This document shows positions 1 to 54,517 of a stretch of DNA of 54,517 nt, in pieces. A model generated the notes under the pieces. The model was not told the DNA's origin. It searched no databases and saw nothing but the letters and a program-made list of their open reading frames with translations. The stretch lies in the NCBI GenBank assembly GCA_016936575.1, contig JAFGXQ010000016.1:1-54517 (forward strand), read 5' to 3'. The position numbers and the translations under genes are program-made. The stretch's first letter is position 1. Each line of letters begins with the position of its first letter. The DNA is from Deltaproteobacteria bacterium (GTDB lineage: Bacteria; Myxococcota_A; Polyangia; JAAYKL01).

Positions 1-18
1 AATATCGCCCGCGATGCG

Positions 19-930
19 CTACTTGGATACGACCGGTCCCGGCACAATGGATGGTGCCATGCCGGTGGCCAGGAGGGTTTTTCCGATTTCGGCCGGGGAC
101 GATGCCACCACTACGCCGGCTTTTTCCAGTGCGCGAATCTTTGCGGCGGCGGTCCCCTTCCCTCCTGAAATAATCGCACCCGCGTGCCCCATTCGTTTGC
201 CGGGAGGCGCGGAGGAACCGGCAATAAAGGCCACGACCGGGATTTCCACGTTGCTCGAAATGAATTCGGCTGCTTCTTCTTCGGCCACTCCGCCTATTTC
301 TCCGATCATTACCACCGCGTCCGTATCGGCGTCTTCTTCAAACAGTTTCAGACAATCGACAAAATCCATGCCGCCGATGGGGTCTCCCCCGATGCCGATG
401 CAGGTGGACTGACCGATTCCCAGGCTGGTCAGTTGCGACATCGCCTCGTAGGTCAACGTGCCGGAGCGCGAGATCACGCCCACTCTCCCCGATGCCGCGA
501 TATGATACGGTATAATCCCCAGGTTCTGTTTAACGGTGGGCGCGATAATACCCGGGCAGTTAGGGCCGATCAGTTGCGTTCCGGTCTGCTTGATAAACGA
601 ACGAACCTTCACCATATCGACCGCCGGAATCCCCTCGGTCACGCACACCACCAACTCCATACCGGCATATGCCGCATCCATAATGGTGTCCGCCGCATAC
701 GCCGCCGGCACAAAAATCACCGATGCATTGGCGCCCGAACGCTCTTTGGCCTGCACCACCGTGTCGAAAATCGGAATCCGATCGTCAAACGTCGCACCGC
801 CTTTTCCCGGGGTAACGCCTGAAACCACGTTGGTTCCCGCTTCGATCATCTTCCGGGTGTGCACCGCGCCTGCGCCTCCAGTGATTCCCTGCACACATAC
901 ACGCGTTTTCTTGTTCAGTAAAATCGTCAT
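19..930 (-). CDS. sucD: Succinyl-CoA ligase (ADP/GDP-forming), alpha subunit
   Basis: Alpha subunit of succinyl-CoA synthetase, the TCA-cycle enzyme that interconverts succinyl-CoA and succinate with substrate-level phosphorylation in the cytoplasm. The 303-residue protein has the family length. It starts with the CoA-binding Rossmann region ([17 protein letters not shown]), carries GPNCPG near residue 123, and has the phosphohistidine loop [11 protein letters not shown], where His249 is the residue expected to be phosphorylated. The ATG follows the sucC stop after one base, so the two subunits are translationally coupled. Identification is secure; nucleotide preference (ATP or GTP) cannot be read from this subunit. 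Confidence 0.97.
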
Positions 931-931
931 G

Positions 932-2110
932 CTATTTCACCTGTGCCTTTTCAACCGCCAATTGCGCGCCCGCATCCATATCCGGCGCTGTAAAAATCTT
1001 CAGTCCGCTGCTGTCGAGGATGTGCTTTCCCTCTTTCGCGTTGGTGCCCGCCAGTCGCACCACCAACGGTACATTTAGCCCGCTCTGAGACACTGCCTTG
1101 GCAATTCCTTCAGCCACCACGTCACATCTGAGAATACCGCCGAAAATGTTTACAAAAATCACTGATACACGAGGATCGCTGAGAATGATTTCAAATGCCT
1201 TCATCACTGTATCTGCATCTGCACCGCCCCCCACATCGAGAAAATTCGCCGGCTCCCCGCCCTTCAGCTTGATGATATCCATCGTCGCCATCGCCAGGCC
1301 CGCACCGTTCACGCAGCAACCGATATTTCCATCCATACTCACATACGAGAACCCGAGTTCCCGCGCCTTCTGCTCCACAGATTCCCGATCGATTTTATCG
1401 ACCAGTTCGCCATGAAACCGATGGCGAAATTCGGCGTTGTCATCAAATGTAATCTTTGCATCCAGCGCCACTATCTCGCCCGCCCTGGTGGTCACCAGCG
1501 GATTCACTTCCACTAAAGAACAATCTTCGCGAATATACAAATCCGCCAAAGAACGAAGTGCGCGCACGCTCTTGTGAAGCACATTTCCGTGCAGCCCCAA
1601 ATCCGCAGTGATGTTGCGCGCCATAAACTGCAGCAACCCGGCGAGGGGTTCGAACCATTCCTTTTTCAGTTTCTCCGGCTGTGATGCCGCCACTTCCTCA
1701 ATATCCATTCCCCCTTCCGTCGACGACATGATGCACAGCTTCTTTTTACTGCGATCAATCACAATGCTCACGTACAGCTCTTTGTCAATTTCAATGGCCT
1801 CTTCCACCAGCAACCGGGTAATCGCCGTACCTTCACCACCGGTCTGCCGGGTGACCAACCGGCTACCGAACATGGCGTTCGCATACCGGCGCACATCATC
1901 AAGATTATCCGCAATTTTTACGCCGCCGGCCTTTCCCCGGCCACCCGCATGCACTTGCGCCTTAAGCACCACTCGGCTTTTGCCGGTCTGCTTCATCAGC
2001 AACTCGGCGATATTCACCGCTTCATCTTCATCGAAAACCACCTCACCCCGCGGCACTTGAATGCCGTACCGAGAGAACAATCGCTTCGCCTGATATTCGT
2101 GAATCTTCAT
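932..2110 (-). CDS. sucC: Succinyl-CoA ligase, beta subunit
   Basis: Beta subunit of succinyl-CoA synthetase, which holds the ATP-grasp nucleotide site and the succinate site. I chose the ATG at 2110 ([16 protein letters not shown]) because this is the conserved N-terminus and a GGAGAGGAG ribosome site lies about 12 bases upstream; the open frame extends 28 codons further but without family similarity. The product is 392 residues, as usual. Visible signatures are the ATP-grasp stretch [17 protein letters not shown] near residue 45, the metal-site region EVNPLV near residue 200, and the C-terminal CoA-ligase region with [10 protein letters not shown]. It is the first gene of a sucCD pair. Confidence 0.97.
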
Positions 2111-2165
2111 ACGTTTTGGACGCTCCTCTCCGAAAAAACTGCAAGTCCATGAAATCGTTATCTTT

Positions 2166-2194
2166 AATGTAACCGCCCAGAGATTGTTCGACAA
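2166..2194 (-). promoter_or_regulatory. Candidate sucCD promoter
   Basis: On the minus strand TTGTCG (2194-2189) and TACATT (2171-2166) are separated by 17 bases, each matching 4 of 6 positions of the housekeeping sigma consensus, about 55 bases before the sucC ATG. It is the best-spaced pair in the gap between the esterase gene and sucC. Pattern match only. Confidence 0.3.
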
Positions 2195-2239
2195 ATCTTT
2201 TTTTTGGAGGAGTGTTCCAGTTGCGTGGAAATCAGTAAA

Positions 2240-3529
2240 TTATAGGGGCATAACGCCTTTGTCTGTCAGCAACTCTACCAGTAGCCCCGACATGTATGCA
2301 TGGGTGGCGGCGGTGGGATGCCAGTCCTCGCCGTACAGATTTGCATTGCCGGGAATATTCAGAAAATATATGTTCGCATCTCCAGCAGCAACGCGCGCAT
2401 CGACAAGCTCTCGACACACGGTACGAACCGCGGTCAGCCCAATGCTATACAACATCGGCCCCACGGCCAGTACAATCGTAGAATCAGGATAATACCCACG
2501 TAAGGTTTCAACAAACATTTCCATCGCTGCGGCATACCCTTCCTGATAACTATCCAACGTATCAGCGGTGACTTCAGACATATCGTTTGTACCCAGATTT
2601 ACAACCACCACCTGGGGGGTGAACTGTTCAATATTCCATGGTACTTCGATGGTCGTATCGGGCAAACAATCCAAATACATTTCAGGAACGGTTTCTCCCC
2701 CGCCACCGCCGTAATTGCGATACGCACCGCGACCGGAATAGGCAACAATGGACACTTCCGCATCCAGTGCCCGGGCAGTGATGGATGCCCACGATTCATA
2801 TGCATTGGAATTCGTGGTAGTAAAATGATAACTATCCGGGTCATCCGTTTCTATCATATTGCCGTAGCCGCATGTGATGGAATCGCCGATGAATTCAATG
2901 CGGTTGGGACGCGCCTCGATGGGCAGCAACTGCTCTCCATCGTTGATGCGCAAGCCCAGAAAAATGCCCATTCCGGTACCGGAGTTGCTCTCATTCCTTT
3001 TGAACAATTCAATCGTGTGCTCGCCTGCGGCCAATCCGCCTGCCAATTCGTATGTGGATTCCCCTGTGGTCATTTGCTGAACGGTGGGTTCGCCCCCGTC
3101 GATGATTATATTGAAGAAATTAGGATTCACCGCATCGCCGTGATCGTCGTACACCATGCCGATAGCGGTTCCCGTAAACTTGGCGCGAATGGATACACCG
3201 GGAAACGCCATCGAAATCGCGGTAGGGTTCGTACAGTCTACGCGACCGAAATAGTTAATATCGGGATGACTCGGCGGTACCAGCACCATTCCATCGGCCT
3301 CCACCGCTCCCAGGGTGACTGGTTCAGAGAATCCACAAACGTTGTCGGCATATGCGACGGCCAAATCCGAATCATCGGTGCTGCCGGTGGTATCCGAGTC
3401 ATCTGTTCCATCGGGGTTTCCGGTATCACTGTCTGTTGACGTATCAGTGGGGTCGTTGTCACTGTTGCCTTCACCGCATCCCATGATGAACATCAATGCC
3501 ATCAACAGTAATAACAAGGTCGTTTTCAT
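2240..3529 (-). CDS. Carbohydrate esterase family 2-like lipoprotein (SGNH acetyl esterase)
   Basis: Probable secreted acetyl esterase acting on polysaccharides or glycosides. The 429-residue protein starts with a lipoprotein signal peptide (lipobox IMGC, Cys18), followed by an Asp/Ser/Thr-rich linker to about residue 55. A beta-sandwich-like domain (about 60-205) is typical of the CE2 N-terminus, and an SGNH hydrolase domain follows. Ser217 sits in IEFIGDSITCGYG, the oxyanion block in VVVNLGTNDMS, and the catalytic Asp402/His404 in GEDWHPT. GDSITCGYG is characteristic of CE2 rather than general GDSL lipases. An AAGGAG ribosome site precedes the ATG. A perfect palindrome in the upstream gap suggests regulation by a LacI-type repressor. 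Substrate is inferred from family only; acetylated xylan or mannan would be typical. Confidence 0.85.
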   Translation of the reverse strand: MKTTLLLLLMALMFIMGCGEGNSDNDPTDTSTDSDTGNPDGTDDSDTTGSTDDSDLAVAYADNVCGFSEPVTLGAVEADGMVLVPPSHPDINYFGRVDCTNPTAISMAFPGVSIRAKFTGTAIGMVYDDHGDAVNPNFFNIIIDGGEPTVQQMTTGESTYELAGGLAAGEHTIELFKRNESNSGTGMGIFLGLRINDGEQLLPIEARPNRIEFIGDSITCGYGNMIETDDPDSYHFTTTNSNAYESWASITARALDAEVSIVAYSGRGAYRNYGGGGGETVPEMYLDCLPDTTIEVPWNIEQFTPQVVVVNLGTNDMSEVTADTLDSYQEGYAAAMEMFVETLRGYYPDSTIVLAVGPMLYSIGLTAVRTVCRELVDARVAAGDANIYFLNIPGNANLYGEDWHPTAATHAYMSGLLVELLTDKGVMPL

Positions 3530-3567
3530 CGCGTCATCTCCTTATGTTCAGTCATCCACCCTAAACG

Positions 3568-3583
3568 GGTAAAACGTTTTACC
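3568..3583. promoter_or_regulatory. Perfect 16-bp palindrome, LacI-family-like operator
   Basis: GGTAAAACGTTTTACC is perfectly self-complementary, with the central CG flanked by A/T tracts that is typical of LacI/GalR/CcpA-family operators. It lies 39 bases upstream of the esterase start in a 125-base gap, where it would overlap the core promoter. A second, imperfect site of the same style (GGAAAGCGCTATTT, 3615-3628) lies about 45 bases further upstream. No LacI-family gene is in the window, so the regulator would act from elsewhere. Confidence 0.5.
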
Positions 3584-3654
3584 TGCACAACACGTATCAC
3601 TTCACAATTCATTTGGAAAGCGCTATTTCAGGGAGCCACCATGTAACTGTTCGA

Positions 3655-4341
3655 TTACAATTCCAGCTTGTACCCGACCTGTCGGACGGTTTTAATATGG
3701 ACCGGCTTGGAGGGATCTGCCTCGATTTTCTGTCGGATGGACATGATAAAATTGTCGACCGTTCGAGTGGTGCCGTCGAAATTCCACCCCCATACGCTGC
3801 TTAAAATGGATTCCCGACTGAACGGCCTGCCAGGTGCCTTGGCCAGCAGCAGCAGCAAATCAAATTCCTTCAACGAAAACTCCACCGGCTCCCCATTCAA
3901 CCGAATCTCCCGATGCACCGGATCAATCGTCACCTTGCCGAATGCGATACTCGAGTCGTTTTTCGCATAGCCCCGATGCCGCCGAAGCAGTGCTTCAATA
4001 CGCGCCAACAGCTCCGGTAATTCGAACGGCTTTGTCACGTAGTCGTCAGCCCCCAGCTCCAGCCCTTCAATTTTGTGCTCCATCCGATCCCTCGCGGAGA
4101 GCAGCAGCACCGGCACGTTCTTCGACTGTTCCCGAAGCTCCGACAATATGTCGAGCCCGCTCCAGCCGGGGAGCATAATATCAAGCAAAATCAAATCGGG
4201 TTTGCTGTCGAACGCCATCTCCATTCCCTCATCACCGTCGCACGCGGACAACACTTTGTAGCCCTGAAGCTGCAAATTCATTACCAGTCCGTCCCGCACA
4301 GAGTCATCATCTTCAACCACCAAAATGGTTTCATTCTTCAT
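3655..4341 (-). CDS. OmpR/PhoB-family response regulator
   Basis: DNA-binding response regulator of a two-component system. The start at 4341 (MKNETILVVEDDDSVRDGL) gives 228 residues, the normal OmpR-family length; the longer open frame has no family similarity. The receiver domain (1-120) has acidic residues Asp11/Asp12, phospho-acceptor Asp54 in LLDIMLPG, and the conserved Lys in VTKPFE. The C-terminal winged helix (about 132-228) ends in IKTVRQVGYKLEL, the usual wing motif. It overlaps the 3' end of the kinase gene by 11 bases, so the pair is co-transcribed and this is the kinase's cognate regulator. It is the only DNA-binding response regulator in the window. Target genes are unknown. Confidence 0.93.
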   Translation of the reverse strand: MKNETILVVEDDDSVRDGLVMNLQLQGYKVLSACDGDEGMEMAFDSKPDLILLDIMLPGWSGLDILSELREQSKNVPVLLLSARDRMEHKIEGLELGADDYVTKPFELPELLARIEALLRRHRGYAKNDSSIAFGKVTIDPVHREIRLNGEPVEFSLKEFDLLLLLAKAPGRPFSRESILSSVWGWNFDGTTRTVDNFIMSIRQKIEADPSKPVHIKTVRQVGYKLEL

Positions 4342-5305
4342 TGTTTTGTGCACTCGATTTTCCTTTCGAAACAGGTACCGCCGGAAATTGAACAATAAAC
4401 TTTGAACCCTTGCCGGGTTCACTGCGCACCAAAATACTGCCCTTGTGCAAAATAACCTGATGCCGCACAATCGCAAGCCCGAGGCCCGCGCCGGAAGATT
4501 TTCCGCTCAGTCGGGAATCCACTCGATAAAACGGATCAAAAATCTTTTTTTCTTCAGATTGCGAAAAACCGATACCGTTGTCTTCGATTTCGAGCACCAC
4601 ATGCTCGTCAAAATCGAAGAGGCGCAGTTCAATTTTTTTATTCTTGCCGGTGTACTTGAACGCGTTCACCAACAGATTCAGTACGATTGAATGCATTCCC
4701 TGTTCATCGAATGTGACCATTGCTTCAGTGTCGATTTTGCACTGAAAATCCACATCCCGTCCCCGTATCATGCGCAAAAACCGATCTACCGCCGCCTGAA
4801 CCGTCGTTGCGATACAACCGCTGTGCATATTGGGAGAATCCATATCTTTTGAAGCGGCACGCCATGTCAACACCCGGTCAATCATCGCTTCCAGCCATTC
4901 GGTTTCGCGCAGGATGGCGCGTACGCTGTTATTGAACATCTCCGGCTCTTCATTCAGTGCGCCCATTTCGAGAGTCTGCGAGTACATACGAATGGAGGTG
5001 AGCGGGGTTCTCAGTTCGTGGGTCACATTTGCGATAAAATCCGCCTGCAATCGGGCAATCCGATGTTTCCGACTGAGCAGCACCGTAACCACGACCGCCC
5101 CCCCGATGGCCGCGGCGGCGAAGCTGATGACCAGCACGCCGAACAGGGTCCATTCTGACGATTTTCCAAGCGCCAGCGCCACAATGCCCACAGAAGTGGA
5201 TAGAATTACCGGCAGCAGCACCCCGACCGCGGTGGCGACAATTGCACCGGTAAGACTCATGCTGTGGCGAACGCGTTTTATTTTGGATTGAACCGGTCTT
5301 TTCAT
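4331..5305 (-). CDS. Membrane sensor histidine kinase (two-component)
   Basis: Cognate kinase of the downstream OmpR-type regulator. With the ATG at 5305 (MKRPVQSKIK) it has 324 residues; an ATG at 5341 is also possible but adds a non-conserved stretch. Two hydrophobic helices (about 18-46 and 53-77) are separated by only a handful of residues, so there is essentially no periplasmic sensor domain and the signal is probably sensed in or at the membrane. The HisKA box is NVTHELRTPLTS with His96; the HATPase domain shows the N box (NLLVNAFKYT), G1 (DNGIGF), F box (FDPFYRVD) and G2 (SGAGLGLAIV). The 3' end overlaps the regulator gene. Confidence 0.92.
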   Translation of the reverse strand: MKRPVQSKIKRVRHSMSLTGAIVATAVGVLLPVILSTSVGIVALALGKSSEWTLFGVLVISFAAAAIGGAVVVTVLLSRKHRIARLQADFIANVTHELRTPLTSIRMYSQTLEMGALNEEPEMFNNSVRAILRETEWLEAMIDRVLTWRAASKDMDSPNMHSGCIATTVQAAVDRFLRMIRGRDVDFQCKIDTEAMVTFDEQGMHSIVLNLLVNAFKYTGKNKKIELRLFDFDEHVVLEIEDNGIGFSQSEEKKIFDPFYRVDSRLSGKSSGAGLGLAIVRHQVILHKGSILVRSEPGKGSKFIVQFPAVPVSKGKSSAQNNEE

Positions 5306-5358
5306 GGCGGAAGTATGGACGAAACAGAAGCGAAAAAGCAAGCGAAGATGCGAAATGA

Positions 5359-7185
5359 TTAGCTAAATCTGCGTCTCAACAATGCGATACCCAGCAGCAG
5401 CAGCGCGATAAACGGCAGATACTGCCCAGACGGACGCCCCACAGCGGTGCACCCACATGAATCAGCGATGTAGTCATCGGTGCCGGAACTGTTGATTACC
5501 ACCAGTGCTTCGGCGGTGTTCGCCGCGCCGGGCATTTCTTCTCCGGCTTCGTTCAATCGGGTTACCCGCAAACGCAACGTATAGTCTCCGGCCAGCCGCG
5601 TTTCATACATGGCGCTGAGATCTTCGATTTCGGGTGTCTGTGTTACTGATGCAGCCCCCCCCGTGTCCGAATCGACGGAACTGTCCGAATCAGCAGGAGC
5701 GACGGTGTCTGTATCCGTAGAGGTATCGCTATCGGTAGCTGAGTCGGTACCGGTATCGGTTGAGCCGGTCGAGTCTTCTTCCGGGCTTCCCGTATCCACA
5801 GAACCGCCGTTTTCCGTCCAGGTTACCTTTACCGGGTAGTGATATTCATATGCATTGGAACAATTCACCACGCCCCGGGCGTGAGACAATTCAATCCCGT
5901 CCGGATCCCCGGACACCAGCGTCCACGAATAAGACAGTGTCCAGCTGGGCTGATTGGCAAAAATGCGCAACCGAACCGGATCATCACCATTTTTCGCAGC
6001 AAGAACCGCAGGAGAATACACCTGCAGCGCCGTATCCTCCACTTTGAGGCAGTTTTCCAAGTCGTCCAGCACCACATAACAGTTATCGAACGCGTACCCG
6101 GTTTCCGTGATTCTTTCAAAATCCAGGTCGCACTGATCGCCCACCCGGTCTTTATCGATGTCAATCTGATCGGTATTGCTCACGTAGCCGAGCCATTGCT
6201 CACTGCTCCAGTCCAACATCGCCACCGATGCGGTGCCCGCCGGAAAAATCGTGTTGTCGGTATCTGATCCCAGAAGGGTGTTAAAATCATTTATCACACT
6301 CCAGAGAGCTTCTTTGGTGCAGTTGTCGCGACTGTCGGGAACACTGTCGCCATCGGCATCCGGGTCACAGTCATCTCCGATTCTATCGCCATCTATATCC
6401 GATTGGTCATTGGCGATAAACGGACAATTGTCGTTCGGCAGCAGCACGCCGTCAACCACCTGATAACTCGTATGCCCATCCCCGTCCGGGTCGCCCGCGC
6501 ATTCAACCGTTCCGTAATAACTACCGAGTTCGACAACATGTGTGGCGACATTCCGATCAAACGGACAAAAGTCCGCATCATTTTCGGCACCATCCGCATC
6601 AATATCGGGGTCACAGGCATCCCCAAGCCCATCGCCGTCCAGGTCGTTCTGATCCGGGTTGAATGCCATAGGGCAGTTATCGAAATTGGTGCCGGCGCTG
6701 TATTCACCACCCTCGTCGCTGTCTTCAGTAGCGGTTTCGGTGTCGAGAGCCGTGTCCGAATCGTCGCTATCATCCGTCGCGCTGTCAGATGAAGTGTCGA
6801 TATCGCTATCCGAATCTTGAGATTCCGCGTCTGATGGCGGCACATACCCGCGCGGATTCAGTACTAAATCCCCGTCAATATCATCGTCACAAGCATCGCC
6901 GATTCCGTCCAAGTCCAAATCATTCCGTTCAACATTCGGTACCAGGGGACAATTGTCGCACACATCGCCGATTCCGTCCCCGTCGTAATCATCATTATTC
7001 GGATCATAATATTGTTCGCACAAATCCTCACCATCAAGCACCTCGTCACCGTCCCAGTCATTCCCCACCAGATACCCCTCATCCCACTGAGAACACACCA
7101 ATGCGTCCGCAGACTGCGCTGCCACCGACCCCGAAAACAATATTGCGATTATGCCTGATGTTATAACTACCAAAATGTTTTTCAT
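5359..7185 (-). CDS. Thrombospondin type 3 repeat surface protein with MYXO-CTERM-like tail
   Basis: Secreted, calcium-binding-type surface protein of 608 residues, function unknown. An N-terminal signal peptide (about 1-23, ending SVAAQS) is followed by many thrombospondin type 3 repeats of the DxDxDGIGDxCDNCP kind (about 45-350), interrupted at about 120-160 by an Asp/Ser/Thr linker; a second Asp/Thr linker lies at about 465-510. The C-terminus reads DSCGCTAVGRPSG, then a hydrophobic helix, then RRRFS: the Cys-Gly-Cys, helix, Arg-cluster layout of MYXO-CTERM sorting signals in Myxococcota. Calcium binding and surface anchoring are family inferences. AGGAG lies 11 bases upstream of the ATG. 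Confidence 0.82.
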   Translation of the reverse strand: MKNILVVITSGIIAILFSGSVAAQSADALVCSQWDEGYLVGNDWDGDEVLDGEDLCEQYYDPNNDDYDGDGIGDVCDNCPLVPNVERNDLDLDGIGDACDDDIDGDLVLNPRGYVPPSDAESQDSDSDIDTSSDSATDDSDDSDTALDTETATEDSDEGGEYSAGTNFDNCPMAFNPDQNDLDGDGLGDACDPDIDADGAENDADFCPFDRNVATHVVELGSYYGTVECAGDPDGDGHTSYQVVDGVLLPNDNCPFIANDQSDIDGDRIGDDCDPDADGDSVPDSRDNCTKEALWSVINDFNTLLGSDTDNTIFPAGTASVAMLDWSSEQWLGYVSNTDQIDIDKDRVGDQCDLDFERITETGYAFDNCYVVLDDLENCLKVEDTALQVYSPAVLAAKNGDDPVRLRIFANQPSWTLSYSWTLVSGDPDGIELSHARGVVNCSNAYEYHYPVKVTWTENGGSVDTGSPEEDSTGSTDTGTDSATDSDTSTDTDTVAPADSDSSVDSDTGGAASVTQTPEIEDLSAMYETRLAGDYTLRLRVTRLNEAGEEMPGAANTAEALVVINSSGTDDYIADSCGCTAVGRPSGQYLPFIALLLLGIALLRRRFS

Positions 7186-7500
7186 ATCTTAGATCACTCC
7201 TAAAAATTTATCGCGGCCATACTAAGAGAAAAGCAGAGCGATGAAAAGACATTTCGAGAGCATTCAAGAACGATATTGATATATAGAGCTGTTCTACCCC
7301 TTTCTCGCGCAAATTGACGGTTGTCGCACAGCTCACAATTGAAATCTTGTGATCCACGCCTCGAAAGGAATCACCTTCCCTGTCGTGACGAGTCCATCGC
7401 CTTCGCAACGGGTTGACAAAAAGCGACAAAACCATTTTAAGGATGGGTCAATTACGTATATGTTCTGTTCAACCCCAAGGAACGGGAATCAAGAGGTACC
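7186..7500. other. Divergent intergenic region
   Basis: This 315-base gap separates two divergent genes and contains no convincing coding sequence; the short minus-strand open frame at 7208-7435 lacks a ribosome site and recognisable sequence. The right part holds a good promoter candidate for the rightward operon (separate entry). Nothing else was recognised. Confidence 0.6.
7413..7441 (+). promoter_or_regulatory. Candidate promoter of the 7501-10507 operon
   Basis: A perfect TTGACA (-35, 7413-7418) is followed after exactly 17 bases by TTTAAG (7436-7441, 4 of 6 matches to TATAAT), about 60 bases before the ATG at 7501. Pattern match only, but the -35 box and spacing are ideal. Confidence 0.45.
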
Positions 7501-8175
7501 ATGCAACTGAACGAAGACAAAGCTGTGGCGGTATGTGTTCAATATTTTTTACGCAGCCTGATGCAGCTGGAACGCGAAAAATACGGCTGGTCCATGAAGG
7601 ACGCGGCGACAAAAGCGGTATGGCCGCTGGACACCTGGCGGGAACTGGAAACCCATGTTCATCCGATTGAACCCCACCAGTGGATTAATATCTGCGCAGT
7701 GCTCGATTTGTCGGATGATCGTTTGGCAAGACGTCTGCATGCGTTCGTGAAAAAAAACCCCGTGTTGCTCGTTGCGGCTGCCGATTCCGGACAACTGACC
7801 GTTTTTGAAAAGGCGATTACATCCCCCAGACTGATTCGCAATCAGGACATTTTCACATTCAGTTTAGCCCCCGTGAGAACCAAACTCTTCGACATTCTTG
7901 CGCTGTATGCACCGGACGGGGATTCATTGATAGATGCTGCCCAAAAGCGTGATCTGTATCATAACCAACCCGATGTTCCGGTGAAATCAACCTTCAAACG
8001 AAGAAACACCAAAGAACGCAACGACGGTCGCAGAGCCCGGTTGGCAAGAATTGTGATCGACAAAATCGCCGACGACAAGCTCGATACCCTCGAATCCGCA
8101 CTCGAATTGATTCATAAAAACCAATGTGAAGAAGTGGATCGCGCTGTTCAAATTATGTCTATCGTCCTAAAATAG
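7501..8175 (+). CDS. Hypothetical protein with possible XRE-like helix-turn-helix N-terminus
   Basis: Unrecognised 224-residue soluble protein with no signal peptide or membrane helix. Residues about 20-80 (GWSMKDAATKAVWPLDTWRE, then a stretch resembling an XRE 'age of the isolate' helix, WINICAVLDLSDDRLARRL) loosely follow the spacing of a Cro/C1-type helix-turn-helix, which would make it a regulator; this is a weak inference. Residues 160-185 are very basic (KSTFKRRNTKERNDGRRARL), compatible with nucleic-acid contact. An AAGAGGT ribosome site precedes the ATG. The stop lies four bases before the start of the membrane protease gene, so the two are co-translated and this protein may control or partner the protease. 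Confidence 0.7.
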   Translation: MQLNEDKAVAVCVQYFLRSLMQLEREKYGWSMKDAATKAVWPLDTWRELETHVHPIEPHQWINICAVLDLSDDRLARRLHAFVKKNPVLLVAAADSGQLTVFEKAITSPRLIRNQDIFTFSLAPVRTKLFDILALYAPDGDSLIDAAQKRDLYHNQPDVPVKSTFKRRNTKERNDGRRARLARIVIDKIADDKLDTLESALELIHKNQCEEVDRAVQIMSIVLK

Positions 8176-8179
8176 CGCC

Positions 8180-10507
8180 ATGCGCACTGCTTATTCCTTT
8201 TTTTCGACACCGCTCTTTCTTTTCTGGCTAAGTGTCACTGCAGTGATATCAATTGTTTTGTGCGTCACCCAAATGACCAATGCACTCGGATTCGAATACG
8301 CGTTTATCAGCGGTCTGTATCTCTCTCTCGCAGCAGGTCACCTTGCGGCGGTGCATCCCAGTCGGGTGCGCAAGCAGCTGGCCCCCTTCCCCGGCGCGAC
8401 ATCTACCGTGTTAAAGCTAGCTGCCCATTCTCTCGCGCCCGCGATGTTGCTGCTGGCAACGTCCCTTGTCATCAGCCTGATAAATACAGTTTTCGTTCCC
8501 CCCTGCAACACCCGAATCGGGTTGCTTTTTTTTCTGCTGATTCCCCTGATCTCGGTCGTCATGTCGGTAGTCTGCGCCCTGACGCTCGGTCTTCTATTTC
8601 GATCCAGAGCTGCCGCGGTAATAGGTTGGTATACACTCTGGTTCGGTGCGGCGCTCTGGGTGGGCATTCAGCTCTACACCACCCCGGCCGTATTCGGTTA
8701 TGGACCGTTTATCGGATACTGGCCCGGCGTTCTCTACGATAAGTCCATCGACATTCAATTGCCGCTCATCAGCTACCGGGTTTTCAATCTGGTTGCGGCG
8801 GGACTACTATTATGGGGAATCCATGTCAGTCTGGATACCGCCGGCCTGCGACTCTCATTAAAAAAATGGTTTCGGACCAAACGTAAATTCATGCCACTTC
8901 TGGGCGGAATTCTGTTTTTTGTGATGGACTGGGGCGTATCCGCCGACATGCATCATCGAATTTCCACCAAACGGCTGCAGGCGGAGTTGCCGATTCACCA
9001 TTCCTTGAACGATGCTGATTTTTATTTTGATACGCAGATCCCCCCGGAATACAGACGAAATCTGATGCTGGACGCTGCATTCAGTCTGTATCAACTAAAA
9101 CACTACTTCGGTGTTTCAAAAACTCCACATATAAACATATTTGTGTTCAAAGACGCCGACCAGAAAAAGAAATGGATGGGAGCTCAGCACACATCGGTGG
9201 CCAAACCCTGGTTGGGCCAAACATATATCATCGCCGATGATTTTCCCCACTGGACACTTCGCCATGAACTCGCGCATCTGGTGGCCGCCGCGTTCGGTCG
9301 AGGGCCGTTCTCCATTGCCGGCAGCTTAGGCGGATGGGTTCCCAATCCCGGCCTCATCGAAGGAATCGCTGTTTCTGCGACCCCGGTTTCCGGACAGACC
9401 AATCTCCATCAGCGGGCAAAAGGAATGCAGCAACTGAAGCTGCTTCCGAGTCTGAACCAACTGTTCGGCATTTCGTTCTTCAATTTCTATTCCGGCAGTG
9501 CATACACCGCCGCCGGTTCTTTTTGCCGGTTTTTCCAGCGAACGTACGGTGCCGAAGCATTGCGTGAACTATATTCGGGACGTTCGATTGGCGAAATCAC
9601 AAATCGCCCCCAGGACGAGGTCGAAAAACAATGGTACGATTTTTTGACGACTGTTCCCCTTTCCAACGCGCAGCTGGAACAAATTTCATATCAGTTTGAC
9701 CGGCCGTCCATCGTCGCCACACGTTGTGTGCGCGAAGTAACCCGACTCGAAGACGTAGCCGCCGATTTCGCCGCCAACAAACAATGGCGACTGGCACGAA
9801 AAGAGATCTACGCCGCACACCTGGTATCCGGATCGTCAACCCAAACTCATTTGTCGCTTCTGCTCGCCAGTGCCGCGTGCAAGGATCACCCGAACACTCT
9901 ACACATCGCATCGGAACTTCTTTCTGCAAACCCGGGGCAATTCAACAGCCAACACATCGAAGAGCTGCTGATTGATATTGATATTCGGGCTCAGGATACA
10001 GCGCATCTTGCCGACCGGTATCGTACGCTCTACGAAAACGTCGTCGGTTCAGACAACCGTAGACGGGTATATATCAAATATTATCTGGCGAATCAGTATG
10101 CCGCGCGCAGCAAACCGCTGCTGAAATACCTGTCGCATGTTCCCTTTGAAGACACCCCTGAAAAGTTGGCGGCAATGGCAGATCTCGAACAGTTATCTAA
10201 CCGCTATCCGACAGATCCGGCCCCCCCCTATCTTCAAGCGCGAATGTTTTTTCACGAGGGGATATTTTTCCATGCAGCATCAACGATGAAACGTGCATTG
10301 AAACACATCCGCACGCTCCCGATCGAATTCCAATTGGAGGCCGAACTGACGGCGGCAGCCGCGTATGCGCGTCTTGGACAAACCCAACCGGCTATCGCTC
10401 ATTTTGAAAAGGTGCGTTCACTGGCGGGTGACCAATTGGGAACTGCCGAACTCGCCGACGATTGGATTGCGCGAATCAACTGGAACACCGCTAATAAACA
10501 ACGATGA
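8180..10507 (+). CDS. Membrane-anchored gluzincin-type metalloprotease with helical repeat tail
   Basis: A 775-residue protein with three parts. Residues about 1-265 are a membrane domain with six or seven hydrophobic helices. Residues about 280-510 form a putative zinc protease: HELAH (His362, Glu363, His366) is followed 28 residues later by Glu394 in GLIEGIAVSATP, the HExxH...E pattern of gluzincins such as the peptidase MA family. Residues about 540-775 look like TPR-type helical repeats (LYQ-like and ARLGQTQPAIAHFEKVR segments). The orientation would place protease and repeats on one side of the inner membrane. Substrate and role are unknown. It sits four bases after the preceding gene with no separate ribosome site, implying coupling. 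I am confident of the motif, less so of the family. Confidence 0.75.
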   Translation: MRTAYSFFSTPLFLFWLSVTAVISIVLCVTQMTNALGFEYAFISGLYLSLAAGHLAAVHPSRVRKQLAPFPGATSTVLKLAAHSLAPAMLLLATSLVISLINTVFVPPCNTRIGLLFFLLIPLISVVMSVVCALTLGLLFRSRAAAVIGWYTLWFGAALWVGIQLYTTPAVFGYGPFIGYWPGVLYDKSIDIQLPLISYRVFNLVAAGLLLWGIHVSLDTAGLRLSLKKWFRTKRKFMPLLGGILFFVMDWGVSADMHHRISTKRLQAELPIHHSLNDADFYFDTQIPPEYRRNLMLDAAFSLYQLKHYFGVSKTPHINIFVFKDADQKKKWMGAQHTSVAKPWLGQTYIIADDFPHWTLRHELAHLVAAAFGRGPFSIAGSLGGWVPNPGLIEGIAVSATPVSGQTNLHQRAKGMQQLKLLPSLNQLFGISFFNFYSGSAYTAAGSFCRFFQRTYGAEALRELYSGRSIGEITNRPQDEVEKQWYDFLTTVPLSNAQLEQISYQFDRPSIVATRCVREVTRLEDVAADFAANKQWRLARKEIYAAHLVSGSSTQTHLSLLLASAACKDHPNTLHIASELLSANPGQFNSQHIEELLIDIDIRAQDTAHLADRYRTLYENVVGSDNRRRVYIKYYLANQYAARSKPLLKYLSHVPFEDTPEKLAAMADLEQLSNRYPTDPAPPYLQARMFFHEGIFFHAASTMKRALKHIRTLPIEFQLEAELTAAAAYARLGQTQPAIAHFEKVRSLAGDQLGTAELADDWIARINWNTANKQR

Positions 10508-10525
10508 TAGCGGTCGCGGCTGTTT

Positions 10526-13009
10526 TTACGCGTCAGAACCGGGCACTTCCGAAGCGGGTGTGATCGAATCAAGCATCTCGGCATCCCACCCCGATGCATC
10601 TCGCGGCATTAAGGAGTCCCGAGCTTCATGCTTCTGCCCTTGCAGCTGTCTGGAGATCACCCGCTGCAATTTCTTTAAATCAATGGGTTTCGAGATATAA
10701 TCGTTCATCCCGGCGTCGAGGCATTTCTGTCTATCGCCTTTCAACGCGCTGGCCGTCAGGGCAATAATCGGAATATCATTTTTAATGATCTCCGTATCAC
10801 TCCGAATTGATTTTGTGGCCGTGTATCCATCCATTACCGGCATTTGAACATCCATCAGCACCAGATCATATTGAACAAGTCTGAGCAGCTCGATGGCTTC
10901 CTGGCCGTTGGCAACCGCGTCTGAACGGAAGCCGAGACGCTTCAGCATTCCCATTGCGACCTTCTGATTGGTGGCATTGTCTTCAACGATCAGAATACGA
11001 TAGCGGTTTCGGCGATTCTCATACAAACTGTGTCTTGTGATAAATTCGTGTTCCCCAGGCTCCAACTCCAGGAGTCGCTTCACGCAATCGAATAAATCCG
11101 CGTAGCGAATAGGCTTGGTAATATACGCATCAAATCCGATTTCACGGGCCCGCTTGGCGTCTCCCCGATTTCCAAGAGATGTCATCAGAATTAAGCGTGT
11201 TTCCTGCAATACCACATCTTGTTTTATTGATCTTCCGAGCGATTCGCCGTTCATTCCCGGCATTTTGGCATCGATAATCATCACCCGATACGGATCACTC
11301 GTCTGCGCTGCTTCATATAGCCGCTGCAAGGCGACGCCGCCGTCGGTGACCGAATCAGATCTGGCCCCCCACGACGTCAGCAACGATACTGTAGCGTCGC
11401 GACTGCCGCGATTGTCATCGAGAAGCAAGATACGCGTATCCTGAATTTCACCACCAATCACCGTATCGATATGCTTCAATGAATTTTCGAGTTCCACAGT
11501 AAACCAAAACTCCGCCCCCTTCCCCAGCTCACTGAATACGCCGATATCGCCATCCATCATCTCGACAAGTCTTTTCGCAATGGCCAATCCAAGCCCCGTA
11601 CCACCGAACTTCCGTGTGGAAGTCCCGTCCAGTTGGGTAAAGCTTTCAAACAGTTTATCCTGCGCATCCGGGTCGATTCCGATTCCTGAATCTGTTACTG
11701 AAAATCTCAGTTCCGTCGATTTTTCTTTCCGATCACTAATTTCAACATAGATGGCAACTTCGCCATGTGCGGTGAATTTAAACGCGTTGTCCACCAGATT
11801 GCTGAGCACCTGTCGGATCCGTCCCGGATCACCTTTGTAGTACACATCCAGATTCGGATCTACAGCTGAGAAAAATTCAACATCTTTGCCTTCTGTGTAT
11901 GCAGTAAACGCAGCGGCGAAATCATCCATCATGGCGAACAGATTGAAATCAATTTGTTCCAGCTGCAAATCTTCAGACTCAATTTTCGAAAAATCGAGAA
12001 TATCATTTATCAGCGCCATAAGGGTTTCACTGGATCTCTTTACAATCAACGCGTATTCCCGCTGTTCCGCACTTAACGGCGTATCGAGCAGCAGCCCTGT
12101 CATACCGATTATTCCGTTCATGGGGGTCCGAATTTCATGCGACATATTGGCGAGGAATTCCGACTTGGCCTTGTTGGCGGATTCGGCTTTCTGGGCAAGC
12201 AGATTCGCATTTTTGGCCTGTATCTTCAATTCCTTGTTCAACGATTCGGCAATCAGCTTCTTTTCAAACGCGGTTACAGCGAGTTCATTGGCGCGAGTGG
12301 CTTCCCGCTCCATATCATGCCGAAGCTCCTCAAGGTCATTTTTCACGACTACAATTGATTCGAGGATGGGTGCCAACGGATGATCTTCCCCAAATGTCGG
12401 TGGAAGCTGGGATGCACCGCCATCTTCTCGCCAGGACTGCGCTGCGAAAAATTTCGCGATCTCGCTGATGTCGCGCGTATCCACCATTGTTTTCACATCC
12501 GCGGGATGAACCGCCGCATGGGCTGGAGACGTTCTTCCCGCAGAACGAGCCTCAAGGAACAAATTGGCTTTCTCAATCGCCTGCAAATATTCTTTACACA
12601 CCGCTTGGGGTATCGCATTGGAATACAGCAATCCGGCGGACTTCAACGTCATATTCAGCTGAAACGGTGCATTCAAATATATTAAGCCGGCAATCCGGTC
12701 TTGATTCCGCAAATAGTAGTCAACCAGCTTCAAACGATATGCTTTATTCGGCATCCCCTTGGCATCTGCCAAATCTTTTATTTCAACAACCGGATAGGTG
12801 TCGAACTCTTCATTGATGAACCGCTCAATTTTCGCCACATAACTCGGCGAAACCCCTTTCAGATTACCGCGTGATTTGGTGTAGAATATGGAATCTCCGA
12901 GCTTGTAAAAACTGACGTAGTACTCATCTCCCCCTTGAAAATCGGTCCACTCCGGCTTTCGAACGATTTCCAATCCGCTTTTGGGACAAATATTGGGTTT
13001 TCCGCTCAT
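10526..13009 (-). CDS. Soluble hybrid histidine kinase with two receiver domains
   Basis: An 827-residue cytoplasmic sensor kinase without membrane helices. Residues about 1-170 form a sensor-like domain I cannot name confidently; the pattern ([19 protein letters not shown], later GLIYLNAPF) resembles SpoIIAA/STAS-like folds. A coiled-coil linker (about 200-290) leads to HisKA ([11 protein letters not shown]), then HATPase (N box [11 protein letters not shown]1 DSGIGI, G2 GGTGLGLAI). Two receiver domains follow: one with phospho-acceptor Asp in [11 protein letters not shown], one in [12 protein letters not shown]. No Hpt domain is present. Its ATG overlaps the stop of the upstream kinase gene (ATGA), so it may use the Hpt domain of that partner to pass phosphate on. 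The gene pair runs convergently into the protease operon with an 18-base gap. Confidence 0.88.
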
Positions 13010-15300
13010 TCGATTACTTCTTTCTCCATCACTGCTCGCAGCTCCACAAACCGTTGTGTCAATTGGGGGATCAAATGCGCCACACGTTCCAAATCTCCGT
13101 CCTTTTCACCTGCTTTTTCAATCTCAAGCGCAACAGCGGTCACTGCGTTGCCTCCCACGTTCGAAGATGCACCTTTGATTCGGTGCGCAATCCGCCCTGC
13201 GGTCAATGCATCGGTTTTATCGACCGCCGCTTGGAGCTCTCCCAACTGCACCGACATGTCTGCAAGGTATTCACTGATAATCTCGCGCACCAGTTCATCA
13301 TCGCCCATCAGCCTATCCAGCAGCCCCGCTTTGTCAAACGTTGCCACCGAGGAATCGACTGATTGCGCAGAAGCGTCATCGCCATCTGATTCATCGGCAG
13401 AACCGCCCAGCAGCAACGCGTCGGTCTTGTATAACCATTTGGTCACCACTTCTTCCAATCGGCCGGGATCGATCGGTTTGGAGATGTAGTCATCCATGCC
13501 GGCATTGATGCATTTTTCACGGTCTCCCTCCATCGCATGAGCCGTCATCGCAATAATGGGGACCTTGGGGTTAAATAGCTCTCTGATATCTTTATCCCGA
13601 ATTTTCCGAGTCGCGTCGTATCCATCCATTCTGGGCATCTGCACATCCATGAGGACCAAATCGTAGTACCGATCCCGCAATGCCTGCACGGCTTCTTCTC
13701 CGTCATTGACCGCATCGGCACGATATCCCAATTTTTTAAGCAATCCGAGCGCAACCTTCTGATTCGTAATATTGTCTTCGGCCAGTAAAATCTTGAAACG
13801 GGCCTTGCGATCTTCTGCAATGCTGTGACGAGTGATAATATGAGAGGACTGTCTATTCTTGTTCTCTTTGAAATCCAGTTCTCCCATCAATTGCCCAAGA
13901 CAGACATACAGGTCCGATTGCAGCACCGGCTTGGTTAGGTATGCGGCAAACCCGGCCTCCAAAAACGTCGTCGCATCGCCCCGCTGACCCATATCGGTCA
14001 TCAGAATCAACTTGGCGCTGTTCAGCCGTTTATCATCCTTGATAATTTTGCCAAGCGCTTCTCCGGTCATATGCGGCATCCGCATATCCACCAACACCAG
14101 TTGGTACGGACGTTCCGCGATCTGCGCTTCATACATTTTCTGCAATGCATCCGGACCGCTGTCAGAGGTATCCGCCAGCACCCCCCAGGAATGCAGCAGC
14201 GATTCAGTCAACTCAAGGTTGCTCTGATTGTCGTCCACCACCAGCATGCGTACGCCGGTAATGTTTCCGAGTATCCTCGGTTCAGGCACTTTCGCCGATC
14301 GTTTCAACCGAACCGAAAACCAGAAATCGGCGCCCTTTCCTTCTCGACTGGTCACCCCGATCTCTCCGCCCATGATTTCACTCAATTGCTTTGAAATCGA
14401 TAATCCCAGGCCGGTTCCCCCATATTTTCGTGTTGTGGAGCCGTCCGCCTGGGTAAAGCTGTCAAACAGTTTTTTCTGTTTTTCTTCGGGAATGCCGATA
14501 CCTGAGTCCTTCACATGAAACATGATCTTGACGGTGTCCGCATCTTCCTCGTGAAGATGGCCCCGTACCGAGACCTCACCCCGATGCGTGAATTTAAATG
14601 CATTCCCCGCGAGATTGGTTAGAATTTGACGCAATCGGCCGGGATCACCTTTCACGAAAGCGGGGATTTCCGGATCCAGCCCACAGATAAATTCCAGCCC
14701 CTTGTCATGAGCCCGAAACGCCAGAGTGGATGCGAAATCCTCCAGCATGGCGCGAATATCAAAATCGATTTCCTCGATTTTCAGTTTCCGAGCCTCGATT
14801 TTTGAAAAATCCAAAATGTCGTTGATTAGCGACAGCAACGACTCCGCGCTGCTTTTGGCGACCCGGGCGAAATTCTCCTGCTCGCTGTTCAAATGACTAT
14901 CGAGCAACAACGCAAGCATTCCCAGTACCCCGTTCATCGGTGTTCGAATCTCATGAGACATATTGGCCAGAAATTCCGATTTCGCCTTGTTGGCATTCTC
15001 CGCTTCCTTGGCCATTGATTTCGAAAAAGCGGTCTGTTTTCGAAGCTGGGTATTCATTTGCTCCGATGCTTCGAGAACCTTCTGCACATTCTGCTCCGCT
15101 TTGCGGCGCAATAGCCTCTCTTTGGCGTACCTCATCGTGAAATAGCCGAGAACCGCAATCACGATAGTTATCCCTGCCGCAACCCAAACCGACATTTCCC
15201 CGCGCGCCCAAAGTGTCCACAACCCAGCGATCAACATGAGCAAAAAACTGCCGACAAAAAACGGTAAAAACGTCCCGGGGGTAAAAGTTCGCTTGGGCAT
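13006..15300 (-). CDS. Membrane hybrid histidine kinase (HisKA-HATPase-REC-REC-Hpt)
   Basis: A 764-residue BarA-like kinase. Two membrane helices (about 10-28 and 36-55) have almost no periplasmic loop, followed by a coiled coil and HisKA ([16 protein letters not shown]). The HATPase shows [16 protein letters not shown] and GGTGLGLSI. The first receiver has [12 protein letters not shown], the second [12 protein letters not shown], and the C-terminal Hpt domain carries its His in [13 protein letters not shown]. It is closely similar in layout and motifs to the downstream kinase, suggesting an old tandem duplication; the two genes overlap by four bases (ATGA). Output regulator is not encoded nearby. 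Confidence 0.9.
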
Positions 15301-15441
15301 CAGAAAAAAAGTACTCCTCCAACCGATATACGTTCTATAACGTCAAAAATAGTTGATCACTTAAGCACGGATAATCGTTTTAGAAACAAATTCAGAAATA
15401 CAACATTAAGCGACCGGGCTGCGTGCGCATTGCGCATTCTA

Positions 15442-17025
15442 TCAAAAAGACAACTCCGGATGTAAAAAGAGCTCAGTTTCCGGTGCCAGTTCATCGTGAC
15501 CGATGACCGCCACGTTTTTCACTTCCTCTCCGAGCAATCGTTGAAGCGGTCGTCGAACGTACGCATCGGTGAGCAATACCAATTTGCCGTTTTCGGGCAA
15601 TCGATGACGCACCGCATCAAAAATATCATTGCGAAGCGCGGAAGGAAGCACCAGTCTCTTGCCCGCGCCGGTCTGCACGATGCTCGCCTGTAGCATTTGT
15701 TCTGACGCCGGTTCCAAAACAACCGCATCCACCTGCTGTCCGGCATCCCCGATAGATTCGCGGATCACGTGCGGCATCCGCTTTCGAATCCGGATGAGCA
15801 TTTCATCGATATCTGCTATCACCGATTCCCGCGCCAGCGCCTCCAATACAAATCTCAAAAAACGTTCATCGATACCATCGCGCCGACATTCCGCCACAAT
15901 TTCAGAAAGATATGAAAGCGACAGCCCGCTTCCCATCACTTCTCGTACCAGCACGGGGTGTGTCGTCGCCAAGTCATCGAGCAGTTGCTGCACATCATCC
16001 AAACCGAGCGCACGCCCCTGCCAGGCAACTCCGCTTTGCCCATGCGCCACCGATTGCGAAACGCTTCGCTGTAACATTGTCATTCCCACCGCCAGTGCCG
16101 CCAGACCGAGTGCCGCGACAAGAAACGGCCATGCCGGAAGACCGGGCGCCAGCGCCGGCGCCAACATCATTATTGATGCCGCATACAGTGCCTTGGGCTC
16201 AGACACCAATTGACTTCCGATCTGCTCCGCAAGACCGTCATCGCTTGTTCCCTGCGCCACTCGGGTAACCAGAAGTCCGGCCGCGGTCGAAATCAACAGC
16301 GCCGGAATCATCGTAACCAGCCCGTCCCCCACGGTAAGTCGACCGTACAAATCGAGCGCATCCAAAAAAGGCATTTCCTTGCGAAACGTTCCTACCAAAG
16401 TGCCTCCCACAATATTGATTCCGGTAATTACAAGTCCGGCCACCGCGTCGCCGCGAACAAACTTCATCGCGCCGTCCAGCGAACCGTAGTACATGCTGCG
16501 CTGCTCCAACACTTCCCGTCGCATGGTCAGCTCCCGTGGTGAAATAGACTTGCTGCGCAAATCGGTTTCAATCGCCAGCTGCATCCCGGGCAGCGCATCC
16601 AATGTGAATCTGGCGGCCACTTCTGCCACCCGCTCCGCACCTTTGGTGATCACCAGGTATAGAACCATTAAAATGATGCCGAATATCACTGCGCCGACGA
16701 TGATATCACCGCCCACCACAAATCCACCGAAGCCACCGATTATTTGCCCGGCATCAGCACGCGTCAAAATCAGACGGGTGGACGATACATTCAACGCCAG
16801 TCGAAACAGAGTGGCAATCAGCAGAATCGTGGGAAACGCACTGAATCGAAGCGGATTGCGAGTGAACAGCGCCAAGCTGAAAATCAGCAGAGAAAGACTG
16901 ATATTCAAGGCGATTAGACCATCCATCAGCCAGGGGGTCAATGGGATGATCATCATGGCCACAATTGCCGATATCAACGAGACCAAAGAGATCTCCCATG
17001 CTCTTTTTTTCAATTTCTTCATCAT
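15442..17025 (-). CDS. SctV/FlhA-family type III export protein, internally shortened
   Basis: Inner-membrane export-gate homologue of type III secretion or flagellar systems. The membrane half is well conserved: FPTILLIATLFRLALNVSST (about 65-84), ITKGAERVAEVAARFTLDA (about 126-144), the cytoplasmic FHIPEP-type loop, and GDGLVTMIPALLISTAAG (about 232-250); eight hydrophobic helices are visible. YYGSLDGAMKFVRGDA resembles SctV more than FlhA. The protein has 527 residues against about 690 for the family. The cytoplasmic part jumps from the last helix (about 325) within some 20 residues to the region resembling LLDDL...PVLVREV, so most of the first two cytoplasmic subdomains are missing while the distal ones (LSLSYLSEIV, FVLEALARE, LPENGKLVLLTD) remain. 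No other type III gene is in the window. Confidence 0.85.
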   Translation of the reverse strand: MMKKLKKRAWEISLVSLISAIVAMMIIPLTPWLMDGLIALNISLSLLIFSLALFTRNPLRFSAFPTILLIATLFRLALNVSSTRLILTRADAGQIIGGFGGFVVGGDIIVGAVIFGIILMVLYLVITKGAERVAEVAARFTLDALPGMQLAIETDLRSKSISPRELTMRREVLEQRSMYYGSLDGAMKFVRGDAVAGLVITGINIVGGTLVGTFRKEMPFLDALDLYGRLTVGDGLVTMIPALLISTAAGLLVTRVAQGTSDDGLAEQIGSQLVSEPKALYAASIMMLAPALAPGLPAWPFLVAALGLAALAVGMTMLQRSVSQSVAHGQSGVAWQGRALGLDDVQQLLDDLATTHPVLVREVMGSGLSLSYLSEIVAECRRDGIDERFLRFVLEALARESVIADIDEMLIRIRKRMPHVIRESIGDAGQQVDAVVLEPASEQMLQASIVQTGAGKRLVLPSALRNDIFDAVRHRLPENGKLVLLTDAYVRRPLQRLLGEEVKNVAVIGHDELAPETELFLHPELSF

Positions 17026-17064
17026 TGCTTTTTAATTAGATTAAAAAGAATTAAAATAAAGCGC

Positions 17065-17844
17065 ATGGGACTTCAACTGAAAAAACCGATTATATTCGCA
17101 TACATATCGACCATACTGCTTTTTTGCAGTCTGCTTGGATGCCATCGGGAGAAACAACCGCCATCAGAAACTTCATCGTACTCTTCCGAACCTTCTCAGA
17201 CACCGCCAACGTCCCCCACACCGACCTTGAAAAGCCGAACCATTCACACGTCTGCGCAGGTGTCGGCTGTCGCTTCGCGTCCGATTGTCGCCATCCACGG
17301 GCTGGGAGACACCCCGTCCCATTTTTCGCAGATATTTGACGCAGCACCGTTTTCCGCCGTGGTGATTCTTCCCCAGGCGCCGACACCTTATGGAACAGGA
17401 TACTCATGGTTTCCTGTAGCGATTCCGGTTCGCAGCGCAAATTCCACTGCCCTGAAAAAAGATGTGCTATCCGCAGCAAATCAACTATGCGCGTTTATTC
17501 ACGAATCAAATTTCGAAAAAAAACCCGTGATAACCGGTTTTTCACAGGGGGGCATATTGGCATTTTCCACAGCGGTGACATGCCCTTCCGACATTCATGC
17601 GAGTATACCGGTCGCCGGTTTTCTGCCGCTGACAATACCCGATTCCCTGCGCGACATCCCCCCCATCACCGCATTTCACGGCACAGAAGACGGCATTATT
17701 GAAAGTGTCAAGGCAAGAGAGTCAATAGCGCAACTTCAGCAACGGGGGTTTCATGCTAAGTTGGTCGAATATCCGAACGTGGGGCATACGATATCGCCCG
17801 ATATGCAGCAGGAACTGATGCGTACGCTCGGAAGCTATCTATAA
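17065..17844 (+). CDS. Alpha/beta hydrolase lipoprotein (carboxylesterase/phospholipase type)
   Basis: A 259-residue secreted hydrolase of the small carboxylesterase/phospholipase 2 group. The N-terminal signal ends in a lipobox (SLLGC, Cys27), followed by a Ser/Thr/Pro linker to about residue 60. The hydrolase core shows IVAIHGLGD (oxyanion strand), nucleophile Ser160 in GFSQGG, Asp209 in HGTEDG and His241 in VGH, a complete triad in family order. Substrate is unknown; short acyl esters are the family norm. The start lies only 39 bases from the divergent SctV start and has no clear ribosome site. The stop is directly followed by the ATG of the next lipoprotein gene, so the two form an operon. 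Confidence 0.85.
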   Translation: MGLQLKKPIIFAYISTILLFCSLLGCHREKQPPSETSSYSSEPSQTPPTSPTPTLKSRTIHTSAQVSAVASRPIVAIHGLGDTPSHFSQIFDAAPFSAVVILPQAPTPYGTGYSWFPVAIPVRSANSTALKKDVLSAANQLCAFIHESNFEKKPVITGFSQGGILAFSTAVTCPSDIHASIPVAGFLPLTIPDSLRDIPPITAFHGTEDGIIESVKARESIAQLQQRGFHAKLVEYPNVGHTISPDMQQELMRTLGSYL

Positions 17845-19200
17845 ATGAGAATTACAGAATCACAGATTGCCGCATGGATTGCTGCCGGCACGTTTTTCCT
17901 AGTCGGCTGCGACTTTGAAGGCAGCGTGATTCACGTGGACCCCGCAGCCCTGGAACGACCGGTGACCGAAACCGATGCCGCTCGCTCAGATTCAGATTCC
18001 GCCACCGACACCAACGCTGAAGACATCGGCAGCGACACCGCGGATTCAGCGACGGATTCAGTGTCAAGCATGGCGACAGACGCAGATACGGATTCAACCA
18101 GCGAACCGTATCAAGCCACCGACACCGCAAGCGATACCGACTCCGCGCCTCTCATCGACACCGAACCGCAAGACAGCGACACGTTCCTGTCGAATTCGGA
18201 CACCGAATCCGATACTCAACCGCTTCCGGATACCGACACAGAAACCGATTTAGGCAGATTCATCACAGACGACATGTGGACATTTTTCACCATTGCCGAC
18301 ATGCAGGACGGCCCCACCAATGGAATCAACCATGTGCGCAGTATGGCGATGTTTGATCCGAATGCGATCGCACTGATTGAAGTGGGCGATCTTACCCATA
18401 ATGCGTTGATTCAGGAATGGGAAGCGCACCATCAGGCACTGGAAACGGGCGCGCTCGAAGCCGGATTGGCGGCGGATCATTTCAATGCAACCACCGACAA
18501 TTGGGGGCCGTTCACACGATTTGTGGGCGTACAGGGAAATCACGACATTTACTCCGGTTCCTGGTTGCAGTACTGGAATCAGTTTCTTCCCGGGCAACAG
18601 ACATTGGGCGCCAACAGCCAGGACGGCATCTACTTCACGCTGGATTACGGCAACACGCTGTTCATCATTCTGGACAGTAATCATATCAGCGCTCAGCAGA
18701 CCGATTGGCTGGAATCGGTCTTGCACAGCCAGTTCGCACTAAACGCCCGTTGGAAAATCGCGTTGTTTCACGAACCCGTGTACCCGTGCGATTCAAAATC
18801 TCCAAAATACATGGCGCTGCCCTGGGTGACACTCTTTGAGACACACGGCGTAGATATGGTGATCCATGGCCACGCCCATACCTTTGAACGCACTTGCCCC
18901 ATGAAACACGGCAGTTGCGTGCCCCCGGGCGAACCCGGAGTCACCTACTTCATTGCCAGCGGCGGCGGAACATCGTATTTGAGAACAGTCAATCCGCAGG
19001 ACATCGGTACACTCTCCTATGGCGGCCGCACCGATTCGTACCGCTGCGAAGAAATTCTGGCCGATCACGACAGCCTGTGGAATCACTTCTGTCATTATGC
19101 GGTGGGAAACTGCCGGTTCATTGTACGCTGTTACGACCATGATTACTGGGAAGGCGGAGAACTGCGCCATCAATTCATGCTCGAAAAATGCACCCTGTAG
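17845..19200 (+). CDS. Calcineurin-like metallophosphoesterase lipoprotein
   Basis: A 451-residue secreted phosphoesterase. The signal peptide ends in FLVGC (Cys22), giving an Asp at lipoprotein position +2, which in E. coli would mean inner-membrane retention (rule not verified in this lineage). An Asp/Ser/Thr linker spans about 45-135. The catalytic domain has the dimetal motifs in order: ADMQDG, GDLTHN, GNHD, HEP and GHAHTFER, as in purple acid phosphatase-like and related enzymes. Several Cys pairs in the C-terminal part are compatible with disulfides outside the cytoplasm. It directly abuts the preceding hydrolase gene (TAA then ATG). Substrate is unknown; phosphodiesters or phosphomonoesters are both possible. 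Confidence 0.87.
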   Translation: MRITESQIAAWIAAGTFFLVGCDFEGSVIHVDPAALERPVTETDAARSDSDSATDTNAEDIGSDTADSATDSVSSMATDADTDSTSEPYQATDTASDTDSAPLIDTEPQDSDTFLSNSDTESDTQPLPDTDTETDLGRFITDDMWTFFTIADMQDGPTNGINHVRSMAMFDPNAIALIEVGDLTHNALIQEWEAHHQALETGALEAGLAADHFNATTDNWGPFTRFVGVQGNHDIYSGSWLQYWNQFLPGQQTLGANSQDGIYFTLDYGNTLFIILDSNHISAQQTDWLESVLHSQFALNARWKIALFHEPVYPCDSKSPKYMALPWVTLFETHGVDMVIHGHAHTFERTCPMKHGSCVPPGEPGVTYFIASGGGTSYLRTVNPQDIGTLSYGGRTDSYRCEEILADHDSLWNHFCHYAVGNCRFIVRCYDHDYWEGGELRHQFMLEKCTL

Positions 19201-19220
19201 CGGAACGGCAAACGGATTTT

Positions 19221-20639
19221 CTACTTGAAATAATCGAGTTTGGAGCGGTCGCTGCTGGCCATGCGGGCTCGTTTTCGGGCCCACTCGCGCATTTTCTTAA
19301 TTTCAGACTCAAAGGTATCATAAAGGGAGACCGTACTGTTGAACACTTTTCTCAGATCGTCGGCGGACGGCTGTTCACCCCGTTCAAAGGCCAGATACAT
19401 GGCGCCGATAACCAGTTGCTCCAGTTCGCTTCCGGTTAACTTTTCCGTCTTCCGCGCCAGGTCGTCCAGATTGAACGCGTCGGGGTTCAGTCCTCGCTTC
19501 TGCAGATGCAGCGTTAAAATGTCTTTCCGTTCCTGTATATCAGGCAAATCCACAAAAAAGATCTCGTCGAAACGGCCCTTTCGAGGCAACTCCGGGGGGA
19601 GTGCGTCCACTTTGTTCGCGGTGGCCACCACAAAGACTTCTTTCTGCTTTTCCTGCAGCCAGGTAATCAGACCGCCGAGCAGCCGCGCCTGCGCCCCCTT
19701 GAACTGATTATCGAACCCCTTTTCAATCTCGTCGATCCATAAAATCACCGGCGCCATCGCCTCGGCGGTCCGAAGCGCCACCCGCAAGGACTCCTCCGGT
19801 GACGCCTGCCCGAACACCGCTGAGATATCGAGACGAACCAGCGGCAATCCCCAGAAACCGGCCACCGCTTTCGCGGCCAGCGACTTTCCGCACCCCTGAA
19901 TCCCCATAAGCAGCAGCCCCTTGGGTACCGGCAGTCCGAACCGCCGCGCTTCTTCCGAAAACGCTTGTTTTCTGGAACGCAGCCAGCTCTTCAGCATATT
20001 CATACCGCCGACATTTGAAAAATCTTCTGTAACTTCGACATGTTCCAGAACATTACTTCGAACCAGCGCTTTTCGCTTCTCTTTTTCGACGGCGGCCCTG
20101 GCCAACGCCGCTTCTTCCGGCCAACCAAGCAACGCCTTTTTAAACGCCCGCTTCGCCTCCCCCTGGGTCAAGCCCTGGGCAACCCGCACCATGGCGGCGG
20201 CGTCGTCATCCACAAGTATCACCCCGGTTTCCACACATGTGGTTCGCAACACCTCGGTAAGCCGGCTGATATCAGGAAGTGGGTATTCCACAACAGAACT
20301 GATTCTCTCCAGTTCCCGCGGAATCTTCGGGGAGGGAGTAACCACCACAACCGCGCCACTCAACCCCACATCCAAATCGGACAGCAACCGGACCACATCG
20401 GGTTCTGAAAGTTTCAGATGAACATCGTTGAGCACGACCACTTTACCCGATTCAAGAGCGCGCAGTTGTTGGTCCAAATCAACCAGGGTTCCGGGTTTTC
20501 GCGGAAACTGCGCATGAAGCCCGGCTTGTGCGCAGGCTTCTTCAATTTCATGCATCACCGTTTGTTCCTCGAATGTGACCACAAACACGATGGGGTAATC
20601 GGACTGAAGATTCAGCGCCAGTTCTTGGGTAAAATTCAT
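19221..20639 (-). CDS. Ycf46-like AAA ATPase
   Basis: A 472-residue AAA-family ATPase. I start it at the ATG at 20639 (MNFTQELALNLQSDYP), which has GAGG upstream; the longer frame adds 12 residues. The N-terminal half (about 1-190) looks like a degenerate AAA-like domain without a Walker A motif, as in the Ycf46 family. The C-terminal AAA module has Walker A GIQGCGKS (Lys252), Walker B ILWIDEIEKG, sensor VATANKVDALPPEL and arginine-finger region RKGRFDE, the last typical of FtsH-like classic AAA proteins. No protease domain follows. Cellular role is not established; homologues occur in cyanobacteria, plastids and many Proteobacteria. It is convergent with the lipoprotein operon. Confidence 0.85.
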   Translation of the reverse strand: MNFTQELALNLQSDYPIVFVVTFEEQTVMHEIEEACAQAGLHAQFPRKPGTLVDLDQQLRALESGKVVVLNDVHLKLSEPDVVRLLSDLDVGLSGAVVVVTPSPKIPRELERISSVVEYPLPDISRLTEVLRTTCVETGVILVDDDAAAMVRVAQGLTQGEAKRAFKKALLGWPEEAALARAAVEKEKRKALVRSNVLEHVEVTEDFSNVGGMNMLKSWLRSRKQAFSEEARRFGLPVPKGLLLMGIQGCGKSLAAKAVAGFWGLPLVRLDISAVFGQASPEESLRVALRTAEAMAPVILWIDEIEKGFDNQFKGAQARLLGGLITWLQEKQKEVFVVATANKVDALPPELPRKGRFDEIFFVDLPDIQERKDILTLHLQKRGLNPDAFNLDDLARKTEKLTGSELEQLVIGAMYLAFERGEQPSADDLRKVFNSTVSLYDTFESEIKKMREWARKRARMASSDRSKLDYFK

Positions 20640-20711
20640 TTCATCCTCTATTGAAAAATCGATTCCAACAGGCACTATATCAAAAGAAACTGAAGAAGCA
20701 GAAAAAGATGA

Positions 20712-22028
20712 CTATTTTTCTGACAACGGGACTATCGGCAACATCACCACAAAACTGCTGCCCGAGTGTTCAACCGACTCCACCAGAATCTTTCCCCCAT
20801 GGGTGTGTACAATTCCGAAACAGGTAGCGAGGCCGAGCCCGGTTCCCTCCCCCACATCCTTAGTTGTAAAGAACGGATCAAATATTTTCGATAAATTTTT
20901 TCTGGGAATCCCGCATCCGGTGTCTTTGACCTCAACATACACCTCATCGTCAGCGGCCCAGGAACGGATAGTGATTCGGTTATCTTTCTCCTGCTGATTC
21001 CGCAGCGAATGTATCGCGTTCGTAAGCAAATTCAAAAATACCTGAAACAGTTTGCTCTCATTGATAAGAATGGGCGGCAGATCACCATATTGTTCCACCA
21101 GCGCAGCGTGAAGCCGAATATCGTGTTTGGCCAAATTCACCACTTTGTGTAACACCTCATTCACTTCAACCGGTCGTATCTTTTCATTGCGGTCAGTTCG
21201 CGCGAATCGCGATAAGTCCTGTACAATTTTAGATATGCGATTTCCACCGTCTATGGCGATTTCAACCCCCTGATGAATCTGAATGAATTTACCTTTAAAT
21301 TCATTCAGTTGTGTCACATTATCCAATGTATCAATTGAATCAATTATATGGGCGCAATTCTTCGATGCGCGACGCAGATGAGATAACATGAACGACAGTG
21401 GATTTCGAATCTCATGCGCCACGCCGCCCACCAGTTTACCGATGGCTTCCAACTTCTGCTTCTGCCGCAGTTGCTCGTCTTTGCTTTTAATTTCCGCCAG
21501 GCTCTGTTCCAATGCCTCGCTGGTTCGTTCGAGCTGTTTACGTTGCTTGAACAAATCCACAAATACCCGCACTTTGCTACTCAGAATTTTGGGTTCGATG
21601 GGCTTAAACAGGTAGTCCACTCCACCCGAATCATATCCCCGAAACAAATGGTGTTCATCTTTGTTTACCGCAGACACAAAAATAATCGGAATATGTTTCG
21701 TTCGACTGTTTGAACGCATCAATTCCGCGGTTTCATAGCCGTCCATCCCCGGCATCTGTACATCCAGAATAACCAGGGCAAACTCTTTTTCCAATACTTG
21801 CCGCAGCGCATCCTGTCCGGATTCCACCGTCGATATCAGCAAATCATCACTCGAAAGCAAATTTTCAAGCGCGAATAAATTTTCGCGCCGATCATCCACG
21901 ACCAGAATATCCACTTTCATCAGCGGCTCTACAATAAGTATGGAATTATTCACGTATGATGAACCCGGCGGTCCAATCGGCTCTATATGGCTTTGTTTGT
22001 CGTCTTGTTGCATGAAAGCACTCTTCAT
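20712..22028 (-). CDS. Response-regulator/histidine-kinase fusion (REC-HisKA-HATPase)
   Basis: Soluble kinase with an N-terminal receiver domain. The frame is open to an ATG at 22148, but the first recognisable sequence is the receiver (VDILVVDDRRENLFALE), so the start is uncertain; 22028 (MKSAFMQQDD) is a compromise, and 22013 or 21920 are also possible. The receiver has its phospho-acceptor Asp in VILDVQMPGMDG and Lys in LFKPIEP. A coiled coil (SEALEQSLAEIKSKDEQ) links it to HisKA with GGVAHEIRNPLSFM, the NtrB-like form of the H box. The HATPase shows NLLTNAIHSL, DTGCGIP, FDPFFTTK and GTGLGLA. Such proteins usually relay a signal from another phosphodonor. No partner gene is adjacent. Confidence 0.87.
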   Translation of the reverse strand: MKSAFMQQDDKQSHIEPIGPPGSSYVNNSILIVEPLMKVDILVVDDRRENLFALENLLSSDDLLISTVESGQDALRQVLEKEFALVILDVQMPGMDGYETAELMRSNSRTKHIPIIFVSAVNKDEHHLFRGYDSGGVDYLFKPIEPKILSSKVRVFVDLFKQRKQLERTSEALEQSLAEIKSKDEQLRQKQKLEAIGKLVGGVAHEIRNPLSFMLSHLRRASKNCAHIIDSIDTLDNVTQLNEFKGKFIQIHQGVEIAIDGGNRISKIVQDLSRFARTDRNEKIRPVEVNEVLHKVVNLAKHDIRLHAALVEQYGDLPPILINESKLFQVFLNLLTNAIHSLRNQQEKDNRITIRSWAADDEVYVEVKDTGCGIPRKNLSKIFDPFFTTKDVGEGTGLGLATCFGIVHTHGGKILVESVEHSGSSFVVMLPIVPLSEK

Positions 22029-22211
22029 AACTCTGTATCGGCGACTGCAGGCGGAAATTAAGGTGCTGTGCCCGATCGATGCCAGAGAATTCCCTTTTAT
22101 TGCGGCAAAATGGTTTCTCCAATCCAAATACATTTTTATATTTTGCAAATTTTATAGATAGTTATAACAGTATATTTAAAGTATTAATTCAAATAACTGT
22201 CCAGGCTCGCC

Positions 22212-22241
22212 TTGTGTTTTTTTACTGTTTTGTGATATAAT
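22212..22241 (+). promoter_or_regulatory. Candidate promoter of the SNF2 helicase gene
   Basis: TTGTGT (22212-22217) and a perfect TATAAT (22236-22241) are separated by 18 bases and lie 36 bases before the ATG at 22277, a typical housekeeping-sigma arrangement. Pattern match only. Confidence 0.45.
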
Positions 22242-22276
22242 CGCGTACTAGACTTTCGACCGAAATCGGGCGCAAT

Positions 22277-25225
22277 ATGACGGCTTTTCCTTCGCTTCAT
22301 CAAATTAAAACGCTCTTCAAACAACGGTGCGGGCCTCAGGTATGGGCGCAAGGGGAACGGCTGGCACACATGGATGCTGTCGAGGGCGTCCAAGCCGGAA
22401 AGAATGAAATTGAAGTCACAGTCACCACGCCGGCAGACGTTACTGATCCCACCGTATTTTTGTATCCGGATGATGGAGAGTGGGAATGCAGTTGCAAGCT
22501 GCAAACCGAATTCTGCGCGCACGTCGCAGCGGCGATTATCGCAGTTGAAAATGCGCAGGGACGGGGCGCTGCACTTCCCCACAAAGAACTTCGCCCCACC
22601 ATGTTGGAATACCGATTTTACGTAAAAGACAATGGAATCAGCCTCATTCGAAATTATGTATCGCCAACAGGAAAAAGACAACCCGTGGCACGGCCGATTA
22701 TGGCACATGTTGCCGCTCGAAATATCCCCCTTGGATACAAACCCACGCAGGTTGATTTGAATACGGACCGCATCATCGGACGAAACATCCATCCATCCAA
22801 AAAACTACCCGCTGATATTCTGGCTTCCCTCATTGAAGAGCTGAACGAGCATTCGAACAGCTACTTGAATGATGTACGGATTCATCTGTCAGGAGATGCC
22901 ATACTACCGTTAATCTCTGCCACCGCTACCGCAGACGGCGGTGTGCTGCTACACCTGGCTCCCAATCCAGATGTGGACCATATCCTCGCTCCGGGGGCGG
23001 CGCTCTGCGGAACCACCCTACATCCGATCGGGCAGCGGGGAATCTGCGGCGACGCCATGGAAAAACTACCTCGGGAGATCGTGTACACCCACAAAGATCT
23101 GGCGGAGTTTGTAGTGGATGTACTTCCGCAACTGGAGCGGGACAACTACGTAGACATGAAAACCGATATCCTGCCGGTGATCTCGCGGTTCCTGGAGCCA
23201 CGGCTGATAATGAACATGGTGCAGGACGGCAGCAGTGTGACGGTACTACCCGAAATTGTGTATGGAAATCCCCCCCACGTGAAAATCAGCAATAACCGAA
23301 TGGTATATATAGAGGGAACAATTCCCCAGCGAAATATCAAAGCCGAAAAAGAGATTGTGGCCGCGCTTCGAGACGACCTCAACCTGGTACCCGGTCGGCG
23401 AGTGGCATACAACCGCCGCGAAGCATCTACATTTATTGAAAAAGCCCAGGAATGGAGCGAAAGCACACTCGATGCATCTCAGCACGCAATCAAAAACGCA
23501 GCGCCCCTGCATCCTATCCTCGATATCAAGGATGATCGGTTTGATTTGTGGTTTTCCATGGAAGATACCGATGATCCCAACTTTAAAGGGCGTCGGGCCA
23601 GTGCACAGAATGTTCTGGAGGCGTGGCGAGAAGGGTTGAATCTGGCACCGCTCGACGGCGGAGGATTTGCACCGATTCCCAAATCGTGGCTCGATGCCAA
23701 CGGACACATGGTCATTGATATTCTGGACGCCCGTCAGGAAAACAACAAAATCGCAACGGCCGCGGTTCCCGCGCTGGCAAGACTCTGCGATGCACTCGAA
23801 ATCGATGCGCAACCGTGTTTTTCAAGATTGGCTCCGCTGATCAACAATTTCCGGACCATTCCCGAGTCTCCCCTGCCCGACGATCTGACAGCCGAATTGC
23901 GAAATTACCAGCAGCAGGGAGTCAACTGGCTGAATTTTCTGCGTTCCGCCGGCCTGGGCGGCGTTCTTGCGGACGATATGGGCCTCGGAAAAACCATACA
24001 GGCCCTATGCGCGATCTCCGGTAAAACATTGGTCATCTGCCCCACCAGCGTCATCCACAACTGGGCCGCCGAGGTTCAGAAGTTTCGCCCCGGCCTGAAT
24101 GTATGTGTATTTCATGGGCAGAACAGAACGATGGACGAAACTGCGGATATAGTTATATCCAACTATGCGCTGCTGCGCATCGATCGGGCGCTCCTCACCA
24201 ACCGACATTGGGACTGCGTGGTGCTCGACGAATCACAGAATATCAAGAATCCGGGAAGCCAGGCAGCCAAAGCGGCCTTTCGGCTGAAAGCGGATTTTCG
24301 GCTGGCCATGAGCGGCACCCCGGTGGAGAACCGACTCGAAGAGTTATGGAGCGTTTTCAACTTTGTCAATCCGGGCCTACTCGGCAATTATCGCAAATTT
24401 CAAAAGCGATTCGCGTTTCCTATCGGTATGGGAGATGAACAGGCCACCCAAAATCTCCGTCAGAAAATCGGTCCGTTCGTATTGCGACGCAAAAAAGACG
24501 AGGTGGAGCTGGAACTCCCCGAACGCACCAACCTGATTCTGCGATGCGAACTGGAAGAGCATGAACGGCGGGTGTACGATGCAGTACGTGCGGCAACGAG
24601 CAGCTCCGTTGTGGAGTCGCTGGAAGCAGGCGGCAATGTGCTGGCGGCGCTGGAACAACTGCTTCGACTGCGGCAGGCCGCTTGTCATCCGTCGCTGGTA
24701 CCCAGTCAGCAGGCCCCCACCTCTTCCAAGATTGAGTTATTGAAACAGGAGTTGCTCGCAACCATCGAAAACGGTCACAAGGCGCTGGTTTTCTCTCAGT
24801 GGACCGGTTTCCTTGATTTGGTGGAACCACATCTCAACGCAGCGGCGATTCCGTTCACCCGACTGGACGGCACGACCAAAGATCGCGCCAAAGTAGTGAA
24901 TACATTTCAGCAGGATGACGGGCCCCCGGTGATGCTGATTTCTCTGAAAGCGGGCGGAACCGGGCTGAATCTGACCGCGGCGGACCATGTATTTCTGCTG
25001 GACCCCTGGTGGAACCCGGCGGCGGAGGATCAGGCCGCGGACCGGACCCACCGCATCGGCCAGGACAAACCGGTGTTTGTATACCGGCTGGTTACCTCCG
25101 ACACGGTGGAAGAAAAAATTCTCGTGCTGCAGGAAAAGAAACGCCGTCTGGCAGAAGCCGCTATCGGTGACGGCGGCAAAGCCCTGGCAATTACCCGCGA
25201 AGACCTCATTGAACTGCTGACGTGA
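22277..25225 (+). CDS. SWIM zinc finger SNF2-family helicase
   Basis: A 982-residue DNA-dependent ATPase of the bacterial SNF2/Swi2 group. Near residues 70-85 a SWIM-type zinc motif is visible (CSCKLQTEFCAH, CxCx6CxH), followed by a long beta-rich middle region. The helicase core begins near 540 with LRNYQQQGVNWLNFLR; Walker A is ADDMGLGKT (about 564-572), motif II is LDESQNIKNP (DESQ instead of the usual DEAQ/DEAH), motif III MSGTPVENRLEELWS, and the C-terminal lobe has VFSQWTGFLDLV, LISLKAGGTGLNLTAA and DRTHRIGQ, a complete SNF2 set. Role is unknown; relatives act in nucleic acid repair or transcription recycling. The gene stands alone with its own promoter candidate. Confidence 0.92.
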   Translation: MTAFPSLHQIKTLFKQRCGPQVWAQGERLAHMDAVEGVQAGKNEIEVTVTTPADVTDPTVFLYPDDGEWECSCKLQTEFCAHVAAAIIAVENAQGRGAALPHKELRPTMLEYRFYVKDNGISLIRNYVSPTGKRQPVARPIMAHVAARNIPLGYKPTQVDLNTDRIIGRNIHPSKKLPADILASLIEELNEHSNSYLNDVRIHLSGDAILPLISATATADGGVLLHLAPNPDVDHILAPGAALCGTTLHPIGQRGICGDAMEKLPREIVYTHKDLAEFVVDVLPQLERDNYVDMKTDILPVISRFLEPRLIMNMVQDGSSVTVLPEIVYGNPPHVKISNNRMVYIEGTIPQRNIKAEKEIVAALRDDLNLVPGRRVAYNRREASTFIEKAQEWSESTLDASQHAIKNAAPLHPILDIKDDRFDLWFSMEDTDDPNFKGRRASAQNVLEAWREGLNLAPLDGGGFAPIPKSWLDANGHMVIDILDARQENNKIATAAVPALARLCDALEIDAQPCFSRLAPLINNFRTIPESPLPDDLTAELRNYQQQGVNWLNFLRSAGLGGVLADDMGLGKTIQALCAISGKTLVICPTSVIHNWAAEVQKFRPGLNVCVFHGQNRTMDETADIVISNYALLRIDRALLTNRHWDCVVLDESQNIKNPGSQAAKAAFRLKADFRLAMSGTPVENRLEELWSVFNFVNPGLLGNYRKFQKRFAFPIGMGDEQATQNLRQKIGPFVLRRKKDEVELELPERTNLILRCELEEHERRVYDAVRAATSSSVVESLEAGGNVLAALEQLLRLRQAACHPSLVPSQQAPTSSKIELLKQELLATIENGHKALVFSQWTGFLDLVEPHLNAAAIPFTRLDGTTKDRAKVVNTFQQDDGPPVMLISLKAGGTGLNLTAADHVFLLDPWWNPAAEDQAADRTHRIGQDKPVFVYRLVTSDTVEEKILVLQEKKRRLAEAAIGDGGKALAITREDLIELLT

Positions 25226-25251
25226 CGCCGGCTTACCGCAAAAAAAGATTA

Positions 25252-25659
25252 TTAATTATAAAGAGTTATCATTTCATTGATGATGTCTTCGGGTATTTCC
25301 AGCCACTCTGCCGCATGTCGGAGTTCCTTGAAGATTTCGGTCGACCAATTCCGTTGTAAAATCCGGTTCTCTGCCACTTTATAGACGCGTCCCAAACCGT
25401 ATAGCACATCCCGCCCGTACAGCAGCGCGGTTTTTCCTCCATTGACGCGCACGTCGCTCGCCTTGGCGGCAACCGGAATAATATCACGTACTTGGGAAGG
25501 AGATATCAACTGGGCGTCGCGACAAAAATAAAACAGCTCCAAACGGGTTGGTCCGGCGTCAATATATCGTTTCAGTTGAAAAATCAAATCATCATATGAA
25601 CCGCTGGAATCAAAATAGAACAGCGTGAAATCCAGATCGGAGCGAGTATGCACAAACAT
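25252..25659 (-). CDS. SpoIIAA-like (STAS superfamily) protein
   Basis: Small 135-residue cytoplasmic protein. The layout matches the SpoIIAA-like group: a first strand region (LDFTLFYFDSSGSYDDLIFQ), a central region beginning TRLELFYFCRDAQLISPSQV, and the C-terminal signature GKTALLYGRDVLYGLGRVY followed by EIFKELRHAAEWLEIPED, which resembles the 'FxxxxxAxxWL' ending of that family. Members are small, often stand-alone, and of poorly defined function, possibly protein-protein or lipid binding. It is convergent with the SNF2 gene, with a 26-base gap. Identity is inferred from pattern, not alignment. Confidence 0.7.
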   Translation of the reverse strand: MFVHTRSDLDFTLFYFDSSGSYDDLIFQLKRYIDAGPTRLELFYFCRDAQLISPSQVRDIIPVAAKASDVRVNGGKTALLYGRDVLYGLGRVYKVAENRILQRNWSTEIFKELRHAAEWLEIPEDIINEMITLYN

Positions 25660-25910
25660 TCAGTACCAACAACATATTGCCCCTCGATTTGCTTGCTTCA
25701 GCAGAATAAATTTATCTCACAAATAAGAAGATTACAATATTAATATTTATTAAAATTTACATTTTCAACGAAACAAATGCTGTCATTCATCAATAAATCA
25801 AATTTATCAATTTTTCACGATGTGGTTTCGTGCTAATTAAATCCCCCTTTTAAATCACAAAGAAGGGATTCCCCTAACTTTGGATAAATAACCCCGACGA
25901 GAGGTAAATT

Positions 25911-27143
25911 ATGGGAACAGAAACCAAGAAAAAAATCGTTCTTGCGTATAGCGGAGGCTTGGATACATCGATTATCCTGCAGTGGCTGCTGGAAAGAAAT
26001 TTTGACGTAATCGCCTACATCGCCGACGTGGGTCAGGATGACGATTTTGATGCTGCCAGGGAAAAGGCGCTGAAAATCGGTGCGAGCAAGGTGTATGTGG
26101 AAGACCTGCGTGAAGAGTTTGTCACGGATTACATTTTTCAGATGTTCAAGGCAAACACGATCTATGAAGGCCAGTACCTGCTGGGCACCAGCATCGCACG
26201 ACCCATTATCGCCAAACGCCACATCGAGATTGCCGAAAAAGAGAACGCGCAGTATGTGGGACATGGCGCCACTGGTAAAGGAAACGACCAGGTTCGATTT
26301 GAGCTGGGTTTCTATGCACTGAAACCCGATGTGAAAGTCATTGCACCTTGGAAAATGCAGGAATTCCTCGACGAATTCAAAGGTCGCACCGACCTATTGA
26401 ATTACGCCGAAAAACACGGAATTCCTACGTCTGTTTCGCATAAAAAACCGTATAGTGAAGACGACAATCTGCTCCATATCAGTCATGAAGCGGGCGTGCT
26501 GGAAGATCCGTTCTTCCGCCCCCCCAAAGAGGTGTTCTGCAAAACGGTTGATCCCGAGGATGCGCCCGACAAACCGACCAACATCAATATTTCCTTCGCC
26601 AAAGGCGTACCCGTCAAAGTGGAAAATGAAGAAGACGGCACGGTGGTTGAGAAGCCGCTCGATCTCTTTTTATACCTCAATAAGCTCGGACACGACAACG
26701 GCATCGGTCGGGTGGATATCGTGGAAAACCGCTTTGTCGGGTTGAAATCCCGTGGCGTATACGAAACCCCCGGGGGAACCATTTTACTCTTCGCCCATCG
26801 CGATCTGGAGGGAATCACCATGGATCGTGAAGTCATGCGCATTCGCGATATTATTGTGCAAAAATATGCGGACGCTATTTACAACGGATTCTGGTTCAGC
26901 CCGGAGATGGACTTCCTCAACAGCATCATCGACAAGAGCCAGGAACACGTGGACGGCGTGGTGTCGCTGAAGCTGTACAAAGGCGGGGTGTATGTGACTG
27001 GACGCAAAAGCGACAATTCCCTGTACAACGAGGATATGTCTAGTATGGATATTGAAGGCGGATACGACCAGAAAGACGCCGCCGGTTTTATCAGAATCAA
27101 CGCGGTTCGCTTGAAGGCCGCCGCCGGCCGCATCAAACGCTAA
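25911..27143 (+). CDS. argG: Argininosuccinate synthase
   Basis: Cytoplasmic enzyme of arginine biosynthesis joining citrulline and aspartate at the expense of ATP. The 410-residue product has family length. The N-terminal PP-loop ATP site is YSGGLDTS (about residues 14-21), followed by [15 protein letters not shown] and the substrate-binding stretch [15 protein letters not shown]. The C-terminal half has [20 protein letters not shown] and the [10 protein letters not shown] region near the end. A GAGAGGT ribosome site precedes the ATG. The 250-base upstream gap is AT-rich; no convincing ArgR box was found. No other arg gene is in the window. Confidence 0.97.
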
Positions 27144-27161
27144 TTACACCTAATACTCAAA

Positions 27162-28754
27162 TCACAGATCAAACGGGTACTTGATAATCAGTTTTTCTCT
27201 CTGAAACGCCGGCAGTTTCACCACTCGTACCGCACGGGCGGCGCAAAGTCCGGTGGACGTGCCGCGAAACGTATCGTCAACTACCTGCGACGATACCACC
27301 CGTCCCGTTTCTCCGGAAACCACCATTTTCACAACGAGTCTTCCCGATTGTGTCATTTTGCACTGCTTCACGTTCGGTGTTATTTTGGCCATCACCGAAG
27401 CAATCATGTCTTTGGACGGAAGCTCCGGAATCGCACTGCGAACCGCCCGCCCCGGGTTATCCGATTCCTCTGTGGTCAGCAGTTCGTTCAATGTGCTCAT
27501 TGCCGCTGGATTTGCCGAGGCGTCGGACTCGCGTTGCCGCGCGCTACTGCCAACGCCTTCAGAAATGCCCGACGGCGCATCTTTATTGTCTATCGCTAAA
27601 CCCGGCACAGGTGCAGATTCCTCAGCAGGCGTCTCCGCTGCCTGAGTACGGTCGTCAGCGGACGCTTCCCCGACAGCACCGTCTTCAGAAACCATTGCAT
27701 CCGCTTCAACGCCGGCTGCGTCAACCGGCTCAGATAACGGAAGAGATGACCGATGCGCAAAAGCGGCGCGTCGATGTTTCCGATCGCCCGTCAGGTACTC
27801 GCTTCTCTCGGACGTCTCGTCGATTGAAAAATCCCATGATTCATCGTTCACAGGCACAGTCACCGCTGAAACCGATTCCGGTATCTGGTTTTCCCGCTGT
27901 GAATAAGCATCTGCTGAATTCACCGAAGATACCGAAGCCACTTGCGTATTCAGCTGAGGTGCGACGCCGCTTTCAGACGCTGAACTGAAACGTTGCTGAG
28001 CGACCAACCAGGTGATCAACACAGCCGCAACAAACATCGCTGCAATGGAAACCCCTTTCCACGGGTTTGCTTTTCTTTCTTGCCGCGCTTCCTCCGGCGG
28101 CGGCGGCAGGGAGGTCCTCACGGTCTGTAATTCCTCGCTGGTCAATTCCAGCCCTGCCAACGTATCACGCATGGACACCGCGTATTTCGGTTGCGGCGGA
28201 AGGGAGAACATCGATGGTCGGGAGGGAATCCCCGAGCGCCAATCCGCTTCAGCCCCCACCCATGGAGCCGGCGTCGCTGTCTCGGGCGCGTCGACTTCCG
28301 GCACAACGTCATCACGCTGCGCTTGTTCAGGCGGTTCGGCAGACAACTGCACAACCGCCTGCGTCGCTGGTTCGTCAGACGCGGGAGCCGATTCAACGCG
28401 ATCATACAAATCAATAATCGCTGCGGTTTCCTGACTGAGTTCGGCAAATGCCGCCTCCACCTCGGCCCACGTTTCATCCTCAGAGAACGACATCAGCGCC
28501 TCTTCGATGGACGACGACGGCAGCAACTCCTTGGATGTCGCCGGGGCCGAATCTCCGGTCCACAGTTCGTTGGAAATCAACTTTTCAAACGTAGGTCGAT
28601 CGGTGGTACGAATTTCAACCACCGCTTCGTGCTCATGAAAGCGGTCCACATGATTCGACAAATCTGAGTCGAGCTGTACTAGAAGGTGCTCCGCACTGCT
28701 TCCACGATTCGCCACAGCACTTTTTTTCACCTGTTCTGTGTCGATATGTTTCAT
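27162..28754 (-). CDS. AgmX/PglI C-terminal-domain protein, TonB-like
   Basis: A 530-residue protein with a single internal membrane helix (about 238-256, SIAAMFVAAVLITWLVAQ). The first 230 residues are cytoplasmic, acidic and apparently disordered; the region after the helix is a long Ala/Ser/Glu-rich linker. The C-terminal ~95 residues (MIASVMAKITPNVKQC ... GRLVVKMVVSGETGRVVSS ... AARAVRVVKLPAF) match the AgmX/PglI C-terminal domain of Myxococcota, a TonB-like fold. In Myxococcus xanthus members are linked to adventurous gliding; here there is no motility neighbour, so function is open. AAGGAG precedes the ATG and a TTGACA lies at 28871-28866 upstream. Confidence 0.82.
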   Translation of the reverse strand: MKHIDTEQVKKSAVANRGSSAEHLLVQLDSDLSNHVDRFHEHEAVVEIRTTDRPTFEKLISNELWTGDSAPATSKELLPSSSIEEALMSFSEDETWAEVEAAFAELSQETAAIIDLYDRVESAPASDEPATQAVVQLSAEPPEQAQRDDVVPEVDAPETATPAPWVGAEADWRSGIPSRPSMFSLPPQPKYAVSMRDTLAGLELTSEELQTVRTSLPPPPEEARQERKANPWKGVSIAAMFVAAVLITWLVAQQRFSSASESGVAPQLNTQVASVSSVNSADAYSQRENQIPESVSAVTVPVNDESWDFSIDETSERSEYLTGDRKHRRAAFAHRSSLPLSEPVDAAGVEADAMVSEDGAVGEASADDRTQAAETPAEESAPVPGLAIDNKDAPSGISEGVGSSARQRESDASANPAAMSTLNELLTTEESDNPGRAVRSAIPELPSKDMIASVMAKITPNVKQCKMTQSGRLVVKMVVSGETGRVVSSQVVDDTFRGTSTGLCAARAVRVVKLPAFQREKLIIKYPFDL

Positions 28755-28957
28755 TTTCTTTCTCCTTAATAAAGGACGCCATCTGGAAGGCTGCGCCCCA
28801 ATATTTCAGTAAATATATAATATTCCACATTTTCCTAACCTCCCAGTAAGACAGGTCAGAAGCGATGTCAAATATTTCTTCAAATATGTCATATTTTTAC
28901 AGCATAGCAAGAATCGATGATGCTGCTTCATTTTTCTATTTTAATTGTTCGGAAAAC

Positions 28958-31798
28958 TTATTCCATCATGACGCGGGTGGTGCCCGGCACAATCTGCGGC
29001 AGGAAGGTGAACGCATCGATAATAGCTGCGGAATCAAAAATACCGTCACCGGTGTCGTGAATATGGAAAGTGAGGGTGAATGTTTCCCCAGGTTCGATAG
29101 GCCATTGGGTCTGAAGCCAACCGGTGGATGAGCCGCTCATGTTGGAATCCGATGATGACGATTCGGCGCATTCAAATCCGGTTCCACTTATATCAGTTGT
29201 AAATGTACCCTCGGTGCAGCCGTTGTACCAGCAGCATTCCGAAAGTGCGGTATTGATGGCCACGTAGCAGTATCGCGCACCGGGATTACAGAAAGGCATC
29301 CCCGGACTGCATACAAAATCGTAATAGCTGTTTTCCTGGCGGCAACCGGCAAAGTTAATCACCGTGGGATCTCCACCGTCTGTACTTCCGGCCTCAAGCA
29401 CGGCGTAAAATTTATCGTTGAAGGACGACCCGATAAAATCGTCGTACTCCTCTGAGAAATACACAAAATCAAATGAGAACCCATGGGCCCACTCCGGCGC
29501 GGTGAGCGTGAGCTGCCATTCCATTGCGTTGTACATCAAACCGCCGGCGTAAGGATCGTTAAGTGAAATCCCCCCCACATCCACACTGTGATCCGTGCCT
29601 TGGGCCGGTCCGGAGGCCATCACCACATAACTATCGCCTTCATGGGGCGCAAGGTGATTGGTCGCATCACCGTAACGAGTCATGGCAACGATAGTTCCCT
29701 CGGTGGGGGAGTTGGTGGGGGAGGAGTAGGCGTCGCTGACATACAGCGAGCTGTCGCAAAGGCCCACCGCATTGCGCAATTGCTCCGATTCAGTTCCCAG
29801 GGCATCGGACTGCGAGCAATCCGGCAGGCTGTCGGGTACCGCGCCGTTGCCGATGACCGCCTGCGCGAATGTACCGTCGAAATCCGCATCGAAATTGATG
29901 CGGTACAGTTGCAGCAGCGAAATAATTTCGGCCAAATCGCTGTCGTCGCCGAGTTCGGTCACCGCCGCTTCGCAGGTCGCAATGGTGGTGTCAATCAAAT
30001 CGAGCGCGGCCTGTCCTTCCATGGTACGCAGCGATTTGAGCGCTTCGGCGTATGCGACGATGGCGCTTCCTTTAACAAGTTGGGGATGTTCGGCTTCCAG
30101 CAACTCCGCCATGGGCATCGAAAAGCTGTCTGTCGCTTCTTCCCGAGTCACCGGCTGCTGGTAACTGGCTACGATGCTGACAGGCTCGCTGGTATCGAGC
30201 GATGCAGGTGCACAAGAGCTGACGACCTGATGAAAGATCATGGCATCGTCCATGGCCAGGTGCTGGGGCTCCACTTCGTCGGCCTCGGTGCTGTAGCTCT
30301 CTCCATGAAACTGCTCCATTTCAAGCGTGCGGGGCAAAGTCAGTTCCACCTGCACGTTGCGGGCCGCGACTTCTACCTGACGAATAAACTGGTCTCCCAG
30401 TAATTTCTGCGCTTCTTCGACGCTGTCTAAAAAAATGTAGGCGCCCTTGCCGGCATCAGTCACCGCATTCATCAAATCGTCATTGTAATTCCAGGCATCC
30501 CCCACCCCCACGCCCATCAGATAAACCGCTTCGCCGTCAGCATCCTGACTCATCTGACGAATGACCGTTTCGTCTTCTTCGCCCGAGTTGGCGCCACCGT
30601 CCGAAATAAGGACCACCCGGTTAATCTTGGCGGCATCAAAATTTTCCTGGGCCAAATCGTAGGTCAGGGAGAGCCCGCCGCTGAAATCGGTGTTTCCAAC
30701 GGGCAGCAGTGCATAACAGGCGTCCGACAAAGTTTCGCCGTTGCTTTCGGTGATGGTCAGAGAATCAATAATCACCTCTGCTTCCAACCCGAACGCCACC
30801 AGCGAAACGATATCCCCCGGGCGCAGCGCGGTGCTGACGGCATCACAGGCCGCGATGGCCATATCGAGTCCGGTGGCCCCATCGTTGCCCCATCCCATGG
30901 AGTCCGAGGTGTCAATGGCAAGTGTGATATTCACCCGTCTGCGGGAGTCGGGATTCTGAATCGGTGCCTGTACACCAATTTGCAGCTCGTACCCGGTTTC
31001 TGCGGGGCGCATCTGCGCGGACACATTAACATGCCCCGTCTCTGCCGGTGTGTAATTAAAATTGTAGTAATTCAGGAACTCGTATGTTCGCAGGCCCTTG
31101 TACACCTTCTGACCCTGGCGGATGAGCGCCCGCGCAACAGCGGGACCAGCCATGGAGTTGGAATCATCGGCGGAAAGATAGTACACCGGAGTAACAGTGG
31201 CGTCGCAAGAGGGGTCCACGGCGGTATCAGTATCTGCTTCGGTATCCCAATCGGCATCGGTATCGGAATCCGTGTCACTGTCTGCATCACTATCCGCGTC
31301 AGCATCCGCATCCGAATCCGCATCTGACGTGCCGATATCGTCGGCATCCGCATCCGCGTCAGCATCAACGTCGGCATCAGCGTCGGCATCAGCGTCGGCA
31401 TCAGCGTCGGCATCAGCGTCGGCATCAGCGTCGGCATCAGCGTCGGCATCAGCGTCGGCGTCTGCATCCGAATCAGTGTCAGCATCGGAATCGGTATCCG
31501 CATCCCCGTCCGCATCGGCATCGCTATCGCTATCACTGTCAGTATCACTGTCAGTATCACTGTCGGTGTCCGTGTCGCTATCACTGTCGCTATCCGCATC
31601 CCCATCCGCATCGGCGTCGGCATCCGCATCCGCGTCAGTGTCGGCATCAGCGTCGGCGTCGCTGTCCGAATCGCTATCGCCATCCCCGCCAGTGGTTGCT
31701 GGGGAATTATCGCCTTTGGAGTCGTCGCCGCATCCCGATACGCACAGTAAAGCCATCAGGCCCAGCCAGAACCCCAGGATCATGGTTGAAGGTTTCAT
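28958..31798 (-). CDS. VWA-domain lipoprotein with choice-of-anchor L-like C-terminus
   Basis: Secreted 946-residue protein. I start at the ATG at 31798 because an AAGGAGG ribosome site lies 5 bases upstream and a lipoprotein signal peptide follows (lipobox CVSGC). After the lipidated Cys comes a very long Asp-rich linker (about residues 30-200) of SD, TD and AD dipeptides. A von Willebrand factor A domain follows with the MIDAS DTSDS in [12 protein letters not shown] and further motif residues in [14 protein letters not shown]. The C-terminal ~220 residues ([32 protein letters not shown]) match choice-of-anchor L-type modules. It probably mediates metal-dependent adhesion at the cell surface; ligand unknown. 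Confidence 0.85.
31204..31683. repeat. Low-complexity GAY-rich repeats encoding the Asp-rich linker
   Basis: On the plus strand this stretch is made of irregular six-base units of the form tcNgNa, coding on the minus strand for alternating Asp and Ser/Thr/Ala. It is a coding repeat inside the VWA lipoprotein. Long Ser-rich or Met/Thr-rich open frames on the other frames of this stretch are artefacts of the repeat. Confidence 0.85.
31369..31452. repeat. Seven perfect 12-bp tandem copies in the linker
   Basis: Seven identical, consecutive copies of CGTCGGCATCAG (31369-31452) are flanked by diverged copies. They encode Ala-Asp repeats in the VWA lipoprotein. Perfect identity, in contrast to the mixed codons elsewhere in the linker, points to recent expansion by slippage or recombination; copy-number changes would be in frame. 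Confidence 0.9.
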
Positions 31799-32145
31799 GA
31801 TTTCCTCCTTTTCGGACGGTGAAGATAACAGTCCATCATTTATTTCATGCACCCACTCCAAGCAATATCCATGCCGTTCAACCATGAAATTTTTTCTTAT
31901 AATTCAAATCACTTGTGGGACATTACCCGAAAAAACAAGGCACAAGGTGTGTCAGGTGCGCAAATAAACGCGATTGCCGACGTTAAACGGTGCAGATGTC
32001 AGTTGGACGGTTCGTCGGTGGAACTAGAAGGTGGTGTGTTTTCCCGCGAGCGCAGATACCGCATCGCCGTCGGTTCCGCGAGGATTCGTTGTTGTGTCAA
32101 GTGACTCGTTCACAGTGTGTTTTCCTCCATATCTTTCCACGGCGT
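31799..32145. other. Intergenic region between chemoreceptor and VWA genes
   Basis: This 347-base region upstream of the VWA gene contains its ribosome site. A plus-strand open frame at 31847-32104 has no ribosome site and no recognisable sequence. No promoter pair or terminator hairpin stood out. Confidence 0.5.
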
Positions 32146-33588
32146 CTAAAACTCCGCGAAATCCGGATCATCCTCCATCGGTATAACCTCTTCTGCAGAT
32201 ATCTGAACGGAAGATTTATTTGCCATGCGGCGTTGGGTTCGATTGTCGTTTATCGGCGGCATCGTAGGGCGTATACGCCCACCAGGGTTCAGTTGCGCGT
32301 CAATTCGAAACTTCGCCACCAAACTCAGAAGTTCCTGGGCCTGACCGGCCAGTTCCTCAGATGCGCTCGATGATTCTTCGGAATTCGCCGCCGCCCGTTG
32401 GGTAACCTTGTCCATCTCGATCATTGCTTTGTTCACTTGTTCAATCCCCCTCGCCTGCTCATGACTGGCAACGGTGATCTCCGAGATGATGTCGGTTACC
32501 TTACCGACAGATTCAACCATACCAAGCAGATTCTCGTTCACGTCGGCAGAAATGGATTCTCCGGTTTCAGCAAGTTGTACCGATTCTTTTATCAGCGACT
32601 CGGTATTCTGCGCCGCGTCCTTCGCTCGACCGGCAAGATTGCGAACCTCTTCGGCCACCACCGCAAATCCACGACCGGCATCCCCCGCGCGCGCCGCTTC
32701 AACCGCCGCATTCAACGCCAGCAGATTGGTCTGGAACGCGATGTCGTTGATGTCTTTTATAATCTCGGCGATGCGTTCCGCGGCGGTCTTGATTTTTCCC
32801 ATTGCGCCCACCATGCGCTTCATTTCAACCGTGCCTTTGTTCGCCGTGTCTCGCGTTCCCTCTGCCAGCCCTTGCGCCTGTCGTGTGTTGTCGGCATTCT
32901 GCTTGGTCATACCACTCATTTCTTCCATACTCGATGTGGTCTCTTGCAGTGAACTCGCCTGCTCCGAAGCTCCCTCAGCCACCTGTTGAGAGCTTACCGA
33001 GATCTGCTGCGCCGCGCTATTCACCTGATTCACCGCCAAGCGCACCTGAGCAATCGCGTCATGCAGCACCTCGCCGGTACTGTTCAGCGCATTTTTAATC
33101 TTGGCGTGATCTCCGCGATACTCGCCTTTGACCCTCGCTGTCAGATTATAGTTGGCCAGCTCGTCGAGCACATTCGAGGCCTCATTTATCGGAGTTAAAA
33201 TGGTATTGAGCAATTCATTCACACCCTGAACCATATCGCGCCACCCACCGCTGAACTGAGACTGGTCACCACGCACACTCAATTGACCGTCTCTGGACGC
33301 ATCAATCAGTTTCTTAATTTCATTCGATGTCTTTTTCAGGTTTGCCCTGACGTCCTCGATAGTGTCATTGATAAACGCTTTTTTCCCGGGGAACCTTTCC
33401 AGTGGTGCATCAAAATTGCCCAGACCGAATTCCTTCACACACGCCATCGCTTTTTTCTTCACGGCGATATGGCCGTTCACCATATTGTTGACGCCATTTG
33501 CCATATCTTTAAAGGCGCCCTCAAAATGGCTCGCCGGAATGATCACATCTATATCGCCCGCATCGTGTTCCCGGGACATATGATTCAT
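32146..33588 (-). CDS. Chemoreceptor C-terminal fragment (HAMP-like repeats and MCP signalling domain)
   Basis: The 3' part of a methyl-accepting chemotaxis protein gene. From the first in-frame ATG at 33588 it codes for 480 residues: HAMP-like segments (about 1-130, e.g. GGWRDMVQGVNELLNTILTP) and the cytoplasmic signalling coiled coil, with the conserved hairpin tip EAARAGDAGRGFAVVAEEVR that contacts CheA/CheW. The same frame continues upstream of this ATG without interruption to a TAA at 33715-33717, and the intervening codons (YVARISRGDIPQPITEHYEG) are typical conserved chemoreceptor sequence. There is no good ribosome site before the ATG, so independent translation is doubtful. Without membrane helices this piece could only act as a soluble receptor core, if it is made. 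Confidence 0.75.
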   Translation of the reverse strand: MNHMSREHDAGDIDVIIPASHFEGAFKDMANGVNNMVNGHIAVKKKAMACVKEFGLGNFDAPLERFPGKKAFINDTIEDVRANLKKTSNEIKKLIDASRDGQLSVRGDQSQFSGGWRDMVQGVNELLNTILTPINEASNVLDELANYNLTARVKGEYRGDHAKIKNALNSTGEVLHDAIAQVRLAVNQVNSAAQQISVSSQQVAEGASEQASSLQETTSSMEEMSGMTKQNADNTRQAQGLAEGTRDTANKGTVEMKRMVGAMGKIKTAAERIAEIIKDINDIAFQTNLLALNAAVEAARAGDAGRGFAVVAEEVRNLAGRAKDAAQNTESLIKESVQLAETGESISADVNENLLGMVESVGKVTDIISEITVASHEQARGIEQVNKAMIEMDKVTQRAAANSEESSSASEELAGQAQELLSLVAKFRIDAQLNPGGRIRPTMPPINDNRTQRRMANKSSVQISAEEVIPMEDDPDFAEF

Positions 33589-33714
33589 TTCAGTGATCAG
33601 ATCACCGATAGCCCGAATCAGATGATTGATGCTGGTTTTGATTTCGTTGAAATCGCCTTCATAGTGTTCGGTGATGGGCTGTGGAATATCCCCTCGCGAA
33701 ATGCGAGCGACGTA

Positions 33715-35019
33715 TTACGCAGAAAACTGCAGCGGGGCAATAACGGCATCCAGCGCACCATTGAACGCAACCAGCATCTCCTTATAATCACCGATGGCAC
33801 CGGCAGAAGCGGCACGGGTCTGCAGCTTGCCGTCCTGCAATGCATTTGCCGTATCTGCCACAGATTGAATCACCTCATCGACCATTTTCTTGTTGGCCTC
33901 TTCCGCGGCGTTTTTCTCCCGCAGATTTGAAATCATCTGCTTGAATGCGGTGGCCAACTGCCCCACCTCGTCACGTTGATTTAACGCGATCTCCTGCGAC
34001 AGATCGCCTTCTGACACTTTCACCGCAACTTCCTTCAATGAAAAGATAGGCCCCGTCATTTTCCGCGCCATAACAACAGCAAAACCGATGGCGAGCAATA
34101 TACCGACCACAGCCGAGATCAGGATGGTCATGGAAGAACGCTCATTGCTCGCCTGAACCACCAGACCGAGCGCGTCCTGCTCCTCCTTAATCGACAATTT
34201 CACCTGTTCCGCCTGCTCCGAAATGTGAAGCCCCATGGCATCGAGCTTTTCTTCAATAATCGAATTTCGTTCGGAAATATACCTCACCACACCGTCAAAT
34301 CCCTCCATGTAAGTGAGGAATGCGTCTTCAAAATCACTGAGCAGCGCCTGCTGCTTCTCCGTTCGAACGGTGGGTTTCAATTTTTCCAATTTCTGTTCGG
34401 CGCTTTCCTGCTCTGCCCGCACTCGCTTCGCATCGGATGGCGAGTTGGAGTCGAGATATTTCGCGAAGTAAATTCGGGCGAGTAAAAAATGCTCCTGCAA
34501 ATCCCCTCCGGACAATGCCGCGGCGGTGTCATTCACTTTTGCAGAAAACGCCACAAACTCAGTCATTTTTTCCCGCGCCGAGCTCCCGGCAGGGTCCATC
34601 AAATCAGAAACCAGCTCGTCCCGCTTACCCTGAAGCACAACAACTTCATTGAAATGCTCTCGATATACACCCAGGTCCGAGGCAATATTCTTCACAGTCG
34701 CCGCCCTCTCCGGGTTCTGAATCCGCGCAAGCGCTTCGCCGGCAAATTTTTCCACCGCTTCAAAGTGCTCATTGAACTGTTCGACAGATTGCTTGTTATT
34801 TGTCTGAATGAAGTTCTTCACCTGAAGTCTCGCGTCCAGCAGATTGGCCTGCAGTCTTCCCATCAACACGTTGTCGCGGGCAATCTCTCTATAATCTCGA
34901 AAACCGCTCCCGGAGGTATTAAATCCGGTCCACGATACCACCGCCAGAATGGCAAGCAGCGCAATACAAACGCCGAATCCTCCGCCGATTTTTTTTCCGA
35001 TTGAAATGTTGTCCAGCAT
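33715..35019 (-). CDS. Chemoreceptor N-terminal fragment (sensor and HAMP domain)
   Basis: The 5' part of a methyl-accepting chemotaxis protein gene, 434 residues. A first membrane helix (about 12-32) is followed by a helical periplasmic sensor of about 265 residues with long coiled segments, a second membrane helix (about 298-318, MTILISAVVGILLAIGFAVV) and a HAMP domain (about 320-375), then the start of a second HAMP-like unit ending in IAPLQFSA before the TAA. It lacks the signalling domain, so by itself it cannot talk to CheA. The next in-frame codons resume the expected sequence (see the joined entry). Its promoter would lie in the 283-base divergent gap. Confidence 0.78.
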   Translation of the reverse strand: MLDNISIGKKIGGGFGVCIALLAILAVVSWTGFNTSGSGFRDYREIARDNVLMGRLQANLLDARLQVKNFIQTNNKQSVEQFNEHFEAVEKFAGEALARIQNPERAATVKNIASDLGVYREHFNEVVVLQGKRDELVSDLMDPAGSSAREKMTEFVAFSAKVNDTAAALSGGDLQEHFLLARIYFAKYLDSNSPSDAKRVRAEQESAEQKLEKLKPTVRTEKQQALLSDFEDAFLTYMEGFDGVVRYISERNSIIEEKLDAMGLHISEQAEQVKLSIKEEQDALGLVVQASNERSSMTILISAVVGILLAIGFAVVMARKMTGPIFSLKEVAVKVSEGDLSQEIALNQRDEVGQLATAFKQMISNLREKNAAEEANKKMVDEVIQSVADTANALQDGKLQTRAASAGAIGDYKEMLVAFNGALDAVIAPLQFSA

Positions 35020-35302
35020 AGTACCCCCTTGTCATCTCCCAGTAACATCACTCGTTCAGATGATGGTTTTGTTTATTGCAGGTGGTATCGGCCGGAGAAA
35101 GTCCCGCTTAAGCGAAAAGCGAAACATTCGGGGAAGAATATTCCCATAATATTCCAGATAGTTGCCAGCTTCTTTCTTTTGCGTTACGTCCGCTAACCGA
35201 TGTGATGCCGTTCGAACGACTATAATTGTATGTCTCGTTGATCGTTTCTCATTTTGTGCTTAACTATATAACAATCGCGTAAGTTACCAGTAGAGAATCG
35301 AG

Positions 35303-37585
35303 ATGAGCCCTGTGTTGGAAATTTCTTTTTTTGCGCCTTTCATCGACCAATTCAATCAGCCGTGTATTGTTCATTCGCTGAACACCGGAACTATTGTCGC
35401 CTCGAATCAGACGGCGAAGCACCGCTTCAGAGAGCACCTGAACAATTCCAATTTTTACGAGTGGCTGGTACCCCAGTCTCGCCAGAAGTACATTGATTTC
35501 ATCCGCGAACTGGCAGATTCAACCCCCAGACAGTTCCCGTCCCGGCTGGTGTTTATCTCTGATAACATCAGTCCGATTCAGATGACTGCGCAAAAATACG
35601 TTGAAGACAGTAAGTCATACATCGTTCTGGTCAGCCCCGCCAATAACGCCGAGAATGAAAATAGTGACGCTGATGTGAACGGGCATCCGAGCTCCGCGAC
35701 GACGCAGTCCGCTCACCATGCCGATGATTACGTATCCCTGTTCAACAGCATGTTGAACGGATTCGCGGTTCATGAAATTATCTGCAACCCGCAGGGGAAG
35801 CCGGTCAACTATCGATTTCTCGATATCAACCCCGCTTTTGAAAAGATCACCGGTTTGCGTCGAGACATCATCGGTAAAACCGTGCTCGAAGTACTGCCCA
35901 ACACCGAACCTATATGGATTGAAAAATATGGCGAAGTGGCACTTACCGGCGAGCCGATTCAATTTTCGCAGTTTTCAGGAGAGTTGGGAAAATACTTCAC
36001 CGTCACCGCTTATTCTCCCGCGCCGAAACGATTTGTAGTGGTATTTGAAGATATTACCGCGCGAAAAAATGCCGAAGAGGAACAGCGCAGATTGTACAGC
36101 GCCATTGAGCATGCGGCAGAAATGTGCGTCATCACGAACGCGGACGGCGACATTCAATACACCAACCCGGCCTTTGAAGAGATTACAGGATACAAGAAAG
36201 CGGAACTGCTGGGGCAGAATCCGAGAGTTCTCAGAAGCGGTCGGCACGACCCTGTGTTTTACGATTCCCTGTGGCAAACAATTTCATCCGGCCGCACTTG
36301 GCGCGGCACGTTCATCAACAAAAAGAAGGACGGTACACTCTATACGGAGCAGGCGGTCATCTCCCCCATAACGAACGATGACGGCAAAATTGTAAATTAC
36401 GTTGCGGTCAAACGCGATATCACAGCGGAAATCCAACGGGAAGAACAATTGCGACAAGCCGAGAAAATGGAAGCTCTCGGACACCTGGCGGGTGGCATTG
36501 CCCACGACTTCAACAATGTGCTGGGGGCAATTATCGGCTATACGGAGTTGCTCGAAGAAACCGTGAAGCCATCCACCACGCAGGCAACCTATATTAAAAA
36601 CGTATTGTCCGCCGGAGAGCGCGCCCGTCAACTGGTTGGGCAGATTCTCTCTTTCAGCCGACAACACTCCGCAGAAAAAACCACGGTATTCATGGGAAGC
36701 ATTGTGCGAGAAGTATATATGTTGATTCGCGCCTGTTTCCCGTCATCAGTCGAAATTCAAGCCGACATATCATCAAATCCGATTCCGGTACTTGCAAATC
36801 CGACGCAGTTGCACGAGGTCATCATGAACCTGTGCACCAATGCGATGCAGGCAATGAATGAAACCGGCATGTTGAAACTGGACTTTAATGAAGTCGCTGT
36901 CGACACACCCATTTCGGGGTATTTTGGAAACATCCCTGAAGGAAAATACGCTAGGCTCATCATTGAAGACAACGGCTGCGGAATGACTGAAGAAACCATG
37001 TCGAAAATGTTCGAACAATTTTTCACGACCAAGCCCGTGGGCCAGGGTACCGGAATGGGATTGGCCGTGGCGCAGGAAATTGTCAAACAGCATGACGGCA
37101 ATTTGATCGTCCGGAGTATCGACGGCGTGGGCACCGTAATCACGCTGTATATACCGATTTCCGACTCGCTTATCTCAATCGCCGCAGAACCGATGGTTCC
37201 GAAACTATCCAATCGCGAGGCCGCACGCATCCTGTTTGTCGATGACGAAATCACGCTCACCTACCTTGCCTCGCAGATGATTGCAGATATGGGATTTCTC
37301 GTTGACAGCACTTCGAGCAGCATGAAAGCGCTGCAAATGTTTGAAAAATCAGCTGACCGCTACGATCTGGTCATCACCGACCATAAGATGCCCGATCTCA
37401 ACGGAATTGAGCTCGCCCGACGAATCCATTCCGTCCGTCCGAGTATTCCGATTTTACTATGTACGGGGCTGGGAGATGACGAGCGTTCGAATAGTTTTGG
37501 ACCGCCTGATATTCAAGGCGTTCTCGCCAAGCCGTTCCGCAAAAAAGTACTCGAGGAAAGAATTCGTTCTTTAATAACGCCGTAG
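35303..37585 (+). CDS. PAS-domain hybrid histidine kinase with C-terminal receiver
   Basis: Soluble 760-residue sensor kinase. The first ~110 residues look like a divergent PAS domain; two clearer PAS domains follow at about 140-255 (HEIICNPQGKPVNYRFLDIN) and 258-378 (TNADGDIQYTNPAFEEITGY, with its PAC segment). The HisKA box is GGIAHDFNNVLGAI with His401, an NtrB-like form. The HATPase has NLCTNAMQAM, DNGCGM, FEQFFTTK and GTGMGLAV. The C-terminal receiver (about 640-760) has DDE near its start and the phospho-acceptor Asp in VITDHKMPDLNG. It is divergent from the chemoreceptor gene across a 283-base gap. Ligand and output are unknown. Confidence 0.9.
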   Translation: MSPVLEISFFAPFIDQFNQPCIVHSLNTGTIVASNQTAKHRFREHLNNSNFYEWLVPQSRQKYIDFIRELADSTPRQFPSRLVFISDNISPIQMTAQKYVEDSKSYIVLVSPANNAENENSDADVNGHPSSATTQSAHHADDYVSLFNSMLNGFAVHEIICNPQGKPVNYRFLDINPAFEKITGLRRDIIGKTVLEVLPNTEPIWIEKYGEVALTGEPIQFSQFSGELGKYFTVTAYSPAPKRFVVVFEDITARKNAEEEQRRLYSAIEHAAEMCVITNADGDIQYTNPAFEEITGYKKAELLGQNPRVLRSGRHDPVFYDSLWQTISSGRTWRGTFINKKKDGTLYTEQAVISPITNDDGKIVNYVAVKRDITAEIQREEQLRQAEKMEALGHLAGGIAHDFNNVLGAIIGYTELLEETVKPSTTQATYIKNVLSAGERARQLVGQILSFSRQHSAEKTTVFMGSIVREVYMLIRACFPSSVEIQADISSNPIPVLANPTQLHEVIMNLCTNAMQAMNETGMLKLDFNEVAVDTPISGYFGNIPEGKYARLIIEDNGCGMTEETMSKMFEQFFTTKPVGQGTGMGLAVAQEIVKQHDGNLIVRSIDGVGTVITLYIPISDSLISIAAEPMVPKLSNREAARILFVDDEITLTYLASQMIADMGFLVDSTSSSMKALQMFEKSADRYDLVITDHKMPDLNGIELARRIHSVRPSIPILLCTGLGDDERSNSFGPPDIQGVLAKPFRKKVLEERIRSLITP

Positions 37586-37722
37586 CTTCTATGTATATCA
37601 AAACAAATCACAAAACGACACAATTAGACGAATAGATTTTGACTAGATTTTTGCGTTTATTGCTTGCATTGTAGCCAAAAATGAATAGATTATGAGCAGT
37701 TTAAGAAGTACAGAGAGGATAT

Positions 37723-39435
37723 ATGAGAAAATTTGCCGCCGCGTTTATGAAAATGGGAATCGCCCGAAACGGAAAGCCGATGCTGAATCGTCTGAACGCG
37801 GAGAGCACAGATGTACGCCTTTCCCAGCAGCGGGTACTCAATGATATAATTGCTTACGCAGCGAACACTGTATATGGTCAAACGCACAAGTTTCAATCAA
37901 TACGCACCCCCGCCGAGTTTCAAAGCGCGGTCCCGGTAAATCAGTACGAGTCGCTGCGCCCATATGTGGAGCGTCACGAAAAAGGCGAACCGAATGTATT
38001 GTTTCCGGGAAAACCGATGTTCTATGCAACCACCAGCGGCACCACCGCCGCGCCGAAACGAATTCCCATCACCCGAAAATATCACGACGAATGCTACAAC
38101 GGATTGTCGAACCTGTGGCTTCATACGATGTTCATTCAGAACCCGGGCTTCATGAACGGGTATGACATCAGCATGGTGGGAAAGGCAATAGAAGGATATA
38201 CCCCCGACGGCACCAGTTTCGGCTCTTTTTCGGGTCACATGAACGCCTACATGCCGGAATTCATCAAACGATTTAGAGTGGTCCCGTTCGAAGTGCACGA
38301 CATAGACCATTATCCATCAAAGTATTACGCACTTCTGAGAGTGGCGCTGATGTATCCGATTCGTTGGATTGTCGCCGCCAACCCCAGTACGCTGTTGGAG
38401 CTTCACCGATTTGTAATGGAGCGATATGACGACATCGTGCGGGACATTGCAGACGGTACCCTTCGCAGCGACTTGAACATTGATGTGCCCATTCGCCGAG
38501 CAATCGAACAGAGACTTTCGACCAACAAAAAACGGGCATGGCAACTCACCGCGTTACAAACCGCATTCGGTGACGCGCTGCGCCCCAAACACTACTGGCC
38601 CGGCTTGCAGGTAATCAACACATGGAAAAGCGGCAATGCGGGGTTGTACCTGAAACAGACCGAGGGATTTTTTCCCGATGATGCGGTGATTCGAGAATTC
38701 GGTTACCTGGCCACCGAAGCAAGAGCCGGTATTGTTCTGGGCAACAACGACGAGACCAGTATACTGGCCGCTCACCTGCTTTACTTTGAGTTTGTTGAGC
38801 GGGACGAAAAAGATTCAAAACATCAGACTTTTCTGCAGGCGCATGAACTGGAAGCGGGAAAAGAATATGGCATTTTCATTACAACGCCCAGTGGCCTGTA
38901 TCGGTACGACATGAACGACATCGTTCGGGTGGAAGGGTTCTACAACCAGTTTCCGCGTATTCGCTTTGTCCAGAAAGGAACCGGAGCCACCAGTCTTACC
39001 GGAGAAAAACTGTACGAAGCGCAATATCTTGACGCCATGACAGACACATTGGCCAAAATGAACCTGACATCCGCCTTTCATGTGGCGTTTGCCGAACTGG
39101 AGAGTTCGAGTTACCAGAGCTTCGTTGAACTGAGTCCATCGCCGCCTCCGCCGAAAAAACAACATATTCTCGATGCCATGAGCCTTGAGCTCGACGAACA
39201 ATTGCAAAAACGAAACCCGGAGTACGCTGCAAAACGAAAATCCAATAGACTACGGCCGCCGGTACTGCATTCACTGCAACCGGGGGCTTTCGTGAAATAT
39301 AAATCATTGAAGCTGGCGCAAGGCGCGCGGGAAGGTCAATTTAAAATGACCCATCTGCAACAGGATGACGCGCAACTCGCACTCTTTCGCTCACTGTGCA
39401 ACGACGCATACCTCGTATCTGGAGGAACCATATGA
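37723..39435 (+). CDS. GH3-family adenylating enzyme (acyl-acid-amido synthetase-like)
   Basis: A 570-residue member of the GH3 family, named for plant auxin and jasmonate conjugases, which adenylate a carboxylic acid and join it to an amino acid. The ATP-binding motif is visible at about 100-117 (YATTSGTTAAPKRIPIT), the central motif in YLATEARAGIVLGNN, and the third motif in YRYDMNDIVRVEGFY followed by FVQKGTGATSLTGEK. An AGAGAGGAT ribosome site precedes the ATG. The stop codon overlaps the start of the polyketide synthase gene (ATGA), so both are made together. By inference it activates the polyketide product, or the starter acid, as an acyl-AMP; a CoA or amine acceptor is unknown. Confidence 0.88.
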   Translation: MRKFAAAFMKMGIARNGKPMLNRLNAESTDVRLSQQRVLNDIIAYAANTVYGQTHKFQSIRTPAEFQSAVPVNQYESLRPYVERHEKGEPNVLFPGKPMFYATTSGTTAAPKRIPITRKYHDECYNGLSNLWLHTMFIQNPGFMNGYDISMVGKAIEGYTPDGTSFGSFSGHMNAYMPEFIKRFRVVPFEVHDIDHYPSKYYALLRVALMYPIRWIVAANPSTLLELHRFVMERYDDIVRDIADGTLRSDLNIDVPIRRAIEQRLSTNKKRAWQLTALQTAFGDALRPKHYWPGLQVINTWKSGNAGLYLKQTEGFFPDDAVIREFGYLATEARAGIVLGNNDETSILAAHLLYFEFVERDEKDSKHQTFLQAHELEAGKEYGIFITTPSGLYRYDMNDIVRVEGFYNQFPRIRFVQKGTGATSLTGEKLYEAQYLDAMTDTLAKMNLTSAFHVAFAELESSSYQSFVELSPSPPPPKKQHILDAMSLELDEQLQKRNPEYAAKRKSNRLRPPVLHSLQPGAFVKYKSLKLAQGAREGQFKMTHLQQDDAQLALFRSLCNDAYLVSGGTI

Positions 39436-42400
39436 CAAAACAACACTCGAACCAATCACGAACCCCCATCGCCATCTGCGGTATCGGTTGCCGATTTCCC
39501 GGTGGTGCGGACAGCCCGGATAAATTCTGGGAATTGCTGAAAAATAAAACCGACGCCATCGGCCCGGTTCCCGCTGACCGATGGGACGCGGATGCCCTGT
39601 TTGACCCAAACTACAAGACCGCCGGCAAGATACACGTAAAGGAAGGCGGATTTATCGAAGGCTTCGATGAGTTCGACGCATCTTTTTTCGGTATCGCACC
39701 GGTGGAAGCCCACAGCATGGACCCCGCACATCGGCTACTGCTGGAACACACCTACCAGGCATTTGAAGACGCAGGGGAGCCGCTCAAAAAACTCGAAGCG
39801 AGCCGCACCGGTGTGTTTGTCGGAACGTCGTCATCGGAGTATGCCGGCATTATGCAAAACTACTCGGAACGCGCCAGCATCAACGCGCACACCAATACGG
39901 GCAGTTCTCCGTCCATCGCAGCCAATCGTCTATCGTACGTATTTAACCTGAAAGGCCCCAGTTTCGCGGTGGACACCGCGTGTTCATCCAGTCTGATCGC
40001 CGCTCATCTGGCGTGTCGGGCCATCTGGAACAACGAAGCGACCGGCGCGGTGGTCGCCGGCGTGAATCTGATCATCAAACCGGAGCTGCACATCGGGTTC
40101 AGCACCGCCGGTTTTCTATCACCCGATGCACGCTCAAAGTCGTTCGATGCCCGCGCCAACGGATATGTGCGCAGTGAAGGCGTAGGCGTGTTGTACCTGA
40201 AACCACTCGACAAAGCCCAAGCGGACGGCAATAAAATTTACGCGACCATTATCGGCAGCGCTATCAACGAGGACGGCCGCACCGGCGGCATCGCCCTCCC
40301 CAACCCCGATGCGCAGGCGGATGTAATGCATCTCGCGTACTCAGATGCGGGGATATCACCTTCAGAGGTAAGTCTCGTGGAAGCGCACGGCACCGGTACC
40401 GCAGCGGGTGACCCCATTGAAGCCGGGAGCATCGGAAAAGTCATCGGCGCAAATCGCCATGATCCAGTGGTTATCGGCTCCGTGAAAAGCAACATCGGAC
40501 ATACGGAGTTGGCATCGGGAAGTGCCGGTCTCATCAAACTGGCACTATCGCTCAAGCACAAACAGGTTCCCCCCACGGTTCATTTTGAAACCCCCAACCC
40601 AAAAATCGATTTCGACGGCCTTCACATTCAGGTGGCTGACCGCCTGCTGCCGCTTCCCGAAAAAAACGGCACCACGTATGCAGGTATTAACTCGTTCGGG
40701 TTCGGCGGAGCCAATGCGCACCTGGTGCTCCAGTCGTACACACCTGCGCCTGCGCCACTACAGAAGGAAGATAAGGGGATTCCCCTGCCGCTATTTATTT
40801 CCGCGCGGGATGAAGCAGCCCTCAAGGATCTGGCTTCTTCGTACAAATCTATGCTGGTGAAAAACCAAATGTCTCTATCTGATATAGCTTCATCTGCTGC
40901 GTTGCACCGTTCTCAGCTGGAAATCGGAACCGCTATTGTGGCGAAAAATTCCGAAGACGCCGTTGAACGCATCGACGCCTTTCTGCGCGATTCCCCCGAT
41001 CCATGGGTGCTCTCAAACCGTCCCGACCAATACGACGCCGACACTGTCGCGTTTGTTTTTTCGGGTCAGGGGCCTCAATGGTATGCCATGGGCAGGCAGC
41101 TATTGCAGGAGAACAAAACATTCCGCGATACCATCGAAGAAGTGAATCAGCACCTGCAGCGCCTGGGATGGTTGAAAGAAGAGCAAAGCTCCCTGCTTGA
41201 GGAACTGCAAAAAGATGAGGAGACCAGTCGCATCAATGAAACCCACATCGTGCAGCCGGCACTGTTCGCGCTGCAAGTGGGCCTCGCACGCATATGGATG
41301 GATATGGGAATCACCCCCGACATGGTGGTCGGACATTCCATCGGAGAAGTGGCCGCCTCATGCATCAGCGGTGCCTTGTCAATGGAAGACGCGGTGAAGG
41401 TGGTCTTCTGGCGCAGCCGTTGCCAATCCAAAGCCAGTGGGCGCGGGAAAATGATGGCCATCGGGCTCTCCGCGTCAGAGGCGACGCCGCTGCTTGCGCA
41501 ATTTCACGGAAAAATTGACATCGCCGCAATCAACGGTCCGAAAATGATCACCGTTGCCGGTGATACAGAAGCATTGGATACGCTGGGAACGATGCTGGAG
41601 GACGACGGCGTATTCAATCGTATGCTGGTAGTCGATGTACCGTTCCACAGTTACCTGCTCGACGATGTTGCCGAAGAGTTTGTTCGAGAAGCCGCTATCA
41701 GCCACGGGAAGCCCACAACTGTTCCGATGTATTCCACCGTGCACGGCCGCATTGTTGCTGGAACAGAAATCGATCAGATGTACTGGGCGAAGAATATTCG
41801 GCAGAGCGTACTTTTCTACCCCACTGTTGAACAGATGATTGCCGACGGAGCGAATATTTTCGTGGAGATCAGTCCGCATCCAATTCTTGCACACGGAATC
41901 AATGCCGCCCTGGAATCGCATGAAAAAAAAGGAAGTGTTGTCGCCTCTCTTAGAAGAAAGGAAGACGAATCGCTCAACATCGCCCGCGCATATGCACAGC
42001 TTCGGTTGGCCGGGCACGGTGTCGATGTCTCTACCTTCTGTGGTGAAAGGTCGGCCTCGTATCAGCAGCTCCCCCACTATCCATGGCAGCGGGAACGGTA
42101 CTGGCAGGAATCAACCAACGCGACAGCCGAAAGGTTGGCCACACGAGTGCACCCGCACCTACTCAAATCCCATGTAGCGGCGGACAACCCGAACAACGTT
42201 ATCTGGGAAGTTGAACTGGATGCGAGATCTGCGCCGTACATACTCGACCATCGTGTGCAGGGGCCGTTAGTGTATCCCGGTGCCGGGCATGTGGATCTTG
42301 CTATTGCCGCAGGTCGCGCATCATTTGGGGACAAGTTCGGATTTCTGGAGGACATCGAGTTCATCAAGCCACTATTCCTGAAAGACAAAGGAACACCCCA

Positions 42401-45400
42401 TAAGGTTCAGATCCATATTGATACAGACGACGGCGCTTTTGTCATCGCAACCTTGAACGAAGAAAAATCCAACTCGGAATGGGTGGTCCACTCCAGAGGA
42501 AAAATCAACCATATTGGCGATCGGTTTGAAAGCAAGCCGGTGACATTGGCGGTATTGAAATCCCGCATTGACGAACCGGTTGAGGTAGCACCTTTGTTCG
42601 ACGTCCTAAATGCCGGAGGACTGACGTTGGGCGAAACCTTTCGCGGAATTATTGAATTGAAAAGAAAAGGGGAGGAAGCACTTGGAAAAATACAAACCCA
42701 CCCCAGTATCGCTCCACTGGTGAATCAGTACAATCTACACCCTGCACTGTTGGACGCATCATTTCAGTCCGCGTTCGGGATTATTGAAGATCGGCAAAAC
42801 ATGGGTGTGTACATTCCGCGCAATATCGACCGCGTGAAATTCTACAATCAGCCAAACGGCGAGTTCATTTACTCATACGCACATGCGCGAAAGAATGAAT
42901 CCGAAACCATTCTGGTAGACCTCTGGATATTCAACGAAGATGGATCACTCATCGCAGAAATACAGGGATTCCTCGGAAAATATCTGAAAGGCTCGCGGGG
43001 AGAAACCGAAGGTGAGTTGGACACCTTGTACTACACATACGAAACCAAAGAAGTGGAACGAACAGCGGAACTACAGAACCGACAGCCGGAGACATACTTC
43101 GCTACGCTCAATGACGTCGACATTGCGTTGACGCAGCAAATCGAAACCATCTCACGTGAAGATCGATTTCAGCCATTTCTTGAAGATTTGTCTTCGGCAA
43201 TGGACGATCTGGCAATGGCCTACGTATTCGAAACATTCGACCATTTCGGAATGCCGCTTACTCCCGGAAATATCTTTGCTGTCAGCGGCACCGAATGCAA
43301 TCTTGAGATTACTGAGAACCAGCGAGCGTTGTTCGAACTCATCTTGAAAACGCTGGAACAGCGCAACCTGGTTTCCATTGACGGCGCACGCTGCGAAGTG
43401 CGTTCTCACGAGACCCCGCTGAGTGTCCACACGACGGAACACCGGCATGAGCGCGTTTTGTCGCAATTTCCTGAAGAACATCGATTTTTCAAACATGTGG
43501 GTGAGAACCTTCACAATGTGCTTGTAGGGAAAACAGATGCGACAGAAGTACTGTTTGCACAAGAACGTTGGGACGAAATTGTTCAATATTATACAAGCGC
43601 CTATTCAATGGACAAATACAACCGGTTAGCGGCGTCCGCAGTCCGGCGATTGCTCGCAGATACACACGGAAATAAAATTCGGATACTTGAAATCGGCGGC
43701 GGCACCGGCGGCATCACCCAGGCGATACTGGCCGAGTTATCGGAGGTGAACTATCAGTACATGTTCACTGACATTTCCCCCTCTTTCCTCGACAAAGCCA
43801 AACAGCGATTCGGCGAAAATGAGTGCATGGTATATGGATTGCTGAACATTGAGAACGATCCGAAGAGCCAGGGATACGTTCCAGGAAGCTACGATATTGT
43901 CATCGCATCCAACGTGCTGCATGCGACCCAAGATCTCACGGTCACACTGGAGCACACACGTTCTCTTCTTGCCCAAAACGGCATTCTGTGCCTGCTTGAA
44001 GTATCGAATGTACCGTTGTATGTGGACCTCAGCTTCGGTATGACCGAAGGATGGTGGCGGTTCAACGATGCCATCCGTAAAGACAGATGTACGCTGACTG
44101 GGCCCAAATGGTGCAATACGCTCAATGAAGCCGGATTCCGCAACAGCCGCGCATTCTGCGATGTAGATGAAGGACCATGGCCCTCTCAGAACATCATTGT
44201 GGCAGAGGCGTCCGGTGAAATCGAACAGCCGGTTGAAAAAAGAGTTTCCCGAACCTGGGTAATACATCCCGATCAACAAGGAGTGTCCCAATTCATTGTC
44301 AATCAACTGAAGTCAACCGACGACCGTGTGGTGCAAATTGTATCGGACGATACCACTCACTGGGTTGATAACAATACATATGGCCTCGCACCCAACGATG
44401 AAACAGGGCTGACAACGCTGATTGGCACCTTGTCAGAAAAACCGCTTTCGGTGCTGAACACTCAACTTCTCGACCTCGTACCGAACAGCGATAATGAACC
44501 GCCGGATATTCTTAAAATCAACGATGCGTTGTTCCGGAATGTCCGTATTTCGAAAGCCATCATCGAAGCAGCGCCGACCGATGCGAAGATTATCTGTGTT
44601 ACACAGGGTGTATATTCGGATGTACCCAATCTCGCGCAATCGCCCGCATGGGGTCTGCAACGGGTCATGTTCAACGAGCTTTCCGATGCAGATGTTCGAA
44701 TTGTGGATATAGCTGACACATCAACAGAAACACTTCAACAGTTGGTGACGGAGCTGTTGGATGAAAATGAGTCAGAAGAAGAGATTATTCTGAAGAACGG
44801 TAAACGATATGCGACACGTCTGGAACCGATTTCCGCCGAAAAAAGAGCCGTTGTATCAGCAACAAATACCAATACGGCAGGTGCGCACATTCATCTCGTC
44901 CCATCAGAAACGGGCGTTCTATCGCAATGTGCGTTTGTACCCAAGGATGTGACACCGATTGCAGCTGATGAGGTCGCCATTGCGGTTTCTTATTCTGGGC
45001 TGAATTTCCGTGATGTGATGATTGCGGGAGGTAACATGCCGCCCGACGCTATACGCGGAGGCATATTTGTCTGTCATCTGGGATTGGAATGCAGCGGCAC
45101 CGTTATCGAAGTGGGCGCGGCTGTCTCCCATGTCGTGAAGGGAGACGCTGTCATCGCGATTGCAGCGGATACCATTTCGGAGCGTACTATTGCCAAATCC
45201 GCGTATGTTCGGAAACTGCCGAAACAAATCGACTTGCGTACCGGCGCGGCACTTCCGATGGCTTCCATCACAGCGTATATGGCACTTTACAAACTGGCCA
45301 ATATCCAAACAGGTGATCGCGTTCTGATACATGCTGCGGCCGGCGGTGTCGGGTTGATGGCAGTGCACTTCGCACTGCATCAGGGGGCTACGGTTTTCGC

Positions 45401-47810
45401 CACTGCATCCAAGCCAAAACACGAGCTACTCTCCAAACTGGGTGTGCAGTATATTTACGACTCCAGAAACACCGCGTATTACAGCGACATTATGGCAGAT
45501 ACAGATGGGAGAGGGGTCACGGTGGTGATCAATTCTCTGTCAGGGGCACATAACACCCAAAGTATGAAACTGCTGGCGCCTATGGGACGATTCGTTGAAA
45601 TCGGAAAAAAAGATTTGTATGAAAATAAAAAAATCGGCATGAGACTGCTCGCCGACAATATTTCGTATTTTGCGCTGGATGTGGACCGATTACTGGCTCA
45701 GTCCCCTGCTTTCATGTCCGAAGCGTTTTCAGAAGCGCTCGAACTACTGGAGCAACAGCAGTGGCCGGCAATTCCAATCACTGACGTTCCGTTTTCGGAA
45801 GCCGCCAAAGCAATGGTACAGATGGCGAAAGGCAATCATACGGGAAAAATTGTACTCGCTTCCGGTCCGGTCTCTGTCCGGGCACCGTCTCATTTGAAGC
45901 TTCGCACAGACGCCACATATCTGATAGCCGGAGGCACCCGTGGATTCGGTCTCGCAGTAGGACAAATGCTCGTGCAGAAAGGAGCACGTCACCTGTCATT
46001 GGTGTCTCGCAGCGGATTACACGGTGCAGAGGAAACCGCAATCGTGCGCAAGTTGAAGGAATCCGGAGTGAATATCGAAGTCCACAATGTGGACATCACA
46101 AATACCAACGGCGCACGCGCGCTGATCAAACGAATTCATCGTGCGGACCGCCCTCTTGCGGGTGTGTTTCAGTCCACTCTGGTGCTTGAGGACGAACTGA
46201 TGCATAAAATGTCAAAGGAGCAGTTACTTCTTCCAATCCAACCCAAAATCAAAGGAACATGGAACCTTCATCAGGCAACAGTAGACATCAACCTGGATTA
46301 CTTCGTCATGTTCTCTTCGGTTTCTTCCCTGTATGGGTTACCCGGCCAGGGCAACTATGCTGCGGGAAATCGCTTTCAAGATGATTTTGCGAGGTATCGT
46401 CGCGCCATGGGAAAACCGGCAACTACGATTAACCTTGGACCGCTCGCAGATACCGGATTTGTGTCAAGAGAAAATAAAGTAAACGATTATCTGGCATTAA
46501 GCGGATGGTCTCCTCTTGCGACGAAATCAGCGCTGGCAGCATTGGAAACAGTGTTGAACGAAAATCACACGCAGATGGGAGTATTCAATCTGGATTGGAC
46601 ACAACTTGCAAAATCCTTCCCGAAAATTGCCGCATCTCAGCGCTTTGCGTCCATCGCCGCAATGCAAAACAAGACTGACGTAGCTACGGCGGAAGACACT
46701 GATGTTCAACAAAGGCTCATTGCGGCGAATGCCCACGAGAGAGAGCCAATGATCCGAAAACTGCTCGCTGCTGCAATGGAAGGTATTCTGGGAATCGATC
46801 GCAACAATATCGATTTCGAAAAGCCAATCAACCGCATGGGCATGGACTCTCTGATGGCCAACCAGTTAAGAAGCATACTTACCACACAGACCGGAGTGGA
46901 ATTCTCGCTTATGCAAATAATGCAGGGGCCCCGTCTTTCAGAGTTGGCCCGGGAGATTCAACAACACTTTGAGACAACAAAGCAACCGGCGGCGGGTTCA
47001 ACACCAAATATAGAACACAATGCGTGGGCAGCGCCCATCGAAGTCAAATCGACACTGAAACTGCGTCTGTTCACGCTTCCCTATATGGGCGCTGGTGCGT
47101 CGGTGTACACGGGACTCGACCTGGGTGAAGATGTCGAAGTATGGCCCATTCAATTGCCTGGCCGCGAAAATCGAATTGAAGAGCCGGCGATCTATCATGG
47201 CGAAGAATTGATCGCAAAAATGGCAGATGCTATCGAGCCGCTGCTCGATCTTCCTTTCGCGCTCTACGGACACAGCTTCGGTGGAAACATCGCGATGAGT
47301 CTCGCGTCATATCTTCAGGAAAAGAAAGGAAAAATCGCACAATGCGTATTTATCGGCGCGGCAGTTCCACCGGGCGTTGACAACCCGTTGGAGAAAGAAT
47401 TTCAAATTGCCGATACCCACGACGCGCTGCAAATGTCTGAAGAAGCAATGACGGCATTGCTTGAACGAATCGGTACGCCGAGTTCTCTGTTGAAAAACCA
47501 AGCAGCTATCTCTTCAATGATGCCCTGTTTGCGAGCGGATCTGGCGATTACCAGACAGCGACTTTTTCCGTTGGACCATGTGCTGACATCGCCGATTGTG
47601 GCCATCGCAGCCGACAATGATCATATTTACTCTCCCTCGATGCTGGCCGGCTGGAAAAGCCATACCAATACATTCAAATTGGCTCAAGTACACGGGCGAC
47701 ATCTATTCATTCACGAGGACGTCGCCAAAGCGGAACTCCGCGACATTATAACAATGGAACTCCGATCCATAGCGGGCCATTCCCTGACACGAATCAGTAA
47801 AAGTGCATAG
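39432..47810 (+). CDS. Single-module, fully reducing type I polyketide synthase with cMT and TE
   Basis: A 2792-residue synthase. The start at 39432 overlaps the GH3 stop and has GGAGGA eight bases upstream. Domains in order: KS (about 11-435; Cys184, His319, His357), AT (about 538-840; Ser636 in GHSIGE and the VPFHS motif, the malonyl-type form), DH (about 900-1170; His940 in HRVQGPLVYP, Asp1108 in DASFQ), C-methyltransferase (about 1290-1570; SAM motif LEIGGGTGG at 1419-1427), ER (about 1815-2130; AAAGGVG), KR (about 2150-2340; GGTRGFG, Tyr2309), ACP (Ser2473 in MDSL), TE (about 2550-2790; Ser2615 in GHSFGG). All active sites look intact. With one module it most likely works iteratively, giving a reduced, possibly methyl-branched chain released by the TE. 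Confidence 0.92.
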   Translation: MTKQHSNQSRTPIAICGIGCRFPGGADSPDKFWELLKNKTDAIGPVPADRWDADALFDPNYKTAGKIHVKEGGFIEGFDEFDASFFGIAPVEAHSMDPAHRLLLEHTYQAFEDAGEPLKKLEASRTGVFVGTSSSEYAGIMQNYSERASINAHTNTGSSPSIAANRLSYVFNLKGPSFAVDTACSSSLIAAHLACRAIWNNEATGAVVAGVNLIIKPELHIGFSTAGFLSPDARSKSFDARANGYVRSEGVGVLYLKPLDKAQADGNKIYATIIGSAINEDGRTGGIALPNPDAQADVMHLAYSDAGISPSEVSLVEAHGTGTAAGDPIEAGSIGKVIGANRHDPVVIGSVKSNIGHTELASGSAGLIKLALSLKHKQVPPTVHFETPNPKIDFDGLHIQVADRLLPLPEKNGTTYAGINSFGFGGANAHLVLQSYTPAPAPLQKEDKGIPLPLFISARDEAALKDLASSYKSMLVKNQMSLSDIASSAALHRSQLEIGTAIVAKNSEDAVERIDAFLRDSPDPWVLSNRPDQYDADTVAFVFSGQGPQWYAMGRQLLQENKTFRDTIEEVNQHLQRLGWLKEEQSSLLEELQKDEETSRINETHIVQPALFALQVGLARIWMDMGITPDMVVGHSIGEVAASCISGALSMEDAVKVVFWRSRCQSKASGRGKMMAIGLSASEATPLLAQFHGKIDIAAINGPKMITVAGDTEALDTLGTMLEDDGVFNRMLVVDVPFHSYLLDDVAEEFVREAAISHGKPTTVPMYSTVHGRIVAGTEIDQMYWAKNIRQSVLFYPTVEQMIADGANIFVEISPHPILAHGINAALESHEKKGSVVASLRRKEDESLNIARAYAQLRLAGHGVDVSTFCGERSASYQQLPHYPWQRERYWQESTNATAERLATRVHPHLLKSHVAADNPNNVIWEVELDARSAPYILDHRVQGPLVYPGAGHVDLAIAAGRASFGDKFGFLEDIEFIKPLFLKDKGTPHKVQIHIDTDDGAFVIATLNEEKSNSEWVVHSRGKINHIGDRFESKPVTLAVLKSRIDEPVEVAPLFDVLNAGGLTLGETFRGIIELKRKGEEALGKIQTHPSIAPLVNQYNLHPALLDASFQSAFGIIEDRQNMGVYIPRNIDRVKFYNQPNGEFIYSYAHARKNESETILVDLWIFNEDGSLIAEIQGFLGKYLKGSRGETEGELDTLYYTYETKEVERTAELQNRQPETYFATLNDVDIALTQQIETISREDRFQPFLEDLSSAMDDLAMAYVFETFDHFGMPLTPGNIFAVSGTECNLEITENQRALFELILKTLEQRNLVSIDGARCEVRSHETPLSVHTTEHRHERVLSQFPEEHRFFKHVGENLHNVLVGKTDATEVLFAQERWDEIVQYYTSAYSMDKYNRLAASAVRRLLADTHGNKIRILEIGGGTGGITQAILAELSEVNYQYMFTDISPSFLDKAKQRFGENECMVYGLLNIENDPKSQGYVPGSYDIVIASNVLHATQDLTVTLEHTRSLLAQNGILCLLEVSNVPLYVDLSFGMTEGWWRFNDAIRKDRCTLTGPKWCNTLNEAGFRNSRAFCDVDEGPWPSQNIIVAEASGEIEQPVEKRVSRTWVIHPDQQGVSQFIVNQLKSTDDRVVQIVSDDTTHWVDNNTYGLAPNDETGLTTLIGTLSEKPLSVLNTQLLDLVPNSDNEPPDILKINDALFRNVRISKAIIEAAPTDAKIICVTQGVYSDVPNLAQSPAWGLQRVMFNELSDADVRIVDIADTSTETLQQLVTELLDENESEEEIILKNGKRYATRLEPISAEKRAVVSATNTNTAGAHIHLVPSETGVLSQCAFVPKDVTPIAADEVAIAVSYSGLNFRDVMIAGGNMPPDAIRGGIFVCHLGLECSGTVIEVGAAVSHVVKGDAVIAIAADTISERTIAKSAYVRKLPKQIDLRTGAALPMASITAYMALYKLANIQTGDRVLIHAAAGGVGLMAVHFALHQGATVFATASKPKHELLSKLGVQYIYDSRNTAYYSDIMADTDGRGVTVVINSLSGAHNTQSMKLLAPMGRFVEIGKKDLYENKKIGMRLLADNISYFALDVDRLLAQSPAFMSEAFSEALELLEQQQWPAIPITDVPFSEAAKAMVQMAKGNHTGKIVLASGPVSVRAPSHLKLRTDATYLIAGGTRGFGLAVGQMLVQKGARHLSLVSRSGLHGAEETAIVRKLKESGVNIEVHNVDITNTNGARALIKRIHRADRPLAGVFQSTLVLEDELMHKMSKEQLLLPIQPKIKGTWNLHQATVDINLDYFVMFSSVSSLYGLPGQGNYAAGNRFQDDFARYRRAMGKPATTINLGPLADTGFVSRENKVNDYLALSGWSPLATKSALAALETVLNENHTQMGVFNLDWTQLAKSFPKIAASQRFASIAAMQNKTDVATAEDTDVQQRLIAANAHEREPMIRKLLAAAMEGILGIDRNNIDFEKPINRMGMDSLMANQLRSILTTQTGVEFSLMQIMQGPRLSELAREIQQHFETTKQPAAGSTPNIEHNAWAAPIEVKSTLKLRLFTLPYMGAGASVYTGLDLGEDVEVWPIQLPGRENRIEEPAIYHGEELIAKMADAIEPLLDLPFALYGHSFGGNIAMSLASYLQEKKGKIAQCVFIGAAVPPGVDNPLEKEFQIADTHDALQMSEEAMTALLERIGTPSSLLKNQAAISSMMPCLRADLAITRQRLFPLDHVLTSPIVAIAADNDHIYSPSMLAGWKSHTNTFKLAQVHGRHLFIHEDVAKAELRDIITMELRSIAGHSLTRISKSA

Positions 47811-47877
47811 CGGGCAACACAAACACAACATTTTCGCGACTCTTCGTCATTCCCGGAAGTTGAACTGTTCGGTGTGT

Positions 47878-49674
47878 CTAGTGCAATGTGTATTCAAGGC
47901 CCCAGATATTCGGAGATGACGCCTCTGGATATAGAATGGTGAGGTGATCTTCCTGCTGCAATCGCGTCGTATCAATCAGCGGGTCTGAAAAATATGAAAG
48001 ACTTGTGTCGGTTTCGAGCAGTGTCCAGTCTGAAAACTGCAGCGAAACAGAAGCCCCGGCAATACGTAGTCCCGGCAATACGGCATAAATGTTCCCTGAT
48101 GCAGCCACCGCCAAATTGCCCCTGTAGTTTTCAATCACCGAAAGACCGATGGCTTCCTGATGCCAGATACCGTCTGTATCACGCCAGTAATGATAGAATT
48201 CACTTTTGTTTCGCGCACTGGTAAAATTAGAATCGTCGGCCTGCCAATCGGGCATGTGCGAAAGCAATACATGTACCCTCCCCGCGCTATCCACCGCCAT
48301 GTGTTCCTGATTGATGAGTCCTCGATTCTGGGCAATCGTCCACACCCGCGCACTTGCCGTGTTCACAGTAACCAACGTACTCCCCGACGTCGCGACAACA
48401 CTTCCGCCGTTATCATGCCAGGAACGCCCGTGGTCATCGCTATACAGATAGAATAGGTCGTGGTTGGTTGTCGCATCCGGTGTTTCACGCCAGCACCAGG
48501 CCACATGAAGACGACTGCCGCCGGGGGTATACGATATTCCATGGAAGTATGCATTCACGCTATCGCTGATACCATCAACAAAGACACCGATGGATTGCCA
48601 TGCACCGCTTGCCGAATCGTATTCCCATATCGCTTCGTTTCCGCTCCCACTTTCGCCCAGGCGAACCGCAAGCAGCATTTTTGTGCCGCCGGGTTCTGTC
48701 ACAAAACGGGGGTACGTCACCAATGATATAGGGGTACCGGCTACCAGACTATCGCTCACGGCAGTAAAGCTCGAGGCACTCCACGCCACAGTGGTCGGAT
48801 GAGTCAACAATCCCGACACTGAACGTCGATAATGAAGTGTATTCCCATGATGATCAAACGATAAGTGCAGTGTACCGTCGCCAGGGCAAATACCCAGAGA
48901 AATGGTGTTGTGCGCATCATCTGCGGTGTTGGTGTAATCGTTGAATTCAAATTTTTCCCAATCACCCGACGGCAGTGCCCTTCTCGCCATCACCACATGA
49001 CGATTGGTGTTCCAGAATGCAGTGTACTGATATCCGTTATGCGTAACGATTCCCTCTTGCTGGAAGGACTCTCCATTTAGGTAGCCGCCGTACGAAACAA
49101 TCGTCAATCCGGAATAGGTCATCAGCCCACCTGTTTCTTTTTGCACTGCGGGAACAATCGATTCTCCGGTGTCGGTGTCGCTATCGCTGTCGCTATCGCT
49201 GTCGCTATCGGTGTCGCTATCGCTGTCGGCGTCTGTATCTGAATCGGTGTCACTGTCAGTGTCAGCATCCGCGTCGGCGTCCGTATCACTGTCAGTATCA
49301 CTGTCGGTATCGGTATCAGTGTCGGAATCGCTGTCCGTATCACTGTCGGCATCGGTGTCAGTGTCACTGTCGGTATCGGTATCGGTATCGGTATCAGAAT
49401 CAGTGTCACTATCCGTGTCGGTGTCGGCATCGGTATCAGAATCCGTGTCAGAGTCTGAGTCAGTGTCAGTGTCACTATCGGTATCTGTGTCCGAATCGTT
49501 ATCACTGTCGGAATCGCTGTCACTGTCAGAATCGGCATCGGCATCGGTATCGGTATCGGTGTCGGCATCTGAATCAGTATCGCCGTCTGCGCCTGTGGGT
49601 GTATTGTCTTCGCCACAAGATGCCATCCACACAGCAAACAAAATAAACATTAAAATTTCAAACCGAATTTTCAC
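47878..49674 (-). CDS. BNR-4 type beta-propeller lipoprotein, possible polysaccharide lyase
   Basis: Secreted 598-residue protein. I start at the GTG at 49674 because AGGGAG lies eight bases upstream and a clean lipoprotein signal peptide follows (lipobox MASC); an ATG at 49743 would add a non-signal-like stretch. After the lipidated Cys comes an Asp/Thr/Ser linker of about 150 residues, then a beta-propeller with [20 protein letters not shown] and repeated GxxW-like blades, resembling the BNR-4 family, which includes PL24/PL25-type polysaccharide lyases. The HNTI and FDHHGN residues occur in that family, but a catalytic assignment is not certain; it could be only a binding protein. It is convergent with the PKS gene, 67 bases apart. 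Confidence 0.78.
49166..49590. repeat. Low-complexity repeats encoding the Asp/Thr/Ser linker
   Basis: Irregular six-base units (tcNgtN) on the plus strand encode alternating Asp and Thr or Ser in the beta-propeller lipoprotein on the minus strand. Codons vary from unit to unit, suggesting an old expansion maintained by selection on the protein, not a recent slippage tract. Confidence 0.8.
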
Positions 49675-49828
49675 AATACGTTCTCCCTGATAGGTTTCTC
49701 CGTTAGATAAAATCAGCATATGCACCAAGAGCAGACGTCTCATCTAATAGTGTATTATAATGGCTCAAACGGGTAGCGAGCTTCAACCGAATTGCAAAAA
49801 TAATAGAAAATGACAGAGGATGCGTTGT

Positions 49829-50395
49829 TTAATAGTCGCTCAATAAACGATCCAGGGTGATCGCCACAGCGCTGCGAACGGATAAATGATTCCACTCTGT
49901 CGGGGAACCGATGGGTTCCAGCAATACATCTGACCTGTCAAGCACTTCATTGGCCAACCCGTAGCCGGTGCCGAACAATATGATGTACGGCCCCTCGGGA
50001 GACTGTTTGATGCGTTCGCGCATTTGTCGATAGGTATACTCCTGGCCCATGTCTCGCGCACAGGTGGAGATCACCACCGGCTGAACGTCACGGCCATCAA
50101 CAATTTTTTCAATTGCTTCTTCCAAATCACGGCTGATTTGTATCAGACTCATTGCCGAAACACGCGACGGAATACGTGTCGCACCGAATCCATCTTGCCA
50201 ATGAGCAACAATTCGGCTGACCAATTCAATCTGTGCGTCCAGGGGGGTTACCACATGATAACTTTTTACACCGAACGTTCTGGCGCTTCGGGCGTTGTCA
50301 TGAATATCGAGATTGGTAACAGCCGTTGCCACCACGTCTCCCGCTTTATTCACTACGGGGTAATGCAACAAACAAATATGAACTTCCGGTTTCAT
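49829..50395 (-). CDS. SAM-dependent RNA methyltransferase (PF09936-type, trmD-linked)
   Basis: A 188-residue protein of the SPOUT-like family found next to trmD in many bacteria. It starts with EVHICLLHYPVVNKAGDVV, has NLDIHDNARSARTFGV (about 29-44), and the C-terminal knot-type SAM site IILFGTGYGLANEV and PIGSPTEWNHLSVRSA. The RNA target is not defined in the family. Its start overlaps the trmD stop by four bases, placing it as the last gene of the rpsP-trmD operon. Confidence 0.87.
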   Translation of the reverse strand: MKPEVHICLLHYPVVNKAGDVVATAVTNLDIHDNARSARTFGVKSYHVVTPLDAQIELVSRIVAHWQDGFGATRIPSRVSAMSLIQISRDLEEAIEKIVDGRDVQPVVISTCARDMGQEYTYRQMRERIKQSPEGPYIILFGTGYGLANEVLDRSDVLLEPIGSPTEWNHLSVRSAVAITLDRLLSDY

Positions 50396-51126
50396 TTTTC
50401 GGCAATTCCTTTCAGCGCTTCTGCGAACAAGTTTCTTTCGTGTTCAGAAAGCGGATATTGTTCAAACAAGTCACGACGAACCTGATATGTTCGCAACAAA
50501 GACTGACCTTTACGCCATTCTTCAATCTTCTTGTGATTTCCGGAAAGAAGCACCTGCGGTACGCTTTTTCCATTCACTTCTTCCGGCCTTGTATATTGCG
50601 GGTATTCCAAAAGCCCGGCGGAAAACGATTCTTCTACCGTAGAATCGATCTTTCCGATAACACCGGGAATCAACCGCGAAATCGCTTCAACGACTGCCAT
50701 GGCTGCCACTTCGCCTCCGTTGAGAACAAAATCCCCCAGGCTCAACTGTTCATCAAATGTTTCGACAATTCGCTCGTCAACGCCTTCGTATCTGCCGCAA
50801 AACAGCAACAACGGTTTATCAAAAGCTGCATAACGAGCCGCATCAGACTGTTGAAACGGCTTTCCCTGGGGAGTGAGAAATATCTTGTGCGTATTGTCAG
50901 GAAGAGTTGCAAAAGCCTTCAAAATGGGTTCCGGCTTCATCACCATGCCCGGCCCACCACCATACGGTGTATCATCGACTGTACGATGTCTGTCGGTGGT
51001 AAAATCACGAAGACTGATAAATTCGAACGACAACAACTCATTTTCAACCGCTTTGCCGATGAGACTGGTTTTTACAAACTCCGAAAACAGCTCAGGAAAC
51101 AACGTCACAATTAAAAAGTTGAACAT
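50392..51126 (-). CDS. trmD: tRNA (guanine37-N1)-methyltransferase
   Basis: SPOUT-class enzyme that methylates G37 of tRNAs, preventing frameshifting. With the ATG at 51126 the product has 244 residues; a GTG at 51132 overlapping the rimM stop is possible, but AGAAGG lies 7 bases before the ATG and only one base before the GTG. Motifs include FPELFSEF at the N-terminus, DDTPYGGGPGMVMKPEP, LLLFCGRYEGVDERI and the SAM-site region LSLGDFVLNGGEVAAMAV, with SGNHKKIEEWR near the C-terminus. Gene order rimM-trmD is the common one. Confidence 0.96.
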   Translation of the reverse strand: MFNFLIVTLFPELFSEFVKTSLIGKAVENELLSFEFISLRDFTTDRHRTVDDTPYGGGPGMVMKPEPILKAFATLPDNTHKIFLTPQGKPFQQSDAARYAAFDKPLLLFCGRYEGVDERIVETFDEQLSLGDFVLNGGEVAAMAVVEAISRLIPGVIGKIDSTVEESFSAGLLEYPQYTRPEEVNGKSVPQVLLSGNHKKIEEWRKGQSLLRTYQVRRDLFEQYPLSEHERNLFAEALKGIAEK

Positions 51127-51128
51127 TG

Positions 51129-51692
51129 TCACACCTTCTGTTTCAGCTCAAACACGGGCAGGTCTTCCACATCGCGAACGGTCATTGTTTTCCCATCTAC
51201 GTCTAAATCGACTACAAAGTCGTCCACAATGGGAATTTGTATTTCGCGCGAATCATCCGACACAGTAACCACTTCAATTCCCCCCTGTTCGCGACTGCCA
51301 ACAATTCGCCCGAGACACGTTCCGTCCGTATTGTGCGTGACCACAATGCCAATTAAATCATTTACATAGAATTCGCCGTTATCCAGCGTAGGCAACAGAT
51401 CGCGTGGAACATACACCCGGTGCCCGCACAGCGTCTGTGCCGCATCACGGTGTTGAACGCCTTTCAGTGACAAAATGAAAAATTTCGCGCTGTCTTTCAC
51501 CGAACGAATGCCATAGGAAACCGGCGTCGCGTGCTCATCGGGCGCAATCCAAAATTCGTCTAGATGAAAAACAAGTTCAGAGGATGGATTGTGCAGAAAA
51601 AGACGCATTTCACCCCGCACGCCATGCGGACGTCCAATCTTCCCGAGTTCAACCATTTGGTGGGTCGCGGCTGAGGTGCTAGTCAGAGTCAA
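51129..51692 (-). CDS. rimM: Ribosome maturation factor
   Basis: 16S rRNA processing and 30S assembly factor that binds ribosomal protein S19. The N-terminal domain has VELGKIGRPHGVRGEMRL, the C-terminal PRC-barrel has GEFYVNDLIGIVV and the final IPIVDDFVVDLDVDGKTM segment. The open frame starts at a TTG at 51692; an ATG at 51656 begins right before the conserved sequence (175 residues) but has no clear ribosome site, so the start is uncertain. The gene begins six bases after khpA ends. Confidence 0.93.
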   Translation of the reverse strand: MTLTSTSAATHQMVELGKIGRPHGVRGEMRLFLHNPSSELVFHLDEFWIAPDEHATPVSYGIRSVKDSAKFFILSLKGVQHRDAAQTLCGHRVYVPRDLLPTLDNGEFYVNDLIGIVVTHNTDGTCLGRIVGSREQGGIEVVTVSDDSREIQIPIVDDFVVDLDVDGKTMTVRDVEDLPVFELKQKV

Positions 51693-51697
51693 GCTGA

Positions 51698-51934
51698 TTA
51701 CTCAATGATATCGAGCACAGACCTTTTTTGCAATTTGGTGGATGCGGCGCTCAAGATCGTGCGCATCGCGCGGGCTGTACGGCCCTGCTTTCCGATGACT
51801 TTGCCCAGATCTTCTCTGGCCACACGAAGCTCAATGACAGAGGATTGCTCACCCTCAATTTCACGAACGACGACATCCTCTGGATTGTCCACCAAAGCTT
51901 TAGCCATATACTCGATTAGTTCACTTGTCGACAT
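51698..51934 (-). CDS. khpA: KH-domain RNA-binding protein
   Basis: A 78-residue RNA-binding protein, normally partner of KhpB. The start at 51934 ([20 protein letters not shown]) has a GGAGG site seven bases upstream. The single KH type II domain carries the [18 protein letters not shown] loop, the GxxG motif being GKQG. Position between rpsP and rimM is the classic place for this gene. It likely binds many RNAs and may help ribosome assembly, as known for the family. Confidence 0.92.
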
Positions 51935-52029
51935 ATCAGTACCTCCAACATCAACATTCATCGCGTCAGCGCGCATTCTCGGCAACATCGCCGAATAGCA
52001 AAATTATGCCCCCAAACCAGCCGGCCTTC

Positions 52030-52055
52030 CCTGTGATGGAGGCAACAATCACAGG
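52030..52055 (-). other. Hairpin between rpsP and khpA
   Basis: On the transcribed strand an 8-base stem CCTGTGAT / ATCACAGG encloses a 10-base loop (TGTTGCCTCC). There is no U-run, so it is not a standard terminator. The loop's CCTCC is complementary to the khpA ribosome site GGAGG at 51946-51942. It could be a processing or translational control element; this is an inference from sequence only. Confidence 0.35.
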
Positions 52056-52083
52056 TACAATGAAAACGGTCGGCTAAAAATTG

Positions 52084-52332
52084 CTATGCTTTTTGCCCCT
52101 GCTGACGTTTCACCAGTTCACTAACTGTTTGGCTGAGCTGCGCGCCGTTACCTTTCCAGTAGTCGATTCTGTCCATTTTTAAACTTACTTGAGCAGGATC
52201 AACGGTGGGCGCATAAGTTCCGAGAACTTCGAGATAACGTCCGTCTCGTGGGCTTCTTTCGTCAGTAGCTACGATTCTATAGAACGGCTTACCCTTCTTG
52301 CCTTTGCGTGTCAGTCGAATTTTAACAGCCAT
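52084..52332 (-). CDS. rpsP: 30S ribosomal protein S16
   Basis: Small-subunit ribosomal protein of 82 residues. The N-terminus MAVKIRLTRKGKKGKPFYRIV and the ATDERSPRDGRYLEVLGTY block are diagnostic. GGAAGGA precedes the ATG. It is the first gene of the operon with khpA, rimM, trmD and the RNA methyltransferase. Confidence 0.97.
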   Translation of the reverse strand: MAVKIRLTRKGKKGKPFYRIVATDERSPRDGRYLEVLGTYAPTVDPAQVSLKMDRIDYWKGNGAQLSQTVSELVKRQQGQKA

Positions 52333-52662
52333 AATCTATTATTCCTTCCGTATCTACCGGCGCATATTTTTCATGTATGTGCCAGTATAAACTAATTTTT
52401 ATGAAATTTTAAAGCATAAACTGCTTAAAATAACGAAACGTCGCAATATCCCGCAAAGCACTGAAATGTCAAGTTTGATCTGACTATGTTCGATAAAATT
52501 AGTCAACAATTACCTGGCACCCCAAAGTGCTGTGTAAATTCATACATTTATAATATTGAAAAAAAAAGATTTTTCTGAAAGAAAGCGTTGCATGGATGCC
52601 CCTATGACTATATACAGAAGACAAATGTCCTCATTGTGACTACACCAGGATGGGAGAATAAG
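52333..52662. other. Divergent intergenic region between rpsP and hom
   Basis: An AT-rich gap of 330 bases with promoters for both sides. For the rightward hom gene a perfect TATAAT lies at 52549-52554, but no -35 box at standard spacing is seen. Apart from the rpsP promoter candidate nothing else was recognised; no riboswitch-like or attenuator structure was evident upstream of hom. Confidence 0.45.
52445..52472 (-). promoter_or_regulatory. Candidate promoter of the rpsP operon
   Basis: On the minus strand a perfect TTGACA (52472-52467) is followed after 16 bases by GATATT (52450-52445). This would leave a leader of roughly 105 bases before rpsP, plausible for a ribosomal protein operon. 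A TATACT closer to the gene, without a good -35 box, is an alternative. Confidence 0.4.
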
Positions 52663-53946
52663 ATGCAGCCAGTAAATATCGGAGTTATCGGTTTTGGAAC
52701 CATTGGAACCGGGGTTGTTCGCATTCTGCAAAAGGACGCTGCACTACTCGAAAAAAAATGTGGGCGACCGCTACACCTCAAAACAGTTGCGGAATTGAAC
52801 TTCGTTGAAAAAGAAGGAATCGACACCAAGTCGTTCACGATTACAACCGATGCGAATGCATTGCTTCAGGATCCGGATATCCACATAATTGTAGAAGTCA
52901 TCGGAGGTGTCACACCGGCCGGCGATTTTATCCGTACGGCACTGTCCAGCGGCAAACATGTGATTACCGCCAACAAAGAGCTGATTGCCAAACAGGGAAA
53001 GGAACTGTTCGCACTGGCGAAAGAGAATCATGTGAACCTGTTGTTTGAGGCGTCTACCGGCGGCGGAATTCCAATTATCAACGCGCTCACCAGTTCTCTG
53101 GCCGCGAACACCATTCAAAAAGTGTACGGAATACTCAACGGCACCACCAATTACATTCTAACGAAAATGTACGATGAAGGCGCTGATTTTGAAGACGTTC
53201 TGCAGGAAGCGCAGGCACTTGGTTATGCGGAAGCGGACCCGACGTCAGATGTGGAAGGACATGATATCGCTTATAAGCTGTGCATTCTGTCCAGTATCGT
53301 ATTTGACCACTACTTTGATATTGACGAAATATACAGGGAAGGTATTTCTGCGATTTCAACACGCGACATTCAAATCGCCAAAGAATATGGATATGTCATC
53401 AAAATGCTGGCCATCGGCGTGGAGCACCCAAATTCTGTTGAGTTGCGTGTTCATCCGGTGATGCTGCCCAAAACCCATGCACTGGCATCGGTAAACGGGT
53501 CGTTCAACGCGGTATTTGTGGATGGAGACAATGTGGATGAATCAATGTTTTACGGACGCGGCGCAGGTGAGCTGCCCACTGCCTCGGCAATCATGGGCGA
53601 CATGGTGGAAATCGCGCGAAACATCGAACGGAAAGAAACCAGCGCAGCATTGAATTTCGGAAATTCGACGAGAACGCTCCTTCCTATGGGAGATATTGAG
53701 AGCCAATATTATTTGCGCCTAAATGTGAAAGACAAATCCGGCGTACTGGCTGAAATCAGCAGAGTATTCGGTGACAACAATGTAAGCATTCGGTTAGTGA
53801 AGCAGGACAATGTCGGCGCGAACAATGCCGAGCTGAACATCATGACTCATTGTGTGAAAGAATCTCAGTTCCAGAATGCGGTAAGCAACATAAAAAATCT
53901 CTCCGCGGTAAATGATGTGTGTTCCGTATTGCGCATGGAAATCTAA
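52663..53946 (+). CDS. hom: Homoserine dehydrogenase
   Basis: NAD(P)-dependent enzyme reducing aspartate semialdehyde to homoserine, on the path to threonine and methionine. The start at 52663 (MQPVNIGVIGFGTIGTGVV) has GGGAGAA upstream and begins at the nucleotide-binding Rossmann motif GFGTIGTG; the frame is open 25 codons further upstream. The 427-residue length fits. Visible are TANKELIAKQGKELF, the catalytic region LFEASTGGGIPII and GILNGTTNYIL, the AYKLCIL segment, and a C-terminal ACT domain (about 345-427, LRLNVKDKSGVLAEISRVFG), typical of feedback regulation by threonine. Confidence 0.96.
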   Translation: MQPVNIGVIGFGTIGTGVVRILQKDAALLEKKCGRPLHLKTVAELNFVEKEGIDTKSFTITTDANALLQDPDIHIIVEVIGGVTPAGDFIRTALSSGKHVITANKELIAKQGKELFALAKENHVNLLFEASTGGGIPIINALTSSLAANTIQKVYGILNGTTNYILTKMYDEGADFEDVLQEAQALGYAEADPTSDVEGHDIAYKLCILSSIVFDHYFDIDEIYREGISAISTRDIQIAKEYGYVIKMLAIGVEHPNSVELRVHPVMLPKTHALASVNGSFNAVFVDGDNVDESMFYGRGAGELPTASAIMGDMVEIARNIERKETSAALNFGNSTRTLLPMGDIESQYYLRLNVKDKSGVLAEISRVFGDNNVSIRLVKQDNVGANNAELNIMTHCVKESQFQNAVSNIKNLSAVNDVCSVLRMEI

Positions 53947-54016
53947 TAATAATAAAATTTCATCCAATCGAAATTTCACCCACCATAAAGTTATCCAATT
54001 ATGATATACTTCGTCC

Positions 54017-54517
54017 ATGCCGCGATTGTCACGTTTATTCAACATAGCAGTTCTGTATGGTTGTACTATCGTACTGTCGGCATGCCAGAACGACACCCCT
54101 CCCGTGTCTGACGAAGATCCAACGATCACACCACAACAAATCAACCAGGGAGAGACCGCTGATATCAGCATATCTCACCCGGATTTGTCTCCCGGTGTCT
54201 ATCGTAATTTCAGCTGCGGTTCGGAGCCGATCGCGGTCGATGACGATTTCAAAGTTCGAGTTCACGTGGTTGGTTCAGACGGAAACTGGCTGACTATCGA
54301 AAACATCAGCTGGAACTTTGACAAAAATCAGGTCGACGGATTCTTGTCAGCGGAGGCATCCGCGCGTCTTGAGGGTTGGGTGGAACTCAAAATCGAAACC
54401 CCGACCGGAGCTACATTGCACAGTGCGAACGCCTTTTTTGTCGTGACAGAAGCAGATTCGGACAGTGATACACCAGCTGATACGGAAACAGATTCCGAAT
54501 CTGAAACTGAAACTGAA
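54017..54517 (+). CDS. Asp-linker lipoprotein, 3' end beyond the window
   Basis: Partial gene open to the window end (167 codons, no stop). The N-terminus is a lipoprotein signal peptide (MPRLSRLFNIAVLYGCTIV, then LSAC, Cys23). Residues about 30-145 form a beta-rich extracellular region without a recognised family, containing two Cys. From about residue 146 a Ser/Thr/Asp/Glu linker begins (ADSDSDTPADTETDSESETE) and continues out of the window, so further domains probably follow. No ribosome site is visible before the ATG; a TATACT at 54005-54010 lies so close that a leaderless transcript is possible. Upstream hom ends 70 bases earlier. Confidence 0.75.
   Translation, partial: MPRLSRLFNIAVLYGCTIVLSACQNDTPPVSDEDPTITPQQINQGETADISISHPDLSPGVYRNFSCGSEPIAVDDDFKVRVHVVGSDGNWLTIENISWNFDKNQVDGFLSAEASARLEGWVELKIETPTGATLHSANAFFVVTEADSDSDTPADTETDSESETETE

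Follow-up and report, generated by a model that had tools for sequence, protein, structure and literature searches.

A GH3-family enzyme paired with a single-module reducing polyketide synthase in Myxococcota: a candidate two-gene route to amino-lipids

In the window (the whole stretch of DNA analysed here, 54,517 nucleotides), a gene for a GH3-family enzyme lies directly upstream of, and overlaps, a gene for a single-module reducing polyketide synthase (PKS), and the two genes keep company wherever they were found in the host's family. A functional link between them within the family is well supported. As to their product, the reading that we favour, with the balance for and against it about even, is that a reduced, SAM-methylated acid freed by the thioesterase (TE) of the synthase is adenylated by the GH3 enzyme and joined to an amine to give an amino-lipid. 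This product would likely act as a specialised membrane or surface amino-lipid. The parts are of known kinds, and what stands out is the clean, conserved two-gene logic of the pair.

The initial annotation had described an ATGA overlap joining a GH3 gene to a synthase of the order KS-AT-DH-cMT-ER-KR-ACP-TE with intact motifs, a description borne out by Pfam matches and residue counts, with the ER checked by its nucleotide motif (Table 1). From the sequence of the junction, the two genes may be translationally coupled. The PKS is best started at the ATG within the overlap, which has GGAGG 7 to 11 bases ahead of it, although the ORF list gives a GTG start at 39396. By residue, the Pfam domains run KS 11–386, AT 541–858, DH 910–1183, methyltransferase 1419–1519, ER 1845–2142, KR 2161–2339, ACP 2445–2508 and TE 2545–2765. 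With one KS, one AT and one ACP, the protein forms one module.

Table 1 Coordinates of the gene pair, the PKS domains and the PPTase genes next to distant PKS relatives
Feature	Position	Strand	Basis or taxon
GH3-family acyl acid amido synthetase-like enzyme, 570 aa	37723..39435	+	Pfam
ATGA start-stop overlap, GH3 / PKS	39432..39435	+	sequence
Single-module reducing polyketide synthase, 2,792 aa (stop at 47810)	39432..47810	+	Pfam; catalytic residues; KS tree
KS domain	39462..40733	+	PF00109/PF02801
AT domain, VPFH motif of xxFH kind	41052..42005	+	PF00698; motif
DH domain	42159..42980	+	PF21089/PF14765
cMT domain, SAM motif and His/Glu positions intact	43620..44144	+	PF08242/PF13489; nearest solved structure CurJ
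ER domain	44964..45857	+	PF08240/PF00107/PF13602
KR domain	45912..46448	+	PF08659
ACP domain	46764..46955	+	PF00550
C-terminal TE	47064..47726	+	PF00975; nearest discrete type-II-like, medium-chain FAS thioesterases
PPTase genes directly 3' of PKS	L146:98-844, L147:9195-9929, L158:728-1474, L210:16291-17004		Bacteroidota, Spirochaetota

Catalytic residues were counted in 66 of the 120 PKS matches listed, namely those 2,550–2,900 aa long. All 66 carry the Cys-His-His of the KS, the Ser and His of the AT, the His and Asp of the DH, the His and Glu of the cMT, the Ser and Tyr of the KR and the Ser of the ACP. The KR Asn is present in 65, as are the Ser, Asp and His of the TE (one sequence has a gap), and the Phe of the AT motif in 61. 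The KS of the window PKS reads EAHGTGT. In the sponge-symbiont synthase SwfA the AT motif IAFH is taken as malonyl-specific (PMC3908369); this reading, together with VPFH here, suggests malonyl units, with methyl groups added from SAM by the cMT. The TE is nearest to a medium-chain FAS thioesterase, to 3qmw and 3qmv (both titled just ‘Thioesterase’) and to RifR. Such kinship to discrete type-II-like thioesterases is in keeping with the release of a free acid, as had been predicted from the sequence.

A KS phylogeny (FastTree, 216 rows), which samples the best 120 of 1,332 matches and was built without fungal, mycocerosic acid synthase (MAS) or SupA sequences, places the window KS with 68 single-module KS on one side of a branch with support 99. 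The opposite side holds 139 KS from 52 multi-module proteins and nine rows of other host KS, which repeat the same genes; two weak host KS matches were omitted. Membership of a multi-module assembly line, named by the initial annotation as the outcome that would tell against its proposal, is rejected by this tree. The same annotation had likened the synthase to fungal highly reducing enzymes. The likeness stands for domain order and fails for sequence, since among solved structures MAS, CurL and CurJ all outscore LovB: the closest whole-protein match is MAS (887 bits vs 685 for LovB), the closest KS match is CurL (447 vs 316 bits; 7zma is listed first, with two KS of about 330–340 bits each), and the closest cMT match is CurJ (171 vs 98 bits). 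Closest kinship to the fungal enzymes is therefore rejected.

The distribution of the pair was examined in a family sample of 14 genomes from ten genera, with assemblies 71–96% complete. The GH3 gene was found at 58–100% identity in five of them (G000, G001, G002, G005 and G010), the best GH3 in any other family genome being 41% identical. A full-length PKS (52–100% identity) is present in those same five genomes only, and neither this PKS nor this GH3 was found in the other nine. In all five holders, GH3 lies immediately upstream of the PKS. The ATGA overlap is kept in three of the five pairs, all in the host's genus, and in the other two the genes stand 53 and 26 bases apart. For this co-occurrence (all five holders, none of the other nine genomes) Fisher's test yields p = 0.0005, which serves as a guide because the genomes are related and the assemblies incomplete. 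The four pair-holding genomes other than the host are assigned to Myxococcota by the tree taxonomy.

The surroundings of the pair differ from holder to holder. In the window it is flanked by a kinase gene and a gene for a BNR-repeat protein; in L003 by genes for a phosphoesterase and a channel; in L004 by a response regulator and a small gene with no assigned family; and in L006 by an Asp/Ser/Thr-rich protein, likewise unassigned, and a VWA protein. L003 and L004, from the host's genus-mates, have genes further upstream in common, including an Omp85 protein, and no flanking gene is common to different genera in the loci read. In L005 a PPTase gene, cut by the contig start, lies upstream of GH3, so that PPTase, GH3 and PKS stand together and complete the PKS set. 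The pair has thus been kept while its surroundings change. Adjacency had been offered as a check on the initial proposal, and it holds in every family genome that has either gene.

Beyond the family, four more PKS matches lie on contigs equal in size to GH3-bearing ones (19,119, 35,691, 16,418 and 15,084 bases), which is circumstantial evidence for four extra pairs. With these included, there is a GH3 partner for nine of the 16 PKS matches that align over no less than 99% of the query at no less than 42% identity. The remaining seven have no equal-sized contig among the 120 GH3 matches listed, which may mean either that GH3 is missing or that the list gives a single contig per match. Over the nine pairs, four of them linked through equal-sized contigs, GH3 and PKS distances correlate with r = 0.90, a value reached in none of 10,000 permutations; such co-divergence is also expected from shared descent alone. 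One of the nine PKS-linked GH3 proteins, P0143, which was linked through equal-sized contigs, lies apart from the clade formed by the remaining eight.

More distant PKS relatives lack the GH3 neighbour. Among the best 120 of 1,332 matches, named relatives, each about 2,800 aa long, occur in Bacteroidota, cyanobacteria and Nocardia at 36–40% identity, and a full-length copy was found in two of 149 Bacteroidales genomes and one of 248 Spirochaetota genomes searched. No GH3 gene neighbours the PKS at the five distant loci inspected, comprising two Bacteroidales, one Spirochaetota and plasmids of Aureibacter and Persicobacter. The Aureibacter plasmid PKS, at 2,421 aa, has no methyltransferase domain, and the Persicobacter match is of similar length. 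In the four loci checked for it (two Bacteroidales, one Spirochaetota and the Aureibacter plasmid), a PPTase gene directly follows the PKS. These loci suggest that the wider unit consists of PKS and PPTase, with GH3 as an add-on that we infer was gained as a partner in the lineage of the window.

The GH3 protein itself has the N-terminal, middle and C-terminal GH3 domains of Pfam, at 208, 83.5 and 64.5 bits (cut-offs 23.6), and its predicted structure has the GH3 fold. This model is closest to the amide-forming plant GH3 enzymes, far above CoA-ligase and thioester-forming relatives, and the protein is predicted to adenylate an acid and hand it to an amine. The initial annotation regarded bacterial GH3 enzymes as poorly described, a view that is out of date: OlsH (Sinac_1599) of Singulisphaera acidiphila was shown biochemically in 2025 to be a GH3-like lyso-ornithine lipid synthetase that N-acylates ornithine using free fatty acid and ATP, without CoA or ACP, as described in PMC12493201. 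All three nucleotide-binding motifs defined there are present in the window GH3 (TTSGTTAAPK, GYLATE and YRYDMND, from an alignment with 77 other bacterial GH3 proteins). Identity with OlsH is ruled out, the window GH3 scoring 109.9 bits against the OlsH equivalog model NF052613 (cut-off 620). Six other GH3 proteins and P0143 score 87–120 in this comparison, which covered seven of the ten GH3 proteins initially picked. Asn174 and Met136 are common to the window GH3 and its nearest relatives, as seen in the first 20 of the 51 rows of alignment A1, which comprises the window GH3 and 50 others of the 120 GH3 matches listed.

A second GH3 gene is present elsewhere in the host genome. This second GH3 of the family was considered as the same thing and rejected, being about 40% identical and forming its own clade. 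No PKS of this kind stands beside it in the loci read, and its neighbours show no common theme in the ten proteins examined. The first scan took in 55 further GH3 loci, many with short flanks, and none of them has this kind of PKS; L009 carries KS/AT stretches of 25–32% identity on the opposite strand. Seven Spirochaetota loci with relatives of the window GH3 were read, and in four of them (L183, L185, L186 and L188) the two genes that follow include ones for a HAD hydrolase and a PF01553 acyltransferase. These neighbours may mark a separate aminolipid pathway. They constitute a lipid setting, which we count in favour of the amino-lipid reading.

Taken together, these observations permit a mechanism to be proposed. 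The PKS would run repeatedly on malonyl units, its cMT adding methyl groups from SAM while the DH, ER and KR reduce the chain, and hydrolysis by the C-terminal TE would then release a free acid. If the GH3 protein works as OlsH and the plant GH3 enzymes do, it would use ATP to form an acyl-AMP, which would be attacked by an amine (most probably that of an amino acid) to yield an N-acyl amide. This last step is supported because OlsH works with free fatty acid, ATP and ornithine, needing neither CoA nor ACP. The chemistry of such a route from PKS through TE to GH3 is plausible. We advance with less assurance, as a possibility that is somewhat against the odds, the wider proposal that the pair forms a fourth bacterial amino-lipid route beside OlsBA, OlsF and OlsHI. 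Here a dedicated iterative cMT/TE PKS would make a methyl-branched acid outside the ordinary fatty-acid pool, and GH3 enzymes of a group that co-evolves with it and is recognised by Asn174 and Met136 would then add an amine, so that Myxococcota and their relatives would have lipoamino acids of PKS origin.

The order of events could be the reverse, with GH3 acting before the PKS by activating a carboxylic-acid starter as acyl-AMP and loading the synthase, after which the TE frees the finished acid. GH3 precedes the PKS in each of the five pairs, and fatty acyl-AMP ligases (FAALs), which load other lipid synthases, often lie upstream of the synthase. A GH3 protein of 27% identity is also encoded inside a type I PKS cluster of a Streptomyces plasmid (L212:7983-9653), along with P450, aminotransferase, dehydrogenase and threonine--tRNA ligase genes. 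We take this cluster to be similar to that of borrelidin, in which the GH3-like BorL could presumably activate a dicarboxylic acid starter. Borrelidin is described as built from a dicarboxylic acid starter (PMC6697708). Several features tell against starter loading in the window, however. The PKS opens with its KS, from residue 11, and lacks a loading ACP; PKS relatives manage without a GH3 neighbour; and characterised GH3 enzymes transfer acyl groups to amines, the predicted model fitting these far better than thioester-forming ligases. We thus regard starter loading as unlikely, though it is the alternative to be taken most seriously.

The chemistry proposed for the amino-lipid could instead serve a small diffusible acyl-amide signal or antibiotic, if the chain were short and selective reduction left functional groups in place. 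The patchy presence of the pair, in five of 14 family genomes, is typical of specialised metabolism, and iterative PKSs are described as able to skip reductive steps (PMC3908369). Against this, the scan of ten neighbouring proteins between 27162 and 53946 (one without a match, and one further gene considered) found no transporter, resistance family or tailoring gene, and the genera read have no flanking gene in common. That scan also found no acyl-CoA ligase, in agreement with what the initial annotation had said of all but the tailoring genes. A signal or antibiotic is, on this evidence, a decidedly improbable product. A mere chance association, or one due to joint transfer, between two genes with unrelated jobs is very improbable: the host has a second GH3, so such genes are not rare here, and the Bacteroidota and Spirochaetota relatives keep the PKS without GH3, but the pairing in five of five holders with neither gene found in the other nine, the changing flanks, the start-stop overlap in three pairs and the equal-sized-contig partners down to 42% PKS identity all speak against it.

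The host assembly comprises 5.9 Mb in 252 contigs and is 94.9% complete. Elsewhere it carries two genes of the PPTase superfamily. Its remaining KS genes encode an NRPS-PKS hybrid (contig C145), double-KS proteins (C95, C249, C132) and shorter proteins with a single KS. The hybrid (L152:4812-13001, minus strand; 2,729 aa) has adenylation, KS, AT, condensation and carrier domains. The double-KS proteins (L153:7640-12232, L154:8802-11867 and L155:2609-5629, the last judged from its two KS matches) are perhaps PUFA- or glycolipid-synthase-like. Within the window, the BNR-repeat protein (47878-49743, minus strand) has an alpha-L-rhamnosidase match below the cut-off and, near its N-terminus, a stretch matching Ser/Asp-rich adhesin models. 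Two adjacent ORFs at 32146-35019 (minus strand) resemble a single chemoreceptor gene split in two: the upstream one (33715-35019, minus strand) has a sensor and a HAMP domain and ends in a weak HAMP-like match, and the downstream one (32146-33588, minus strand) has further HAMP domains and the MCP signalling domain. A scan for promoter-like sites (5 vs 9.7 expected) and terminator-like sites (15 vs 12.8 expected) was uninformative.

If the amino-lipid reading is correct, the pair would constitute a new amino-lipid route that joins a free-acid-releasing iterative synthase to a GH3 amide ligase, and would show how branched amino-lipids can arise in bacteria independently of ordinary fatty acid synthesis. 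It would also provide a compact source of branched N-acyl amides, with two genes, or three including the PPTase. Most bacterial GH3 proteins have no known substrate, and the pair offers a testable function for one group of them. Among the literature matches listed, with most subscription journals outside coverage, there was no paper on a GH3 enzyme paired with a single-module type I PKS, and none was found that brings together GH3, amido synthetase and type I polyketide synthase. To our knowledge, no GH3 amide ligase is known to work with an iterative synthase that releases a free acid.

Among known systems, OlsH offers a close functional parallel. The window GH3 resembles OlsH in its GH3 domains, its three nucleotide motifs, its predicted use of free acid and ATP, and its lipid context. 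Unlike OlsH, it has no adjoining alpha/beta-hydrolase gene and forms no operon with OlsI, its neighbours being the kinase and PKS genes; the TE domain of the window PKS has the alpha/beta-hydrolase fold too, yet is nearest to thioesterases. The methyltransferase genes near the window GH3 are RNA and tRNA ones, and the acid would come from the adjoining PKS. The Asn174 and Met136 common to it and its nearest relatives are a further point of difference from OlsH. From the plant enzymes JAR1, GH3.5 and GH3.15 the window GH3 differs in being bacterial and PKS-linked, with about 20% identity.

For the synthase, one comparison is with MAS and other lipid-making single-module synthases, which share the one-module design, MAS being the top whole-protein match among solved structures. 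MAS is not known to have a cMT or a TE, and the window PKS has both. The window PKS scores 1,089 against NF041183, the model of the MAS-related Pks2 (cut-off 2,400), and 391 against the PUFA synthase PfaA model TIGR02813 (cut-off 1,010), below the threshold in each case. Fungal highly reducing PKSs such as LovB have the order KS-AT-DH-cMT-ER-KR-ACP, which the window PKS shares, unlike them with an added TE.

Among bacterial enzymes, SwfA is described as a mono-modular KS-AT-DH-ER-KR-ACP synthase with the motif HATGT (PMC3908369), and SupA, also from a sponge symbiont, as a mono-modular PKS proposed to make branched fatty acids (PMC4245539). Both resemble the window PKS, SupA by its description, in having a single module and proposed fatty-acid-like products; SwfA differs in that the window PKS has HGTGT, a cMT and a TE. 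Finally, RubP3 is reported as a GH3 gene in the rubiginone type II PKS cluster (PMC8487521). Like the GH3 gene of the Streptomyces plasmid, it lies beside polyketide genes as in the window, although the RubP3 setting is a type II PKS and the plasmid one is a larger type I PKS cluster that includes tailoring genes.
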